Source: Porticoccaceae bacterium (lineage in GTDB: Bacteria > Pseudomonadota > Gammaproteobacteria > Pseudomonadales > Porticoccaceae). From it: 64,000 nucleotides of DNA. The DNA is taken from assembly GCA_012960115.1 (NCBI GenBank), contig DUBX01000042.1, forward strand, positions 147,364-211,363. Direction: 5' to 3'. Below are positions 1 through 64,000 of the stretch, piece after piece. How positions within the stretch are numbered: position 1 is the stretch's first letter; each line of letters starts with the position of its first letter. The notes beneath the pieces were generated by a model. It searched no databases. It was not told the DNA's origin and saw only the letters and a program-made list of their open reading frames with translations. Position numbers and translations under genes: made by a program.

Positions 1-1083
1 CATACGATACGAGCATCCTTCAGGTGGTAGGTAAAAGTCGACAATCTCAGGAAACTGCTTTTTCAGGATAGGCACGAACACTTCGTTTAATGCGACGCCC
101 AAAATAGCCGGTTCATCTGGCGGACGGCCAGTATAGGTACTGTGATAAATAGGATTTTCACGATGGGTAATACGATCGATAGTAAATATCGGAAACGACT
201 CTACCTCGTTGTAGTAGCCAGTGTGATCGCCAAAGGGCCCTTCATCAGCTTCATCGCCATGCAAGAAGCCTTCAAGAATGTATTCTGCACTGGCAGGCAC
301 TTGCAAATCACTGCCAAGGCACTTTACCACCTGGGTTTTTTCGCCACGCAACAGGCCTGCAAAGGCGTATTCAGATAGGGTGTCTGGCACGGGTGTTACT
401 GCACCCAATGTTGTTGCTGGATCAGCACCCAAAGCAATGGCTACAGGGTAAGGTTTACCAGGGTTTTTCTTTTGAAAATCACGATAGTCCAGTGCACCGC
501 CACGGTGAGCCAACCAGCGCATGATCAGTTTGTTTTTGGCGATCTTTTGCATACGATAGATGCCAAGATTTTGCCGCTCTTTTTCTGGACCGCGAGTTAT
601 CGCCAAGGCCCAAGTAACGAGTGGTGCGGCATCGCCGGGCCAGCAGGTCTGAATGGGGAGTTGATCGAGGTCAACCTGATCACCTTCAAGCACTATTTGC
701 TGACAGGGCGCCTTTTTAACCACCTTGACCGGCATGTTAAGTACTTGCTTAAAGTCGTGGCGTTTCTCCCACAAATCTAACAAACCTTTGGGTGGTTCGG
801 GCTCTTTTAAAAAGGCCAGTAATTCGCCAATATCACGAAGGGCACTAACATTTTCTTGCCCCATACCTAAAGCAACTCGCTCGGGGGTGCCGAATAAGTT
901 GCACAATACGGGGACGTTGTGGCCTTTGGGATTTTCGAACAGCAGAGCCGGACCTTTTGCGCGCAGTGTACGGTCGCTGATCTCGGTCATTTCTAAATAG
1001 GGGTCGACTTCTTGGCTGATACGCACCAGCTCTCCCCGTTGTTCGAGAAGAGCAATAAAGTCGCGAAGATCAGCGCTTTTCAT
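1..1083 (-). CDS. ubiD: UbiD prenylated-FMN decarboxylase, partial at 3' end
   Basis: 3-polyprenyl-4-hydroxybenzoate decarboxylase, the decarboxylation step of ubiquinone synthesis, using prenylated FMN made by UbiX. The minus strand is open without a stop from the ATG at 1083 to base 1, giving 361 residues; the family has about 490, so the C-terminal quarter lies outside the window. The start reads [19 protein letters not shown] and the family stretch [14 protein letters not shown] is visible near residue 300. It begins 34 bases after the rho stop, the same trxA-rho-ubiD order as in Pseudomonas, and probably shares the rho transcript. Assignment by family knowledge is firm; substrate is inferred from the other ubiquinone genes in the window. 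Confidence 0.95.
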
Positions 1084-1117
1084 AATCGATGAGCTCGATA
1101 TCTCTGTTAAGAGATTG

Positions 1118-2377
1118 TTACTTACGTTTCATGGCACCAAAGAATTCTTTATTGTTTTTGAATCCTTTAAGCTTCTCAACCATAAATTCTGTAGCACCTA
1201 AATCTTCCATATCATGGAGTAATTTGCGCAGAATCCAGACGCGTTGTAGTTCTGATTCCTCAATCAACAGCTCTTCACGGCGTGTACCAGAGCGACGTAC
1301 ATTAATCGCCGGGTAAACACGTTTTTCTGCGATCTTACGATCGAGAATTAATTCCATGTTACCGGTGCCTTTGAATTCTTCGTAGATTACTTCGTCCATC
1401 TTGGATCCAGTATCCACCAGAGCAGTAGCGATAATACTTAAGCTACCACCGTGTTCAATGTTGCGCGCGGCACCAAAGAAACGTTTAGGCTTCTCTAGAG
1501 CATTGGCATCAACACCACCTGTAAGCACCTTGCCTGATGAAGGTATTACCGTGTTGTAGGCTCGTGCCAGACGTGTGATTGAGTCAAGCAGGATGACTAC
1601 GTCTTTCTTGTGTTCTACTAAACGCTTAGCCTTTTCAATGACCATTTCAGCAACTTGCACATGGCGAGTAGGTGGCTCATCAAAGGTAGAGGCGATAACT
1701 TCACCGCGAACGGTTCGCTGCATTTCAGTGACTTCTTCAGGACGCTCATCGATCAATAGTACGATGATGTAGCACTCTGGGTTGTTGCGAACAATTGACT
1801 GAGCGATATTCTGCATCATAATAGTTTTACCCGCTTTAGGCGGTGCAACAATCAAGCCTCGTTGGCCCTTACCAATGGGAGACACCAGATCAATAATACG
1901 ACCCGTTAAGTCTTCGGAAGACCCGTTACCGACTTCTAACGTTAGACGTTCATCAGGGAATAGAGGTGTTAGGTTGGTGAAAAGGATTTTGTTGCGAGCG
2001 TTTTCCGGAGCATCATAATTAATAGTATCTACTTTAAGCATCGCGAAATAGCGTTCACCATCTTTTGGCGGTCTTATTTTCCCTGAGATGGCATCGCCGG
2101 TACGCAGGTTAAAGCGCCTTATCTGGCTGGGTGATACATAAATGTCATCTGCGCCAGCTAAGTAAGACGCGTCTGAGGAACGTAAAAACCCAAAACCATC
2201 AGGGAGAATTTCAAGCACCCCATCGCCATAGATATCTTCGCCGCCTTTAGCGTGTTTTTTAAGTAGGGCAAAAATAATGTCATTTTTCCGAGAACGAGCT
2301 AGGTTGTCGAGGCCTAAGGCTTTTGTCATTTCTAGTAGTTCGGGAATAGGTTTGTGCTTTAATTCTGAAAGATTCAT
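1118..2377 (-). CDS. rho: transcription termination factor Rho
   Basis: Hexameric RNA-dependent ATPase/translocase that ends transcription of untranslated RNA. The 419-residue length equals that of E. coli Rho. The N-terminal helical domain covers about 1-47, the cold-shock-type RNA-binding domain 51-118 with the RNP1-like GFGFLRS at 61-67, and the ATPase has Walker A APPKAGKT at 178-185, followed by the Q-loop and R-loop region around 278-300. The gene lies between trxA and ubiD. A leader of about 218 bases separates it from trxA; rho genes of other Gammaproteobacteria are autoregulated through their leaders, but I see no specific element here. Confidence 0.98.
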
Positions 2378-2566
2378 AGATAGGTTATTTTAAAAGTTGT
2401 TATGCAAATAAATTGCGAATTTTTAGCTGATAGCTAGTTTGGGGAATAGATGATTTAAAAGCCTGATCGGCGCAAATGGTTATGTTCAGAGACGTCAGAT
2501 GCGGCTGGAATTCCTTCTTAGAAATTGAGTATAGCGATGATTATAGAAAGCGCAAGGAAATATTTC

Positions 2567-2586
2567 GGGCCCAGTGAACTAGGCCC
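2567..2586 (-). terminator. weak hairpin after trxA
   Basis: Inverted repeat GGGCCtAG / CTgGGCCC (one mismatch, 4-base loop) starting 10 bases beyond the trxA stop. On the minus strand it is followed by GAAATATTTCC, which is not a proper T tract, so it may be a partial terminator or an RNA-stabilising hairpin rather than a strong stop. Confidence 0.45.
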
Positions 2587-2595
2587 AAATGATAT

Positions 2596-2922
2596 TTAGA
2601 CTAAACCATCAACAAATTCGACTAATTGGCTTTTAGATAGAGCGCCGACTTTGGTTGCTTCTACAGTTCCGTTTTTAAATACGAGTAGAGTTGGGATCCC
2701 GCGAACATTAAATTTAGCGGCAGTCTCAGGGTTGCTGTCTACATCGACTTTACAGATCTTGATTTTGCCTGCGTATTCGTCTGCAACCTCACTGAGGATT
2801 GGTGCAATCATTTTGCAGGGACCACACCACTCAGCCCAGAAGTCAACCAGAGCAGGGGTTTCAGACTGTAAGACATCAGCTTCAAAGCTGACATCAGTAA
2901 CGTGAACAATATTTTCGCTCAT
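2596..2922 (-). CDS. trxA: thioredoxin 1
   Basis: Cytoplasmic disulfide reductase that feeds ribonucleotide reductase, peroxiredoxins and the inner-membrane DsbD (also in this window). It has 108 residues, the E. coli TrxA length, with the active site WCGPCK at 32-37 and the cis-proline segment [12 protein letters not shown] near 74-85. It stands upstream of rho with about 218 bases between them, as in Pseudomonas. The ATG at 2922 follows a GGAGAACTC stretch that can serve as ribosome binding site. Confidence 0.97.
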
Positions 2923-3083
2923 TGAGTGAGTTCTCCAAATGGGTATTTTAACAGCGATATGCCGATCAGGTCATGATCATACCATCGACTTTGCTTGGGC
3001 TTCAAATGATATGCACAGTTAATGGGCTCTGCTGGCCTAAATGTCATCAAATTGTTAGCCGAATATTTTTGCTGACCAGCTCC

Positions 3084-4694
3084 TTAAGAGACAGTGGTTT
3101 CGAGCTCTCTGGCTTGCTCAGTGACTAATTCTGGCTGTCTGAGTAAATAATCAGATGCGCACAGCGAGGCCTTGGCACCTTCACCCATTGAAATGATAAT
3201 TTGTTTATAGGGCACAGTGGTCACATCGCCGCAGGCAAAAATACCCGCTTCTGACGTTTCACCATGCTCACTAATTATTATTTCCCCGTAAGGGGTTAAC
3301 TTGACCACACCATCTACAAATTGACTGTTGGGTATCAAGCCAATTTGCACGAAGATACCATCCAATTGCTGTTGATGGAGTTCACCGGTCGCCCGATCTT
3401 GATATTCAATAGCGGACACCTTGCCATCAGTCGCAATAATTCTCTGGCTGGCCATATTGGTGTGAATACTTATGTTGTTGCGTTTTCGCGCTTGGTTGAT
3501 CAGTATCTGGTCGGCTTTAAGCTCTGGGGCAAATTCGAACACGGTGACTGATTTGGCGAGTCCAGCCAGATCAAGGGAGGCTTCGATACCCGAGTTGCCG
3601 CCGCCGATCACTGCGACATCTTTCCCTTTAAAAAATGGGCCATCACAGTGAGGGCAGTAAGCTACACCGTTACCAATGTTTTCTTTCTCGCCAGGCACCC
3701 CAAGCTCTCTCCAGCGGGCGCCGGTGGCGATAATAAGGGCTCTGGCCTTAAGTATTTCACCGGAAGTAAGCGTTACGGTTTTAATAGGCCCTTGAGTAAT
3801 CCCCGTAACTCTTAAATGCTCTTTAACGGTGACATCGTAGTCGCTCATATGCGACTGCATCGCACCGGTGAGCTTTGGCCCCGTGGTGCTGGAGACTGAA
3901 ATGAGATTTTCAATGCCCATCGTATCTTTTACCTGACCCCCAAGCCTTTCTGCGACTAAGGTTACCTTGAGCCCCTTTCGAGCACTGTAGATGGCAGCGC
4001 TGATGCCGGCTGGACCACCGCCAAGGATAACGATATCTTGTAAGGGCATTGCTTCGGTTGGTGTCTTAGCAATATAGGGGTATAGCTGTTGGAGTTTTTC
4101 CACCAGTTTGGAGATATCAATCTTACCGTTGGCGAACAGCTCGCCATTAAGATAAACACTGGGTACGCCTTGAATATCACGTTGTTTAATTAAATCTGGG
4201 TACAGGCCACCATCAATCATCTCACTACTTATGTTGTCATTAAGCAGGGAAAATTGATTGAGCGCCTGAACAACGTCAGGACAATTGTGACAACTCAGAC
4301 TAATAAAGATTTCAAAATGAAGTTTTTCTTGAATTTTGGCGACCATAGTCTTGATGGCGTCATCCAGTTTCAGCGGTGAGCCACCTGCCTGTAAAACGGC
4401 CAAGATCAGCGAGTTAAACTCGTGCCCGCTGGGAATTCCGGAAAACAGGATACCTGTAGACTGACCTTCTTTTTCAAGGGCAAACGTCAGCGGGCTGCGC
4501 AAGCTAAGGTCAAAATAGCGCTGTTCAAAATGCACCTTGTCTGAGGCGCCAGCGATAAAGTGTAAAAAGTTGACTAATTCTTCACGTTTACTGTGTACAC
4601 CCGTTTGCAGAACAAAAGTGACGGCAGTTTCCATAGTTGCGGTGTAACCTGTTATAGCTTTTAAAATGTCTGCAGATAGTGTGACAGAGCTCAT
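3084..4694 (-). CDS. ahpF: alkyl hydroperoxide reductase subunit F
   Basis: FAD disulfide reductase that passes electrons from NADH to AhpC. At 536 residues it is slightly longer than E. coli AhpF (521). The N-terminal double thioredoxin-fold domain carries CHNC at 135-138; the FAD-binding motif GGGPAG is at 225-230; the thioredoxin-reductase-like disulfide CPHC is at 347-350; the NAD(H)-binding motif GGGNSG is at 364-369. AAGGA six bases before the ATG supports the start. It follows ahpC by 53 bases that contain a hairpin with a T tract. Expected to be under OxyR, whose gene diverges from ahpC. Confidence 0.97.
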
Positions 4695-4705
4695 ATTTTT
4701 TCCTT

Positions 4706-4740
4706 AAAAATTGCCCGAACACCTACTGTGCTCGGGCAAT
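4706..4740 (-). terminator. hairpin with T tract between ahpC and ahpF
   Basis: A 13-base stem (ATTGCCCGAGCAC / GTGTTCGGGCAAT, one G-T wobble, 5-base loop AGTAG) lies directly behind the ahpC stop on the minus strand and is followed by TTTTTAAGGAAAAAATATG, so its T tract runs into the ahpF ribosome binding site. It has the form of an intrinsic terminator. It probably stops most ahpC transcripts so that AhpC is made in excess of AhpF, and it may also shield the 3' end of ahpC mRNA. Confidence 0.75.
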
Positions 4741-4747
4741 GTACTGC

Positions 4748-5311
4748 TTATATTTTACCTACTAGGTCCAACGATGGCGCTAGGGTAGCTTCGCCTTCTT
4801 TCCACTTTGCAGGACAAACTTCATCAGGGTGTGCTGCTACATATTGTGCGGCTTTTAGCTTACGCATAAGGTCGTCAGCATCTCGTCCAATACCTTCAGC
4901 CGTGATTTCCATGGCTTGAATAACTCCATCAGGATCAACAATAAAGGTGCCTCGATCTGAGCGACCTTCATCTTCTCTTAATATGTCAAAGTTCCTAGAA
5001 ATTTCAAAAGTGTTGTCACTAATCATTGGATACTTAATTTTGGCGATAGTGTCCGAAGAATCATGCCAAGCCTTGTGGCAGAAATGGCTGTCTGTCGAAA
5101 CAGCATAGATCTCTACGCCTCTTGACTGAAACTCTTCGTAATAGTCGGCTACATCACCTAATTCAGTGGGACAAACAAAGGTGAAATCGGCCGGGTAAAA
5201 GAAAAAGATCGACCATTTACCTTTCAGATCAGTACTATCTACTGTAATAAACTCTCCATCTTTAAAAGCGTCAGCTTTAAAGGGTTTTATTTGGGTGTTA
5301 ATTAACGCCAT
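4748..5311 (-). CDS. ahpC: alkyl hydroperoxide reductase subunit C (typical 2-Cys peroxiredoxin)
   Basis: Peroxiredoxin that reduces H2O2 and organic hydroperoxides with AhpF as electron donor. The 187-residue length and cysteine positions match E. coli AhpC: peroxidatic Cys47 in FTFVCPTEL and resolving Cys166 in DEVCPAKW. The gene is first in an ahpC-ahpF operon and diverges from oxyR over 160 bases, a layout that lets OxyR activate ahpC and regulate itself from one region. No unusual residues seen. Confidence 0.98.
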
Positions 5312-5471
5312 AACGGGGTCCTTTAATATTAAAAGTGATTTTTAAGTGGCTTGTTTGTGTGAGATCACAAAAACAGGTGCACAATACAAACATTTAATGT
5401 ATTGATAAATATATTAATAAGAACCATGATGTTCGATTAAAGTGAACATTAATTAATGAGGTAAATAGATA
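5312..5471. promoter_or_regulatory. divergent ahpC/oxyR control region with inverted repeat
   Basis: AT-rich 160-base region between the start codons of ahpC and oxyR. A perfect 6-base inverted repeat ATGTTC-N9-GAACAT sits at 5429-5449, 23 bases before oxyR, where an autoregulatory OxyR site would be expected. It is the best candidate operator; the match to the published OxyR consensus (ATAG-type tetrads) was not computed. GAGG at 5459-5462 is the likely oxyR ribosome binding site. Confidence 0.5.
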
Positions 5472-6371
5472 ATGATTTCACTCAGGCAGCTGCACTATGC
5501 TTTGGCGGTGTCGAAAACGTTGCATTTTAAGCGTGCTGCAGACGCCTGTTTTGTATCTCCCTCAACGCTCAGTAACGCTCTTACTGAGATGGAAAAACAA
5601 TTGGGCATTCAGATATTTGAGCGGGACACTAAAAAAGTGCTGGTTACTGAATTGGGTAAGCAGGTGTTGGAGAAAGCGCAAACCATCATGCTACAAGTTG
5701 ATGATATTGAGCACTTGGCAGAAACGCAGCAAGCGCCCTTAAGTCGGCCGATGTCTATCGGTATTATTCCGACAATCGCACCCTACCTTTTGCCTATTAT
5801 TTTACCTGCCATTGACCGAGAATATCCTGAGTTACAGTTAACCATTATTGAAGGGCAGTCGGAGGTGTTGGCGGGGCAAGTCAAGCGTGGCGAAATAGAT
5901 ACCGCTATATTGGCCTTACCGTATGATCTCGAAGGTTTACTGACGTTCACTTTTTGGCAGGAGGACTTTTATTGGATTAGCCACAAAGATCATCATCTTG
6001 CCGGGCGAGATCATATCTCCGCCGGCGAATTAGACCAAGCAGAGCTTATGTTGTTGCAAGATGGCCATTGCTTAAAGGACCAGATTCTCGACACTTGCAT
6101 GATAGCTAGCAACTCTTATCACAGTGTGAGTGCTGCAAGTCTAGAGACATTGATTCAGTTAGTCGTGGGAAAGATGGGCTCCACATTGGTGCCGCAGATG
6201 GCATTGGCTACCTTAATGGGGGTTAACGAGTCTCTTTGTAATGTGCACCTTAGTGAGCCTGGACCTCACCGTGAGCTGACGATGATCATGCGACCCACCT
6301 ATGCGGGTGTACACAACATAGAATTGCTCAAGGTGTTATTTAATAGTCAACTATCGATGCGGTTTAGCTAG
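5472..6371 (+). CDS. oxyR: LysR-type peroxide sensor OxyR
   Basis: Transcription activator of peroxide defence. It has 299 residues, an N-terminal winged helix-turn-helix (about 1-60), and the redox pair Cys200 and Cys209 in DGHCLKDQILDTC, equivalent to Cys199 and Cys208 of E. coli OxyR with the same C-x8-C spacing. These form the H2O2-induced disulfide. Divergent to ahpC-ahpF, its probable main target. It ends 15 bases before the converging ABC transporter permease gene with no visible terminator between them. Confidence 0.96.
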   Translation: MISLRQLHYALAVSKTLHFKRAADACFVSPSTLSNALTEMEKQLGIQIFERDTKKVLVTELGKQVLEKAQTIMLQVDDIEHLAETQQAPLSRPMSIGIIPTIAPYLLPIILPAIDREYPELQLTIIEGQSEVLAGQVKRGEIDTAILALPYDLEGLLTFTFWQEDFYWISHKDHHLAGRDHISAGELDQAELMLLQDGHCLKDQILDTCMIASNSYHSVSAASLETLIQLVVGKMGSTLVPQMALATLMGVNESLCNVHLSEPGPHRELTMIMRPTYAGVHNIELLKVLFNSQLSMRFS

Positions 6372-6386
6372 CGCCAGCATTCAGGC

Positions 6387-7526
6387 TTAGAGGCCAAAAA
6401 CAATCTTTTCACTTTTTAGTAAACGCTCCATACCTAAGACCAGTGCCACTGAGATAATTAGCGTTGACAGACAAGAAACGGTCAGTTGCAGCAGGGGAAT
6501 TTCTTTACCTTTCATTAAATCGATCAGAGCTTGTAACTGCCCAGTCACTGGTGCCCAGCGCAACTCATCTGTTGCTAAGTCGAATGTGACGGCGTAGGAC
6601 AGGACCATAGGGACGAACAAGACAAAGGAGATGTACGTCTGAGCTTCTTTAAAACTCTTAGCCATAAAAGATACAAATAGTTGCATACTTGCCGCGAAAA
6701 TTGCAATAAAGGCCCCGGCTATGAGCGTGGCAATCATGAAGCTGAGGCCAATATCTACACTAAACCCAAGTTCTTGCCATGGCACCATGGGATAGATAAA
6801 TTTTGACATTATTAGCACCAATACCAGCGCTAACATACCAAAAATACTTACCGCACAGACTTTGGAAACAATCAGTTGTCGCAGACTAATGGGGTGACTT
6901 AACAAAAGGGCCAGAGAGTTCCGCTCTCTCTCTCCCGCGCTGGTATCAATAGCGAGATTCATCCCTGAGACAAATATCGATAGCAGCATAAACAAGATAA
7001 TCATTGCTATCAGCTGGCCGCCTTTAGATTCGGAGGAGCCTTGATCTTGCATCTTTACGTTCAGTGAGTTCATTATTCTAGGGTTAATCCCTCGAGCAAT
7101 AAGCCTTAAACCAGCCATCTCGGCACTATAATTTTGTAGGGTTCTTTGGGTTCTGCGGATAGCGCTTTGCAGGTTTTCCTCTGACCCGTCCGCGATCAAG
7201 ATAACCTCGGCAGGTTCAGCGCGACGCATTTGTTCGGCATAGCTAACGCCGATGATTATTTCAATGGCTTTGGTTTCTGACTTGTCATCGCTATGCCTAA
7301 TGCCTTGGTTATCTAGAAAAGCAATAAGGTCGGGTGCGGTGGCGGCGTTGCTAATCGTAATGCCTAAATCTTCAGCGCTTGTTATTTTATCGATCAGTAC
7401 CATCATCATGGCTGCCATGAATATGGGCACGAAAATAGCGTAGTAAAGACCGGCCATGACTGACCGTTTGTCTCTTGCGGCATCGACTAATTCTTTGCGG
7501 AGCAAGCTAAAAAATCGGTTATTCAT
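6387..7526 (-). CDS. ABC-2 type exporter permease (NatB-like)
   Basis: Integral membrane subunit of an ATP-driven exporter; 379 residues. One membrane segment lies near 25-45, then a long extracytoplasmic region of about 130 residues, then about five hydrophobic segments from residue 180 to the C-terminus, the layout of NatB-type ABC-2 permeases. The segment TSAGERERNSLALLLSHP, before the third helix, is typical of this family. Its ATG overlaps the end of the ATPase gene by 4 bases, so translation is likely coupled. The substrate is unknown; the Na+ export shown for Bacillus NatAB should not be assumed. Confidence 0.85.
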   Translation of the reverse strand: MNNRFFSLLRKELVDAARDKRSVMAGLYYAIFVPIFMAAMMMVLIDKITSAEDLGITISNAATAPDLIAFLDNQGIRHSDDKSETKAIEIIIGVSYAEQMRRAEPAEVILIADGSEENLQSAIRRTQRTLQNYSAEMAGLRLIARGINPRIMNSLNVKMQDQGSSESKGGQLIAMIILFMLLSIFVSGMNLAIDTSAGERERNSLALLLSHPISLRQLIVSKVCAVSIFGMLALVLVLIMSKFIYPMVPWQELGFSVDIGLSFMIATLIAGAFIAIFAASMQLFVSFMAKSFKEAQTYISFVLFVPMVLSYAVTFDLATDELRWAPVTGQLQALIDLMKGKEIPLLQLTVSCLSTLIISVALVLGMERLLKSEKIVFGL

Positions 7527-8257
7527 GCCGCTATCCCCTCGTCGGTGCCAATCAGAGCGATAAAGGCTTCTTCCAGGGACGTTTGGTTAGTTTGCTCACA
7601 GAGTTCCTGTGGGCTACCGATGGCGACTGCCTTTCCGTCGGCCATGACGACTACACGATCACAAAGGGAGGCTACTTCTTGCATTACATGGCTAGAAAAC
7701 AAGATACAGTGTCCCTCGGACTTAAGTTTACGGAGCATGTCTCTGAGCACTCTTGTGCTCATTACATCTAGACCTCGAGTCGGTTCATCAAGGACGATAT
7801 TTTTCGGTTTGTGAACAATAGCTTGGGCCAGTGCTGTTTTCATCCGCTGGCCTTGGGAGAATCCTTTACATCGTCTATCAGCAATATCCTCAAGTTGTAA
7901 GTCATCGATAACTTTGTTCGTGGCATCTAGTGCTCCACGCCTAGATAAGCCGCTTAGCTCTGCAAAGTAACGGATATATTCCCGAGGGGTTAGCCGCTCA
8001 TAAATACCAAATGGATCTGGAAACAGCCCTAACTGTTGCTTTGCCTCAACAGGCTTTATAGCAACATCAATGCCGTTGATCGTGGCGATTCCTTGGTCTG
8101 CTTTTAGAAGTCCAAAAATAGTCCTCAAGCATGTCGTTTTCCCTGCACCATTGGGGCCTAAAAGCCCGGTTATCTGGCCATCTTCGGCATGGAAACTTAA
8201 GCCGTCTAGGGCTTGTACGTCACCGATTTTTTTTGACAGGTTAGAGACCGAGATCAT
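7523..8257 (-). CDS. ABC transporter ATP-binding protein (NatA-like)
   Basis: Cytoplasmic ATPase partner of the following permease; 244 residues. Walker A GPNGAGKT is at 34-41, the ABC signature FSQGQ at 133-137 and Walker B IVLDEP at 154-159, followed by the H-loop SSHVM. The C-terminus is short, as in ABC-2 exporter ATPases. Four-base overlaps join it to the hydrolase gene before it and the permease gene after it, so the three form one operon. The transported substrate cannot be read from the sequence. Confidence 0.9.
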   Translation of the reverse strand: MISVSNLSKKIGDVQALDGLSFHAEDGQITGLLGPNGAGKTTCLRTIFGLLKADQGIATINGIDVAIKPVEAKQQLGLFPDPFGIYERLTPREYIRYFAELSGLSRRGALDATNKVIDDLQLEDIADRRCKGFSQGQRMKTALAQAIVHKPKNIVLDEPTRGLDVMSTRVLRDMLRKLKSEGHCILFSSHVMQEVASLCDRVVVMADGKAVAIGSPQELCEQTNQTSLEEAFIALIGTDEGIAA

Positions 8258-9768
8258 AGTACTTCCTCAGACGTTATCTTTAGCGGTTGTTCAGTGGATG
8301 GCATGAATATGTCGATGCCGCTAGCATTGAGATAAAACCCCCTTGCTCGGCCTTCTTTCAGGCAGTCGCCATTTAATTCTACGGTAGATTCCTGCTCAAC
8401 TAGTTGAGCAACTATACGATTGGCGCAAGACTGCATGGCCACACCATGAGCTGCATAAGGGGCAATGAGATGTTTGGCGTTTTTCATATCGGTCATGGCA
8501 AGCTTTGCCCAATCAGGGGGTGTTGCCGGGTCCAATTCGCCAGACAGAAGCAGGGTAGGGATATTGTTAGAGACCGGGGCGGAAAAGCTCTCGTCGACTT
8601 TATCACTGGGCCAGACTGAGCACACTTTGGACAGCTCGGAGAACATCGTTTTACCTATATAGGACTGTTCAAGCTCTGCACTTAAATCAGTAGAAAGTCG
8701 ATGTATGTCTTCGCTACAGACCACAGACGCATGCATCCCCATGGCAATGTCCATGCCCTCCATAGACAACGAATAGAGCCCTAAGATGGCTTGATAATTC
8801 CCTTTGCCTGCTTGGTCGATTGCATGGGGTAGCAGGGCCCTTGTGTTAGGTGAATACAGGGCAAGGCGAATGACGCCAAGAAACTTATCATGGGTCAGCA
8901 AAAACTCTGTCGGCTGAGCTGTCATTGGGTGAAATATTTGCGTTTTGATAGGCTCAAGTAGAAGTTGGGATTCGATGTTAGCTAAGGCTTCTCGAATAGA
9001 GGGAAATTGTTTTTGGCATTGGTCCTGACTTTCACAGTCACTAATTAACAGGTTGAATGCACGGTCAATAGCCAACCCAATGGCTAGAACAGATTGTTGC
9101 ATAGGGACAACGCCGTCTAAGGTAACTGTGGCTAGTGCTTCAGCGTGCTCGCGCATATATAGCTGCGCCATGCGGGAGCCATAGGAAATGCCATAGACAT
9201 GTAACTTGTCGTAACCAAGAAATTTTCTCACTACCTCAAAATCATTAAGGGCATTGGTGCTAGTATATTGAGCGACATCGCTATCAATTGACGCAAGACA
9301 TTTCTTGGTCTCTGCGACGCTATCAAAATCATCTCCATTGATGAGCAGTGGTGAGATATCTTTATCTTCGGGGCATTGCAAAATATTAGAGCGACCCGTT
9401 CCGCGCTGGTCGATTAGTAAAATATCCCTGGTCTCTCGAACCTGCCCAAAAGTGTTATCAAACAGTGGGGCGTTATCAATCGCCGATTGGCCAGGGCCAC
9501 CCGCAATGGCGAGGAAAGCTTGATTCGGATAAATATTTTTAACCGCCGGGATTACCGCGTAATGAATGTTAATTTTGCGGCCGTTGGGGTTACTTGGATT
9601 TTCTGCAACTTTGACATAGCCGCAGCGCAGGCGGTCTGAAAGACCGTCTACATAGCAGTGGTCGTTCTCTTTATGACCAGGTTGAGCAAGAGCTATTGTT
9701 GACAAAAAAACGGCGACAATCAGAGTCACTATTTTACCCAAAAGGGAAAGCCTTTGATTAATGGGCAA
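8254..9768 (-). CDS. secreted alpha/beta hydrolase, tripeptidyl-aminopeptidase-like
   Basis: Probable exported serine hydrolase or aminopeptidase. I chose the TTG at 9768 because AGGAG lies 7 bases upstream; it gives a signal peptide (MPINQRLSLLGKIVTLIVAV onward, cleavage near residue 29) and 504 residues. An upstream TTG at 9807 is possible but leaves a long polar leader. The oxyanion region AGGPGQS, the nucleophile Ser195 in GISYG, the acid in GELDPATPP and the catalytic His in YAAHGVAM are visible, with the C-terminal TAP-like domain around 400-480. It is translationally coupled to the ABC exporter genes, so it may act on a peptide or lipid linked to that transport. Substrate unknown. Confidence 0.8.
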   Translation of the reverse strand: MPINQRLSLLGKIVTLIVAVFLSTIALAQPGHKENDHCYVDGLSDRLRCGYVKVAENPSNPNGRKINIHYAVIPAVKNIYPNQAFLAIAGGPGQSAIDNAPLFDNTFGQVRETRDILLIDQRGTGRSNILQCPEDKDISPLLINGDDFDSVAETKKCLASIDSDVAQYTSTNALNDFEVVRKFLGYDKLHVYGISYGSRMAQLYMREHAEALATVTLDGVVPMQQSVLAIGLAIDRAFNLLISDCESQDQCQKQFPSIREALANIESQLLLEPIKTQIFHPMTAQPTEFLLTHDKFLGVIRLALYSPNTRALLPHAIDQAGKGNYQAILGLYSLSMEGMDIAMGMHASVVCSEDIHRLSTDLSAELEQSYIGKTMFSELSKVCSVWPSDKVDESFSAPVSNNIPTLLLSGELDPATPPDWAKLAMTDMKNAKHLIAPYAAHGVAMQSCANRIVAQLVEQESTVELNGDCLKEGRARGFYLNASGIDIFMPSTEQPLKITSEEVL

Positions 9769-9837
9769 GACAAAACTCCTGTTTACTGGCGGGCAAAGTT
9801 TAAACAACTATACCTAAACATATAAATTACCGCCATG

Positions 9838-10974
9838 TTAGAACGACTGCAATACCGTATTTAAGAACTGGTAACCTAAGGGGGTCGTGCGATAGTGATT
9901 AGAATTTGGCTCTAGTAACCCCAACGATTCTAAATGGCTAGTCGCTTTCTGAATAGACTTAGGGTCTATTCCGGTTCTAGCCTCGAAATAATCGATAGGT
10001 ACACCTTGTTTTAAGCGCAGGCCGTTCATCATAAATTCTAATGTCATTTCATCAGGTTTAATGGCGTTACTTTGGCTGATAGCAGATCCAATACGATCTA
10101 AATAATGATCGGGCTGCCGGGTTTTCGCGGTTCGAAGCACTTGCAGTTGTTCGGGAAGAGTAATCTTTCCGTGAGCACCTGCACCGATACCCAAATAGTC
10201 GCCAAACTGCCAATAGTTCATATTGTGTGCTGCTTTTTGACCATTTAGCGCAAAGGCGGAGACCTCATATTGCTCAAACTGATTTTCTTGAAGCATGACC
10301 ATGCCAGCCTGTTGGATATCGGCTAGACGATCATCAACGGGCAACAGTGGTGGTTTTGAGAAAAACTCGGTGTTTGGCTCGATAGTGAGTTGATACCAAG
10401 ATATATGCATGGCACCGGCATCAATAGCCTGTGTGAGATCAGCCTCAGCCTGTCTAATAGTCTGATTGGGCAAGCCATGCATAAGGTCGATATTGAAGTT
10501 ATCAAAACCCACCGATCGAGCTGTGGCAATTGCTCTTAGGGCCTGACTAGCATCATGAATTCGGCCAAGGCGGTTAAGGTGTGAGTCATCAAAACTCTGC
10601 ACGCCGATCGATAGTCGGTTGATTCCGGCACTGTAGAAATCAGCAAATTTGTTTTGCTCGAAGGTTCCGGGGTTAGCTTCTAGGGTGATCTCGATATCAG
10701 ACTGAAACCCTATCAAGTTCTCTGCGGCAACTAAGAGGACCTCGATTGCTGGCCCAGAAAAAAGACTGGGAGTGCCACCACCGATAAAAATTGAGTGTAA
10801 CTTTCTACCCTGTACCCAATGCAAATCAGCTTTAAGGTCTTCGATTAGGGCGGCAACATAAGCCTGCTCGGGGATATTGTCCTTGGCTACATGGGAGTTA
10901 AAATCGCAGTAAGGACATTTTTTAACGCACCAAGGGATGTGGATGTAGAGCGAGAGTGGCGGTAAATGAATCAC
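9838..10974 (-). CDS. hemW: heme chaperone HemW (radical SAM)
   Basis: Radical-SAM-family protein that delivers heme to respiratory enzymes; long misannotated as coproporphyrinogen III dehydrogenase. It has 378 residues with the 4Fe-4S motif Cys16-x3-Cys20-x2-Cys23 in WCVKKCPYCDFN and the SAM-binding FIGGGTPSLF. It lacks the extra N-terminal cysteine of HemN, which favours HemW. Its start overlaps the rdgB end by 4 bases; rdgB-hemW is a conserved pair in Gammaproteobacteria. Confidence 0.94.
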   Translation of the reverse strand: MIHLPPLSLYIHIPWCVKKCPYCDFNSHVAKDNIPEQAYVAALIEDLKADLHWVQGRKLHSIFIGGGTPSLFSGPAIEVLLVAAENLIGFQSDIEITLEANPGTFEQNKFADFYSAGINRLSIGVQSFDDSHLNRLGRIHDASQALRAIATARSVGFDNFNIDLMHGLPNQTIRQAEADLTQAIDAGAMHISWYQLTIEPNTEFFSKPPLLPVDDRLADIQQAGMVMLQENQFEQYEVSAFALNGQKAAHNMNYWQFGDYLGIGAGAHGKITLPEQLQVLRTAKTRQPDHYLDRIGSAISQSNAIKPDEMTLEFMMNGLRLKQGVPIDYFEARTGIDPKSIQKATSHLESLGLLEPNSNHYRTTPLGYQFLNTVLQSF

Positions 10975-11585
10975 AGGCTCATTTGCTGTAAAAAGTGGGC
11001 AATGGCTTTGCCTCGATGGCTAAGACTATGCTTGGTTGACTTGTCTAGTTCGGCTGCATGGCAGGTCATTTCTGGAACATAGAATATTGGATCATAACCG
11101 AATCCGTGAGTGCCTCGGTGTTCAAAAGTGATACTGCCCTCCCATGTTCCTTGGCAGATAATGGGAGTAGGATCTTCTGCGTGGCGCAGATAGACAATAA
11201 CTGCTTGATAGCGAGCGCCGCGCTGGCCGATGGGGACATCCGTTAATGCTGTTAAGAGCTTTTCGCGATTGGACGCGTCAGTGGCGCCATCACCAGAGTA
11301 GCGCGCGGAGTATATGCCTGGCGCCCCTAGGAGATAATCAACTTCTAGTCCGGAGTCATCGGCAATCGCGGGAAGGCCTGACAGCGCCGAGGCATTTCTA
11401 GCCTTTAGAATGGCATTTTCGACAAATGTTAGACCGGTCTCTTCGATATCTGGAATATTTAAATCGCCTTGGGGGGAGATACTAATTCCTAGGCCGCCTA
11501 ATAGCTCTTGTAGCTCTTTAATTTTGCCAAGGTTACCGCTAGCTAACACGATTTTTTTTGGATTGCTCACTTTAAACGTCTGCAT
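10971..11585 (-). CDS. rdgB: dITP/XTP pyrophosphatase
   Basis: House-cleaning nucleotidase of the Ham1 family that removes deaminated purine nucleotides (dITP, XTP) before they enter DNA or RNA. It has 204 residues, with the family start LASGNLGKIKELQELL, the metal-binding DDSGLEVD segment near 70-77 and the base-recognition motif GFGYDPIF. Followed by hemW with a 4-base overlap; the DUF4426 gene ends 10 bases upstream. Confidence 0.96.
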   Translation of the reverse strand: MQTFKVSNPKKIVLASGNLGKIKELQELLGGLGISISPQGDLNIPDIEETGLTFVENAILKARNASALSGLPAIADDSGLEVDYLLGAPGIYSARYSGDGATDASNREKLLTALTDVPIGQRGARYQAVIVYLRHAEDPTPIICQGTWEGSITFEHRGTHGFGYDPIFYVPEMTCHAAELDKSTKHSLSHRGKAIAHFLQQMSL

Positions 11586-11594
11586 TGTCGGTGA

Positions 11595-12032
11595 TTAGTC
11601 ATGGTACATTTTTTTTTGAAATTTAAAATCATAGGCATAGCTTGGCTCGCCATTGTTAGGTTTAACGGTAATCTTAAAAGTTAGATAATCTTCATTCTCA
11701 AATTCAAAGGGTGCGAGGTAATAGAGCGCATGCTCCTCTTTAATAGCAACAAATTCTAATGTCTGACTTTGTTGCAAGATATTGAACACTTGGCCAGTAA
11801 TAGTCGAGGGGGTGCCAACGGCAATGCTTTTCATGACGGCAATATTAACGATGCCTTTACCTTTACCTCTGACAATATTATTTTTCACTGCAATATTGGG
11901 ATCGATAAAGGAGCTATTAAAGGCGCTAAAAAAAATCTTATAGTCGCCATGTTGCTTATAGAGTTTTTCTTCAAATGCCTGCCCCATCAGTGGCATAGCC
12001 AGCAGCAAAGCCACCAGAATGATCCTTTTCAT
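11595..12032 (-). CDS. DUF4426 family exported protein
   Basis: Protein of unknown function, 145 residues, with a signal peptide (MKRIILVALLLAMPLMGQA, cleavage near residue 19). The mature part looks like a single beta-rich domain and matches what I know of the DUF4426 family, usually found between metW and rdgB in Pseudomonas relatives. That position is conserved here: 42 bases after metW, 10 before rdgB. Presumably periplasmic. No catalytic motif seen, and no function should be assigned from the neighbours. Confidence 0.8.
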   Translation of the reverse strand: MKRIILVALLLAMPLMGQAFEEKLYKQHGDYKIFFSAFNSSFIDPNIAVKNNIVRGKGKGIVNIAVMKSIAVGTPSTITGQVFNILQQSQTLEFVAIKEEHALYYLAPFEFENEDYLTFKITVKPNNGEPSYAYDFKFQKKMYHD

Positions 12033-12074
12033 CAGTTTGATCCTCGTTATGATTGTTGCCTGACTATTAAAGCC

Positions 12075-12659
12075 TTATTTCGCTAGATGATAAACAGCTA
12101 TTTTGGCAAATAGGCTAGGGCAGAGGCTATTTAATCCTAGAAGTTGGCTGCCGACAAAGCTTCTTTTTAATATTTTAATGCTGCGCTCAGAACAGAGTGC
12201 TTCGAAATCCTTATAGGTAAATAAGTGGATATTTGGTGTGTCATACCATTGATAGGCAAGTTGCTTTGTGACCGGCATGCGCCCTCGAATCGCCAAAAAA
12301 CTGCGCGTTTGCCAATGACCAAAGTTAGGGAAAGTAACAATGCAACGGTTGCCGATTCTGAGCATTTCATCGAGAACCAAGTGTGGATGCCGCAAGGCTT
12401 GTAATGTTTGGCTCATGAGGACAGTATCAAAACTGTTGTCCGAAAAATTCTCTAAGCCCTTATTTAAATCTTGCTCGATGACGTTAAGACCTTTTTGAAT
12501 ACACTGGTTGATAGAATTAGGGTCAATTTCTAATCCATAACCTTGAACCTGATAATCATCGATTAATCTTCGCAGTAGTGTGCCGTCACCGCAACCGAGG
12601 TCTAGTAAGCGAGATTTAGGTTCGATCCACGCGCCAATAGGTCCGATGTCGTTGATCAT
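12075..12659 (-). CDS. metW: MetW, partner of homoserine acyltransferase
   Basis: Class I SAM-methyltransferase fold protein of 194 residues that accompanies MetX in methionine synthesis. The SAM-binding motif LLDLGCGDGTLLRRL is at about 18-32, and FPNFGHWQTR near 110 is characteristic of MetW. Its start overlaps the metX end by 4 bases, so the two are translationally coupled. In other Proteobacteria MetW is needed for full MetX activity; its own chemistry is unclear. Confidence 0.93.
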   Translation of the reverse strand: MINDIGPIGAWIEPKSRLLDLGCGDGTLLRRLIDDYQVQGYGLEIDPNSINQCIQKGLNVIEQDLNKGLENFSDNSFDTVLMSQTLQALRHPHLVLDEMLRIGNRCIVTFPNFGHWQTRSFLAIRGRMPVTKQLAYQWYDTPNIHLFTYKDFEALCSERSIKILKRSFVGSQLLGLNSLCPSLFAKIAVYHLAK

Positions 12660-13828
12660 AAGGAGATTTCTTCGAGTTCATTTGAAACTCGACTGAGATA
12701 AAGGCTAACGGCTTTTTGGTATCGCGAGTTAGGCAAGAGAAAAGCATCATGCCCCTGATCAGTTTCGATTTTGATATAAGAAACCGCTTTACCTGCACTC
12801 ACCAAAGAGTCAGTAATTTGTTCTGAGCATAGTGGTGAAAATCGCCAATCACTGCTGAATGAAACGACCAAAAATTGACATTGAGCGTGAACGAAGACTT
12901 TAGCTGGGTTGTCGTTATAATTTTGAGATAGGTCGAAATGATCGAGCATTTTGGTAATCAAAATATAACTATTGGCATCAAACCTCTGTGAAAATTTATC
13001 GCCCTGATAATTAAGGTAACTGGCGACTTCAAATTCAGATAGCTCTTTCTCAGTCGTATCTAAATCACCACTATGAACCAAACGGCCAAACTTCCTGTGG
13101 AGAGCGTCGTCGGATAAATAGGTTAAGTGCCCAATCATACGTGCTAGTGCAAGGCCCTGTGTTGGGCTAGTTTCATAGTCTAAATAATGGCCCTCTTTAA
13201 ACTCAATATCGGATTGTATTGCGCGACGTGCAATTTCATTAAAGGCAATATTTTGCGCTGATAATTTCATGGCAGCAGCGATCACAACAGCATGTTTTAA
13301 TTTGTCAGGGTAGGCTAGTGACCAGCACATTGCCTGCATGCCACCCAAACTACCACCAATTACCGCAGCCCAGCACTCGATTTTCAAGTGATCCATCAGA
13401 TATTTTTGAGACTCAACCCAGTCTCTTACTTGTATTGACGGAAAGCTATCACCATAGACCTTGCCGGTTCTAGGGTTATTGGAGGTCGGCCCAGTACTGC
13501 CAAAACAACTACCAATATTATTGGGGCATACGACAAAGAATTTGGTGGTATCTATAGCTTTGCCTGGGCCAATGTAGTGATCCCACCAACCGACTTTTCC
13601 CTCTGTATTAATTCCGGCAACATGATGATCACCGCTTAACGCATGACAGATAAGAATGGCATTACTGCGCGCTTTATTGAGACTTCCGTGGGTTTCAAAA
13701 ACAAGAGAATGAGAGGGCAAAGTCGCTCCACACACCAAATCCATGGGCCTGTTTATGGCTGCTGTCTGAGGTACAGTAGCGCCAAGTAAATTATCAGGGC
13801 TGGAGGATAGTGAACAATCTGGAGACAT
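12656..13828 (-). CDS. metX: homoserine O-acyltransferase
   Basis: Activates the homoserine hydroxyl with an acyl group, the first committed step of methionine synthesis. It has 390 residues with an alpha/beta hydrolase fold: nucleophile Ser160 in GGSLGGMQA, Asp in SSDWRFSP and His in QGHDAFLL. MetX proteins that pair with MetW are often succinyl- rather than acetyl-transferases; specificity is not settled by sequence reading alone. It is first of metX-metW; about 100 bases upstream lies the remnant of yggU. Confidence 0.94.
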   Translation of the reverse strand: MSPDCSLSSSPDNLLGATVPQTAAINRPMDLVCGATLPSHSLVFETHGSLNKARSNAILICHALSGDHHVAGINTEGKVGWWDHYIGPGKAIDTTKFFVVCPNNIGSCFGSTGPTSNNPRTGKVYGDSFPSIQVRDWVESQKYLMDHLKIECWAAVIGGSLGGMQAMCWSLAYPDKLKHAVVIAAAMKLSAQNIAFNEIARRAIQSDIEFKEGHYLDYETSPTQGLALARMIGHLTYLSDDALHRKFGRLVHSGDLDTTEKELSEFEVASYLNYQGDKFSQRFDANSYILITKMLDHFDLSQNYNDNPAKVFVHAQCQFLVVSFSSDWRFSPLCSEQITDSLVSAGKAVSYIKIETDQGHDAFLLPNSRYQKAVSLYLSRVSNELEEISL

Positions 13829-13931
13829 AGTATTAAAAACAACGGCTTGGTTTTACGGGTCTTTTAAAGATGAAGTGTACCATTAGATTAACCTAGCGTA
13901 GGCATAATTAATTGTTATAACCTTTTATAGA

Positions 13932-14242
13932 TCAGCCTAGAGTCGGCGTCTTGGCTTGGTTTTCCCATTTAATTTGAGTGGACCCTGGCAGGATCGAAGG
14001 GGTATTGATATGAAGGACTTTGTGCCGGGAAGATTGACCGCTCATCACTATTATTTTGGATTTCGCCGTACCGAATTGTTTTGCAAAGTAACTAATTAAT
14101 TGGGTGTTGGCTTGACCATCTATCGGCGGACCTTAAGCTCGCCGCCGTGAATGCCTTCAATCTCATCTTTAGAGGCGCGGGGTTGTATCAGACACCTGAC
14201 TACTAAGGTATGGCCCTGCCATTGATAATGATTAGTTGGCAT
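13932..14242 (-). pseudogene. yggU: YggU/DUF167 remnant, internal deletion with frameshift
   Basis: The ATG at 14242 opens a frame reading MPTNHYQWQGHTLVVRCLIQ then PRASKDEIEGIHGGELKVR, clearly YggU/DUF167, but it stops at a TAG at 14120-14122. Another frame resumes directly with PPIDGQANTQLISYFAKQFG and runs to a stop at 13932. Between GELKVR and PPIDG the family has about four residues (LTAP-like), so roughly 13 bases are missing around 14124-14131. It stands between yggT and metX where an intact yggU is expected. Function of the family is unknown. Confidence 0.8.
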
Positions 14243-14265
14243 AACTAGTCAGAATGCAGGGAAAA

Positions 14266-14817
14266 TTAGATTAAACCACTCAGCACTGGCAATACTTGGC
14301 CTCGAATAAACATCAGTGTAAATATCGCCACCATCGGCGAAATATCAATCATGCCGATCGGCGGGATTACCTTTCTAAAGGGCTTCATATAAGGATCTAT
14401 TATTTGGCTAATGACCCTGATCGTCGGGTGATTAGTGGTGCCCACCCAGCTAGAAATAGCCAGAATAAGAATGCCATAAAAATAAATCTGAATTAAGCTA
14501 GCTAATAACGACAATGCCGCGACAAACAGATAGGTGGGCAGTTGCTCAACCAAAACTTTTCCAAATCCTATCATGATAATAAAAAACGACCACTTAACCA
14601 GAATGGCGCTTATCAGTGCCGCAGTATTAAATTTGCCAAAGGTTGGAAATATTTTGTGCAATGTCTCAACGACTGGCGCAGTGACTTTAAATATCGTCTG
14701 CGATATGGGGTTAAAAAAATCAGCTTGGACTAATTGTAGTAATAGTCTCACCAACAGCACGGTGGCATAAAGATCAATGACTAACCTAATAATATTAACT
14801 GCACCATCACCCATCAA
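14266..14817 (-). CDS. yggT: YggT family membrane protein
   Basis: Integral membrane protein of 183 residues with two YGGT repeats. Each has a hydrophobic segment followed by an amphipathic stretch; the first reads LLVRLLLQLVQADFFNPISQ and the second SSWVGTTNHPTIRVISQIID onward with FRKVIPP. Four hydrophobic segments lie at about 5-25, 62-85, 90-120 and 160-183. Placed between proC and the yggU remnant, as in many Gammaproteobacteria. Function poorly known; proposed roles in osmotic stress or turgor are unconfirmed. Confidence 0.9.
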   Translation of the reverse strand: MMGDGAVNIIRLVIDLYATVLLVRLLLQLVQADFFNPISQTIFKVTAPVVETLHKIFPTFGKFNTAALISAILVKWSFFIIMIGFGKVLVEQLPTYLFVAALSLLASLIQIYFYGILILAISSWVGTTNHPTIRVISQIIDPYMKPFRKVIPPIGMIDISPMVAIFTLMFIRGQVLPVLSGLI

Positions 14818-14837
14818 GTAACTCCTTTTTAAATTAA

Positions 14838-15653
14838 CTACTCTGCAAAATCTTTGGACATTTCTTCAGCTCGTTTAAGTGCGCTGGTCATGGCGTTCCG
14901 AAAAATAGTCTCCAAGCCTTCTCTTTGAAAGGTGCTTAGGGCGCTCTCTGTAGTGCCTCCAGGTGAGGTAACCTGCTGTCTAAGTTGTGAAGGGCTACTG
15001 TCCGATTGAAGGGCCATCTGAGATGCGCCTAGGGCTGTGTGAGACGCAAGCTCTCGCGCCATATCTTCAGATAATCCTAGTTCTTGACCGACCTGCTGCA
15101 TAATCTCCAAAATGCGGAAAAAATAGGCCGGGCCGCTACCCGATACTGCAATCACTGCATTTATCTGATCTTCAATATCAACCCAGCAACAGTAGCCCAC
15201 GGCTTGGAAAATATTGGTGACCATCTCTTTTTGTCGTTCTGTGGTGAACTGATTGGCAAATAGGGCTGTTGCTCCCGCTAGGACCAGTGAGGGCGTATTA
15301 GGCATAGCTCTAATGATGGCTACTGAGGAGCCAAGCCAACCCTGAAGAGACTCTGTTGAGATGCCTGCTGCTATTGATACCACCACCGCTTGATCGTTCA
15401 AAGTTGGTGCTATATCCATCGCGACCTTGCGCATAATTTGAGGTTTAACGGCTAACACCACTACGGTTGCATTCGCCACAGCTGCTTTATTATCTTCGCC
15501 CACAGTGACTCCAAACTCTTCTTTTAGTCGCTCTCTGCTAGCCTCGTTGGGCTCACTGACTAGAATATCACCTGGCTTAAAACCTTTGGCAATAGTGCCT
15601 CCGATTAAGCAAGAAGCCATGTTGCCGCCACCAATAAATACGATCGAACTCAT
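14838..15653 (-). CDS. proC: pyrroline-5-carboxylate reductase
   Basis: Last step of proline synthesis: NAD(P)H reduction of pyrroline-5-carboxylate. It has 271 residues, an N-terminal Rossmann motif FIGGGNMA at 6-13, and the C-terminal dimerisation domain with AVSGSGPAYFF near 170 and TSPGGTTESAL near 230. Three bases separate it from yggS, so the two are cotranscribed and probably coupled. Confidence 0.97.
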   Translation of the reverse strand: MSSIVFIGGGNMASCLIGGTIAKGFKPGDILVSEPNEASRERLKEEFGVTVGEDNKAAVANATVVVLAVKPQIMRKVAMDIAPTLNDQAVVVSIAAGISTESLQGWLGSSVAIIRAMPNTPSLVLAGATALFANQFTTERQKEMVTNIFQAVGYCCWVDIEDQINAVIAVSGSGPAYFFRILEIMQQVGQELGLSEDMARELASHTALGASQMALQSDSSPSQLRQQVTSPGGTTESALSTFQREGLETIFRNAMTSALKRAEEMSKDFAE

Positions 15654-15656
15654 ACA

Positions 15657-16361
15657 TCACCCTGTTGTTGTACTTCTTGGGCCAAAAATATCGGTGCCCA
15701 CTCTAACAATAGTTGCACCCTCAAGGATAGCGGCTTCAAGATCTGCAGACATCCCCATTGAGAGGGTATCCAATTTTTGAGAATTGTCCAGTGACTGGTT
15801 TATCTCATCTCTTAATTTTCGCAGTTGACGAAAGGGTATGCGCTGTTCCTGTTTGTCTTTTCGAGCTTCAGGTATTGCCATTAGACCGCGCAATCTTAAA
15901 TTGGGTAGCCTAGCTATCTCAGCGACCACTCCTAGCAAGCCACTTGATTCAAACCCTGCTTTGGTTGGTTCATCGTCAATATTCACTTGCAAGCAAATAT
16001 TGAGAGGAGGCATAGTTGCAGGCCTCTGAGCACTTAAACGCTGGGCAATTTTCAGTCGGTCTACGCTGTGCACCCACGCAAAGTTCTCAGCTATTTGACG
16101 AGTCTTGTTTGACTGTATCGGGCCAATAAAATGCCAGTCTAGTATTAAGGGTTTTAATGCATAAACTTTTTTTAGGGCTTCCTGTAGATAATTCTCACCA
16201 AAGCTTGTCAGTCCGTTGTCATTTGCTTGTTTTACCTGCTCAGGCGTTCGGGTTTTACTGACAGCCAGCAATGTCACTTCAGAAGCCGGTCGTTGAGCTT
16301 CGGTAGCAGCTAATTTGAGCCGCAATTTGAGAGCTGCTATTTTGTTGCTTTGATCTTGCAT
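15657..16361 (-). CDS. yggS: PLP homeostasis protein
   Basis: COG0325 pyridoxal-phosphate-binding protein that buffers free PLP; no enzymatic activity is established. It has 234 residues, with the PLP lysine Lys36 in LLAVSKTRTPEQ, FIGPIQSNKTRQ near 80 and LSMGMSADLEAAI near 202. Next to proC as in most bacteria. In Pseudomonas pilT lies directly upstream; here pilT is about 2.3 kb away and broken. Confidence 0.95.
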   Translation of the reverse strand: MQDQSNKIAALKLRLKLAATEAQRPASEVTLLAVSKTRTPEQVKQANDNGLTSFGENYLQEALKKVYALKPLILDWHFIGPIQSNKTRQIAENFAWVHSVDRLKIAQRLSAQRPATMPPLNICLQVNIDDEPTKAGFESSGLLGVVAEIARLPNLRLRGLMAIPEARKDKQEQRIPFRQLRKLRDEINQSLDNSQKLDTLSMGMSADLEAAILEGATIVRVGTDIFGPRSTTTG

Positions 16362-16403
16362 GGAGGCTGTCTTTATACGTTGTTTCGAGATTAGTGGATG
16401 GTA

Positions 16404-16859
16404 CTAAGGCTGCTGGCCTAAACTAGGATCATTCAGCCAGCTTTGCAATATTAATGAGGCAGCAATATGGTCTATTTTTGTTAGATCGTGGGTTCTTCCT
16501 TTTTGGTTTTCCGCCTGATCTCGCACAAATGACTTTGCTTCTTGGCTTGTAAGCCTCTCATCGACCATTTGTACCTCGACATTAAAGCGGCCCACCAGTC
16601 TGCGTGCAAATTTCCTAGATCGACCACTTAACTCACTTTCACTATCATCCATATTGAGAGGCAGACCCACCAATACTATATTTGGTTCCCACTCCTCAAT
16701 GACCGCACTTATCTCTGACCACTGTGGGACGCCGTCAACCGCCTTAATAATGGCAATACCCTTTGCGTTGTTGGTCAGGGTTTGCCCATAAGCCACACCA
16801 ATTTGCTTAAGACCAAAGTCAAAAGCAAGTAATGAAGAAGGTTTATTGAGATTAGGCAT
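16404..16859 (-). CDS. ruvX: Holliday junction resolvase-like 16S pre-rRNA nuclease YqgF
   Basis: RNase H-fold protein needed for 16S rRNA 5' end maturation. Starting at the ATG at 16859 it has 151 residues, near the family size (E. coli 138), with LLAFDFGLKQIGVAYG carrying the first catalytic Asp, VGLPLNMDDSESE in the middle and VDERLTSQEA carrying the catalytic Glu. This start overlaps the yqgE end by 8 bases. An ATG nine codons upstream (16886) is open too, but adds a leader the family lacks. Neither start has a strong ribosome binding site, which suggests coupling to yqgE. Confidence 0.92.
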   Translation of the reverse strand: MPNLNKPSSLLAFDFGLKQIGVAYGQTLTNNAKGIAIIKAVDGVPQWSEISAVIEEWEPNIVLVGLPLNMDDSESELSGRSRKFARRLVGRFNVEVQMVDERLTSQEAKSFVRDQAENQKGRTHDLTKIDHIAASLILQSWLNDPSLGQQP

Positions 16860-17436
16860 GTCCAATATCCATGGACAGCATGTCAAGTTTTATACCGATG
16901 GATGCTGCGGCTACCACAGCGCGCTTCTCACACTCAGTATTAAAGATAATAGCTGATTTGGCTGGAATCGTTAACCAGCTATTAGTAGTAAGCTCTTCTT
17001 CCAATTGGCCTGCATCCCAGCTGGAATAACCCAAAGTAACTAGGGCGTTTTGAGGACCTTTACCGACTGCAATATCACTAAGAATATCCTTTGAGGCGGT
17101 TAAACTAATATCATCCGAAATATCAACAGTAGACTCCCAGCGTTGAGTGCAGGCTCGATGCAAGATAAATCCACGGTCGCGGGCCACAGGGCCACCGTCT
17201 AAAATCAGATGATCACCACAGCCTTCGTGATAGTCTAAGTCTAGTTGCTTAAAGATAGCGTTGACCTGAATATCCAATTGTTGGTTAATAATGAGGCCCA
17301 TGGCACCATCCTGGCTGTGCTCGCAAATATATACCACTGACTGAGAAAAATTAGGGTCACGAAGGCCAGGCATAGCCAATAAGAAGTGGTTTTTTAGGCT
17401 GGTAACGGTTCTTTTTGGGATATTCATGGTTCTCAA
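16852..17436 (-). CDS. yqgE: YqgE/AlgH family protein
   Basis: UPF0301 protein of 194 residues; function unresolved. Family features include HFLLAMPGLRDPNFSQSVVY near 17-36, GAMGLIINQ near 46-54 and LGYSSWDAGQLEEEL near 138-152. Always near ruvX and gshB in this group, as here. AlgH was first described as an alginate regulator in Pseudomonas, but this is not shown to be general. Confidence 0.93.
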   Translation of the reverse strand: MRTMNIPKRTVTSLKNHFLLAMPGLRDPNFSQSVVYICEHSQDGAMGLIINQQLDIQVNAIFKQLDLDYHEGCGDHLILDGGPVARDRGFILHRACTQRWESTVDISDDISLTASKDILSDIAVGKGPQNALVTLGYSSWDAGQLEEELTTNSWLTIPAKSAIIFNTECEKRAVVAAASIGIKLDMLSMDIGHA

Positions 17437-17496
17437 TATGAAGGTTTACGCACCGAAACTCAACACTAGACTCCGCGCGTCAGGGAGTATTTCTAC

Positions 17497-18447
17497 TCAG
17501 GCCTCTAATCTTTTTGCAATTGCACGCATTAATTGATCACCTATAGCGGTATCTTTGGCATTATCAATTTCACGAACACAGGTTGGGCTAGTAACATTGA
17601 TTTCTGTTAGATAATCGCCAATGACATCTAAGCCAACGAACAATAGCCCTTTTTCCACTAAGGTGGGCGCAATCTGCTGGGCGATCCAATGATCTCTCTT
17701 ACTTAAAGGTTGAACCACACCGCGACCGCCAGCTGCAAGATTACCCCGAAATTCTCCTGCCGCAGGAATTCTAGCTACACAGTAGGGAACCACTTCCCCG
17801 TCTACGACCAGTATTCTTTTGTCGCCACTAAGAATTTCAGGCAAATACTTTTGAGCCATGATGGTATTTTGGCCATAGTTGGTCAGAGTTTCAATAATGA
17901 CATTGAGGTTTTGGTCACCCTGTTGGACCCGAAAAATGGAGGTTCCTCCCATTCCGTCAAGGGGCTTATAAACGACTTCTTTGTGTTCACCTAAAAATTG
18001 TTTTAACAGTTCTTGATCGCTGCTCACTAGTAGCGGAGGTGTGCATTGTGGGAACTCGGTGGCAAACACTTTTTCGTTACAGTCGCGTAAACTTTGAGGT
18101 TTGTTAACTATTAATGTGCCAAGGCGCTCCGCCGCCTCGAGGATGTAAGTGGAGTAGATAAACTCGCTATCGAACGGCGGGTCTTTGCGCATCAAAATAA
18201 CATCCAGATCACTGAGAGGTTTAATAATGCTCTCGCCTAGTTCGTACCAGCTATTGGCATCGGCATGTACCTTGAGGGGAGACATTTTTGCGCCAGCCCC
18301 AGCGCTGTCGATAAATAGACTATTTTGCTCCATATAAAATAGCTCATAGCCGTGATTTTGGGCAGCAAGCAACAAAGCCAGAGTAGTGTCCTTGTGGTAA
18401 TGAATGGACTTAATAGGGTCCATAACCACCCCGAGAAATTTGCTCAT
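17497..18447 (-). CDS. gshB: glutathione synthetase
   Basis: ATP-grasp ligase joining gamma-glutamylcysteine and glycine. I start at the ATG at 18447 (MSKFLGVVMDPIKSI), giving 316 residues, the E. coli GshB length; an upstream ATG at 18477 would add a ten-residue leader absent from the family. DPPFDSEFIY, the ATP-binding KPLDGMGGTSIFR and the C-terminal LTEINVTSPTCVREI are all intact. In Pseudomonas the pilG-chp chemosensory cluster starts next to gshB; here the neighbour is the divergent, broken pilT. Confidence 0.96.
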   Translation of the reverse strand: MSKFLGVVMDPIKSIHYHKDTTLALLLAAQNHGYELFYMEQNSLFIDSAGAGAKMSPLKVHADANSWYELGESIIKPLSDLDVILMRKDPPFDSEFIYSTYILEAAERLGTLIVNKPQSLRDCNEKVFATEFPQCTPPLLVSSDQELLKQFLGEHKEVVYKPLDGMGGTSIFRVQQGDQNLNVIIETLTNYGQNTIMAQKYLPEILSGDKRILVVDGEVVPYCVARIPAAGEFRGNLAAGGRGVVQPLSKRDHWIAQQIAPTLVEKGLLFVGLDVIGDYLTEINVTSPTCVREIDNAKDTAIGDQLMRAIAKRLEA

Positions 18448-18643
18448 AATATCTATGCCCTTACGTATAAAGTCCAATATGATTACTGCCTTAGCAGGAC
18501 GAGCCCAGTCAGGCTTTTGCTATGTAGAGCATCTAACTAACCACAGGTTGGCAGTTATTCTCCGAATGATAATGTTATTAATCGCACAACGGGGATTAAT
18601 AATATGATAATCCATTTATTCACGTAATAAAGGAACTATTACT

Positions 18644-19727
18644 ATGAATCTCAGCGATCTACTATCCCTAAGTATAAAAGAAGGGGCCTCAGATTTACAT
18701 CTTTCGTCAGGACTTTCGCCCATTTTGCGAATTGACGGCGATTTGGTGCGAACCGACTTGCCGGCAATGAGTTCTGATCATGTTGATAAACTCATCTATG
18801 AGGTTCTCAATGATCGGCAAATTGCGACTATTGAAGAGGGGGCTGAAGTTGATTTTTTCCTTTGAGATTCCGCATGTGGCGAGGTTTAGAGCCAATGTAT
18901 TCAATCAAAACCGTGGTCGAGCTGAAGCTTTTCGGTCAATCTCTGCCGACGTAGCGACTCTCGATGAACTCGAGTTGGGCGAAGTGTTTGAAGAGCTTTG
19001 CCTAAAGCCCCGAGGGTTAGTTTTGATTACTGGGCCAACCGGTTCTGGAAAATCTAAAACTCAGGCTGCTATGGTTGATCACATCAACAAAAATCGGGCA
19101 TTTCATATTCTCACTATTGAGGACCCTATTGAGTATGTTCACCAAAGTATAAAATCCTTAATTAATCAGCGCGAGGTAGGTCGTGATACCCAGAGTTTCA
19201 GTCAAGCGCTGCGAGCGGTTTTGCGTGAAGATCCCGATGTAGTCGTGGTCGGAGAAATGCGTGATCTAGAGACAATTCGCTTGGCATTGACAGCCGCAGA
19301 AGCGGGTCATTTAGTGTTTGCGACTCTACACACTACATCGGCCGCTTTGACGGTCAATCGAATTATTGATGTTTTTCCTGCCGCAGAGAAGGATATGGTT
19401 AGGTCGATGTTGTCAGATTCTTTATAGGCAGTGGTAACTCAGACCCTTATGAAGCGAAAGGTGGGTGGCAGAATTGCTGCTCATGAAATTATGATTGGGA
19501 CGCCGGCGATTCGTAATCTAATTAGAGAAGATAAGGTGGCTCAGATATATTCTGTTCTTCAAAGGGGGTCAGAATTTGGCATGAAAACTCTCGACCAAAG
19601 CCTAAGGCAGTTAGTAGATGATGAAATGATCACTCTTGAGGTTGCTAGAGAAAAGGCGGTCTATCCGGAATATTTTCAGGCGTTAAAAGAGGTAAAGGGC
19701 AAGGCTAAAATCACCAAAAACAACTGA
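18644..19727 (+). pseudogene. pilT: twitching motility ATPase PilT, disrupted by frameshift and nonsense
   Basis: PilT is the hexameric ATPase that retracts type IV pili. The N-terminal domain reads in one frame (MNLSDLLSLSIKEGASDLHL onward) to GAEVDF, where a run of six T at 18853-18858 (five restore the frame) shifts it. The next frame holds the rest, FSFEIPHVARFRANVFNQNR onward, interrupted by TAG at 19425-19427 where relatives have a Gln codon (SDSLxxVVTQT). Walker A reads GPTGSGKSKTQ instead of the usual GSGKSTTL. The Asp/Walker B and His boxes (LREDPDVVVVGEMRD, TLHTTSA) survive. No pilU follows. Two independent lesions plus the altered Walker A flank argue for real loss. Confidence 0.88.
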
Positions 19728-19803
19728 GTAAAAACATAATCTCTGGTATTCTTCTGTTAATGCCCTTGAGTTGCGGTTAGTTTTTTAATTTGGTTATGGG
19801 AAA

Positions 19804-19850
19804 TAATAACGACACTTTCTGTCAACTAAATAGTGGCAGTATCGTTATTA
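19804..19850. repeat. inverted repeat upstream of the EF-hand gene
   Basis: Perfect 9-base inverted repeat TAATAACGA (19804-19812) and TCGTTATTA (19842-19850), 29 bases apart, between the pilT remnant and the EF-hand start. It could be an operator or a remnant terminator; no T tract follows. Nothing further can be said. Confidence 0.4.
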
Positions 19851-19886
19851 CAAGCAAACCAACAGCTAAACGAGGAGATGATAAGG

Positions 19887-20252
19887 ATGAATAAAGGAAT
19901 TGTTTTTGTAATAGTATCGCTTATATCTGTTTCTGGATTCGCCGATCATCATAAAGGCGAGCGAGATAAAGGTCCTGGTCACGAGCGGTGGAGAGGGGAC
20001 TTATTTAAGGAGGCCGATCTTGATAACGATGACAAGGTATCTTTCGCGGAGCATGAGGCGATGGTCCAAAGAATGTCTGACCGAGGCCGTGCGCGTTTCC
20101 AAGAGATGGATTCGGATGGCGATGGCTTTGTCACTAAAAAAGAAGCTCGTAAAGCAAAAGAAGCTCGTAAAGCGCATAAGGGGAAAATGAAAGCTAAGCA
20201 TAAGAAACGAAAGGACCTAGACAAAGAAGGAAAAGGCTCGTCAGACGAGTAA
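19887..20252 (+). CDS. exported EF-hand protein with lysine-rich tail
   Basis: Small secreted or periplasmic calcium-binding protein of 121 residues. The ATG at 19887 is preceded by GAGGAG with 9-base spacing and begins a signal peptide (MNKGIVFVIVSLISVSGFA). Two EF-hand loops follow: DLDNDDKVSFAE near 41-52 and DSDGDGFVTKKE near 71-82. The tail (about 83-121) is strongly basic, with the repeat KEARKAKEARKAHKG. An upstream ATG at 19833 would bury the signal peptide. Partner unknown. A clear terminator follows. The call as EF-hand is firm; function is not. Confidence 0.78.
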   Translation: MNKGIVFVIVSLISVSGFADHHKGERDKGPGHERWRGDLFKEADLDNDDKVSFAEHEAMVQRMSDRGRARFQEMDSDGDGFVTKKEARKAKEARKAHKGKMKAKHKKRKDLDKEGKGSSDE

Positions 20253-20276
20253 AAGCAAAAGAGATATTTTATTGAC

Positions 20277-20308
20277 AAAAAGGCCGCTTAATTTAGCGGC
20301 CTTTTTTT
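20277..20308 (+). terminator. intrinsic terminator after EF-hand gene
   Basis: Stem AGGCCGCT / AGCGGCCT (8 bases, loop TAATTT) followed by seven T, with A residues upstream. A textbook Rho-independent terminator, separating the EF-hand gene from rpe. Confidence 0.93.
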
Positions 20309-20389
20309 GTAATTTTGCCCCTGTCCTCAGTCGCAGTATATAATGATTTCTAAATTCTACTTATATGACTAACCAAATTCAGGTGCCCT

Positions 20390-21061
20390 ATGATTGATTA
20401 TTTAATTGCCCCTTCTATTTTAGCGGCTAATTTTGCTCGTCTAGGAGATGAGGTCGATAATGTACTGGAGGCAGGCGCTGATATAGTCCATTTTGACGTC
20501 ATGGATAATCATTATGTACCTAACCTGACTATCGGGCCGATGGTGTGTAAGGCCTTGCGGGATCATGGAGTTACCGCTCCGATTGATGTCCATCTTATGG
20601 TCAGCCCAGTAGACGACTTAATTAGAATGTTTGCCGATGCCGGTGCCAGCTATATCACATTTCACCCAGAGGCAACCAATCACATTGATAGGTCTTTGCA
20701 GTTAGTGCGAGAGCTTGGCTGTAAGTCTGGGCTTGTGTTAAACCCTGGAACGGGTCTTGGTACCACTCAGTGGGTGATGGATAAAATCGATATGTTACTG
20801 TTAATGTCAGTTAACCCGGGCTTTGGTGGTCAGACATTTATTCCTTCAACAATTGATAAATTAAAACAAGCCAGAAAAATGATCGATACCAGTGGGTATG
20901 ATATTCGGTTAGAAGTTGATGGCGGCGTGGGCGTTGCCAATATCGCTGAGATTGCCGCAGCAGGTGCAGACACATTTGTCGCTGGATCAGCTATTTTCAG
21001 TCAGCCAGATTACGCCGAGGTGATTGGTAAGCTTCGTGCTGAACTTGCTAGCGTAGGGTAG
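20390..21061 (+). CDS. rpe: ribulose-phosphate 3-epimerase
   Basis: Interconverts ribulose-5-phosphate and xylulose-5-phosphate in the pentose phosphate pathway. TIM barrel of 223 residues: [16 protein letters not shown] near the start, [12 protein letters not shown] with catalytic Asp and metal His, HLMV near 65, [10 protein letters not shown] near 140, and EVDGGV near 177. In Pseudomonas rpe is followed by gph and trpE; here gph is absent and trpE follows after 221 bases. Confidence 0.97.
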
Positions 21062-21164
21062 TGCTAAGCGCTGGTGTTATGGCTTTAGGGAGCCAGCCAG
21101 AAGCCAGAGGTTTATTGATCTAGTGATATTGATTACAATGATAGCCTCATTAAGGAGATCGTCT

Positions 21165-21221
21165 TTGAAAGACACTTTGCATGTTCGTTTTAAGTTGAGT
21201 TTTTGCTGTTGGCGAGGCTGA
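21165..21221 (+). CDS. possible trp leader peptide
   Basis: An 18-codon frame starting with TTG reads MKDTLHVRFKLSFCCWRG and stops at TGA 21219. AAGGAG at 21152-21157 with 7-base spacing is one of the best ribosome binding sites in the region. It contains a Trp codon at position 16, next to two Cys. A 7-base stem, CGAGGCT-GATT-AGCCTTG (21213-21230), overlaps the Trp and stop codons. TACAAT at 21134-21139 could be a -10 box. Attenuation of trpE by a leader is known in Pseudomonas putida, but that involves tandem Trp codons and a terminator, and I see no T tract here. A tentative call. Confidence 0.4.
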   Translation: MKDTLHVRFKLSFCCWRG

Positions 21222-21282
21222 TTAGCCTTGGGCATCTTGCGTGCCTGCATAAACTAAATTATAAAAGAACCAGGAAGCTGTC

Positions 21283-22761
21283 ATGAACCCCGATACATTT
21301 GCCACCTTGGCAACCCAAAACTTCAATCGAATTCCCATCACTCGTGAGGTGCTCGCTGATCTAGAAACACCCTTGAGTGTTTATTTAAAGTTGGCGTTTG
21401 GATCAAATTCTTATCTTTTCGAATCCGTTCAAGGCGGCGAAAAATGGGGCCGTTACTCCCTCATTGGCTTGCAGACATCTACCGTGCTTAAGCTATATGG
21501 AAACCGGTTGGAGATCATTCGCGACGGCAAACCCATGGTAGCCAGAACGGCTGATGACCCACTGGCCGAAGTGGAACGGTTCCGAAATCTCTTTAGTATG
21601 CCAGACCTGCCAGATTTACCTAGATTTACCGGCGGGCTGGTTGGCTACTTTGGTTATGACACGGTGCGTTATGTAGAACCAAGATTGGCTAAAAGCGCGC
21701 CGCCAGATCAACTTGGTACGCCGGATGTATTATTGATGGCATCTGACGAGGTAGCTGTTTTCGATAATCTTTCAGGCACGATCATGCTGGTAGTGCATGC
21801 GGATGCTAAAGATCCTAATGCTTTAGCTGATGCTGAAATTAGGCTGGATGAGTTAGAAGATAAACTAGCTCAACCAAAGCCTGAGTTGCCACCTATGAAT
21901 ATGAATAGCGACGGCCTTGCGGAAGACGCCTTCGTATCTAGCTTTGGTAAAGATAATTACAAACGAGCCGTTGACAAAGTGAAGCAGTACACGCTGTCTG
22001 GGGACGTCATGCAGGTGGTTCCCTCGCAACGATTCTCTGCCCCCTTTGATGAAGCGCCGATAAACTTGTATCGTGCCTTGCGCCGACTTAACCCTTCTCC
22101 CTATATGTACTTCCTCGATTTAGAAGACTTTCATATTGTCGGCTCTTCCCCTGAGGTATTAGCCCGATTGGAAGACGAACAAGTGACGGTGCGTCCTATC
22201 GCTGGCACGCGTCGGCGTGGTGAAACGGCAGTCGATGATCAATTATTAGAAAAAGAAATGTTGGCCGACCCTAAAGAAATTGCCGAACATCTTATGTTGA
22301 TTGATTTAGGTCGTAATGATGTCGGAAGAATTAGCCAGCCGGGATCTGTGGAAGTGACCGAAAAAATGGTGGTTGAACGCTATTCCCATGTTATGCATAT
22401 TACTTCAAATGTGGTGGGCCAAGTGAATGCAGGGATGAGTGCAATTGACGTCTTGAAGGCAACCTTACCGGCTGGAACCTTGAGTGGCGCGCCTAAAATT
22501 AGAGCCATGGAAATTATTGATGAACTAGAGCCGGTGAAGCGAAATATTTATGGCGGCGCCGTGGGCTACATTGGCTGGAATGGCAATATGGATATGGCTA
22601 TTGCGATCCGCACCGCGGTTATCAAAGACAAGACGTTACATGTTCAGGCTGGCGGTGGTGTTGTTGCCGATTCAGTCCCTGAGTTAGAGTGGGAAGAGAC
22701 GATGAATAAAGCGCGAGCGGTCATGCGCGCAGCAGCAATGGTTTGTGGGGTAGTCAAGTGA
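21283..22761 (+). CDS. trpE: anthranilate synthase component I
   Basis: Makes anthranilate from chorismate with ammonia supplied by TrpG; first step of tryptophan synthesis. It has 492 residues. The N-terminal feedback site includes LLESxxS-type residues in [20 protein letters not shown] (about 42-61); the chorismate-binding domain contains [28 protein letters not shown] and the terminal [17 protein letters not shown]. Its TGA overlaps the trpG GTG by 4 bases, so TrpE and TrpG production are coupled. In Pseudomonas trpE and trpGDC are separate; here they form one contiguous run. Confidence 0.97.
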
Positions 22762-23336
22762 TTTTAATGATTGATAATTACGATTCTTTTACCTACAACA
22801 TTGTTCAGTATTTGGCGGAATTAAAGGCAGATGTTCAGGTCTTTAGAAATGATGAAATTACTATTGCGGATATCGAAAAATTAGCGCCAGAAAAGATAGT
22901 TATCTCTCCAGGGCCCTGCACGCCGAATGAAGCAGGTATTTCGGTTGAGGCCATAACTAGCTTTGCCGGTAAGTTACCCATTTTAGGTGTTTGCCTTGGC
23001 CATCAAAGCATTGCCCAGGCGTTTGGCGGCAAGATTATCCGCGCCAAGCAGGTGATGCACGGTAAGACTTCAAGAATCTGTCATCACAATAGCGGTGTCT
23101 TTCAGGGCCTTAGCGCGCGCTTTGTGGCCACCCGTTACCACTCATTGGTGATTGAGCAGAGTAGTTTGCCGTCCTGTCTTGAGATTACTGCATGGACTGA
23201 AAATGAAGATGGCTCATTAGATGAGATCATGGGGGTACGCCACAAAGAATTGACTATTGAGGGTGTTCAGTTTCATCCCGAATCGATTCTTACAGAGCAT
23301 GGACATGATTTACTACGTAACTTTTTGGAGGCTTAG
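22758..23336 (+). CDS. trpG: anthranilate synthase component II (glutamine amidotransferase)
   Basis: Class I glutamine amidotransferase that feeds ammonia to TrpE. I start at the GTG at 22758 (GTGA overlap with trpE), giving [20 protein letters not shown], 192 residues; an ATG five codons earlier lies inside trpE and adds non-family residues. The nucleophile Cys79 is in LGVCLGHQ, and the His/Glu pair is in [13 protein letters not shown]. As the organism also needs 4-amino-4-deoxychorismate, this subunit may be shared with PabB, as in many bacteria; inference only. Confidence 0.95.
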
Positions 23337-23339
23337 TCC

Positions 23340-24356
23340 GTGGAAATTAAGCAGGCTTTACGGTTAATTATTAATCAACTGGATCTAACTAGAGAGGCGA
23401 TGCGCGACGTCATGCGTCAGATCATGTCTGGTGCCGCCAGCGATGCCCAAATAGGTGCTTTTTTAGTCGCACTGCGCATCAAAGGCGAGTCCATTGATGA
23501 AATCACAGGCGCTGTTGAAGTGATGCGTGAGCTTGTCACAGGAGTTGAAATTTACGGCGATAATTTAGTTGATATTGTGGGCACTGGAGGTGATGAATCT
23601 AATCTATTCAATGTTTCTACGGCTTCAACCTTTGTCGTAGCAGCGGCCGGTGGGCGCGTAGCAAAACATGGGAATCGCTCGGTAAGTAGTAAAAGCGGTG
23701 CTGCTGACGTGCTTGAAGCCGCGGGTGTCAATCTGAATCTGAATGCCGAGCAGGTAGCGCAGTGTGTTGACCAGATAGGTGTGGGGTTTATGTATGCACC
23801 TTCTCACCACAGCGCGATGAAACATGCCGTTGGACCGAGAAAGGAGTTAGCACTGAGAACGATTTTTAATATTCTTGGGCCTATGACGAATCCGGCGGCG
23901 GTTAAACGACAGCTTATAGGCGTTTATGACCAAGCCTTATGCCGGCCTATGGCAGAGGTGCTTGGTCGATTGGGGGCAGAGCATGTAATGGTGGTGCACT
24001 CGGCAGACGGATTGGATGAGATTAGTATCGCGGCAAAAACATTTGTTGCAGAGTTCAAAGACGGGCTACTTACTGAATATAGCATATTTCCAGAGGTCTA
24101 TTTTAATGAGCGACAATCACTAAGCGGATTGTCTGTTCTGGATGCTCAAGAATCGCTTGCCTTAATCACTTCGGCACTTGGCGGAGAATTGCCAGCCGCG
24201 GCTAACTTGATCGCCCTTAATGCTGGTGCGGCACTCTATGTCGCTGGATGTGCAGAATCTATTCAAGACGGATTTGCCATGGCGCAGCAGTCAATTACGT
24301 CTGGAGCGGCGAGTGCAAAAATAGATCAACTTGTGAAGCTTACCAATAGTATTTAG
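23340..24356 (+). CDS. trpD: anthranilate phosphoribosyltransferase
   Basis: Transfers phosphoribose from PRPP to anthranilate. Start is GTG at 23340, three bases after the trpG stop; 338 residues. The family stretches [38 protein letters not shown] and [10 protein letters not shown] are present. One oddity: the PRPP loop reads [14 protein letters not shown], where the family usually has GTGGDG, so the loop glycine is Glu. The rest looks fully functional. Confidence 0.96.
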
Positions 24357-24378
24357 CTTGACCAAAAGAGAGGCACTC

Positions 24379-25179
24379 ATGACTGCAGAAACACCGACCA
24401 TATTAAAGAAAATTTTAGCGCGAAAGCGGGTAGAAGTTGCCGAGCGCAGTGCCTTGGTGTCCCTATCTATTTTGATTGAAAATTTGGTAACAGCCTCTAA
24501 GCCAAGAGGTTTCACTCAGGCGGTTAAGGCAAAGGTAAGCGTCGGGGAATCAGCTGTTATTGCAGAAATCAAAAAAGCTTCTCCGAGTAAAGGAGTCATT
24601 CGCAACAGTTTCGACCCAGCACAGATTGCTAAGAGTTATGAAAAGGGAGGAGCCTGTTGCCTATCTGTATTGACTGACATTGATTTCTTTCAAGGCTCAG
24701 ATATTCACCTGCAGGCGGCTCGCGAGGCATGCAACCTGCCGGTTATCCGAAAAGATTTTATTGTTGATGAATACCAGATTTACGAGGCTCGCGTGTTAGG
24801 CGCCGACTGCATTTTGTTAATTGTCGCTGCTCTTGATGAAATACAGCTAAAGCAGCTGCATAAGCTTGCGGTATCTCTTGGGATGGATGTGCTAGTTGAG
24901 GTGCATAATGAATATGAATTAGAGATAGCTATTCAGTTAGAGAACACCCTGATTGGGGTTAATAACCGTAATTTGCATACCTTTGAGGTTTCTTTGGAAA
25001 ACACTTATCGGTTGCTGGATAAAATGCCTTCGAAAACAATAGTGGTGACAGAGAGCGGTATTCATACCTCTGCTGATGTCATTGCAATGCGCAAGAGGAA
25101 TGTTCAGGGATTTTTAGTGGGCGAAGCATTCATGCGAAGTGAGCAGCCTGGCGAGAAATTGAAAGAATTATTCAGTTAG
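24379..25179 (+). CDS. trpC: indole-3-glycerol phosphate synthase
   Basis: Ring closure of carboxyphenylamino-deoxyribulose-phosphate to indole-glycerol phosphate. The ATG at 24379 has AGAGAGG five bases upstream and gives [20 protein letters not shown], 266 residues as in Pseudomonas; an upstream TTG at 24358 is less likely. Catalytic stretches [37 protein letters not shown] and VTESGI are intact. The PRAI domain fused in E. coli TrpC is absent, so trpF must lie elsewhere. The converging Crp/Vfr remnant follows, as vfr follows trpC in Pseudomonas. Confidence 0.97.
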
Positions 25180-25243
25180 CGTTACGCTAGCGATAAAGCT
25201 GGTACAAAAATATTACTGATGAGATTGTAATTGAAGCTATGAT

Positions 25244-25827
25244 TCATCGGGCGCCGAGAAGGACTATAGTTTTGCCTGCAACAGTTATAAGACCGTGGCT
25301 TTCAAGTTCTTTTATCACTCGTCCGGCCATTTCACGCCAACAAACCACAATGCGGCCAATTTTCTGGCGAGTAATCTTAATCTGCATCCCGTCTGGGTGA
25401 GTCATGGCATCAGGTTGCTTTGCAAGATTTTTAAGTACCTGAGTAATGCGGCCAGTGACACTTAAGAACGCCAAATCACTTGCTTTTTGGATCGTTTACC
25501 TAAGTCTCTTAGCAATCTGCTTGGCGACCGAAATAAGATTTCAGGTTCTTTTTGATAAAGCGCCCTGCACTTTGAGTAGCTAATTTCACAGACTTCACAG
25601 TCAGTTTTAGTTTTAATCCATGCACTACAAGGGTGCTCTTCAAAAAGGCCCATTTCTCCAAAAAACTCACCTGGATTGAGGTAGGTGACTATCATGTCTT
25701 TTTCGTCATTTCCATCTACGTCACCGGCATAGATCATGGTACTTTTTACTGGATAACGCCTTCTATGAAAGTTAGATAGAAATAATTTTTCGCTCTTAGC
25801 GGCAATTGGTAGCGCGGACATATTCAT
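25244..25827 (-). pseudogene. vfr: cAMP receptor protein (Crp/Vfr) remnant
   Basis: Crp/Vfr is the cAMP-dependent global regulator. The first frame (25827 to 25462) has HRRRYPVKSTMIYAGD, then jumps to DMIVTYLNPGEFFGEMGLF, lacking some 15-19 residues of the cAMP-binding beta-roll. The cAMP-binding Arg of ERSAW is replaced (HPCSAW). A frameshift near 25465-25475 (about four bases missing, GDLAF expected) ends that frame; the second frame (25474 to 25244) carries [20 protein letters not shown] onward and [20 protein letters not shown], but the recognition helix reads VVCWREM instead of VGCSREM. Deletion, frameshift and loss of binding residues together make a non-functional gene. It sits after trpC, the position of vfr in Pseudomonas. 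Confidence 0.88.
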
Positions 25828-25992
25828 GATAGTTCCTAAATTATAGGTCTATGGTGGTACCAGCATATTTATCGCTTCCACCATTGCCTTAGCAAAGGTA
25901 AATAGTAACTCTTTATTATGCGGTTATGCATACATATCCAAAAAAAGAAACAATGGGAGGTGCCATTTAAAAGCAACGGCTAAAAAAAGCTT

Positions 25993-26019
25993 AAAAAAAA
26001 GGGACCTTAGAAGGTCCCT
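25993..26019 (-). terminator. intrinsic terminator of unit 1
   Basis: Stem AGGGACCTT / AAGGTCCCT (9 bases, 2-base CT in the middle) followed on the minus strand by eight T. A small hairpin ATCCT-N6-AGGAT lies just upstream (26041-26026). Confidence 0.9.
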
Positions 26020-26110
26020 ATAAAAATCCTATAGCAAGGATTAAGAGGGGTTTGGTTCAAGCTGAATTTGGTTGTACGATTTTTAGAGCCGCTAAGTGGG
26101 CTGGTTCTTC

Positions 26111-26218
26111 TTACTGCTTATTTTTTATTTCTGGTGCTTTCAACTTAACGAAGTCATCTTTAGCAATTGCAGCGCCTGCTAGTCCAGTGAAACCTATTAG
26201 CAAATACACGAGCGTCAT
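26111..26218 (-). CDS. 35-residue membrane peptide, unknown
   Basis: Short frame not recognised as any family. The ATG at 26218 has AAGGA eight bases upstream (26231-26227). It reads MTLVYLLIGFTGLAGAAIAK, then a charged tail DDFVKLKAPEIKNKQ and TAA. Residues 3-19 form one hydrophobic segment, and with the AxA at the end it could be a signal peptide releasing a 16-residue product or a single-pass membrane peptide. It lies within tandem unit 1, under the presumed LysR operator. Unit 2 has no equivalent hydrophobic segment. Confidence 0.5.
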   Translation of the reverse strand: MTLVYLLIGFTGLAGAAIAKDDFVKLKAPEIKNKQ

Positions 26219-26284
26219 TTCTATTTTCCTTAATCGTTTGAGAGCGTCATTGCTCCGATGGATGCACTATATTGCTCGAGAGGT

Positions 26285-26320
26285 CATGATGCAAATGCAT
26301 TATATGCATCAACTATATGC
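26285..26320. promoter_or_regulatory. 36-base box 1, probable LysR operator
   Basis: Matches box 2 (26533-26568) at 30 of 36 positions with no gap. Contains TGCATTATATGCA, a T-N11-A element with inverted TGCA ends, the general form of LysR-type sites. On the minus strand it also contains TATAGT, a possible -10 hexamer for unit 1. It lies about 67 bases before the peptide start. Confidence 0.6.
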
Positions 26321-26352
26321 AAAAATGATATGACGTGGAGTGATTCAAAATA

Positions 26353-26381
26353 TAAAAAAAAGGGACCTTAGAAAGGTCCCT
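26353..26381 (-). terminator. intrinsic terminator of unit 2
   Basis: Stem AGGGACCTT / AAGGTCCCT (9 bases, 3-base loop TCT) followed on the minus strand by seven to eight T. Same stem sequence as terminator 1, about 360 bases away. Confidence 0.9.
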
Positions 26382-26530
26382 TTGAAAAATCCTGTAGCAG
26401 GATTAAGAGGGGTAATGATCGCGAACGAATCTGGTCGTGCTTTCTCAAGTTAAAGTCTAAACCTAGTTCTTAGTTTTGAATTTAGAAACTTTAATAACTA
26501 CATCGATGTTGCTAATATAGTTGCTCACGA
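26353..26530 (-). ncRNA. tandem small transcription unit 2 (sRNA-like)
   Basis: Minus-strand paralogue of unit 1, between box 2 and terminator 2. Its 3' part repeats that of unit 1: CCCCTCTTAA (26412-26403), hairpin ATCCTG-CTA-CAGGAT (26403-26389), then the terminator. The body is about 115 bases shorter than unit 1 and lacks the membrane peptide. A 21-codon GTG frame (26528-26463) exists but has no ribosome binding site. The unpaired C-rich stretch is complementary to AAGAGGGG-type Shine-Dalgarno sequences, so it could act as an antisense regulator of translation. No family recognised. Confidence 0.55.
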
Positions 26531-26532
26531 GG

Positions 26533-26568
26533 CATAATCCAAATGCATTGATTGCATGAACTATATGC
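26533..26568. promoter_or_regulatory. 36-base box 2, probable LysR operator and divergent promoter
   Basis: Second copy of the box, 29 bases before the lysR ATG. Contains TGCATTGATTGCA, a T-N11-A element with perfect inverted TGCA ends, and ACTATATGC shared with box 1. It lies between lysR (+) and unit 2 (-), the usual place for a site at which a LysR regulator represses itself and controls a divergent target. Confidence 0.62.
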
Positions 26569-26597
26569 GTTTTTGGTATACCCGTTAAGAGGCTCTG

Positions 26598-27554
26598 ATG
26601 AACTTACAAAAGCTTTCCCGACTTGACTTAAATTTATTGGTTTCGCTACAGGCTCTGCTTGAAGAGAAAAGTGTTACTCGCGCCGCAGCGCGCCTGTTTA
26701 TTAGTCAGCCAGCTATGAGTCGCGTTCTTCAGCGATTGCGTTATCAACTTGACGATCCGCTGTTCACACGAACCGGCAATGAGTTGGTTCCGACCCCAAA
26801 AGCAAGGGACCTGCAGCAACGGTTACCAAGATTACTCGATGGAATTCTAGATATGGTTAGTGAGGGTGAATTTGACCCCACAACTTATGTTGGTGAGATT
26901 ACCATTGCTGTACCCGAATTTGTCGCTATCTCTTTGATATCACAATTAACCAAAGTGATTACTGAATATGCGCCAGGATTAATCTTATCTATCTCAAGTG
27001 AAACTGACTCGGTGGAGGGTGAGCTAGCAGACGGGGTCTTAGACTTTGCGATCGATATTGAAAAGACCATGACAGACGATATCACCACAACACCATTGGC
27101 TATTTTTACGCCATCAATTTGGATGCGTGAAGGCCATCCTTTAGCCCATAAAGAAACAGTCACACTGACCGAAATTCTTGAATATCCGTTTATTCAATAT
27201 TATCTACTAATCTCCAAGAGAGTCAGCGCAAGAACAGATGCTCGATTTGATCGAGCGCTTCGAGAGTTAGGCCTCAAGCGTAAAAAGACCTTGGTGACTA
27301 ATCAGTTGATGACAGCAATGGAAACCGTATGTGATACCGACTGCCTGATGGTTGCGGCTAAGTACGGCGTGACTATGGAGCGAGAAATGCATCGCATTAT
27401 TCGTAAGCGCTACCCGGCGGATATTCCCCACGAAGGTAAAATAAAATTAGTCTTACTTCAGCATCAGCGTACTTCTGGCTCACCAATTCATCAGTGGCTT
27501 TCTGAGAAGATAGTGGGATTGATTCAAGAGAGAGAGACAATCATCGACGTCTAG
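26598..27554 (+). CDS. LysR-type transcriptional regulator
   Basis: DNA-binding regulator of 318 residues. The winged helix-turn-helix covers about 8-68, with LDLNLLVSLQALLEEKSVTR and ISQPAMSRVLQRLR typical of the NodD/LeuO/PnbR-like branch. The effector-binding domain (about 95-310) has no signature that names a ligand. Two related small transcription units and two matching boxes lie directly upstream; box 2 is 29 bases before this start. They are its most likely targets. No enzyme gene is in the cluster, which is unusual for this family. Confidence 0.9.
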   Translation: MNLQKLSRLDLNLLVSLQALLEEKSVTRAAARLFISQPAMSRVLQRLRYQLDDPLFTRTGNELVPTPKARDLQQRLPRLLDGILDMVSEGEFDPTTYVGEITIAVPEFVAISLISQLTKVITEYAPGLILSISSETDSVEGELADGVLDFAIDIEKTMTDDITTTPLAIFTPSIWMREGHPLAHKETVTLTEILEYPFIQYYLLISKRVSARTDARFDRALRELGLKRKKTLVTNQLMTAMETVCDTDCLMVAAKYGVTMEREMHRIIRKRYPADIPHEGKIKLVLLQHQRTSGSPIHQWLSEKIVGLIQERETIIDV

Positions 27555-27591
27555 AGCGATGTTATAAACGTTCTTGATAAAATCGAAAGCT

Positions 27592-28560
27592 CTATCGGTA
27601 TTTTATACCGCGCCAGAAAACTGCGTGATCGGTCGCTTTCGCCCGGCTAAAACAAATACGACACCATAAAGTACAACTTGGAGCGGAAAATGGGGACCGC
27701 CCTGAGGCAAGTCTTCGAGTTATGCTGATCGCAAAGTCAAGGCAGGGGTAGGCTAGCAATACCATCATAAATGAAGCGGAAAAATCCCCTTGAGCAACAC
27801 CGTTTAGACCGTACAGGGCAATTATTGCGCCTAGACCATAGCTACCCATATCGCCAAGGAAAAACCACCCTGAAATGACATTAAAAAGGAGGAACACAAA
27901 GCAGATGAAGAACAGTAATCCTTCGACGGGGCGCCCATATTCTATAAAGAAGACCGTGAAAGCCGCCGTCGCAATCCCGGGCACTAAGCCATTGGCACCG
28001 TCGGACATATTAAACGCATTGATAAATCCCACGCAAAAAACGGTGGCAGATACCCAGGCTATCAGTGGTACCTTGAGTAGTTGATCAATCACGGCTAAGC
28101 CGAGATTATCAGGAACAAGGGTTGGCCAGCCCCAGAACAGCAGAGCAAAGACTACAAACTTGGCTGAAAGCCGCAACACTGGACTCAAAAAATCTGTTTT
28201 GATGTCTTCACATAAGCCAAGACAAGCACATAAAAAGATAGCTGTCCAAAGTGCAAGGTCTAGATTAGAGCGGACAACACCAGGGATGTAGTCGGTGAGT
28301 AGCACCATACCCAACGCATGGAAGCCGAGTAGTAATGTTATCGCTAAACCGTCAAGTCGAGAGGATTCAATAACACTGATGCCGTGGCTTGCAGCTTGAT
28401 CTCGGCCTGCTGCTAGGGATGAAAGTAGTCGCATCAAAAGAATGGCGCCTACTCCCACGAGGCCGAATGCCCATAGGGCAACTAAGCACATAATGACTAA
28501 TTTCAAGTCGTTTTTGTCTAGGTGACGTGAAAAGGCTGAGTAGTTGTCTTTTAGTAGCAT
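27592..28560 (-). CDS. WecA/MraY-type glycosyl-1-phosphate transferase, altered C-terminus
   Basis: Multi-pass membrane enzyme moving a sugar-1-phosphate onto undecaprenyl phosphate, family GT4; 322 residues with about ten hydrophobic segments. GLCEDIKTDFLSPVLRL near 140 and NAFNMSDGANGLVPGIA near 183 are the catalytic stretches. After RRLASGRSPFSA the family has a D-x-x-H-x-H loop; here the frame reads a cysteine-rich, non-family tail to a stop at 27592. Another frame at this point gives LQVVLYGVVFVLAGRKRP (stop at 27603), which looks like the true last helix, so a deletion with frameshift around 27680 is likely. Overlaps the preceding gene by 10 bases. May be inactive. Confidence 0.7.
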   Translation of the reverse strand: MLLKDNYSAFSRHLDKNDLKLVIMCLVALWAFGLVGVGAILLMRLLSSLAAGRDQAASHGISVIESSRLDGLAITLLLGFHALGMVLLTDYIPGVVRSNLDLALWTAIFLCACLGLCEDIKTDFLSPVLRLSAKFVVFALLFWGWPTLVPDNLGLAVIDQLLKVPLIAWVSATVFCVGFINAFNMSDGANGLVPGIATAAFTVFFIEYGRPVEGLLFFICFVFLLFNVISGWFFLGDMGSYGLGAIIALYGLNGVAQGDFSASFMMVLLAYPCLDFAISITRRLASGRSPFSAPSCTLWCRICFSRAKATDHAVFWRGIKYR

Positions 28561-28901
28561 AATGGGCTTTCGGCAGGACTTGCGGTGGCCATGAGGCCTA
28601 CCAGATTATCATTCATGCTGTCGCACATTAGTGATGTAGATTCATGGAGTAAAGATTTGTCAGTGTGGGCACTCGCTTGAGATTTTATAAGAGTGTTTTT
28701 TCCTGTGGTCGCTATTTTAAATACACTAATAGCTCCTAACTGCCCAACCGCTAATATTTTAATTTTAGTCATAGATGACAAAAAGCCATCATAGTCTTCA
28801 CTCTGGACAAATTTAGACTGACTCAGTTGTGCAATAGAGATAATACCAATTGATGTACATAGAGCCATAACCAAAGAAATAACCAGATACTTTGAAAACA
28901 T
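28551..28901 (-). CDS. small membrane-anchored protein, unknown
   Basis: 116 residues, not recognised. One N-terminal hydrophobic segment (about 6-25, YLVISLVMALCTSIGIISIA) acts as signal anchor or signal peptide; a second mildly hydrophobic stretch lies near 48-65. The rest is polar with Ser/Thr. Its end overlaps the GT4 gene start by 10 bases, so the two are coupled and it may belong to the same polysaccharide pathway. ATG start; codon use looks like that of its neighbours. It might itself be a remnant; nothing proves it. Confidence 0.5.
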   Translation of the reverse strand: MFSKYLVISLVMALCTSIGIISIAQLSQSKFVQSEDYDGFLSSMTKIKILAVGQLGAISVFKIATTGKNTLIKSQASAHTDKSLLHESTSLMCDSMNDNLVGLMATASPAESPLCY

Positions 28902-29038
28902 TTATGACTTTCTCAGCGCGATTGAGCAGTTTAAGAGTGGCCGCAACTATATCTCAGGCGTTATTAATACATAGTAGCATAGATCACAATCGCCCTGAAA
29001 TTTGGTTGGATGCTCTAATTTAGAGGAATTAGAGTCGG

Positions 29039-29683
29039 TTATAATCGATAGCTAGTTAGGGTCATAGCCGATGAGGCTAAAGTCATTAATTTCTTCACTG
29101 GAGAAGGAAACTCATAGCCCCCAGCATCTCGAGCTGCCTGGGCATGACGCTGTTCATCGACTAGCATTTCTTTGACGATAGCCCGACTTCTTAAGTCCCC
29201 TTTCGGCAAGTCAGATAGGTGTTTACTTAAATGAGCTGCTACCTGATCTTCAGTTGCAGCGACGAACCCTAAGCTTAGTTTGTCATTAATTAGGCCAGTT
29301 CCCGCGCCAAGGCTAAAAGACATTGCATACCAAATTGGATTTAGAAGACTAGTCTGGCCACCAAGTTTTTTAATTCGTTCTTCACACCAAGCCAAGTGAT
29401 CGATTTCCTCTGCGGCTGAATGCTTCATTTGTTCGCGTACTTCAGGCAGTTTTGCGGTTAGCGCTTGACCTTGATAGAGCGCTTGAGCACAGACTTCACC
29501 GGTATGATTAACGCGCATTAGACCAATCGTATGAGCGCGATCTTTATCGTTAAGGTCGGTATCTGCAATGGTATCCGCAGGAGACTTACGCTCAGGGAGA
29601 GGCGCGCCGCTAAAGGCCGTGCGTAAACCTTGATCAAGCTGCGTTAAAATTTTGTCGAGCCCTGTTAATTTGCGATTAGTCAC
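29039..29683 (-). CDS. coq7: 2-nonaprenyl-3-methyl-6-methoxy-1,4-benzoquinol hydroxylase
   Basis: Carboxylate-bridged di-iron hydroxylase for the C6 step of ubiquinone synthesis, used in place of the flavoprotein UbiF. GTG start, 214 residues. Iron ligands are visible in MRVNHTGEVCAQAL, AAEEIDHLAWCEERI, and VDEQRHAQAARDAG, the two ExxH motifs being EIDH and EQRH. Coq7 is near vfr in Pseudomonas as well. Works with UbiH and UbiI further along this window. Confidence 0.95.
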   Translation of the reverse strand: MTNRKLTGLDKILTQLDQGLRTAFSGAPLPERKSPADTIADTDLNDKDRAHTIGLMRVNHTGEVCAQALYQGQALTAKLPEVREQMKHSAAEEIDHLAWCEERIKKLGGQTSLLNPIWYAMSFSLGAGTGLINDKLSLGFVAATEDQVAAHLSKHLSDLPKGDLRSRAIVKEMLVDEQRHAQAARDAGGYEFPSPVKKLMTLASSAMTLTSYRL

Positions 29684-29703
29684 GAAATATTATCCAACTG
29701 TCT

Positions 29704-30441
29704 TTAAGAGTCTATTGTATCCATTTTTGGCTTGTTCTTTCTAGCGATAAATATAGGTAGATAAACTAGGGCAAAAAAGACCATGGCCAAGCCCTCTGTG
29801 ACTATTATGTAGAATGGCCAAGGACCGAAAAAATCCAGCAACGAGGGATTAACGGGCTTGCTCATCATATAAAAATAATTAGCGTTCAACCAAAGGTTAA
29901 TGGGGATCAAGCACAGGATATAAATATTCAGCCACACAAATGTGTGCAAAATGCCCTTTGCTCTGGGGTAGAGTTTAAACGCGAGCAGGTGATGAACCGC
30001 CACAACTACCAGACCACAGTGAACAATCCAATATTTAAAGAACCCATAACTGGGGTAGCCACCGTCCGGATCCGGCGTGATTATCGCTTGCAGTGTGCCA
30101 GCTAAGACGAAGAAATAGACGATTTCAAAGCGCCGACGATTAGGCTGCCAAAATAGAAGGGGAGCCATCACTGCAAACAGATTACAGATCGAAAGGGGTA
30201 AATTAACCGCTGGATCGAACCTGCCATAGGCCATATGGATGGCGGTCCAAATGACTACAGTGAGGCTGATAAAAACTGAAACTGACCGTGTTAGCAATAA
30301 GTTTTGGCGATCATCTAAGCGCCGAGCAGCATTTACGAAGGTAATTACAAAGAGGATAAAAACAATCACCGCACCGAGATGCGACTGACTAAACGATGTA
30401 AAACCAATATCAGCGCTAAAAAAGACGTTATCGCTGAACAC
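29704..30441 (-). CDS. TIGR02206/YwaF family integral membrane protein
   Basis: Protein of 245 residues with about seven hydrophobic segments (near 20-40, 50-70, 85-100, 105-125, 135-155, 170-190, 215-235). The N-terminal half and LSICNLFAVMAPLLFW near 82-97 are like the YwaF/TMEM164 family. GTG start with AAGGAG six bases upstream. Function unknown in bacteria. Lies between coq7 and purD; no shared role is apparent. Confidence 0.75.
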   Translation of the reverse strand: MFSDNVFFSADIGFTSFSQSHLGAVIVFILFVITFVNAARRLDDRQNLLLTRSVSVFISLTVVIWTAIHMAYGRFDPAVNLPLSICNLFAVMAPLLFWQPNRRRFEIVYFFVLAGTLQAIITPDPDGGYPSYGFFKYWIVHCGLVVVAVHHLLAFKLYPRAKGILHTFVWLNIYILCLIPINLWLNANYFYMMSKPVNPSLLDFFGPWPFYIIVTEGLAMVFFALVYLPIFIARKNKPKMDTIDS

Positions 30442-30467
30442 ACAACTCTCCTTTAGTGAGTTCGAAA

Positions 30468-31760
30468 TTATCTATTTTGTTCTCGCGCAATTGCGCGCCA
30501 ACCAATATCATCACGCAGATAAACGTCATCCCAATGAATCTTAGAGGCCAGCTCATAGGCGCTAGCCTGAGCCTCAGACACTGTCTCGCCCATCGCGGTT
30601 GCGCAGAGTACACGCCCGCCACTGGTCACCACATTGCCATCGGTCATGGCAGTGCCGGCATGAAAGACCTTCTGGTCTGCATCAGCAGGCGTATCAGATA
30701 AACCCGAAATAACATCACCACCACGATAGCGTCCAGGGTAACCACCTGCGGCTAGTACCACGCCGATAGAGGGCCGAGGATCCCACTGAGTTGTTTGTTG
30801 ATCTAGCGTTCCCTCTAAAGCAGCTAAACAGTGGACTACCAAGTCAGATTGTAGGCGAAGGAGTATGGGCTGAGTTTCTGGGTCGCCAAAGCGACAGTTG
30901 TACTCAATGACCTTGGGGGTGCCGTCGGCCATAATCATTAGCCCTGCATATAAAAAACCAGTGTAGTCATTGCCCTCATCAGCCATACCCTTGACCGTAG
31001 GGTAGATTACTTCATCCATAATTCGCTGATAAATGACCTCATCCACTACGGGTGCTGGCGAGTACGCGCCCATGCCTCCGGTATTAGGACCAGTGTCGCC
31101 ATTGCCAGCACGTTTATGATCTTGACTGGTAGCCATTGGTAATACATTTTTGCCATCCACCATCACAATAAAGCTGGCTTCTTCGCCATCCAAAAATTCT
31201 TCAATCACCACGCGACTGCCGGCCTCGCCAAACGCATTGCCGGCGAGCATGTCGCGCACTGCGTCTTCAGCTTCGACCATAGTCATGGCCACAATGACGC
31301 CCTTACCCGCGGCCAAGCCATCGGCTTTAACCACAATGGGTGCGCCAACTTGTTGCAGGTATTCAAGCGCAGCATCAACCTCAGTAAAGTTGCCATAGTT
31401 GGCAGTCGGTATTTGTTGGCGTTCAAGAAAGTCTTTGGTAAATGCTTTAGAACCCTCTAGTTGAGCGGCATCACTAGAGGGTCCAAAAATTGCTAATCCA
31501 CGTGACTCAAAATAATCAACAATGCCATCTACTAATGGTTGCTCAGGACCAACGATAGTTAGGCCGACGTTATTGTTCTCGGCAAAGTCAGCCAGTGCGG
31601 TAAAGTCGGCCACCGAGATTGCAACGTTTTCCAGATCGCGCTCCATCGCAGTTCCTGCATTGCCCGGTGCTACATAAACGGTGCTGACACTCGACGATTG
31701 AGACGCCTTCCAAGCCAGTGCGTGTTCGCGTCCACCAGAGCCAATAACCAGAACATCCAT
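30468..31760 (-). CDS. purD: phosphoribosylamine-glycine ligase
   Basis: ATP-grasp enzyme, second step of purine synthesis. I start at the ATG at 31760 (MDVLVIGSGGREHALAWKAS), giving 430 residues, the family length; a TTG six codons upstream is open too. ATP-grasp stretches include VVKADGLAAGKGVIVA near 142-157, MATSQDHKRAGNGDTGPNTG near 215, and EYNCRFGDPETQ near 285. Usually paired with purH; here 2.6 kb of other genes, including the photolyase remnant and ppa, separate the two. Confidence 0.97.
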   Translation of the reverse strand: MDVLVIGSGGREHALAWKASQSSSVSTVYVAPGNAGTAMERDLENVAISVADFTALADFAENNNVGLTIVGPEQPLVDGIVDYFESRGLAIFGPSSDAAQLEGSKAFTKDFLERQQIPTANYGNFTEVDAALEYLQQVGAPIVVKADGLAAGKGVIVAMTMVEAEDAVRDMLAGNAFGEAGSRVVIEEFLDGEEASFIVMVDGKNVLPMATSQDHKRAGNGDTGPNTGGMGAYSPAPVVDEVIYQRIMDEVIYPTVKGMADEGNDYTGFLYAGLMIMADGTPKVIEYNCRFGDPETQPILLRLQSDLVVHCLAALEGTLDQQTTQWDPRPSIGVVLAAGGYPGRYRGGDVISGLSDTPADADQKVFHAGTAMTDGNVVTSGGRVLCATAMGETVSEAQASAYELASKIHWDDVYLRDDIGWRAIAREQNR

Positions 31761-31896
31761 TGCGTAATTTCCAAGCAAAATTTAAGAGCGAAATTATAAC
31801 AGACTGCACGACTGGGATTATATAATTTGTGGTACGGTGTCGCTAACAAGAGCCATCTAAATGTGCGTCTAAGTCGTAATTTTCACACAGGAAAAA

Positions 31897-32571
31897 TTGC
31901 CACAGAGGATATATCTTATCGCTGAACTACAACAATTTAACGCACCTACTATCATGTGGTTTCGCCAAGACCTAAGGCTTGCCGACAACCCAGCACTCTG
32001 CGCCGCTTGCGAGCGGGGTGCAATTATTTCCGTATATATTCTCGATCATCAAGGCGCCGACAGCTGGAAAATGGATGGCTCTAGCCGCTGGTGGTTACAT
32101 CATGCGTTGGAAGATCTAAACGATTCTCCCCAGCACGGTTTACAGCTTTTTCAGGGTGATGCACTCACCATCCTTTGCGATCTTGCCGCGCAAACCGGCG
32201 CCGCAGCTATCACCTGGAATCGTTGTTATGAGCCTTGGCGTATTGCTCGTGACGCCATCCTTAAAACAGCGCTCAAAGGCGACGGCCTTGAGGTGCAAAG
32301 TTTTAATGGCTCGCTCCTGTGGGCACCTTGGCAAGTGCTTAAAAAAGATGGCGCTCCCTACAAAGTATTCACCCCTTATTATCGCCGTGGTTGTCTTTCT
32401 GTTGCTGCTCCACGCCGGCCATTGGATCCACCTAAAGGCCCCAACTTAAATAAAAATAGTGTCCACTCACTACCTCTAAAAGACTTGAATTTTCGGCCTA
32501 AAATTAACTGGTGAGAGCAAATGAAAGCGCGCTGGGACATCAGTGAAGCTGCCGCCCATGAACTCTTTGAT
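31897..32571 (+). pseudogene. deoxyribodipyrimidine photolyase, N-terminal remnant
   Basis: Photolyases repair UV-made pyrimidine dimers with blue light. The antenna-binding N-terminal domain is clear: MWFRQDLRLADNPALCAACE, then NRCYEPWRIARD and FNGSLLWAPWQVLKKDGAPYKVFTPYYRR. The frame hits TGA at 32512-32514 within PKINW-stop-EQMKARWDISE, which otherwise continues photolyase-like to about AAHELFD. After that the frame is not photolyase: the entire FAD-binding C-terminal domain (about 250 residues) is missing and an acetyltransferase segment follows in frame. Start TTG at 31897 (AGGA 5 bases upstream) or ATG at 31954. Confidence 0.85.
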
Positions 32572-32949
32572 GCTAATTGTCCGGAGTTTTTCGCACCAAA
32601 TGAACGTCTTGATTATGCGGAATTTCTTGACTCCAACCTGCTTGGCTACGAACTGTGCCTAACTGGAGGATAAATCGCAGGCGCATTTGGACTGTCCGAT
32701 AATGGTTTACAGCAAAAAAGTATAAATTGGATTTTACTCAATCCGCGCTCACAAGGGATGGGTATTGGTTCCGTTATCATGAGCCGAGTCTCTACTTTAG
32801 TTCGTGCTTCAGGGGTGAGCTTGGTAACTATTGCAACAAGTCACAAATCAGCATTGTTCTTTGCTAAGTGTGGGGCCGTTGAGATCAACTTTACCGATAA
32901 TGGCTGGGGGCCGGGCATGCATCGTGTTGATATGGAGCTCCCCTTGTGA
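32572..32949 (+). pseudogene. GNAT N-acetyltransferase remnant fused to the photolyase remnant
   Basis: Continues the photolyase frame without shift. ANCPEFFAPNERLDYAEFLD and GYELCLTGG are followed by an in-frame TAA at 32671-32673 (a Gln codon by one base in LTGG-x-IAGAFGL), then NWILLNPRSQGMGIGSVIMS (the acetyl-CoA-binding RxxGxG-type loop), SHKSALFFAKCGAVE, and stop at 32949. The N-terminal start appears lost in the deletion. An ATG at 32758 could still start a 63-residue piece, probably useless. Confidence 0.72.
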
Positions 32950-33045
32950 GGTCTAACAGGTGTTGGGTCTCTTTTTGATGCGCTTATGTCGCCCTAACCG
33001 AAAAAGATGCTGGCTCGCCTGTCGAGTAAAGTGCAAGTAGTCGAT

Positions 33046-33078
33046 AATAAAAAGCCCGCTTTGTGCTGGCTTTTTATT
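33046..33078. terminator. bidirectional terminator hairpin
   Basis: Perfect 11-base inverted repeat AATAAAAAGCC / GGCTTTTTATT around an 11-base loop; A-rich on one side, T-rich on the other, so it can end transcription from both directions (GNAT remnant on plus, ppa on minus). Confidence 0.82.
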
Positions 33079-33080
33079 GG

Positions 33081-33126
33081 GTCAGAAAAGCCTCAGTGTC
33101 TGAAGTGGGGGGGGGCTTTGTCTGAC
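33081..33126 (-). terminator. second hairpin after ppa, with G9 tract
   Basis: Nested stems GTCAGA / TCTGAC and AAAGCC / GGCTTT, separated by one bulged base, with the loop containing a run of nine G (33107-33115, C9 on the transcribed minus strand). It lies 10 bases past the ppa stop, ahead of the bidirectional terminator. Confidence 0.6.
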
Positions 33127-33135
33127 AAAAAAGCA

Positions 33136-33684
33136 TTAGAACGCGGGTTTTTCATCCGCCTCTTCATATAATTTAACACTATTAAGGAGTTCCACTTTGG
33201 CGGCTGCGGCATCTTCCCAGCCTTCAATAGTTACCCATTTATTCGGCTCTAAGTCTTTATAATGCCCAAAGAAGTGTTCAATTTGCTGCTTAGTCAATTC
33301 TGGAATTTGATCAATATCAGTAATGCCACGATAAATGGTTGAGAGCTTGTCTGCAGGTAATGCTAGTATTTTTGCATCAGCACCTGCTTCATCAGTCATT
33401 TTTAATACGCCAATAGGGCGGCAACGAATAACCGAACCCGCCATCAATGGGAAAGGAGTCAACACCAATACGTCAGCGGGATCACCATCCTCAGATAGAG
33501 TATGAGGCACATAACCATAGTTGGTGGGGTAGTGCATGCACGTTGCCATAAAGCGGTCAACAAAAATGGCGCCGGACTCTTTATCTACTTCATATTTGAC
33601 TGGGTCAGAATGAGCGGGAATTTCTATAATGACATTGATTTCTTCTGGTAGGTTGTGACCCGCAGGTACGGCGTTGAGGCTCAT
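33136..33684 (-). CDS. ppa: inorganic pyrophosphatase, family I
   Basis: Hydrolyses pyrophosphate released by biosynthetic reactions. 182 residues, near the E. coli 176. The metal-binding motif [10 protein letters not shown] lies near 65-74; Lys and Tyr active-site residues appear in [14 protein letters not shown] and [14 protein letters not shown]. Terminator hairpins follow. Lone gene. Confidence 0.97.
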
Positions 33685-33877
33685 AAAAAAGTTTCCTAAC
33701 TATAGCTGAATGAATTGGTGCTGGATTATACTGCTACTTAGGTCAAGGTGAAATAACAGCGAGGAGTATTTTATTATTGTCTATATACTGCCAAAGTTAT
33801 GTAGCTAACTAATAAAAGGGAATTAATCATTATGGGCGATATACAACACATTGTTTTTCTACAAGGAAGCACAGCGG

Positions 33878-34315
33878 ATGAGTGAGCGTTATCTAGATCC
33901 AACCGAAGCGTCAGCCATCGAGTTGTTTTCGAAAAACATGCCCGGAGAGGTTGTGATGCTTAATTTATTGCGTTTTCGTGAGATTGCAGATTACTCGGAT
34001 TATCCCGCACTTGCCCCAAGAGATCCTATTTCTGGACGAGACGCGTTCCAGAGATACATTGACCATACATTGCCTTTCTTGCGTGAGACTGGTGGTGGGA
34101 TAGATTTTATTGGCGAAGGTGGCAGGTACTTTATTGGCCCGGAAGATGAACGATGGGATCTGGCCATGTTAATTAGGCAGACGTCGTTGAAAAGCTTCAT
34201 GGAATTTGCGTCCAATCAAGCATACGTTGCTGGATTGGGGCACAGAAGCGCGGCAATAGAGGATTCAAGATTACTCCCGTTGATGGAACACCTGAATCAA
34301 AACATATCAATATGA
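33878..34315 (+). CDS. DUF1330 family protein
   Basis: Ferredoxin-like fold, dimeric alpha/beta-barrel type protein; 145 residues from the ATG at 33878, which has AAGGA about ten bases upstream. An ATG at 33851 would add nine residues ahead of it. MLNLLRFREIADYSD near 28-42 and the arginine/aspartate stretch DERWDLAMLIRQ near 90 are typical of the DUF1330 group. No catalytic role established. Converges on purH with a bidirectional terminator between them. Confidence 0.75.
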   Translation: MSERYLDPTEASAIELFSKNMPGEVVMLNLLRFREIADYSDYPALAPRDPISGRDAFQRYIDHTLPFLRETGGGIDFIGEGGRYFIGPEDERWDLAMLIRQTSLKSFMEFASNQAYVAGLGHRSAAIEDSRLLPLMEHLNQNISI

Positions 34316-34356
34316 CTAAAAGTGGCCCTTTATTGGGTGGTTAAAAAATACTCAAC

Positions 34357-34386
34357 AAAAAAAGCCCGCTTAGAGCGGGCTTTTTA
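34357..34386. terminator. bidirectional terminator between DUF1330 gene and purH
   Basis: Stem AGCCCGCT / AGCGGGCT with loop TAG (34363-34381), seven A before and five T after it. Serves the plus-strand DUF1330 gene and the minus-strand purH. Confidence 0.92.
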
Positions 34387-34404
34387 TTGGAACAGGGAAA
34401 AGGC

Positions 34405-35979
34405 TTAGTGCCTGAAATGACGCATTCCCGTGAACACCATGGCCATACCATGTTCATTTGCTGCGGCAATGACTTCTTCATCTCGCATGGAACCACCGGG
34501 CTGAATAATGCAGCTAATGCCTGCAGCCCCTGCGTTATCAATGCCATCGCGGAAGGGGAAGAATGCATCAGACGCCATCACTGCGCCGACCACTTCGAGC
34601 CCTGCATGTTCGGCTTTAATGCCGGCAATGCGAGCACTGTTAATACGGCTCATCTGGCCTGCGCCAACACCAACGGTTTGGTTGTTTTTAGCATAAATAA
34701 TGGCGTTAGACTTGACCATTTTGGCGACCTTCCAAGCAAACAGCATGTCGGTCATCTCGCTGTCTGTTGGCACTCGTTTAGACACCACTTTGAGATCTTG
34801 CTCAGTAATCATGCCGTTGTCACGGTCTTGAATCAGCAGACCGCCATTGACGCGTTTGTAGTCAAAGTCTTGTGGCCGTTGATCGCCCCAAACACCGCAC
34901 TCCAATAGTCGGACATTTTTCTTTGCAGCCACTACAGCCACGGCATCAGCCGAGACTGAGGGCGCAATAATGACTTCAACAAATTGTTTTTCGCAAATGG
35001 CTTCGGCGGTCTTAGCGTCCAGCTCGCGGTTAAAGGCGATGATGCCACCGAAGGCAGATTCTGGGTCAGTGGCAAAAGCCAGATCATAGGCAGTACCAAT
35101 ATCGACCGCTACTGACACACCGCAGGGGTTGGCATGTTTGACAATAACGCAGGCTGGCTGGTCAAACTGTTTAACGCATTCCAGTGCCGCATCAGTATCG
35201 GCAATATTATTAAACGACAGCTCCTTACCTTGCAGTTGTTTGGCGGTGGCCACACTGGCTTCTGTAGGGTTAGCCTCGGTATAGAACGCTGCTTTTTGGT
35301 GTGGGTTTTCACCATAGCGCATTTCTTGCGTTTTGAAATACTGCACATTAAAGGTGTCAGAAAAGTCACGGGCAGTGTTGTCGATATCTCGTGCGCCAAA
35401 GTGATTGGCAATCATGCCGTCATAACCAGCAGTGTGCTCAAAGGCTTTGATCATGAGTGCGTAACGTGTGTGGTAGTCAAGCTGTCCATCGCTGGCCTGC
35501 ATCTTCTCAAGCACCATAGCGTAGTCACTGCTATTGACCACAATAGCTACGTCTTTATGATTTTTAGCCGCCGAGCGAACCATGGTTGGGCCGCCAATGT
35601 CGATATTTTCAATGGCATTGGGCAGGGTGCAGTCCGGGTCTGCAACCGTGGCTGCAAAGGGGTATAAATTGACCACGACCATGTCGATGGGCTTGATTCC
35701 ATGTTCTGCCATTACTGCATCGTCGGTGCCGCGACGACCTAAAATACCGCCATGCACTTTTGGGTGCAGAGTTTTCACACGGCCGTCCATCATCTCGGGG
35801 AAGCCGGTGTAGTCTGAGACTTCAGTCACCACAATGTTGTTGTCTTGGAGTAAACGAAAGGTGCCGCCAGTAGAGAGTAGTTCGACGCCGAGGGCGTTTA
35901 GTGCGCGGGCAAAATCAACAATGCCGTTTTTGTCAGATACGCTAATCAGTGCGCGTGAAACTTTTTTTAGATCGCTCAT
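34405..35979 (-). CDS. purH: bifunctional AICAR transformylase/IMP cyclohydrolase
   Basis: Last two steps of IMP synthesis. 524 residues: N-terminal MGS-like cyclohydrolase domain (about 1-200; [20 protein letters not shown] and the GGILGRR region) and C-terminal transformylase domain with [15 protein letters not shown] near 270 (catalytic Lys-His) and [12 protein letters not shown] near 430. It lies 15 bases after fis, so it belongs to dusB-fis-purH, a Pseudomonas-like order. Confidence 0.97.
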
Positions 35980-35994
35980 GAAGTCCTCGGGTAG

Positions 35995-36324
35995 TTACAA
36001 AAGATCATACTGTTTTAGTTTTTTGCGGAGTGTACCTCGGTTAAGGCCGAGTATTTCGGAAGCTTTACTCTGGTTTTGCCGAGTATAGGCCATGACAGCG
36101 GTTAGCAGTGGTGCTTCGACTTCAGCTAACACTAAATCATAAAGATTCACGGTGCTTTGACCATCCAAATCATCAAAATAACGCTGCATAGCGTCGGCAA
36201 CACTGACTCTTAATGAGTGTTGAGTGTCTTTTGTCGGCTGTTGAGCCGGCGGGACATAGTCCGGAGTAGTCAGGTAGCTATTAATGTCTTTTTTGTCTAG
36301 CACCTTGATGTCGTCAGCAGTCAT
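35995..36324 (-). CDS. fis: nucleoid protein Fis
   Basis: DNA-bending nucleoid protein and growth-phase regulator of rRNA and many other promoters. 109 residues; E. coli Fis has 98, and the N-terminal addition here (MTADDIKVLDKKDI) is common in Pseudomonas relatives. The C-terminal helix-turn-helix reads YTRQNQSKASEILGLNRGTL then RKKLKQYDLL. Starts with a 4-base overlap with dusB, as in E. coli where dusB and fis are also one operon. Confidence 0.96.
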   Translation of the reverse strand: MTADDIKVLDKKDINSYLTTPDYVPPAQQPTKDTQHSLRVSVADAMQRYFDDLDGQSTVNLYDLVLAEVEAPLLTAVMAYTRQNQSKASEILGLNRGTLRKKLKQYDLL

Positions 36325-37325
36325 GCGACTTTTCCCTCGTAGCCAGATGCGAAGAAAAAATTATTGAGTAATGTTCGTTGTTGTTCGGTGGTTTCAAGGG
36401 TATTGAACTGACGAGTAAAGTCTCTGCCACCGGGCAGCGGGTTGATGTACCAACCAATGTGTTTTCGAGAAATACGCAACCCACCAGCCTCACCATAAAA
36501 CTCATGCAGTGCGAGCAGATGAGCGGACATGATGGTTGCACATTCTTCCATGCTTGGCGGTGCTAGTCGCTTTCCAAATTTAAGGAAGTGATTTATTTGG
36601 TTGAAAATCCATGGATTACCCTGGGCGGCACGTCCAATCATGACTGCAGCAGCACCTGTGTGTTGTAGGACTGAAATAGCTTTTTCTGGATCGGTAATAT
36701 CACCGTTTGCCAGCACGGGAATGGATACTGCCTCCACGACTTGGGCGATGGTGTCGTACTCAACTTCACCGACAAAACGACAGGCTCGCGTACGACCGTG
36801 GACAGCCAGCGCTGAGATACCTGCGTCCTCTGCAATTTTTGCAATGGTCACTGCGTTGCGGTTTTGTCTGTTCCAGCCAGTGCGAATTTTTAAGGTAACA
36901 GGGACGTCGGTCGCAGAAACTACGGCTTCTAAGATGTCTTTCACTAGCTCTGGATTTTGCAGTAACGCGGACCCTGCAGCACGCTTGCATACTTTTTTAG
37001 CAGGACACCCCATATTAAGATCAATAATCTCAGCACCCTGCTGGACGTTGAATTTGGCTGCTTCTGCCATCATTTGAGGATCGTAGCCAGCTATTTGCAC
37101 TGACCTTGGTGCAGGTTCATCACCAAATCGCACTCGGAGGCGAGACTTACGAGTCGACCACGTGGTGGGGTCGGCGGCTACCATCTCAGATACAACTAAA
37201 CCAGCGCCCATTTTTCTGCATAGTTGGCGGAACGGCAAATCAGTCACGCCGGCCATGGGTGCAAGCACGGTTTGGTTTTTAATGTGATAAGGACCAATAT
37301 TAAACACGTTAATCTCAGGTGACAC
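36321..37325 (-). CDS. dusB: tRNA-dihydrouridine synthase B
   Basis: FMN enzyme that reduces uridine in the tRNA D-loop (U17 in E. coli). GTG start; 334 residues. LAPMAGVTDLPFRQLCRKMG near 20-39, the catalytic Cys in DLNMGCPAKKVCKR near 98-111, and KIRTGWN near 145 are visible, followed by VHGRTRACRFVGEVEYD. The fis gene is coupled by overlap. 126 bases upstream separate it from prmA and probably carry the dusB-fis promoter. Confidence 0.95.
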   Translation of the reverse strand: MSPEINVFNIGPYHIKNQTVLAPMAGVTDLPFRQLCRKMGAGLVVSEMVAADPTTWSTRKSRLRVRFGDEPAPRSVQIAGYDPQMMAEAAKFNVQQGAEIIDLNMGCPAKKVCKRAAGSALLQNPELVKDILEAVVSATDVPVTLKIRTGWNRQNRNAVTIAKIAEDAGISALAVHGRTRACRFVGEVEYDTIAQVVEAVSIPVLANGDITDPEKAISVLQHTGAAAVMIGRAAQGNPWIFNQINHFLKFGKRLAPPSMEECATIMSAHLLALHEFYGEAGGLRISRKHIGWYINPLPGGRDFTRQFNTLETTEQQRTLLNNFFFASGYEGKVA

Positions 37326-37451
37326 GTTAAGAGTTGGTCATAATACCTCTTGAACGATTGATTAAAAAGTGATCAATTAAAAATTATGCCGTTTATTGAT
37401 AATTCTGCGTTAGCAAGTGACTAAAGCGCGTTAAACAGGCCTAGTGTAGAG

Positions 37452-38333
37452 CTACGTCAGTTTTTGGGCGCTCAATTGGGCCCATTCGGACTGGATAGCT
37501 GGGGCAGAGAATTTAAAGTGCCCACTGTATGGCGCAGACACGGCTTCAATTTGTCTATCTAGAAGCCCTGCTAAGCACAATAAACCATTGGTCTCAGTCA
37601 TGGCGCTAAGTTTGGGTGCCAGCTCAATAAGCGGTGCTGCTAAAATGTTGGCAACCATCACTTCCGCGCACAGGTCTTTGGGAACCTCGTCAGGAAGATA
37701 GGTAACGAGTCGATCATCAGTAATATTATTCCGCTGCGCATTATCGCGGCTGGCCAGCAAGGCTTGAGGATCATTGTCGACAGCGATAACTTGCTTGGCC
37801 CCGAGCAGCAGAGCGGCGATGCCTAAAATGCCAGAGCCACAACCATAGTCGATAACAGTCTTGCCATTTAAATCTTGTTTGTCTAACCATCTCAAGCACA
37901 AGTGAGTGGTAGGGTGACTGCCTGTACCGAACGCTAATCCTGGGTCAAGACTTAAGTTGACACCTTGAGGGTCTGGCGGGGCAATCCAGCTTGGGCATAT
38001 CCACAAGCGATCCCCGCATTTTAGAGGGTTAAAGTGCTTCTTCCATTCTTGAGACCAGTCTTTATCTTCGAGCTGCTCCCAGCGCATCTGTGGAGAGCTT
38101 GAAGTAGTCGCGTTAAATTGCGCATTGACCTTTTTGGTGTCGACTGTAGTGGAAAATAAGGCGGTAACAATGCATTGATCCCAGAGAGGAGTTTCGCCGA
38201 CTGCGGGCTCAAGAATCGGTTGATCAGCCGCATCTTGTATCGTGACCGACAGGGCATTAAGCGCGACAAGAGCTGCTTCTATTTCTTGGCTGTTGTGTCG
38301 GGATGAGAGAATAATTAACTGGATCCACTGCAT
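37452..38333 (-). CDS. prmA: ribosomal protein L11 methyltransferase
   Basis: Trimethylates L11 at several amino groups. 293 residues, the E. coli PrmA length. N-terminal recognition domain (about 1-95), SAM-binding motif VIDYGCGSGILGIAAL near 160-175, and NPP-type motif replaced by the family's VANILAAPL near 228. Lies 48 bases after accC, with a hairpin between. In Pseudomonas accC and prmA are also neighbours. Confidence 0.95.
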   Translation of the reverse strand: MQWIQLIILSSRHNSQEIEAALVALNALSVTIQDAADQPILEPAVGETPLWDQCIVTALFSTTVDTKKVNAQFNATTSSSPQMRWEQLEDKDWSQEWKKHFNPLKCGDRLWICPSWIAPPDPQGVNLSLDPGLAFGTGSHPTTHLCLRWLDKQDLNGKTVIDYGCGSGILGIAALLLGAKQVIAVDNDPQALLASRDNAQRNNITDDRLVTYLPDEVPKDLCAEVMVANILAAPLIELAPKLSAMTETNGLLCLAGLLDRQIEAVSAPYSGHFKFSAPAIQSEWAQLSAQKLT

Positions 38334-38353
38334 GCTTAAAGTCCGACGTTAGT

Positions 38354-38391
38354 TTGGCCTATAAAGAGGCAGGGTAGAACCTATAGGCCAA
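38354..38391 (-). repeat. 10-base hairpin at the accC 3' end
   Basis: Perfect inverted repeat TTGGCCTATA / TATAGGCCAA with an 18-base loop; it overlaps the last codons and stop of accC and ends 20 bases before prmA. No T tract follows, so it is more likely an mRNA-stabilising or processing element than a terminator. Confidence 0.5.
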
Positions 38392-39721
38392 GTTTTTTCT
38401 CAAGATAATGAATATTGACGCCACCCTTTTTGAAAGCCTCGTCTCTTACTAGATCTTGATGAAGGGGAATATTGGTTTTGATGCCGTCAATGACCATTTC
38501 ATCCAGAGCGATACGCATTCTGGACAATGCCGCTTCTCGATCGTGACCATAAGTAATGACCTTGCCGATTAGAGAATCATAATTAGGTGGCACTGTGTAG
38601 CCATTATAAATATGAGAGTCAACACGGATGCCGTTGCCCCCCGGGGCATGATAGGCGTTGATAGTGCCGGGCTGGGGCATAAAGGTTATAGGATCTTCGG
38701 CATTAATCCGACATTCAAACGAGTGGCCACGAAAAATAATATCTTCTTGCTTAAAGCTTAGAGGTCGTCCGCTTGCAATTAAAAGCTGCTCTTTAACGAT
38801 ATCAACACCTGTAATCATTTCAGAAACGGGATGCTCCACTTGGACCCGAGTGTTCATTTCGATAAAGTAAAAATGGCCATCTTCATAAAGGAATTCGAAG
38901 GTTCCGGCACCGCGATAGTTGATTTGAATGCAGGCTTTTACGCAGCTCTCAAACACTGCCTGCCTAGCATCCTCTGGAATGCCTGGAGCAGGTGCTTCTT
39001 CCAGTACTTTTTGGTGTCGCCGCTGCAGGGAGCAGTCTCGGTCTCCAAGATGGATGGCCTGGCCCTGACCATCTGAAAGCACCTGCACTTCGACATGCCT
39101 TGGGTTTTGGAGAAACTTCTCCATGTACACCGTGCCGTCACCAAAAGCTGCTGCTGCTTCAGTCTGCGTTATAGAAACGGCATTGACCAAGGCTTCTTCA
39201 TTCTCAACCACACGCATGCCTCTGCCGCCGCCGCCTGCCGCCGCCTTGATAATAACGGGATAGCCAATTCGTATCGCCGTAGAGTGCAAAGTCTCAGGAT
39301 CATTAGATAGTGGGCCATCAGAGCCCGGTACAGTTGGAACGCCTGCTGCTTTCATAGCCTTAATGGCCGCTACCTTGTCCCCCATAACGCGAATTACGTC
39401 CGCGGTTGGCCCGATAAAAACAAAGCCGCTTTTCTCGACCTGCTCGGCAAAGTCGGCATTTTCTGCCAGAAAACCATAGCCGGGATGTACAGCAGAGGCG
39501 CCGGTTATTTCCATTGCGCTAATAAGGGCAGGAACATTCAGGTAGCTTTGTGGTGACGGGTTTGGACCAATGCAAACAGCTTCATCGGCTAATTTAACGT
39601 GCTTAAGTGCAGCGTCAATTTTTGAATGAACCGCAACGGTTTTTATATCCAACTCTTTACAAGCGCGGAGGATTCGTAAGGCAATTTCGCCGCGATTGGC
39701 GATAAGCACTTTATCCAGCAT
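38381..39721 (-). CDS. accC: acetyl-CoA carboxylase biotin carboxylase subunit
   Basis: Carboxylates biotin on AccB, the first step of fatty acid synthesis. 446 residues, ATP-grasp fold: [20 protein letters not shown] at the start, ATP loop [14 protein letters not shown] near 159-172, biotin/bicarbonate region with [18 protein letters not shown] near 288-305. The last step (transfer to acetyl-CoA) needs AccA and AccD, which are not in the window. It follows accB by 20 bases. Confidence 0.98.
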
Positions 39722-39741
39722 GGTTTGGTTCCTGAGCGCTA

Positions 39742-40194
39742 TTAAATAATCGTGAATAAAGGTTGATCGAATTCTACGGGCTCGCCGTCTTCAACCAGCA
39801 CGGCGCCGATAACTCCGCCTTTATCCGCTTCAATTTGATTCATCATTTTCATGGCTTCGATAATACAAAGGACATCGCCCGGAGAAACAGTTTGACCAAC
39901 ACTTGCAAATACCGGAGAGCCAGGAGCAGGCGAGGCATAAAAGCTACCGACCATAGGAGAACTTACGATATGACCCTGAAGTTCAGCTGGTGCGGTAGGC
40001 TCTACAGCGAGCTCACCGCTAATAGCAGGCGCGGCCGCCACAGGGGCCGCTGCAATGGCAGGCGGTGCAGCATAAGCGACTACTTGAGCACCGCGACTGA
40101 TTCGAACTGAATCTTCGCCCTCAGTAATTTCAAGTTCGTTAATATTAGACTCTTCAAGTAGCTCAATAAGCTTCTTAACTTTACGGATATCCAT
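39742..40194 (-). CDS. accB: biotin carboxyl carrier protein
   Basis: Carries the biotin moved between AccC and AccA/AccD. 150 residues: an N-terminal dimer segment ([20 protein letters not shown]), an Ala/Pro-rich linker (about 35-70), and the biotinyl domain with Lys116 in the EAMKMM motif. The thumb loop is present ([18 protein letters not shown]), typical of AccB. 14 bases after aroQ and 20 before accC: one operon. Confidence 0.97.
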
Positions 40195-40208
40195 TGTTGT
40201 CTCTCAAT

Positions 40209-40655
40209 CTATTGTTGTTGGTCAAATTTACTTAAGGCTGCGTCTAGCGCGAAATCGTAGCTTTTTGCCCCAAACCCACAGATTACACCTTCTGCGATAT
40301 CTGAAAAGTAAGAGTAGTGTCTGAATTCTTCCCGCGCGTGAACGTTGGACAGATGCACTTCGATAAAGGGAATGCTGACTCCAAGTAAGGCGTCTCTAAG
40401 CGCGATACTCGTATGAGTAAAGGCACCAGGATTAATGATAATAAAATCCACACCCTCGCTAACGGCGTTATGAATGCTATCAATAAGCTCGTGTTCAGCA
40501 TTACTTTGCAGAGCATTGAGGCTGTGCCCAGCGGCATCTGCATTGTCAATTAGCCGCTGATTAATGAGCTCTAGCGTTTGACCCCCGTAAACCTCTGGTT
40601 CGCGAGTACCAAGCAAGTTAAGGTTTGGGCCGTGTAGTAATAATAAGTTGGCCAT
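40209..40655 (-). CDS. aroQ: type II 3-dehydroquinate dehydratase
   Basis: Third step of the shikimate pathway. From the ATG at 40655 it has 148 residues, the usual length; a TTG four codons upstream is open but less likely. [20 protein letters not shown] carries the active-site Tyr, [18 protein letters not shown] the middle, and [19 protein letters not shown] the catalytic His and Arg. First in aroQ-accB-accC. The upstream 255 bases to dsbD hold no gene. Confidence 0.96.
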
Positions 40656-40910
40656 AATCACTCTCAATGCGGATTAAGTTAAGAGTGAATTCTGCACTAA
40701 AACACACAAACTGTCTATGGCTGCAGGCAAGATTTCACTTTTCGACGAAATTAGAAGAAATTGAGTGGTTTTTCTGTATTTTTTACAGATATTTATGATT
40801 TTGCAGGAATGGAAGTTACCATTAAGGCGACGTTTAACGCATTTAGCGACATATTGGCCTCTGTAGGCGGCTAATTCCCCTAAAATCGGCTAATTTCGGC
40901 AAAAGTTACT

Positions 40911-42707
40911 CTAAAATTCGCTAACATCTGCTAAATGGCTTCTTGAGCGCTGAATGGCGTTGATCAAAGTGTTTTCCAGTAAAATTTGAGGTAAAACCTC
41001 GGCAGAGTCCTTACCTTCTGGGTAGACAAGATAGAGCGGAACACCACTGCGCTGAAATTGGTTGAGTAGTTTTGTGATTTCAGGATCATGGTTGGTCCAA
41101 TCGCCTTTCAGGTAGGTTACCTGATTGTCACTTAAGCTTTGATAGAACGCATTGGTAAAAGCAATTTTCTCATTGGCTAGGCAGGTAATACACCAATCTG
41201 CAGTTAAATTAACAAAAACGGGCTTTTGCACCTGTCGTAATTCACTGAGACGTTGCTGGGAATAGGGTTCCCATCGCGCTGGCTCAGCCTCTTTAGTGAT
41301 TGACCAAGCAGGGATAGTTATGGCTCCTATCAGACATAAGGCCGCAAATAAATTTGCAAAAGATAGAGTGGTTATTTTATGTCCTGCGGCCTGCCTTAAT
41401 TTGGTTAACCAAATGGACATTGTAATTAAGACTAAGCCGATAATGATGGTGGCAACAATATCTACACTTGTTTGTCTGCCAACAACCCAGATTAGCCATA
41501 CCCCGGTGATATAGAGCGGGAAGGCTAGAAATTGCTTGAAGCTATCCATCCAAGCTCCTGGGCGAGGTAACTTCGCGGTTAGGCTAGGAATCCAGGCGAG
41601 TAGAACAAAAGGTAGCGCCATACCTAGGCCTAAAAAGGCAAACACTAATAGCGCTAAATAGCTTGGTTGAGCTATTGCAAAGCCAAGTGCTGGGCCCATA
41701 AAAGGGGCGGTGCACGGGCTAGCAACGGTGGTGGCCAAGACACCGGTCATGAATGAAGACGACAGACTCTCATCTCGCTCTGAAGACTGCCCTATCGACA
41801 TGAGGCTAGAGCCTATTTCTAAATAGCCAGAAAAAGCCAATCCCATAATAAAAAACAAGTAAATTAATAACATGACAAACAGGGGTGACTGAAGTTGAAA
41901 TCCCCACCCAATGGCTTCGCCGGCCGCACGTAAGCTAAGCATGACGAATGCAATTCCAACAAAACTAGAGACAACACCTGCGGTATAAGCCAAGCCATGG
42001 GATCGTCGGCTTGATGCGGTTTGATGTGTCATAGTAAAACTGAGGGCTTTTATTGAGAGAACGGGAAAAACACAGGGCATTAGATTCAATATCATGCCAC
42101 CCAATAAGGCGAATATGAGAATCAAGCCTAGAGAGAATTCCTGCTGTCTGGGGTTAATGGTTGAGCCACCTTGCATGGCGGCTTGTGCAGCTTCAGATGG
42201 AGTATTGCTGATATCAACTTTGCCACTGACAAAATCAACCGTAAGCCATTGTTTGTAAGGGGGGTAACAGAGGCCCGCATCAGCGCAACCTTGAGACTCG
42301 ATCTGGATTTCCATCTGGTCGCTCTCTGCCTTGTAGGGAAGGACGATGGATGTTGTTGTGTAATAGACTTCTAGCTCTTCTTCGAAAAAGTCGTCCCACT
42401 TGCGCTTGCCCGTCTCAAAGATGGGCGCTTCTAATTGGCTCGTTGCATCGACAGCACTAAAGTTAAATCGATCGCGATAAAGGTAGTACCCCTCAACAAT
42501 CGACCAGTTCAGGATTAATTCGCTCTCCTTGATCTCAATGGCGACTTGATAAACTTGCGCCACTGGCAAAAACACGGTATCTGGTGATGCAAGCCTGTTA
42601 TTTTTAACCGGCGAATAGACATTATCGGAAAAGGGATTTTGTGCGAAGCTCAGCGATGCTAACAAATAGGTTAGTAAAATTAACGTTGTTTTGAACAACT
42701 TGTCCAT
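40911..42707 (-). CDS. dsbD: thiol:disulfide interchange protein DsbD
   Basis: Passes electrons from cytoplasmic thioredoxin across the membrane to periplasmic DsbC, CcmG and relatives. The ATG at 42707 has AGGA eight bases upstream and begins a signal peptide (MDKLFKTTLILLTYLLASLS); 598 residues. Periplasmic alpha domain with Cys pair in CADAGLCYPP, central eight-helix beta domain with Cys in LMPCVFPVL and SPCTAPFMGP, and C-terminal thioredoxin-like gamma domain with WCITC. An upstream ATG at 42743 would add 12 polar residues before the signal. Confidence 0.95.
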   Translation of the reverse strand: MDKLFKTTLILLTYLLASLSFAQNPFSDNVYSPVKNNRLASPDTVFLPVAQVYQVAIEIKESELILNWSIVEGYYLYRDRFNFSAVDATSQLEAPIFETGKRKWDDFFEEELEVYYTTTSIVLPYKAESDQMEIQIESQGCADAGLCYPPYKQWLTVDFVSGKVDISNTPSEAAQAAMQGGSTINPRQQEFSLGLILIFALLGGMILNLMPCVFPVLSIKALSFTMTHQTASSRRSHGLAYTAGVVSSFVGIAFVMLSLRAAGEAIGWGFQLQSPLFVMLLIYLFFIMGLAFSGYLEIGSSLMSIGQSSERDESLSSSFMTGVLATTVASPCTAPFMGPALGFAIAQPSYLALLVFAFLGLGMALPFVLLAWIPSLTAKLPRPGAWMDSFKQFLAFPLYITGVWLIWVVGRQTSVDIVATIIIGLVLITMSIWLTKLRQAAGHKITTLSFANLFAALCLIGAITIPAWSITKEAEPARWEPYSQQRLSELRQVQKPVFVNLTADWCITCLANEKIAFTNAFYQSLSDNQVTYLKGDWTNHDPEITKLLNQFQRSGVPLYLVYPEGKDSAEVLPQILLENTLINAIQRSRSHLADVSEF

Positions 42708-42864
42708 CTTTGGCTTCCTGACTTGAGGTGTTTTTAAGTTCATTAGACGATAGTTACGGTTATTAAGCTCTATTGTATCCCTATTTTATCGCATATGGAT
42801 ATTTTGCAGGCTGGGACGACCTAACTATGTTTGATCCTGTATAGTTATACTTAGGAGCATGTTT

Positions 42865-43362
42865 ATGAAGCGATTTTTAATATTACTAATTCTGAGTTCG
42901 GTTATGGCATTGGCGGGCTCACTAATGGCGCCAAGGCTAAAGGCTCAAGTGATAGATGAGAAATTGCAACCAGCCTCGTTAATGATTAGTGGTGCGTACA
43001 TACGCACGATGCCGCCGGGCCAAAAAATGACGGTTGCTTTTCTCACCGTCTCTAATGTGGAAGAGTCTGACTGCCAGATTTTATCGGCTACGTCACCCCT
43101 CACCAACCGCATTGAATTTCATCAGCATCAACATGTGGACGGACTAATGCGAATGCGCCAGATGAAATCAGTATTAATAGCTGCTGGCGAAACTGTAGTT
43201 TTTAAACCGGGTGCTTTTCATATCATGTTTTTTAATATGGATAATCCTCTGATGGATGGTGATAAGACAGAGGTTACATTACAGACAGATGAGTGCGGTG
43301 ACTACAGCACCGAGCTAGAGGTAAGAAGCTTGGTTAAACCGAAAATGATGGATCATCATTGA
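42865..43362 (+). CDS. PCu(A)C periplasmic copper chaperone
   Basis: DUF461 family protein that delivers Cu(I) to the CuA site of cytochrome c oxidase. The ATG at 42865 follows AGGAG by seven bases; 165 residues with signal peptide MKRFLILLILSSVMALAGSL. The copper motif H-Mx..M-H-M type is seen in EFHQHQHVDGLMRMRQM and FKPGAFHIMFF. A nearer ATG at 42859 leaves only one base after AGGAG. The DUF2333 gene follows with one shared base. Confidence 0.88.
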   Translation: MKRFLILLILSSVMALAGSLMAPRLKAQVIDEKLQPASLMISGAYIRTMPPGQKMTVAFLTVSNVEESDCQILSATSPLTNRIEFHQHQHVDGLMRMRQMKSVLIAAGETVVFKPGAFHIMFFNMDNPLMDGDKTEVTLQTDECGDYSTELEVRSLVKPKMMDHH

Positions 43363-44417
43363 TGGGCTTTTTCAAAATAATAATAACCGCATGGCGACGA
43401 TTTTTTAGTGGTGCTGGCGAAACGTTATCTGAAGATTATATTGGCAAAAATGCGCCTAAAAAACTACGTGTTGGCCTTTATGCCACCTTAGTTGCCCTTG
43501 TCTTGTTGCTGCTTTTAGGTTGGTACTGGAGCCAAGAGCCTGCCGAATTCAATATTCATGTAGAGACCAATACTGGGGCTGTTATTGGTGAAACTACGGC
43601 TAGCGCTTTAATTAATGTTGTCGATGTCTTACTAGATAAACCAGGTGGTTATCTGAGTAACGATATTTTGCCTCCAGGGATTTGGCTAGATAACCAGCCG
43701 AGCTGGGAATATGGCGTAATAATTCAAGTTAGAGACCTTAGTAAAGCAATGAGAGAGTCTTTTAGCCGCTCTCAATCACAGTCTGTAGAGGATACTGATC
43801 TATCTCTGGCTGAGCCGCGATTTAATGTTGACCATGCACGGTGGGCTGCACCTTGGCCTGAGGTGGAGTACAGAGAAGGTCGAAATTACGTGGCTTCTTA
43901 CCTCGAACGCTTGAGTGATGAGGAGGCTTTTGACGCGCAATTTTACGCTAGAGCCGATAATTTGCGTTACTGGCTCGGCACAGTAGAGAAGCGGTTGGGT
44001 AGTCTCTCTCAACGTTTATCAGCGAGCGTTGGTCAGCGACGTATTAACACTGATTTATCAGGGAGCCTGGGCGCTCGACAGTCTACAGCGTCGCCTCGAG
44101 AATTAGTGGTTAAAACCAACTGGTGGCAAATCGACAATGTGTTCTATGAGGCGAGGGGTACAGCATGGGCACTAGTTCATTTTTTAAAAGCGATTGAAGT
44201 TGATTTTGCTGACGTGCTGGCGCAAAAAAATGCTACCGTCAGCCTGCAGCAAATAATTCGTGAGCTTGAAATGACACAAAGACCACTTCGCTCACCAATG
44301 ATTGTTAATGGCGAAGGCTTTGGTTTGCTGGCCAACCATTCTTTGGTGATGGCGTCCTATGTCAGTCGTGCTAATGCCGCAATTATCGATTTGCGAGAGC
44401 TTATGTCTCAAGGCTAG
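43362..44417 (+). CDS. DUF2333 family membrane-anchored protein
   Basis: 351 residues; one transmembrane segment near 38-58 (VGLYATLVALVLLLLLGWYW), then a large extracytoplasmic domain. The stretches GGYLSNDILPPGIWLDNQPS and LVVKTNWWQIDNVFYEARGT match the DUF2333 family of Pseudomonas and relatives. Function unknown. Coupled to the copper chaperone by a TGATG overlap, though no copper motif is visible here. Confidence 0.85.
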   Translation: MGFFKIIITAWRRFFSGAGETLSEDYIGKNAPKKLRVGLYATLVALVLLLLLGWYWSQEPAEFNIHVETNTGAVIGETTASALINVVDVLLDKPGGYLSNDILPPGIWLDNQPSWEYGVIIQVRDLSKAMRESFSRSQSQSVEDTDLSLAEPRFNVDHARWAAPWPEVEYREGRNYVASYLERLSDEEAFDAQFYARADNLRYWLGTVEKRLGSLSQRLSASVGQRRINTDLSGSLGARQSTASPRELVVKTNWWQIDNVFYEARGTAWALVHFLKAIEVDFADVLAQKNATVSLQQIIRELEMTQRPLRSPMIVNGEGFGLLANHSLVMASYVSRANAAIIDLRELMSQG

Positions 44418-44423
44418 TGTTGC

Positions 44424-45104
44424 CTATCGGGCTGGGTAGTGGGTAACAATGCCCTGTTGAGTTGCCAAAAATAAAATATCAGCAGGTTTTAAGGCAAATA
44501 AACCATTGGTGACAACGCCGGTAATCTGATTGATTTTTTCCTCTAACTCACATGCGGAGCCGATTGGATGGAGGTGATGTACGTCGAGTATTAGGTTTCC
44601 ATTGTCAGTGACAATATTTTCACGCCACACTGGATCTCCCGCTAATTTAACCAGCTCTCGGGCAACATGACTTCGGGCCATTGGAATAACTTCGACTGGA
44701 AGAGGGAAAGAGCCTAAATTTTTTACCCACTTACTCTCGTCAGCAATACAGACAAATTCATTAGCCACTGCGGTCACAATTTTTTCACGGGTGAGGGCTG
44801 CGCCACCGCCTTTAATTAACTCTAGCCGCGTATTAGCTTCGTCAGCACCATCGACATAAATAGCAACTTCTGAGACAGCATTTAACTCAAATACTTGAAT
44901 GCCGTGATTGCGCAGACGCTCGGCAGAACCCTCTGAGCTAGCGACGGTGGCTAGAAATTTATGTTTGTGCTGGGCTATAAGATCAATAAAACAGTTTGCT
45001 GTAGAACCAGTACCAATGCCGACAACGCTGTCAGGTTCAATTTTTTTAACGACATAATCAACAGCAGCTTGAGCTACTGCCTGTTTAAGCTCATCTTGAT
45101 TCAC
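44424..45104 (-). CDS. rpiA: ribose-5-phosphate isomerase A
   Basis: Interconverts ribose-5-phosphate and ribulose-5-phosphate. GTG at 45104 gives [20 protein letters not shown], 226 residues, as in E. coli (219); a GTG four codons upstream is less probable. [14 protein letters not shown] (phosphate loop), [20 protein letters not shown] (catalytic Asp-Glu-Lys) and ADESKWV are intact. Divergent from ilvA, a conserved pairing in Gammaproteobacteria. Cooperates with Rpe (this window) in the pentose phosphate pathway. Confidence 0.97.
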
Positions 45105-45282
45105 ACAATACCCCACACAATTTGGTTGCCGAAATCACAATCATAAGTATACGGTTATTTATTTTGGAAATCAGAATCATCACCAAAGTTAGGATGTTTT
45201 CAACTTGCCCCAAAACAACGTACTGGCGTATAGAGTCATATCAACTTACCATTGCGTCTTTGATCAATAACTTGGGTTACTC

Positions 45283-46797
45283 ATGCCGCAGAAGTACGTT
45301 AAAAAAATTCTCGATGCTCGTATTTACGATTTGGCAATAGAAACGCCCGTAGACGCGGCACCTTTGCTTTCAAAGCGGCTAAATAACAAGGTGCTGTTGA
45401 AGCGCGAAGACTTGCAACCAGTGTTTTCATTCAAACTGCGTGGTGCTTACAATAAGTTACGACAATTATCTGAAGCGGAGAGAGTAGGCGGTGTGATCGC
45501 AGCGTCGGCAGGCAATCATGCCCAAGGGTTAGCCCTAGCGGCTCAGAAGATGGGTATCAATGCGATTATTGTTATGCCCAAAACAACGCCTCTCATTAAG
45601 GTGGATGCGGTACGTGGTTGGGGGGCAAAGGTTATTTTGTTTGGTGACAATTATAACGCGGCAGCAGATCATGCTAATCAGCGTGTTGCCGAGGAGGGGC
45701 TGACTTACATTCATCCGTTTGATGATCCTGACATTATTGCTGGGCAGGGTACCGTCGGTATGGAGATTTTGCGTCAGTTGCCTGGAGATTTGGACGTCAT
45801 TTTTGTAGCAGTTGGTGGTGGCGGCCTGTGTGCTGGGATAGCGGCCTATGTAAAATATGTCCGCCCGGGTGTAAAGGTGATTGCCGTAGAGTCTGATGAT
45901 GCGGCCTGTTTAGATGCGGCCATGAAAGCGGGGCGACCGGTAAAGTTAAAAGAAGTCGGCATCTTTGCTGATGGCACTGCGGTGGCAGAAGTTGGCACAG
46001 AAACCTTTCGAATTCTCAAGGATCTGGTTGATGAAGTGATCACGGTCACTACCGATGAAATTTGCGCTGCAATCAAAGATGTCTATAACGATACTCGCGC
46101 AATCTGTGAGCCCTCCGGCGCTATGGGTGCCGCGGGGCTAAAAAAATATGTAGAGCAAAGTGGCGTCCAAGGGCAGACATTAGTGGCAGTTCAGAGCGGG
46201 GCAAATATTGATTTTGATCGCCTGCGCTATATTTCTGAACGCACAGAAATTGGTGAGAAGCGTGAGGCCATATTGGCGGTTACCTTAGCAGAGCAACCAG
46301 GAAGTTTTGCTAACTTTTGCAAAGCAATCGGTAAACGCACTATATCTGAGTTCAATTACCGATACAGCGATTCCCGTCAGGCGCAAATTTATGCTGGTGT
46401 AAAGGTGTCTGATGATGGTGATCGACTTGGGCTAGTTAAAGAGCTTGTGGCGAAAGGCTATCCAGTTTCTGATATTACTGATAGTGAAATAGCGAAATCC
46501 CATATAAGACACATGGTTGGTGGCCACTCGCCACAGGTAGGCGAAGAGCAGGTATTTCAATTTGAGTTTCCGGAGCGTCCCAGCGCTTTGGCTGATTTTC
46601 TTATTAAGTTAGGTAGTCGTTTAAATATTTCAATGTTCCATTACCGCAACCACGGGTCGGCATTTGGTAAAGTACTCGTTGGATTTCAGGCATCTGAGGA
46701 AGACGGGCTCGAGGTCAAACGCTTTTTGGATGAGCTAGGTTATCGCTATGAAGACGAGACTCATAACGAGGCGTACAAGCTTTTTCTCGGTAGTTAA
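45283..46797 (+). CDS. ilvA: threonine ammonia-lyase, biosynthetic
   Basis: PLP enzyme deaminating threonine to 2-oxobutanoate, first step of isoleucine synthesis. 504 residues, close to E. coli IlvA (514). The PLP lysine is in SFKLRGAYNKL near 49-59; the phosphate loop GGGGLCAGIAAY is near 186; two ACT-like regulatory domains fill about 325-500, so isoleucine feedback is expected. Ends 25 bases before the converging pyk with no visible terminator. Confidence 0.96.
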   Translation: MPQKYVKKILDARIYDLAIETPVDAAPLLSKRLNNKVLLKREDLQPVFSFKLRGAYNKLRQLSEAERVGGVIAASAGNHAQGLALAAQKMGINAIIVMPKTTPLIKVDAVRGWGAKVILFGDNYNAAADHANQRVAEEGLTYIHPFDDPDIIAGQGTVGMEILRQLPGDLDVIFVAVGGGGLCAGIAAYVKYVRPGVKVIAVESDDAACLDAAMKAGRPVKLKEVGIFADGTAVAEVGTETFRILKDLVDEVITVTTDEICAAIKDVYNDTRAICEPSGAMGAAGLKKYVEQSGVQGQTLVAVQSGANIDFDRLRYISERTEIGEKREAILAVTLAEQPGSFANFCKAIGKRTISEFNYRYSDSRQAQIYAGVKVSDDGDRLGLVKELVAKGYPVSDITDSEIAKSHIRHMVGGHSPQVGEEQVFQFEFPERPSALADFLIKLGSRLNISMFHYRNHGSAFGKVLVGFQASEEDGLEVKRFLDELGYRYEDETHNEAYKLFLGS

Positions 46798-46822
46798 TGA
46801 AAGCTATCAAGATCATTTTAGG

Positions 46823-48232
46823 TCAAAGAAGGTCGGATATTTTACGTATTTGAATTGCCTCGAAACCTGACCCTGCCAATGCATCTGAAATAACCACGAC
46901 AGGATCATCTGCAGAAAAATCATTTCGTTGAAGCATTATCGTAGCCGCAGCCGCGAGGGTTTTTTCAGGATCTTCGCTAAATGCGATCTGATAGCTCAAG
47001 ACATTTCGATTTAACATCAATTGGCGCATTGTCAGACTATTGTCAGTAAATGCACAAATTATAGATTCCTGGGGATGGCAATTTGTCACACGATTGGCCA
47101 TTCGGCCTCGACGAGTGGGGACAATTATCGCTTTGGCGGCGATAGATTCAGCCAAAGTAACCGCTGCTTTTGCAATCTGCTGCTTATCGTTTTCGACAAT
47201 CAACTTATCTGTAAACATCAGACCCCGACTACTTTCAGTAGATCGAGCAATTCGATCGAGAATCTCAATGCACTTAACTGGATGCTTTCCTACCGTGGTT
47301 TCGCCTGACAGCATAATCGCATCGGCTTCTTCATAAACGGCGTTAGCTACATCGGTTACCTCGGCACGCGTTGGAATAGGGTTTTCGATCATCGACTCTA
47401 ACATATGGGTCGCCACGATAACCCGCTTACCCATCTCTGCGCAGGTGCGAATAATGCGCCGTTGAACGCGCGGTAATACCTCTAAGGGGATTTCAACGCC
47501 CAGATCACCTCGAGCTACCATGATACCGTCTGCAGCCTCGATAATTTCTACCATATTGGTGATGGCTTCTTGATCTTCTAGTTTAGCAATGACCTTAATT
47601 TCCTCAGACTTGTCGCCTAGTAGCTCTCGTAATTGGAGAATATCGGAAGCCTCTCTTACGAAGGAAAGGGCTATAAAATCGACGCCTTGCTCTGTACCAA
47701 ATTCAATATCACGCCGATCTTTTTCGGTAATGGCGGGTAAATTAACTCTTATCCCCGGCAGATTAACATGGCGCTTACTTTTCAATAGACCGCCATCAAT
47801 CACTTTAACCTGCATCACTCGATCTTGCTTTGCCAGAACCTCAAGATTGATCAGACCATTATCTACCGTGATGGTGTCGCCAATATTTACGTCAGTAATA
47901 AGGTCGTCATAGTTTATGTGGATGGAAGATTCTTCCACGTTTTCTGCTCCACGAGGAACAATAGAAATGGTGTCACCTTCATTGAGGTGCAAATCGTCAA
48001 CCATGTCTCCGGTGCGAATTTCAGGACCCTGAGTATCAAGCAAAATAGCAACTGGATGGTCTAGCCTTTTGTTGAGTGTCTGGATAGACTTTATAATTTT
48101 GGCGTGTGATGCATGGTCACCATGAGACATATTTAGCCGCGCTATATTCATTCCCGCTGAGGCCATCTTTTCTAACATTTCTATGGATTCAGTCGCTGGT
48201 CCAATAGTGCAAATTATTTTTGTTTTACGCAT
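46823..48232 (-). CDS. pyk: pyruvate kinase
   Basis: Converts phosphoenolpyruvate and ADP to pyruvate and ATP. 469 residues, PykF size: RKTKIICTIGPATESIEMLE at the N-terminus, LDTQGPEIRTG near 66, the catalytic KLEDQEAITN near 220, MVARGDLGVEIP near 241, and THMLESMIENPIPTRAEVTD near 278. The start overlaps the ygfA gene end by 19 bases, so it is likely read on the same transcript. Confidence 0.96.
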   Translation of the reverse strand: MRKTKIICTIGPATESIEMLEKMASAGMNIARLNMSHGDHASHAKIIKSIQTLNKRLDHPVAILLDTQGPEIRTGDMVDDLHLNEGDTISIVPRGAENVEESSIHINYDDLITDVNIGDTITVDNGLINLEVLAKQDRVMQVKVIDGGLLKSKRHVNLPGIRVNLPAITEKDRRDIEFGTEQGVDFIALSFVREASDILQLRELLGDKSEEIKVIAKLEDQEAITNMVEIIEAADGIMVARGDLGVEIPLEVLPRVQRRIIRTCAEMGKRVIVATHMLESMIENPIPTRAEVTDVANAVYEEADAIMLSGETTVGKHPVKCIEILDRIARSTESSRGLMFTDKLIVENDKQQIAKAAVTLAESIAAKAIIVPTRRGRMANRVTNCHPQESIICAFTDNSLTMRQLMLNRNVLSYQIAFSEDPEKTLAAAATIMLQRNDFSADDPVVVISDALAGSGFEAIQIRKISDLL

Positions 48233-48804
48233 ATGATCTCTTTTTCAGTGGCAATTAAATGTAGCGGTATATCCCACTGCTGCCGTATAAGATGGGGTAC
48301 TTCTTGAAGGCTATGAGCTAAACCTATCAGGGTTGGTTTTGGATATTCGGCTTCAGCCATAAACGCGAGGGAGCGATCATAAAATCCACCGCCCATGCCG
48401 ATGCGGGTTCCTTCTCGATCAAAGGCCACTAGTGGCATCAACAAGATATCAAGGTCTTTTGCCGATAACATCATTGCCTGCTCGACCACTGGCTCTAAAA
48501 TACCATAACGATTAGCTTTTAATTCCGTGTCAAGATCGTACTGAGCAAAGTAAAGGCAATGCGCGTTAAGGGGGTCTATAACCGGTAAAAAGCAGTAGCA
48601 ACCTGCAGTTCTAGCCATAGACACAAGCAACGAGGGGTCTATTTCACCATCGTTGGCTAGGTATACACCAACACGGCTATCTTGGATAAAGAACGATTCT
48701 TTATTGACTAGAAACGACATTTGCTGAGCGGCAAGTTGCTGCTGTTGCCCTGTCAACGAGCATCGTTTAACGCGTAGCTGGCCTCGAACTTCGCCACTGG
48801 TCAT
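48214..48804 (-). CDS. ygfA: 5-formyltetrahydrofolate cyclo-ligase
   Basis: Converts 5-formyl-THF to 5,10-methenyl-THF. From the ATG at 48804 (AGAGAG just upstream) it has 196 residues; an ATG at 48846 would run the gene into 6S RNA. MPLVAFDREGTRIGMGGGFYDRS carries the substrate and Mg-ATP residues. ssrS-ygfA is a classic gammaproteobacterial pair, here with the RNA ending about 20 bases before the start. In E. coli ygfA is tied to persistence. Confidence 0.94.
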   Translation of the reverse strand: MTSGEVRGQLRVKRCSLTGQQQQLAAQQMSFLVNKESFFIQDSRVGVYLANDGEIDPSLLVSMARTAGCYCFLPVIDPLNAHCLYFAQYDLDTELKANRYGILEPVVEQAMMLSAKDLDILLMPLVAFDREGTRIGMGGGFYDRSLAFMAEAEYPKPTLIGLAHSLQEVPHLIRQQWDIPLHLIATEKEIICVKQK

Positions 48805-48824
48805 TTTCTCTCTACCTGTAATGA

Positions 48825-48995
48825 AACCCCAGGATGCCGCTGCCAACGTGGCCTTGAACCGAAGAGTTCAAGTTGGCGACTCTAGCAACACATCAGGCTT
48901 TCCGACGCACGGAATTGCACAACAATGCTGACAAAAAGAAGCCGTATAATAATTATCGGCTCAGGGACTTCTTGGCTGGCAAACACCCCAGGAAA
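48825..48995 (-). ncRNA. ssrS: 6S RNA
   Basis: About 171 bases directly upstream of ygfA. On the minus strand it contains AAGTCCCTGAGCCGATAATT near the 5' side, nearly identical to the E. coli 6S central-bubble segment, and the matching CAACTTGAACTCTTCGGTTC on the 3' side (E. coli CACCTTGAACCAAGGGTTC). The ends pair: CCUGGGGUG (48992-48984) with CAUCCUGGG (48836-48828), nine pairs with wobbles, as in 6S closing stems. It binds housekeeping RNA polymerase in stationary phase. Ends are estimated to within a few bases. Confidence 0.9.
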
Positions 48996-49071
48996 AAGCA
49001 TTATAACAGAGCATCCGTTCAAAATAGCGGCAGTCATAGAGAATTTTAAGAAGTTTTTTGAAGTCGCTCGA

Positions 49072-49371
49072 TTAATTCGTCAAATCAGAGAGTACAGAGT
49101 TTAATTTTGAGTTCATCGAACTCAACACCCCAGAAGCCTCTGTATGTTTCTGAGCAGTATTCTCGGTTCGAATTAAGTCATGGGCTAGATTAAGTGCAGC
49201 CATGACAGCGATACGTTCGAGACCAATAATGTGAGAGCCTTTTCGTATCTCTTCCATTTTTTCATTTAACATTTCTGCAGAATACTCCAGTGCTTCGCGT
49301 TCTTCAGGAGCACAATTAACCTGATATTCTTTATCTAGAATACGAATTTCTAATGAAATGTTTGCCATCAT
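49072..49371 (-). CDS. zapA: cell division protein ZapA
   Basis: Bundles FtsZ filaments at the division site. 99 residues, N-terminal globular part (ISLEIRILDKEYQVNCAPEE) and C-terminal coiled coil with DLIRTENTAQK. Start overlaps the following TIGR02449 gene end by 4 bases. zapA is just upstream of ssrS in E. coli as well. A double ATG leaves the start uncertain by one codon. Confidence 0.94.
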   Translation of the reverse strand: MMANISLEIRILDKEYQVNCAPEEREALEYSAEMLNEKMEEIRKGSHIIGLERIAVMAALNLAHDLIRTENTAQKHTEASGVLSSMNSKLNSVLSDLTN

Positions 49372-49571
49372 TGTTCTGCACTTAAGGCTTGTAATCGGTT
49401 AATCATAGTTTCAACTTTGTGCTTTGCCATCTCATTTTTCTTCATAAGTTGGCTGCGCTCCCCAAGTAAATCAACTTCGCGATTGCGCAATGCCTGATTG
49501 TCTCGCTTGAGTTGCTGGCAGATCTCGATTAAGCGGTCCAGGTTTTGTTCAAAATTATCATTATCGGTCAT
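49368..49571 (-). CDS. TIGR02449 family coiled-coil protein
   Basis: 67 residues, coiled coil throughout (LDRLIEICQQLKRDNQALRN onward), ZapB-like in size. Known as a short gene before zapA in Pseudomonas; likely to work with ZapA at the division ring, but not shown. ATG start; divergent from ygfB across 161 bases. Confidence 0.85.
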   Translation of the reverse strand: MTDNDNFEQNLDRLIEICQQLKRDNQALRNREVDLLGERSQLMKKNEMAKHKVETMINRLQALSAEQ

Positions 49572-49732
49572 GGCTAAAAACGTACCGCTACAAAGAAGGA
49601 AGAGTAAAACCGTATAACTATAGGCATTGTAGCGGGGATGGTCAATTACAAGATGATGAGATTACGCGAAACACAGATGCGCCCTTATACTAAGAATGTT
49701 AGAATGCAATGCTAAACTAGAGGGGTACTGAT

Positions 49733-50278
49733 GTGACGTTTGAAGAACTTGAAGACTTGTTTTATGCCGTCAAGATTACGGCGAGTCCTTCTGCTTTCCA
49801 TGGCTTTCTCTGTGGTCGCTTGACTTGTGGGGCTGTGGGTATTGAAGATTTAATTGAGACGTCATCCGATTGGCTTACGCTTTCCGAAGAGCAAAGTGAA
49901 GCAGCCCAACCATCTTTGCGTGATTTTTTTGAATCATCGTTAAGTAATCTAGAGGATGTATCTTTTCTCTTCCAACCCTTATTACCAGAGGATGAGTTAC
50001 CCTTGGGAGAGCGGTTGAGTGCTGTTGGGGAATGGGCTAGCAATTATATCTCTGGACTTGCTGAAGGTATGGAGAGTAATTTTGAAGTTTCAGGCGAAGG
50101 TAAAGAAGCCTTAGATGACCTTGCTGCCATTGGGCAGGTTTCGCTGGATTTTGAGACTGAAGATGAAGGTGAGCGTGACTACACTGAATTAGTTGAATAT
50201 ATCCGAATTGCGGTGCAGGTTATTTTCACGGATTTGCATCCTGAACTAAATGCAGATCTTGAACCAACTATCCATTAA
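49733..50278 (+). CDS. ygfB: UPF0149 family protein YgfB
   Basis: 181 residues, all-alpha acidic protein. FHGFLCGRLTCG near 22-33 and LPLGERLSAVGEWASNYISG near 88-107 are family signatures. GTG start with AGGGG seven bases upstream. ygfB-pepP-ubiH-ubiI is the order in E. coli, kept here. In Pseudomonas aeruginosa YgfB affects beta-lactam resistance through AlpA; no sign of that system here. Confidence 0.93.
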   Translation: MTFEELEDLFYAVKITASPSAFHGFLCGRLTCGAVGIEDLIETSSDWLTLSEEQSEAAQPSLRDFFESSLSNLEDVSFLFQPLLPEDELPLGERLSAVGEWASNYISGLAEGMESNFEVSGEGKEALDDLAAIGQVSLDFETEDEGERDYTELVEYIRIAVQVIFTDLHPELNADLEPTIH

Positions 50279-50313
50279 AATCGTAAAATATAAAAGCACC
50301 ACATGGAGTCTAT

Positions 50314-51627
50314 ATGATGATCGCCAATAAAGAATACGCAGCTCGAAGAAAAGAATTAATGTCGCTAATGCAGGGCAATAGCATCGCGATCATAGCGTCC
50401 GCGCCTGAAAAAATACGCTCGAGAGATACCCACTACTCGTATAAGCAGAACGTAACATTGTCTTATCTCTCCGGGTTTCCTGAACCAGAGTCTGTTATGG
50501 CATTAATTCCTGGGCGTGAGCAGGGTGAGGTAGTTATTTTTTGCCGTGACAAAGACCCGCTACGAGAAATCTGGGATGGTTATCGAGAGGGTCCGGGTGG
50601 TGCAGTTGCAAATTTTGGTGCTGATGACGCGTTTCCCATTAGTGACATTGATGACATATTGCCTGGCCTGCTAGAGGGGAAGGACCGAGTTTATTACGCC
50701 ATTGGCAAGGATCCAGATTTTGATGCGCATCTCACGGCCTGGATCAACGATGTCCGCAGCCAAAGGGGCAGCGGGGCATTGCCACCCGGTGAATTTGTTG
50801 ACCTAGACCATTTTGTTAACGAGATGAGACTAATAAAGACCGCTCCAGAAATTAAAGTTATGCGCAAGGCGGGGGAGATCTCTGCTCGCGCCCATTGTCG
50901 TGCAATGGAAATAAGCCGTCCGGGTTTATTTGAGTATCAATTGCAGGCGGAGATAGAGCACGAATTTATGGCTTCTGGTGCTAGGGCACCTGCCTACAGC
51001 AGTATTGTCGGCGGTGGGAAAAATGGCTGCGTACTGCACTATATTGAAAACAGAGACAAGTTAGAAGATGGGGATTTAGTACTGATCGATGCAGGCTGTG
51101 AATTTGAAGATTATGCGGCGGACATTACCCGTACTTTTCCTGTTAATGGCAAGTTTAGCGAAGCACAAGCGGCTATTTATGACATCGTTTTACAGGCACA
51201 GGCAGATGCAATTAAAGTTATTGGCCCTGGTATTGAGTACAACAAAGCTAATGAAGCAACCATTCGAACTATTACTCAAGGTCTTGTAGATCTTGAAATT
51301 CTAGAAGGTGATGTGGATGAATTGATTGCTGAGGAAGCTCATCGCGAATTCTATATGCATGGAGCGGGCCATTGGCTGGGTATGGATGTTCATGATGTTG
51401 GGGATTATAAGATCGACAATAAGTGGCGCGTTCATGAACCAGGTATGGTGGTTACTATAGAACCGGGTATTTATATCGCTCCGGACAACACTAATGTGGA
51501 CGAAAAGTGGCGCGGCATCGCAGTGCGTATTGAGGATGATGTGGTTGTGACGAAGATCGGCAATGAGGTCATTACCTCTGGTGTACCAAAAGCCCGAGAT
51601 CAGATTGAAGCCTTAATGGCAACGTAA
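50314..51627 (+). CDS. pepP: Xaa-Pro aminopeptidase P
   Basis: Dinuclear-metal 'pita-bread' peptidase cleaving N-terminal residues before proline. 437 residues. The catalytic domain (about 175-430) shows metal ligands in LIDAGCEFEDYAADITRTFP, HGAGHWLGMDVHDVGDY, TIEPGIYI and VRIEDDVVVT, complete for the family. Ten bases before ubiH. Confidence 0.97.
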   Translation: MMIANKEYAARRKELMSLMQGNSIAIIASAPEKIRSRDTHYSYKQNVTLSYLSGFPEPESVMALIPGREQGEVVIFCRDKDPLREIWDGYREGPGGAVANFGADDAFPISDIDDILPGLLEGKDRVYYAIGKDPDFDAHLTAWINDVRSQRGSGALPPGEFVDLDHFVNEMRLIKTAPEIKVMRKAGEISARAHCRAMEISRPGLFEYQLQAEIEHEFMASGARAPAYSSIVGGGKNGCVLHYIENRDKLEDGDLVLIDAGCEFEDYAADITRTFPVNGKFSEAQAAIYDIVLQAQADAIKVIGPGIEYNKANEATIRTITQGLVDLEILEGDVDELIAEEAHREFYMHGAGHWLGMDVHDVGDYKIDNKWRVHEPGMVVTIEPGIYIAPDNTNVDEKWRGIAVRIEDDVVVTKIGNEVITSGVPKARDQIEALMAT

Positions 51628-51637
51628 TGAGTAGCTG

Positions 51638-52924
51638 ATGGCGCAGGAAAATATCGAAAAATTAGAGCGGCCAGATGCCCACTTCGATGTGGCCATTGTC
51701 GGTGGAGGGATGGTTGGGATTAGCTTGGCATTGTTACTAGCTGAGCAACAGGGATTGAAAATTTTACTAATTGAATCTCAATCGATGGCCGTACAGTCAG
51801 CAACGCAACCTATTTACAGCCCCAGCTTTGATGCGCGTTCGACAGCGCTGTCGTGGGCTAGTCGTAAAATTTATCAATCAGTTGGCCTATGGGATAGGCT
51901 TCAATTACACCTGTCAGACATAACTCAAATTCATGTTAGCGATCGTGGCCATGGGGGGTTGACTCGCATGACTGCCGATGATGCCGATGTCGAGGCCCTT
52001 GGTTATGTGGTTGAAAACCGATGGTTGGGCTCAGTGCTCCTTGAACACCTTAATCAATCTAAGGTTGAGGTTCATATGAACTCAGAGGTTGCAGAGTTCA
52101 AACCTTTGTCGTCGGGCATGCAGATGCACCTAAAGCGGGGTGACTCCTCTAATAGTGAATTAGAAAACCACTTAGTGGAGGCTAGTTTAGTGGTAATTGC
52201 TGATGGAGCAGAGTCTCAGACTGCCCAGAAACTGGGTATTTATAGTGACACGACGTCCTATAATCAAACCGCTATTATTGCCAATGTAGAGCTTGGAAAA
52301 TCACATAATGGCATCGCCTATGAGCGATTTACCGATCAGGGTCCTATGGCGCTGTTGCCGCTTTCTGACTATGACGGCCAGCATCGTAGTGCGCTGGTAT
52401 GGGCACGACCCACTGAGATTGCAGAGCAGTTGATGGCTTCAAATGATGCCGATTTTCTTCACAGTTTGCAGAAACAATTTGGTTATCGACTTGGGCGGTT
52501 TAAAAATATAGGGGAGCGTGGCTCCTATCCTTTGGCGTTGGGCATAGCGAACGAACAGGTACGGCGAAACGTTTTACTTATGGGGAATTCAGCTCATAGT
52601 CTTCATCCGGTTGCTGGTCAAGGTTTTAACTTATCTCTCCGTGATGCAGCTGCTCTAGCCTCAATAGTTCAGCGGGCGCGAGAAGATAGCCGACCTATTG
52701 GCTCGTTAGAGGTATTAGAGGAATATTATCAAGAACAGTTGAGTGATCAGCGCAATACTTTAATGTTTAGCGATAGCTTGACGAAATCGTTTGGCCGCTC
52801 ATCATCACTTGCCGCTTTAGGGCGAAACGCGGGTTTGCTCACTCTGGATTTAATACCAGGGCTACGGCAGCGTTTCGCTAGGTTTGGGATGGGTATGTCG
52901 AACACTGAGGCTAAACATGGCTGA
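51638..52924 (+). CDS. ubiH: 2-octaprenyl-6-methoxyphenol hydroxylase UbiH
   Basis: FAD monooxygenase of ubiquinone synthesis (C1 hydroxylation). 428 residues: FAD motif VAIVGGGMVGISLALLLAE near 19-37 and LLMGNSAHSLHPVAGQGFNL near 308-327. The Asn (GN instead of GD) is typical for UbiH, as in E. coli. Overlaps ubiI by 8 bases. Confidence 0.94.
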   Translation: MAQENIEKLERPDAHFDVAIVGGGMVGISLALLLAEQQGLKILLIESQSMAVQSATQPIYSPSFDARSTALSWASRKIYQSVGLWDRLQLHLSDITQIHVSDRGHGGLTRMTADDADVEALGYVVENRWLGSVLLEHLNQSKVEVHMNSEVAEFKPLSSGMQMHLKRGDSSNSELENHLVEASLVVIADGAESQTAQKLGIYSDTTSYNQTAIIANVELGKSHNGIAYERFTDQGPMALLPLSDYDGQHRSALVWARPTEIAEQLMASNDADFLHSLQKQFGYRLGRFKNIGERGSYPLALGIANEQVRRNVLLMGNSAHSLHPVAGQGFNLSLRDAAALASIVQRAREDSRPIGSLEVLEEYYQEQLSDQRNTLMFSDSLTKSFGRSSSLAALGRNAGLLTLDLIPGLRQRFARFGMGMSNTEAKHG

Positions 52925-54137
52925 CTTAGGCGGAGAGCCTTACGACATCATTATTGTTGGTGCGGGTATGGTTGGTGCCAGTGCAGCCTGCTTGTTGGCT
53001 CAGGTACGATGTACTAGGCAAGACAAGCCGTTAAAAATTGCTTTGATAGAGTCCGTTGCTGCCAGCTCTTTTGATAATCAAACATTTGATCCTCGCGTAG
53101 CGGCGGTCACTGAGAAATCTCGTCAGCTACTAGAGTCATGCGGAGTCTGGCACAGTATAGAAAAATTGCGCGCTAGTCCTTACTTGGCAATGCAGGTTTG
53201 GGACTCAGAGAGCACGGGTAAAATAGGCTTTGATTGCCACGCTATACACCAGCCTAATCTCGGTCATATCGTTGAAAATTCAGTGATTATCCAAGCACTA
53301 CTCACCGAGATAGAGGCATTGGATAATATTGATCTTATTTGCCCAGCGACTATTTGTGATTATCAAGATGAAGGCGACAGCATTAGTGTTCAGCTTGATG
53401 ATGACCGTTGGTTGAGTGCAGCATTGCTGATAGGAGCCGATGGCGCCAATTCAAAAGTTCGACAGCATTCTAAAGTTGAAACTAAAGAGTGGAGTTATCA
53501 TCAAGAGGCGATAGTCGCTACCATTGAAACTCAACATTCTAACCAACAGACAGCCTGGCAATGCTTCACGCCGAAGGGCCCTTTAGCGTTATTGCCTTTA
53601 AACAATAATGGTGATTTGTGCCGAAGTTCTATTGTGTGGTCTCAGGAATCAGAAACGGCCAAGTCACTTATGAGTCTTACTGACGAGCAATTTTGTGCTG
53701 AGCTTTCTAGAGCTAGTGAGTATTGTTTAGGTGATGTTGTGTCGATAGATAAACGGTTTAGCTTCCCTCTTACACAACGTCATGCCATTGATTATGTAAT
53801 GCCGAGGATTGCTCTGGTAGGTGATGCGGCGCATTCCATACATCCGCTAGCGGGTCAGGGCGTTAACATGGGATTTGCAGATATAGAGGTTTTAGTGGAA
53901 GAGCTTGTCAGGGCTCGTAGCCGAGGGAATGATATTGGTGATAAGCTTATTTTGACTCGCTATCAGCGCCGACGAAAGCCCTATAATCTAGCAGCGATGG
54001 CACTCATGGAGGCGTGTAACCGATTATTTATTGCAGACCAATTGCCACTGAGATTTCTGCGAAGTCTTGGCATGTCGACGCTAAACAAGTCCAGTGTTGT
54101 TAAAAACGAACTAATTAAGCTAGCCATGGGCCTTTAA
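52917..54137 (+). CDS. ubiI: 2-octaprenylphenol hydroxylase UbiI
   Basis: FAD monooxygenase, C5 hydroxylation of ubiquinone synthesis. The ATG at 52917 gives MADLGGEPYDIIIVGAGMVG, 406 residues; another at 52884 lies inside ubiH. The second FAD motif is ALVGDAAHSIHPLAGQGVNM with canonical GD. UbiI and the more general UbiL/UbiM are hard to tell apart by eye; synteny with pepP-ubiH supports UbiI. With UbiD, UbiH and Coq7 also in this window, four ubiquinone steps are here. Confidence 0.9.
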   Translation: MADLGGEPYDIIIVGAGMVGASAACLLAQVRCTRQDKPLKIALIESVAASSFDNQTFDPRVAAVTEKSRQLLESCGVWHSIEKLRASPYLAMQVWDSESTGKIGFDCHAIHQPNLGHIVENSVIIQALLTEIEALDNIDLICPATICDYQDEGDSISVQLDDDRWLSAALLIGADGANSKVRQHSKVETKEWSYHQEAIVATIETQHSNQQTAWQCFTPKGPLALLPLNNNGDLCRSSIVWSQESETAKSLMSLTDEQFCAELSRASEYCLGDVVSIDKRFSFPLTQRHAIDYVMPRIALVGDAAHSIHPLAGQGVNMGFADIEVLVEELVRARSRGNDIGDKLILTRYQRRRKPYNLAAMALMEACNRLFIADQLPLRFLRSLGMSTLNKSSVVKNELIKLAMGL

Positions 54138-54139
54138 AT

Positions 54140-54997
54140 TTATGATTCTTCTTTGTCATCTGCCAGTCGCTCTTGGCGCTTTTGCTCTTCGAACAGCACG
54201 GCTTTAATTTCTTCAAGCACCCCGTCCACGTCTGAAAGCTGAGTAGCTTCGGCGAAATTACCATTTAGTTCAATGTCAGGTTTTAGCTTCCCATCTTCGT
54301 ACAGAGCCCAAATTTCTTTAGCGTATTGGGAGCCCAATAATTCTGGTGCAAACTGGCCGTAGTATTGAGTCATATTGTTCACATCTCGTTCTAGCATAGA
54401 CTCGGCATGATTGTTTGCTGATGCGTCGACAGCCTGAGGGAGATCGATAATCACTGGCCCGTAATTATCTACTAAGACATTAAATTCAGACAGGTCGCCG
54501 TGTACGATGCCCGCGCACAGCATTAAGACAACGTAATGCATAACTAAGGCGTGGTCTTCCAGCGCTTGCTCAGCACTCATTGATACATCGCCTAACCGCG
54601 GAGCCACTCCACCTGTTTCATCGGTGACCAGCTCCATCAGTAAAACACCATCAAAGCAGCCATAAGGCTTAGGCACTCGAACACCCGCATTGGCGAGCAG
54701 ATAGAGAGCATCTACTTCGGCATTTTGCCAGGTTTCTTCTTGCTGTTTGCGTCCGTACTTTGAGCCCTTTTCCATAGCTCGCGCCCGACGACTATTTCTA
54801 ACTTTACGCCCTTCTTGATATTGCGTTGCCTTTTTGAAGCTACGTTTCATCGCTTCTTTGTAGACTTTTGCGCAGCGTATTTCCGCACCGCACCGCACCG
54901 TATAAACGGTGGCTTCTTTTCCGCTCATTAGCTGACCAATGACCTCATCGATCAAGCCATCCTCAATGAGTGGTCGTAATCGTTTTGGGGTTTTCAT
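54140..54997 (-). CDS. RIO1-family serine/threonine kinase
   Basis: Atypical kinase of 285 residues. ATP-binding GKEATVYTV near 26-34 and CAKVYK with the ATP lysine; catalytic loop GIVHGDLSEFNVLV near 163-176 and metal-binding PVIIDLPQAVD near 181-191 are intact. In archaea and eukaryotes RIO kinases act in ribosome maturation; bacterial roles are poorly known. It overlaps by 4 bases the rRNA methyltransferase gene, followed by a pseudouridine synthase, a setting that fits ribosome work. Converges on ubiI with two bases between them. Confidence 0.92.
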   Translation of the reverse strand: MKTPKRLRPLIEDGLIDEVIGQLMSGKEATVYTVRCGAEIRCAKVYKEAMKRSFKKATQYQEGRKVRNSRRARAMEKGSKYGRKQQEETWQNAEVDALYLLANAGVRVPKPYGCFDGVLLMELVTDETGGVAPRLGDVSMSAEQALEDHALVMHYVVLMLCAGIVHGDLSEFNVLVDNYGPVIIDLPQAVDASANNHAESMLERDVNNMTQYYGQFAPELLGSQYAKEIWALYEDGKLKPDIELNGNFAEATQLSDVDGVLEEIKAVLFEEQKRQERLADDKEES

Positions 54998-56118
54998 TTA
55001 CCGTGCTTCACGCGCTGATCACTCATAATATTTTTATGTTTATCTAGAGCTAAGGCAATTAGTTTAAATGAACCGTTGTTAGCTAATACCTCAACTGATC
55101 TAAAGTATTTTTTTGCACTTCGTTCTAACGGGATAAAGGTGTTGACCACAAATAAGGCCCGCCCGGATGAGGACAGCAGTCTTTTTACGGCTTTAAGGAA
55201 TTTATCGGACATATCACCATCGACAGAAAAGCCCTGATGAAAGGGTGGATTGCACCAGACGGTGTCAAAGTGCTCGACAATATTATCACCAGCATCTGCT
55301 GCAATGACTTTATAGTCAGTAGTGACAGCTTTTAAATTTTCTGCTGCTGCGAGCAATGCTGCAGCATTATTATCGGTTGCCGTTACATGGTTAATACCAT
55401 GCTTGCTTGCTTGGCAGGCCAAATAACCGTAGCCGCAACCGAGATCGAGAAGGGTCTGCGGTGGCTCGGAAAACTGGTTTAGAAATATTGGTATGTGCTC
55501 AGAGAGAAACGCGCTGCCTCGATCGATTTTGTCCCAACCAAAAATACCCGGTTTAGTGATTTGGGAGAATGACGGTAGTTTTTTGCTCTCTCTAGTTGAG
55601 GGGTAATTTTTATCATCCAAAAGGGCTTGGTTAAACTCGTGCAGGGTGATGGTCGCTAAATAGCCCTTACCCTTTTTTTCTGCCGCCGTGCGATCGCCAA
55701 ACAAAATACAGGCTTGCTTAACATAGGTTTTGACGCCGTCATTTTTTTCGCCACTCAACACTAAAGTGCCACCCAATTTAAGTAACTTTGATGCTTGATT
55801 AATGACATGGTGGCTGCAGGCTCTCTCTTTTGAGACTCGATATAAAACTACATCATAGCTATGAGGCTCTATTGAGGAAAAATCAAAATCATTAAATTAA
55901 TCCAGCGTTGAGAGCTTGTTGGGCAATGTCATAACGATTACTGACTATTTTTAGTGATGCGTTTTGCCCCGCGCCTAAAGAGGCCCAATTGCACTGAGAC
56001 CAATTTTCGTCAGTAACAGCCAAATATTTACCCTGCTTACTCTGGTTACTTTGCAGCCATAGAGCTAAGCGGGTGACATTGGGGTCTGTAAAGGGCCGCG
56101 GCAAATCAAATCCATTAT

Positions 56119-56122
<4 letters not shown>
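54994..56122 (-). pseudogene. RsmC/RlmG-type rRNA guanine methyltransferase, frameshifted
   Basis: The N-terminal part (56122 to 55892; MNNGFDLPRPFTDPNVTRLA onward) ends at NAGLI-stop at an AT-rich run (55892-55900); the next frame continues as FNDFDFSSIEPHSYDVVLYR and runs on to 54994 with the catalytic SAM motif LDLGCGYGYLACQA, NPPFHQGFSVDG and the C-terminal KHKNI. One extra or two missing bases explain the break. Two-domain layout (degenerate plus catalytic methyltransferase) is that of RsmC (16S G1207) and RlmG (23S G1835); which one is not decided. The domain from 55776 may still be made. Either a recent lesion or a read error. Confidence 0.8.
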
Positions 56123-57866
<1,744 letters not shown>

Positions 57867-57949
57867 TCATTCGTGTAAGCTTTGTATGATACGCAAAAAA
57901 GCGATTTACCACATAGTTATCGCTAAGCGAGCAATCATTAAAGCGTCCT

Positions 57950-59254
57950 TTAAATGCGCGCAAAAACGCGAGAGGCGGCATTTAACGTGTCTTCTATATC
58001 TTGATCTGTATGGGCTGCTGACATAAACCCCGCTTCATAGGATGCTGGCGCCAAATAAATACCTTCTTCCAGCATGCCGTGGAAAAACCGGCCGAAACGT
58101 TCAGTGTCACATTTCATTACTTGGCCGTAGTTGATGATCTTTTCTTCTTCAGAGAAAAAGATACCCCACATAGTACCCACGTGGTTACTTGTCAGAGGGA
58201 TCCCCTCCTGTTGCGCTCGATCTACCAAACCTTCTACGAGCCGAGTGGTTCGACTAATGACGGGCTCTAAGAAGCCAGGTTGGGAAATTAATTCTAATGT
58301 AGCCAGTCCAGAAGCCATTGCCACCGGGTTGCCTGAGAGTGTACCTGCCTGATAGACCGGGCCTAGCGGGGCAATGTGCTCCATAATTTCGCGCTTACCG
58401 CCAAAGGCTCCGACAGGCATGCCGCCACCAATAACTTTTCCTAAACAAATTAGGTCGGCGTCGATATCATAGTGACCAATGGCGCCCTGCTGGCTAATAC
58501 GAAATCCAGTCATGACTTCATCTATGATAAGCACAGCTTTACTGTCCGTGCAGCACTCTCGAAGCGTCTCTAAAAATCCTGGGATCGGAGGCACACAGTT
58601 CATATTGCCGACGACTGGTTCAACAATAATACAGGCGATTTCATCACCAATGGCAGCAAAAACCTGCCTGACCTGGTCACTGTCATTATAGGAAAGAGTT
58701 ACTGTATGGTCGGCAAGACAACTTGGAACTCCAGGGGAGCTAGGGACACCGAGGGTTAAGGCGCCAGAACCCGCTTTAACGAGTAAAGAGTCGGAGTGTC
58801 CGTGGTAGCACCCCTCAAATTTAATGATTTTGTCGCGGCCGGTATAGCCACGAGCCAGCCGAATTGCGCTCATGGTGGCTTCGGTACCTGAATTAACCAT
58901 ACGAATCATGTCCATTCCTGGAACAATAGAGCAAATCTTATCGGCTAATTGAATCTCTAGCTCAGTTGGGGTGCCAAAGGTCATCGCTTTGTCCAGCTGC
59001 GTACGAATAGCTTGCAAGACGCCCTCGTGCCCATGCCCTAGAAGCATTGGCCCCCAAGATAAGACGTAATCAATATATCGGTTGCCGTCGGCGTCAAACA
59101 TATAAGCGCCTTTAGCTCGATCGAAAAATATGGGGGTGCCGCCTACAGCTCGGAAAGCCCTAACGGGTGAATTTACACCGCCCGGGATGTGCCGTTGAGC
59201 GGCCTTAAATAATTCTCCTGAACGAGAGTTTGATGCTTTGGTTATATCCGACAT
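57950..59254 (-). CDS. hemL: glutamate-1-semialdehyde 2,1-aminomutase
   Basis: PLP enzyme that makes 5-aminolevulinate in the C5 pathway of heme synthesis. 434 residues. PLP lysine in [17 protein letters not shown] near 268; [20 protein letters not shown] near 120-139 and [10 protein letters not shown] near 247. 117 bases upstream of hemB on the same strand. Presence of HemL implies synthesis from glutamyl-tRNA (HemA elsewhere). Confidence 0.98.
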
Positions 59255-59339
59255 TAAATTTTCCTGGCGAGTAAACGATACTGCTAGATTTGGGGCTGGT
59301 ATTATCCTTAATTAGACGGGTAGAAGCTATTTAACTCGC

Positions 59340-59765
59340 CTAAAAGGGCTGAACAATCACTAAAATAACAATGGCCACCAAGAATAATACCGGGACTTCA
59401 TTAAAGACGCGAAAGTAGACATGGCTTTTATCGCTGCGATTATCGGCTAGTTTTTTCATGTGACCTAGGCACATGTGATGGTAGCCGATGAGTAACAGCA
59501 CGAACCCAGCTTTAAGTTGGAACCAGGTCTGACTCAGATAAGCATCTGGTGCCATAGATACCAACCAAAGACCTAGCACAATGGTTGCAATCATTGCTGG
59601 ATTCGCAATCCCACGATACAGTTTACGTTGCATCACCTTAAAGCGCTCAATGCTAATTTCATCCTCCGACATAGCGTGATAGACGAATAAGCGCGGCAGA
59701 TAAAGTAGAGCCGCAAACCAGCAAATCACGGCGATCACATGAAAGGCTAATACCCACTTATACAT
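59340..59765 (-). CDS. hemJ: protoporphyrinogen oxidase HemJ
   Basis: Membrane enzyme, TIGR00701 family, oxidising protoporphyrinogen IX; used where HemG and HemY are missing. The ATG at 59765 has GGAG six bases upstream and gives 141 residues, the family size; an ATG at 59777 also opens. Four hydrophobic segments near 5-20, 55-75, 82-100 and 120-140; conserved His in FHVIAVICWFAALLYLPRLF, and Lys in FQLKAGFVLLL. Near hemL and hemB, consistent with heme synthesis. Confidence 0.9.
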   Translation of the reverse strand: MYKWVLAFHVIAVICWFAALLYLPRLFVYHAMSEDEISIERFKVMQRKLYRGIANPAMIATIVLGLWLVSMAPDAYLSQTWFQLKAGFVLLLIGYHHMCLGHMKKLADNRSDKSHVYFRVFNEVPVLFLVAIVILVIVQPF

Positions 59766-59885
59766 TTGATACTCCATTAAAGCGATGCTTCTATTGATGC
59801 CGCAAGGTTTGGCATAGTTGGTTGAGTGACTTTGCGGTATTATAGGTGGCTAAAGACGTTCTGGATATTTAAAAGCGAGGCTTAG

Positions 59886-60917
59886 GTGATTAAAGTTGGT
59901 GTTATTGGTGGGACAGGTTATACCGGAGCGGAGCTTCTGCGGCTGTTGACAGGTCATCCCAATGTTGAGATCGCTGCGGTTACTTCTCGCAGCAACCAAG
60001 GAGAGCTAGTCTCAGATATTTATCCAAACCTCCGCGGTATCGTTGATGTGCCGTTTGTAACACCTGAGTTAAATAATTTAAGCGGGTGCGATGTAGTTTT
60101 TTTTGCTACGCCTCATGGCGTAGCCCAGAGTTCAGTGCCAGGCTTTTTGGAGGCCGGCATCAAGGTGATTGATTTATCTGCTGATTTTCGGCTTCGTGAT
60201 CAATCTGTGTGGGAAAAATGGTACGGCCAGCCACATCAAGCTTCAGGCTTGCTGCCTCGCGCTGTGTACGGCCTTCCAGAAGTTAATCGTGAAGCCATTG
60301 TAGGCGCAGATTTAGTGGCTTGTGCGGGCTGTTATCCAACAAGTATTCAACTGGGGTTGCTCCCTTTGCTAAGGCAAGGGAGCGTGGATAGTAGTGATAT
60401 TATTGCTAATTCCGCCTCTGGAGTAAGTGGCGCCGGTCGGCAGGCTAATATTTCGGCCTTGTTTTCTGAAGCGAGTGATAGCTTTAAAGCTTATGGGGCG
60501 TCAGGGCATCGGCACCAGCCAGAAATAGAACAGGGCCTTGAAGATATAGCGGGACATTCAGTGGGACTTACCTTTGTTCCGCATTTGCTGCCTATAAATC
60601 GCGGTATCCATACGACAATCTACGCTAACTTAGTTGACCTTAATGTCGATATCCAAGAATTGTATGAGTATCATTTTAAAAATGAACCTTTCATTGATGT
60701 TTTGCCCGCAGGCAGCCATCCCGAAACACGTACAGTGAGAGGTTCAAATTATTGTCGAATTGCAGTCCATAGACCTGACAATGGTCGCAAGGTGATTGTT
60801 CTGGTAGTGGAAGATAATTTGACCAAGGGTGCTTCTGGGCAAGCTATCCAATGCATGAACTTGATGTTTGGTTTACCAGAGATCCTAGGGTTGATGATGC
60901 CCGGATTACTACCTTAA
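59886..60917 (+). CDS. argC: N-acetyl-gamma-glutamyl-phosphate reductase
   Basis: NADPH reduction of N-acetylglutamyl phosphate in arginine synthesis. GTG start with GAGG upstream; 343 residues. Rossmann [17 protein letters not shown] near 5-21, catalytic Cys in [15 protein letters not shown] near 148, [12 protein letters not shown] near 235. The final TAA overlaps the next ATG by one base. Confidence 0.97.
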
Positions 60918-61621
60918 TGGCTGAGCGAAGGTCTATTGTTGTCACCTATCGGCAAGGCTTTAAGTATTGGTTGTATGGGACCTTGTTGCTGGTAACTGTA
61001 GCCTCACTCATGGCCGGTATATTTTGGGAGAGGAGCAAAGCACCAGGAGTATTAGCTGAAAAAAATCAGCTTGCTAGACGAGTATCGACGCTAGAGAGTT
61101 TGGTGAAATCAAAAGCCACAGAGCTAGAAATGATCAGAGTGAACAGTGAGGTTGACTCAGTGGCCTTGGAAAATGCAAGACAAGAAATGATGGGGCTGCA
61201 AGCGCAGACACATCAAGATCAAGAGCAATTACAGTTGTACAGGGAGCTCCTTGAAGACACCAATCCTCCAAGTGGATTATCGGTAAGCAGGTTTCAGCTA
61301 ACATTGATTGATTCGACGAATATAGCTTATCGCTGGGTTGCTAGGCAAAAAACAGCTAAAATGGAGACGTCCACTATTTTGGCTGATATATGGGTAATGG
61401 GAATCCAGGGTGATAAGTCTGTGACCTTGTCATTGTCTGAACTAGATACTGAGGTTAAAAAAATGCCTCTTGCCGTTAAGTTTAAATATTTTTCTATTAA
61501 TCAGGGTATTTTAAGGTTACCTGATGGATTTAACCCTGATACAGTTGAGATAAGTTTGCGTTATTCTTGGAGTAAAAAGCTTATCTACAAGCAAGCGTTT
61601 GATTGGAAAGTTGAGGAATAA
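60917..61621 (+). CDS. DUF6776 family membrane-anchored coiled-coil protein
   Basis: 234 residues from the ATG at 60917 (TAATG overlap with argC). N-terminal basic cytoplasmic part, transmembrane segment near 20-42 (WLYGTLLLVTVASLMAGIFW), coiled coil about 48-108, then a C-terminal beta-rich domain. Regularly found before bactofilin in Pseudomonas relatives. Function unknown; with the bactofilin it may act in cell-envelope shape. Confidence 0.8.
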   Translation: MAERRSIVVTYRQGFKYWLYGTLLLVTVASLMAGIFWERSKAPGVLAEKNQLARRVSTLESLVKSKATELEMIRVNSEVDSVALENARQEMMGLQAQTHQDQEQLQLYRELLEDTNPPSGLSVSRFQLTLIDSTNIAYRWVARQKTAKMETSTILADIWVMGIQGDKSVTLSLSELDTEVKKMPLAVKFKYFSINQGILRLPDGFNPDTVEISLRYSWSKKLIYKQAFDWKVEE

Positions 61622-61624
61622 GAT

Positions 61625-62074
61625 ATGTTTACAAATAAAAACACTAGTGAAAGTCTGGCGCCTTCGTCAGAAGCAACTACCTTAGTAGCGGCGGGCACAG
61701 AGCTTAAAGGTGATCTGAATTTTTCTGGTAGTTTGGAAATTCAGGGATCGATTGTTGGTAAAGTTGTAGCGGATGATGAAACTGCTCAGATCCGGATTTT
61801 AAACGGAGGATCAGTTCTAGGTGAAATTTGGGTTCCTAACGTCATTGTAAATGGCCTTATTAAAGGCGATATATACGCTTCTAAGCACATACAACTGGCG
61901 GCCAAGGCAAAAGTTGAAGGAACTATCTACTATAGTTCGATTGAGATTGAGCGGGGTGCAGATATTGGAGGCAAGTTAGTGCATGAGATTCCCGCGACCA
62001 ATGTCACAGCTTTTCAGAAAGCGGGAGAGGCTAGTGATTCGAGTAGTGGGCATAAACCTAAAGTTGAAAAATAG
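61625..62074 (+). CDS. bactofilin
   Basis: Cytoskeletal polymer-forming protein of the DUF583/bactofilin family, 149 residues. The central domain (about 20-118) is the right-handed beta-helix repeat, e.g. GTELKGDLNFSGSLEIQGSI, with flexible termini. Three bases after the DUF6776 gene, with which it is likely coupled. Bactofilins localise peptidoglycan enzymes; an M23 peptidase gene is found close by at the end of the window. Confidence 0.93.
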   Translation: MFTNKNTSESLAPSSEATTLVAAGTELKGDLNFSGSLEIQGSIVGKVVADDETAQIRILNGGSVLGEIWVPNVIVNGLIKGDIYASKHIQLAAKAKVEGTIYYSSIEIERGADIGGKLVHEIPATNVTAFQKAGEASDSSSGHKPKVEK

Positions 62075-62132
62075 TTCAAGAGAATCAAAAGTAGGCTGAG
62101 TTTTATAGTAAATTTCCAGTCACGGAGTAATC

Positions 62133-62486
62133 ATGTCAGGCATTCAAACATACATTCCTACAGCGCTAGAGGTTACTGATCGTGCTGTGGAAAAGGTCCA
62201 GAGTCTTAAGACTGAAGAGCAAAACGATGACCTCAAACTCAGAGTGTATGTAACTGGTGGGGGATGTTCTGGTTTTCAGTATGGCTTCTCTTTTGAGGAT
62301 ACCATGGCGGAAGATGACACCCTGGTCAGTCGTAATGGTGTGACGGTATTGGTTGATTCATTAAGCTTTCAATATTTGGCTGGCTCTACAGTGGATTATG
62401 AGGTTGGCTTAATGGGATCCAGGTTTTTGATTACCAACCCCAATGCTTCTACTACCTGTGGTTGCGGCGCTTCATTTTCAATTTAG
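62133..62486 (+). CDS. erpA: iron-sulfur cluster insertion protein ErpA
   Basis: A-type carrier delivering Fe-S clusters, essential in aerobic E. coli for isoprenoid synthesis. 117 residues with Cys45 ([11 protein letters not shown]), Cys109 and Cys111 (TTCGCGASF). The spacing is the ErpA one. Converges on anmK with 17 bases between them. Confidence 0.95.
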
Positions 62487-62503
62487 ATAGCGGCGTTTAG
62501 ATG

Positions 62504-63622
62504 CTAAGGTAAATAGACGCAACCTAATATGGTTTCTCGAGATGCGCCTGTGACAGCGGGCACGTTCCCGGGTTTCATATCAATACGTTGTTTGGCTAAC
62601 CAAGCAAATGCGCAGGCTTCTACCCAGTTTGGTTCCAAACCAATACTTGCAGTCGATTGAATCACAGGCATTGTTCGCTTTAGTAAGCTTTCATTTAGCT
62701 TTAGAATGAGCTCCAAGTTAAATATCCCTCCACCGCAGACGAAAATTTCGTCTATTGGTTGTGCCAAATCGGCAATCGATTGCGCGATAGTGTCGGCAGT
62801 ATAAAGCGCCAGAGTAGCCTGAATATCAGCTGGAGTAATATCAAGCAGGTGTGTTTGTTGCTCTAACCAGTCCAAATTAAAATCTTCTCTGCCCGTACTT
62901 TTAGGGCCTGTACGATGAAAGAAATTGTGGCTTTTAAGTTGAGTCAGCAAAGCGACATCATGTGAACCGGTAGCGCCCCATTGACCTTCATTGTCATAGT
63001 TTTTGTTGGTGTGTTTCTGGTACCAAGCGTCGAGCAGGACGTTGCCGGGGCCGGTATCAAATCCACGGCAGCCACCATCCGGTTCCAGAATTGTGATATT
63101 GCTGATTCCACCGATATTGATAATAACGCGTGTTTTGTTGGGATGATGAAATATTTCACGATGAAAGGCCGGGACGAGGGGTGCCCCTTGGCCGCCATAG
63201 GCCATATCTTTTCGACGAAAGTCAGCGATGACAGGACACCCAGTCATTGCTGCAATTTGGTTAGGGTTGCCGATTTGCAAACTGAAACCAGGTTTGATGC
63301 CGGGAGGCTGGTGACGAATAGTTTGTCCGTGAGAGCCTATGGCAACAATGTCTTTACTGTTGAGATTTAGTTGGGACATCAGCGCCAGACTTGCCTCTGC
63401 AAATAATTCTCCAAGACTATGATCAGTTTCAGCTAGTAACTGCACATCATCTAGGCCTGGCTTACTCAAGGAAAGAATCTGAGCCCTTATTTTAGAGGGT
63501 ATAGAGTGGCTATAGCTTCCCAGTAGATTTAACTTTTTATGGCTAAAGGTAGCCGCTACGACATCGATACTATCTATGCTAGTGCCAGACATTAAGCCTA
63601 TAAAGGAGGAGATATTTTTCAT
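62504..63622 (-). CDS. anmK: anhydro-N-acetylmuramic acid kinase
   Basis: Phosphorylates and opens anhMurNAc in peptidoglycan recycling. 372 residues: IGLMSGTSIDSIDVVAATF at the start, IGSHGQTIRHQPP near 98, NIGGISNITIL near 170, GFDTGPGNVLLDAW near 187, CGGGIFNLELI near 295. Nine bases after the M23 peptidase gene, so murein cleavage and recycling are cotranscribed; the same pairing exists in Pseudomonas. Confidence 0.97.
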   Translation of the reverse strand: MKNISSFIGLMSGTSIDSIDVVAATFSHKKLNLLGSYSHSIPSKIRAQILSLSKPGLDDVQLLAETDHSLGELFAEASLALMSQLNLNSKDIVAIGSHGQTIRHQPPGIKPGFSLQIGNPNQIAAMTGCPVIADFRRKDMAYGGQGAPLVPAFHREIFHHPNKTRVIINIGGISNITILEPDGGCRGFDTGPGNVLLDAWYQKHTNKNYDNEGQWGATGSHDVALLTQLKSHNFFHRTGPKSTGREDFNLDWLEQQTHLLDITPADIQATLALYTADTIAQSIADLAQPIDEIFVCGGGIFNLELILKLNESLLKRTMPVIQSTASIGLEPNWVEACAFAWLAKQRIDMKPGNVPAVTGASRETILGCVYLP

Positions 63623-63631
63623 TTTATTGGT

Positions 63632-64000
63632 TTAGTTGGCACTAGTTGTATTGTTCTGAATTGTGGCTAGCTGACGGGTCGCCTTATATTCGGTTAGTTG
63701 CGCCAGTACAGGGGTGACTACTCGGTTAAATTCCAGTCTATCAGCTTTTGGGATAGGTCGTGCTTGAGGCAGTGTAACAGTGCGCGGATTGCGATGAACG
63801 CCGTTGACCAGAAACTCATAATGCAGATGACTGCCGGTTGAATACCCTGTTGACCCGACAGTACCAATAAGTTGGCGTTGTTTTACGGCCTGCCCCTTGC
63901 GCACTTTCTTCTTGTCCAAATGTAAGTATTTAGTGATATAGGTTTGGCCATGTTGAATAAACACATAGTTTCCGTTGTACTTACTATACCCCGCCTCGGT
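63632..64000 (-). CDS. M23 family murein endopeptidase, partial
   Basis: Only the C-terminal 122 residues lie in the window; the frame is open to base 64000. The LytM-type zinc site appears as GSHLHYEFLVNG with the HxH motif, preceded by RQLIGTVGSTGYSTG. The upstream TEAGYSKYNGNYVFIQHG matches this group. The rest (signal peptide, LysM or OapA domain and first zinc ligands) is beyond the edge. Likely a MepM-like D,D-endopeptidase. Confidence 0.88.
   Translation of the reverse strand, partial: TEAGYSKYNGNYVFIQHGQTYITKYLHLDKKKVRKGQAVKQRQLIGTVGSTGYSTGSHLHYEFLVNGVHRNPRTVTLPQARPIPKADRLEFNRVVTPVLAQLTEYKATRQLATIQNNTTSAN

Follow-up and report, generated by a model that had tools for sequence, protein, structure and literature searches.

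Two sibling small transcription units lie beside a divergent lysR gene in the window, a 64,000-nucleotide stretch of a Porticoccaceae genome from a genus that we take to be the SAR92 clade, and it is likely that this gene encodes a dedicated activator driving sibling, probably Hfq-dependent, anti-Shine-Dalgarno small RNAs (sRNAs) together with a small membrane peptide. The LysR-type protein would bind a conserved box overlapping the -35 element and thereby switch on both units, more being present in some relatives, and probably also controls its own gene, whose start is 29 nt away from the proximal box. The transcripts are predicted to end in an sRNA module in which a mostly single-stranded ACCCCUCUU is followed by a small hairpin, then a U-rich stretch and finally a rho-independent terminator; the C-rich stretch could block translation of target mRNAs by pairing with their GA-rich Shine-Dalgarno regions. 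Because one unit would double as the mRNA of a 35-aa, probably membrane-inserting peptide, one LysR signal could have both an RNA and a peptide output. An initial annotation had read this DNA as a LysR regulator controlling a duplicated small RNA, one copy of which also carries a peptide, and comparison with related genomes supports that reading overall. Almost all of the close relatives examined retain the layout, which looks like a real RNA regulation system; we infer LysR control of the units from their position.

The two units are encoded on the minus strand between a crp-like gene (25244-25827, minus strand), followed by trpC (24358-25179), on one side and lysR (26598-27554, plus strand, 318 aa), divergent from both, on the other; a Glycos_transf_4 gene lies on the far side of lysR. 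The crp-like gene of the window is broken into two reading frames, a single frame being present in the 30 relatives in which both parts were found, and the sister genome G037 (region L051) showed no crp in the interval from the units to trpC. The lysR-proximal unit starts behind a LysR-type box (26533-26568, minus strand) that is conserved in the genus and contains the -35-like hexamer TTGGAT (26537-26542), followed after 17 nt by the -10 hexamer TATATT (26514-26519). A start near 26507 is predicted from this promoter and, with the terminator setting the other end, an RNA of about 154 nt (26354-26507). Its 3' module consists of CCCCTCTTAATCCT (26399-26412), comprising the putative anti-Shine-Dalgarno seed and the 5' arm of a covarying predicted hairpin, AATCCTG-CTA-CAGGATT (26388-26404), then a U-rich stretch and an intrinsic terminator AAGGGACCTT..AAGGTCCCTT with U-run (26354-26382), the helix of which also covaries. 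In the window's group, the lysR-proximal unit showed no conserved open reading frame.

The upstream unit, also on the minus strand, has the same order of elements at its 3' end. Its box (26285-26320) contains the -35-like hexamer TTGCAT (26289-26294), the -10 hexamer is TATAGT (26266-26271), and a transcript of about 267 nt (25993-26259) is predicted to start near 26259. It contains a 35-aa open reading frame, MTLVYLLIGFTGLAGAAIAKDDFVKLKAPEIKNKQ (26111-26218), preceded by AAGGAAAA as ribosome-binding sequence and with its first 19 residues hydrophobic. Downstream follow CCCCTCTTAATCCT (26037-26050; C-rich part predicted 0.68 unpaired), the predicted and likewise covarying hairpin AATCCT-TGCTAT-AGGATT (26025-26042), and a terminator read from sequence and fold, AGGGACCT..AGGTCCCT with U-run (25993-26019). 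The two 3' modules are identical at 57/62 positions (blastn, unit against unit, E = 2e-19) and the box regions at 44/54 (E = 9e-10). Much of this anatomy had been described in the initial annotation, and we find as it did the 30/36 identity of the boxes, their TGCAT-N3-(A/T)TGCA element with T-N11-A spacing (on the plus strand), the hairpins, terminators and C-rich stretches in their places, and the distance of 29 bases from the second box to the lysR ATG at 26598. The peptide frame, which it gave to one copy, is that of the upstream unit, and both transcripts probably start about 25 nt later than it stated because of the -10 hexamer 17 nt after each box-internal -35-like hexamer.

This promoter geometry is shared across the genus. 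Among 68 promoters, retained from 75 candidate boxes, 65 show the box-embedded -35 followed at exactly 17 nt by a -10-like hexamer, the runner-up spacing occurring in 17/68, and each box appears fused to a sigma70-like promoter. The box would therefore cover the -35 and the region upstream of it, and LysR-type activators as a family have binding sites over the -35 and upstream. The box core, allowing one mismatch, has two sites in the 2.43-Mb genome of the window, both at the locus (reversed control, one), so the regulon looks dedicated in this genome and is directly testable. Dedication is less certain in relatives. Box core matches were found in 48/48 genus genomes covered; among the matches listed, some relatives have further sites with one mismatch, several in certain genomes, and at least three genomes (G014, G020, G075) have an exact site elsewhere, with no sign of a unit at the off-locus sites read.

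The lysR product has both the HTH_1 (PF00126, E 2e-17) and LysR_substrate (PF03466, E 3e-16) domains. BsrA is its best NCBIfam match (122 bits; cut-off, 480), and among solved structures it comes closest to 2esn and DntR-type proteins. An ortholog (E up to 1e-60) is encoded in 34/35 genus genomes, own included, and in 0/21 genomes of other families. Residues 245 and 249 are cysteines in a CxxxC arrangement, conserved in 36 and 42 of 45 aligned LysR sequences, and a redox or metal role for the pair is conceivable.

The RNA model search of related genomes proposed in the initial annotation gave matches to our model R1 (E up to 0.01) in 48/50 genus genomes; the matches in the window itself, whose sequence is included in the model, are at 26354-26416 (E 9e-16) and 25993-26054 (E 2e-17). 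A search with the locus DNA found 22/23 genus genomes, own included, and 0/13 others. We read the regions upstream of the conserved lysR in 34 genus genomes, and the first unit has CCCCTCTTAATCCT, with box and C-rich hairpin module, in 34/34, so that the conservation beside lysR on which the initial annotation had staked its reading is present throughout. Of these stretches, 31/34 contain crp and 31/34 contain trpC, two of which are short and at contig ends (L068, L078) and one of which stops before trpC (L057). The layout of the window, box-RNA followed by box-ORF-RNA, occurs in 7/34 regions and recurs in 3/34 more (L072, L081, L082) whose second module has decayed or was not recognised. The commonest arrangement is box-ORF-RNA followed by a type B RNA (18/34, counting L075; the second box is unlisted for L075 and L080). 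Units without an ORF make up 5/34 regions (L068-L071 and L083; in L068 the contig stops beyond the second box), and one region (L054, genome G007) is a longer array that includes N runs. Genome G079 has three R1 matches in tandem.

The modules fall into 42 of type A (34 distinct) and 22 of type B (22 distinct), with one that is neither (L082 distal) and two other terminator-like matches excluded from the set; the hairpin of type B is a distinct one, CTTTG..CAAAG, and the C-rich stretch is retained. The invariance of A modules in alignment A1 (32/34, the degenerate L074 distal and L054 distal being excluded) arises partly by selection, since they were picked partly by the string CCCCTCTTAAT, and the 34/34 first-unit count and the R1 matches are a fairer measure. 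The initial annotation had taken compensatory differences between the two window hairpins as a sign that RNA structure is kept. Two copies make a weak argument, but 75 R1 matches (67 distinct) from relatives do covary: 96.7% of cells in the helices are paired and 7/12 pairs have changes on both sides, each value being reached by 0/500 shuffles. The covariation score is 0.201 against 0.138 +/- 0.007 in shuffles (reached by 0/500), a result that leans towards structure because the alignment (A3, which contains a few misaligned B rows) was fitted to the model. Sliding the partners by 1 to 3 columns lowers the score to 0.005 to 0.102; the count of further pair types is unremarkable, 80/500 shuffles reaching it.

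In 64 predicted transcripts, of which six overrun the first terminator and three start at spurious boxes, the C-rich seed is unpaired at 0.67 on average versus 0.47 for the 5' part. It is more than 0.5 unpaired in 54/64 and mostly paired in 10/64, and in the proximal RNA of the window the C-rich part is predicted to be 0.91 unpaired. Features of Hfq-dependent sRNAs are present, namely the U-rich stretch, a terminator with long U-tail and an Hfq gene, Hfq being encoded in 8/8 genomes. We therefore favor a reading in which LysR activates sibling sRNAs and these pair with Shine-Dalgarno regions, on the strength of the unpaired C-rich stretch, the Hfq genes and a 3' end like that of Hfq-dependent sRNAs. 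At gathering score, Rfam gave only 6S RNA in the window, away from the locus (gene at 48822-48997, minus strand). Known RNA families were rejected for the locus, where the 13 Rfam matches at E <=10 (25830-26620) are at chance level, the best (E 0.25) falling well short of its gathering score and those to suhB and mmgR at E 1.5 and 3. Rfam holds an AbcR-type model, and no family of that type is among the 13, none of which reaches gathering score; this comparison is with database models only. Five relatives' loci gave one weak Rfam match under cut-off (ylbH, E 0.09).

The peptide is under purifying selection, as judged from 25 distinct sequences of 27 ORFs over the first 29 codons (pN/pS 0.21; pN 0.094, pS 0.453), from which the ORF pattern missed L054 (N runs) and L075, and for which a shifted-frame control gave 0 usable pairs. 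Variable codon positions are third at 26/29, against 10 first and three second. Seven peptides examined are 26-53 aa long with a 19-residue hydrophobic stretch, and the 35-aa peptide probably inserts in the membrane. Neither Pfam (E up to 1) nor NCBIfam matched it. Within the family, peptide matches were found in 52/112 genomes and 9/14 genera, weakly in six genera (E 1e-6 to 6e-4).

This selection, the breadth of nine genera and tandem multiplication in some of them could mean that the units serve above all to encode small proteins of a LysR regulon, the 3' module being just a conserved, stable terminator or 3' UTR that lacks trans activity and the ORF-less units leftovers. There are genera with the peptide and no R1 match, and some SAR92 peptide units keep the peptide while the C-rich stretch has decayed. 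We nevertheless consider this unlikely. The ORF-less first units of the window's group retain box, -10, seed and hairpin, as do five small-genome regions from genomes with no peptide match (completeness 78-92%), and a conserved C-rich stretch is unnecessary for termination. R1 matched but the peptide did not in seven genus genomes (G005, G008, G010, G014, G047, G074, G075) and three genomes of genus g23 (completeness of these ten 64-94%), so the RNA is more than the 3' UTR of the peptide; three other small genomes (G040, G070, G080) do have a peptide match. Some peptide units (L072, L074, L082, L188) have a changed C-rich stretch or have lost it, so the peptide unit need not act as an sRNA everywhere. 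A division of labor, with the first unit as sRNA and the other as peptide gene, fits these altered stretches. Peptide and RNA are separable in both directions, the RNA occurring without the peptide and the peptide with a decayed C-rich stretch, which offers a natural experiment on the rise and break-up of dual-function RNAs.

Small hydrophobic peptides of this length in tandem and dispersed copies also recall type I toxins, with a regulatory RNA beside them, and the peptide match is absent from several small genomes. Such a system is highly improbable here, since the sibling RNA is on the same strand as the peptide mRNA and has the same 3' module instead of being antisense, and a dedicated LysR activator, to our knowledge, would be unusual for type I toxins.

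The initial annotation had suggested a target search with the seed; our limited search found no conserved mRNA target. Outside the locus, the seed complement TTAAGAGGGG has 10 sites in seven genomes (0 to 4 per genome) versus 20 for the reversed control, and is thus not enriched. Two sites recur: one in the 5' leader of another lysR gene in G019 and G039, whose leaders are nearly identical, and one early in the coding sequence of a gene that we take to be rplV-like, in G068 and G036. The start regions of long ORFs in the window contain three 8-nt seed matches, including lysR itself and the ORF at 49733 (plus strand, GTG start, 181 aa), which has AGAGGGGT before its start, 8 nt of it complementary to the C-rich seed. 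In 8/34 genomes the seed is predicted to pair with the lysR leader at -9 kcal/mol or better.

The missing conserved target and the several copies of a short anti-Shine-Dalgarno-like motif would also suit C-rich RNAs that titrate a protein or ribosomes as a sponge without pairing to mRNA. We rate this as the least probable of the readings. CsrA sponges carry GGA motifs, whereas those here sit in stems, and terminator variants among the modules, such as AGGGGCCC, lack them. In addition, the unpaired C-rich motifs of AbcR1/2 are reported to pair with mRNA leaders (PMC8844928).

Among the closest known counterparts of the favored sRNA-and-peptide system is OxyR-OxyS. The LysR-type regulator OxyR activates the divergent sRNA OxyS, as the LysR protein putatively does here, but OxyS is single-copy and has neither the SAR92 peptide nor its module. 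RNAs of the CIN1/CcsR type carry CCUCCUCCC motifs, in contrast to the ACCCCUCUU of the SAR92 modules. In Rhodobacter, the DUF1127 protein CcaF1 is co-transcribed with the CcsR sRNAs, and such pairs are termed CIN1 loci (PMC10253847). The arrangement of small-protein ORF and sRNA in one transcript, with several sibling RNA copies, is shared with SAR92. The Rhodobacter loci differ in having an RpoHI/RpoHII promoter instead of a LysR-type box with sigma70-like promoter, and four sRNAs per RNase E-processed transcript instead of one module per unit with its own promoter and terminator; the window peptide has no DUF1127 match in Pfam or NCBIfam.

LsrB/VtlR, a LysR regulator of S. meliloti and A. 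tumefaciens, adjoins tandem AbcR sRNAs that use the motifs CUCCUCCC and UUCCCCUC; it activates abcR1, VtlR also activates a small-protein gene, and S. meliloti abcR2 shows no dependence on LsrB (PMC7486931, PMC8844928). The likeness extends to a LysR-type gene beside tandem sibling sRNAs, an LTTR-like box upstream of a sigma70-like promoter with N17 spacing (recognized here by sequence alone), a C-rich anti-Shine-Dalgarno motif between stem-loops (there aSD2, UUCCCCUC, in an ultraconserved stretch) and the involvement of small proteins, whose genes are there activated by the same LysR. The neighbors are crp-trpC here and trxB there, and both units here bear a box, unlike the LsrB-independent abcR2 of S. 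meliloti. The best curated match of the SAR92 regulator is BsrA and its best solved relatives are 2esn and DntR-type proteins. The statement of the initial annotation that no described family has this layout holds for these sequences in Rfam, Pfam and NCBIfam, in which none fits, but Alphaproteobacteria do have layouts that resemble it in function. By analogy, the SAR92 system may work like the LsrB/VtlR-AbcR and CIN1/CcsR loci, and this likeness suggests that LysR, anti-Shine-Dalgarno sRNA and small protein have come together in one circuit more than once. We do not file it with AbcR or CIN1 because of its different peptide and neighbors, the absence of an Rfam match and the BsrA-nearest regulator. 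In the open-access literature we found no description of this system, nor of any trans-acting sRNA in SAR92, bacteria that one study describes as abundant in coastal seawater and potentially important degraders of DMSP (PMC10746254).

Beyond the genus, R1 matches bring the family total to 67/112 genomes, and include three g23 and 11 g35 genomes, in the latter often on different contigs. Weak matches were obtained in two g29 and three g31 genomes (the latter E 6e-4 to 5e-3); no box was found in the two g31 regions read (L184, L186), nor was one seen in L163 and L183. Units of g35 combine the box with the peptide, with a diverged peptide or with no evident ORF. One genome each of g24, g25, g28, g30, g33 and g34 has a lysR of 45-49% identity beside crp-trpC with one to four peptide matches, and a C-rich stretch precedes the terminator in 3/6 of these loci (L221, L224, L225), in L225/L246 in 3/4 units. 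Ten peptide matches were found in the g33 genome, G116, and six of these are distant from lysR; before the terminator, four of these six dispersed units have a run of at least four C, one has CCC and one has none. It is possible, although we hold it short of probable, that a modular Porticoccaceae regulon is involved, in which cassettes under one dedicated LysR, each consisting of a promoter, a C-rich sRNA and optionally a membrane peptide, can lose either the peptide or the RNA, duplicate in tandem and disperse, as an independently arisen counterpart of the alphaproteobacterial circuits. If true, one signal would command a family of dual-function RNAs through such a cassette regulon.

A pattern scan for the module across 84,980 species returned 47 stretches, 46 of them in gammaproteobacterial records labeled SAR92, HTCC2207, Porticoccaceae, Cellvibrionales, Pseudomonadales or plain Gammaproteobacteria, including HTCC2207, MOLA455, H231 and H921; the remaining one, in a Thermoplasmatota bin, was dismissed as chance or contamination. 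In the order, R1 matched 11/390 genomes, ten of them in the family. The eleventh, G469, belongs to another family and has R1 (L189, G469:C43:7540-7600) and a peptide match on the same contig. We attribute this to a likely foreign contig in the bin, which has 4% contamination, the RNA being absent from the 24 other searched members of that family (1/25). Under stricter filters, the class gave 1/369 genomes, the genome of the window itself, and viral contigs gave 0.

Two further observations concern the peptide outside the genus. Dispersed units of g35 (L164, L166, L168, L177-L182) encode a second, diverged peptide, like MEIVYGAMIFSCVLLAAIATQDF, and have the C-rich hairpin module, with the box in most. 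The six dispersed peptide units of G116 (L241-L245) have a common promoter motif, approximately CACCACCCTACTTAACATTG, that is unlike the LysR box and suggests a second regulator for this peptide/RNA family.
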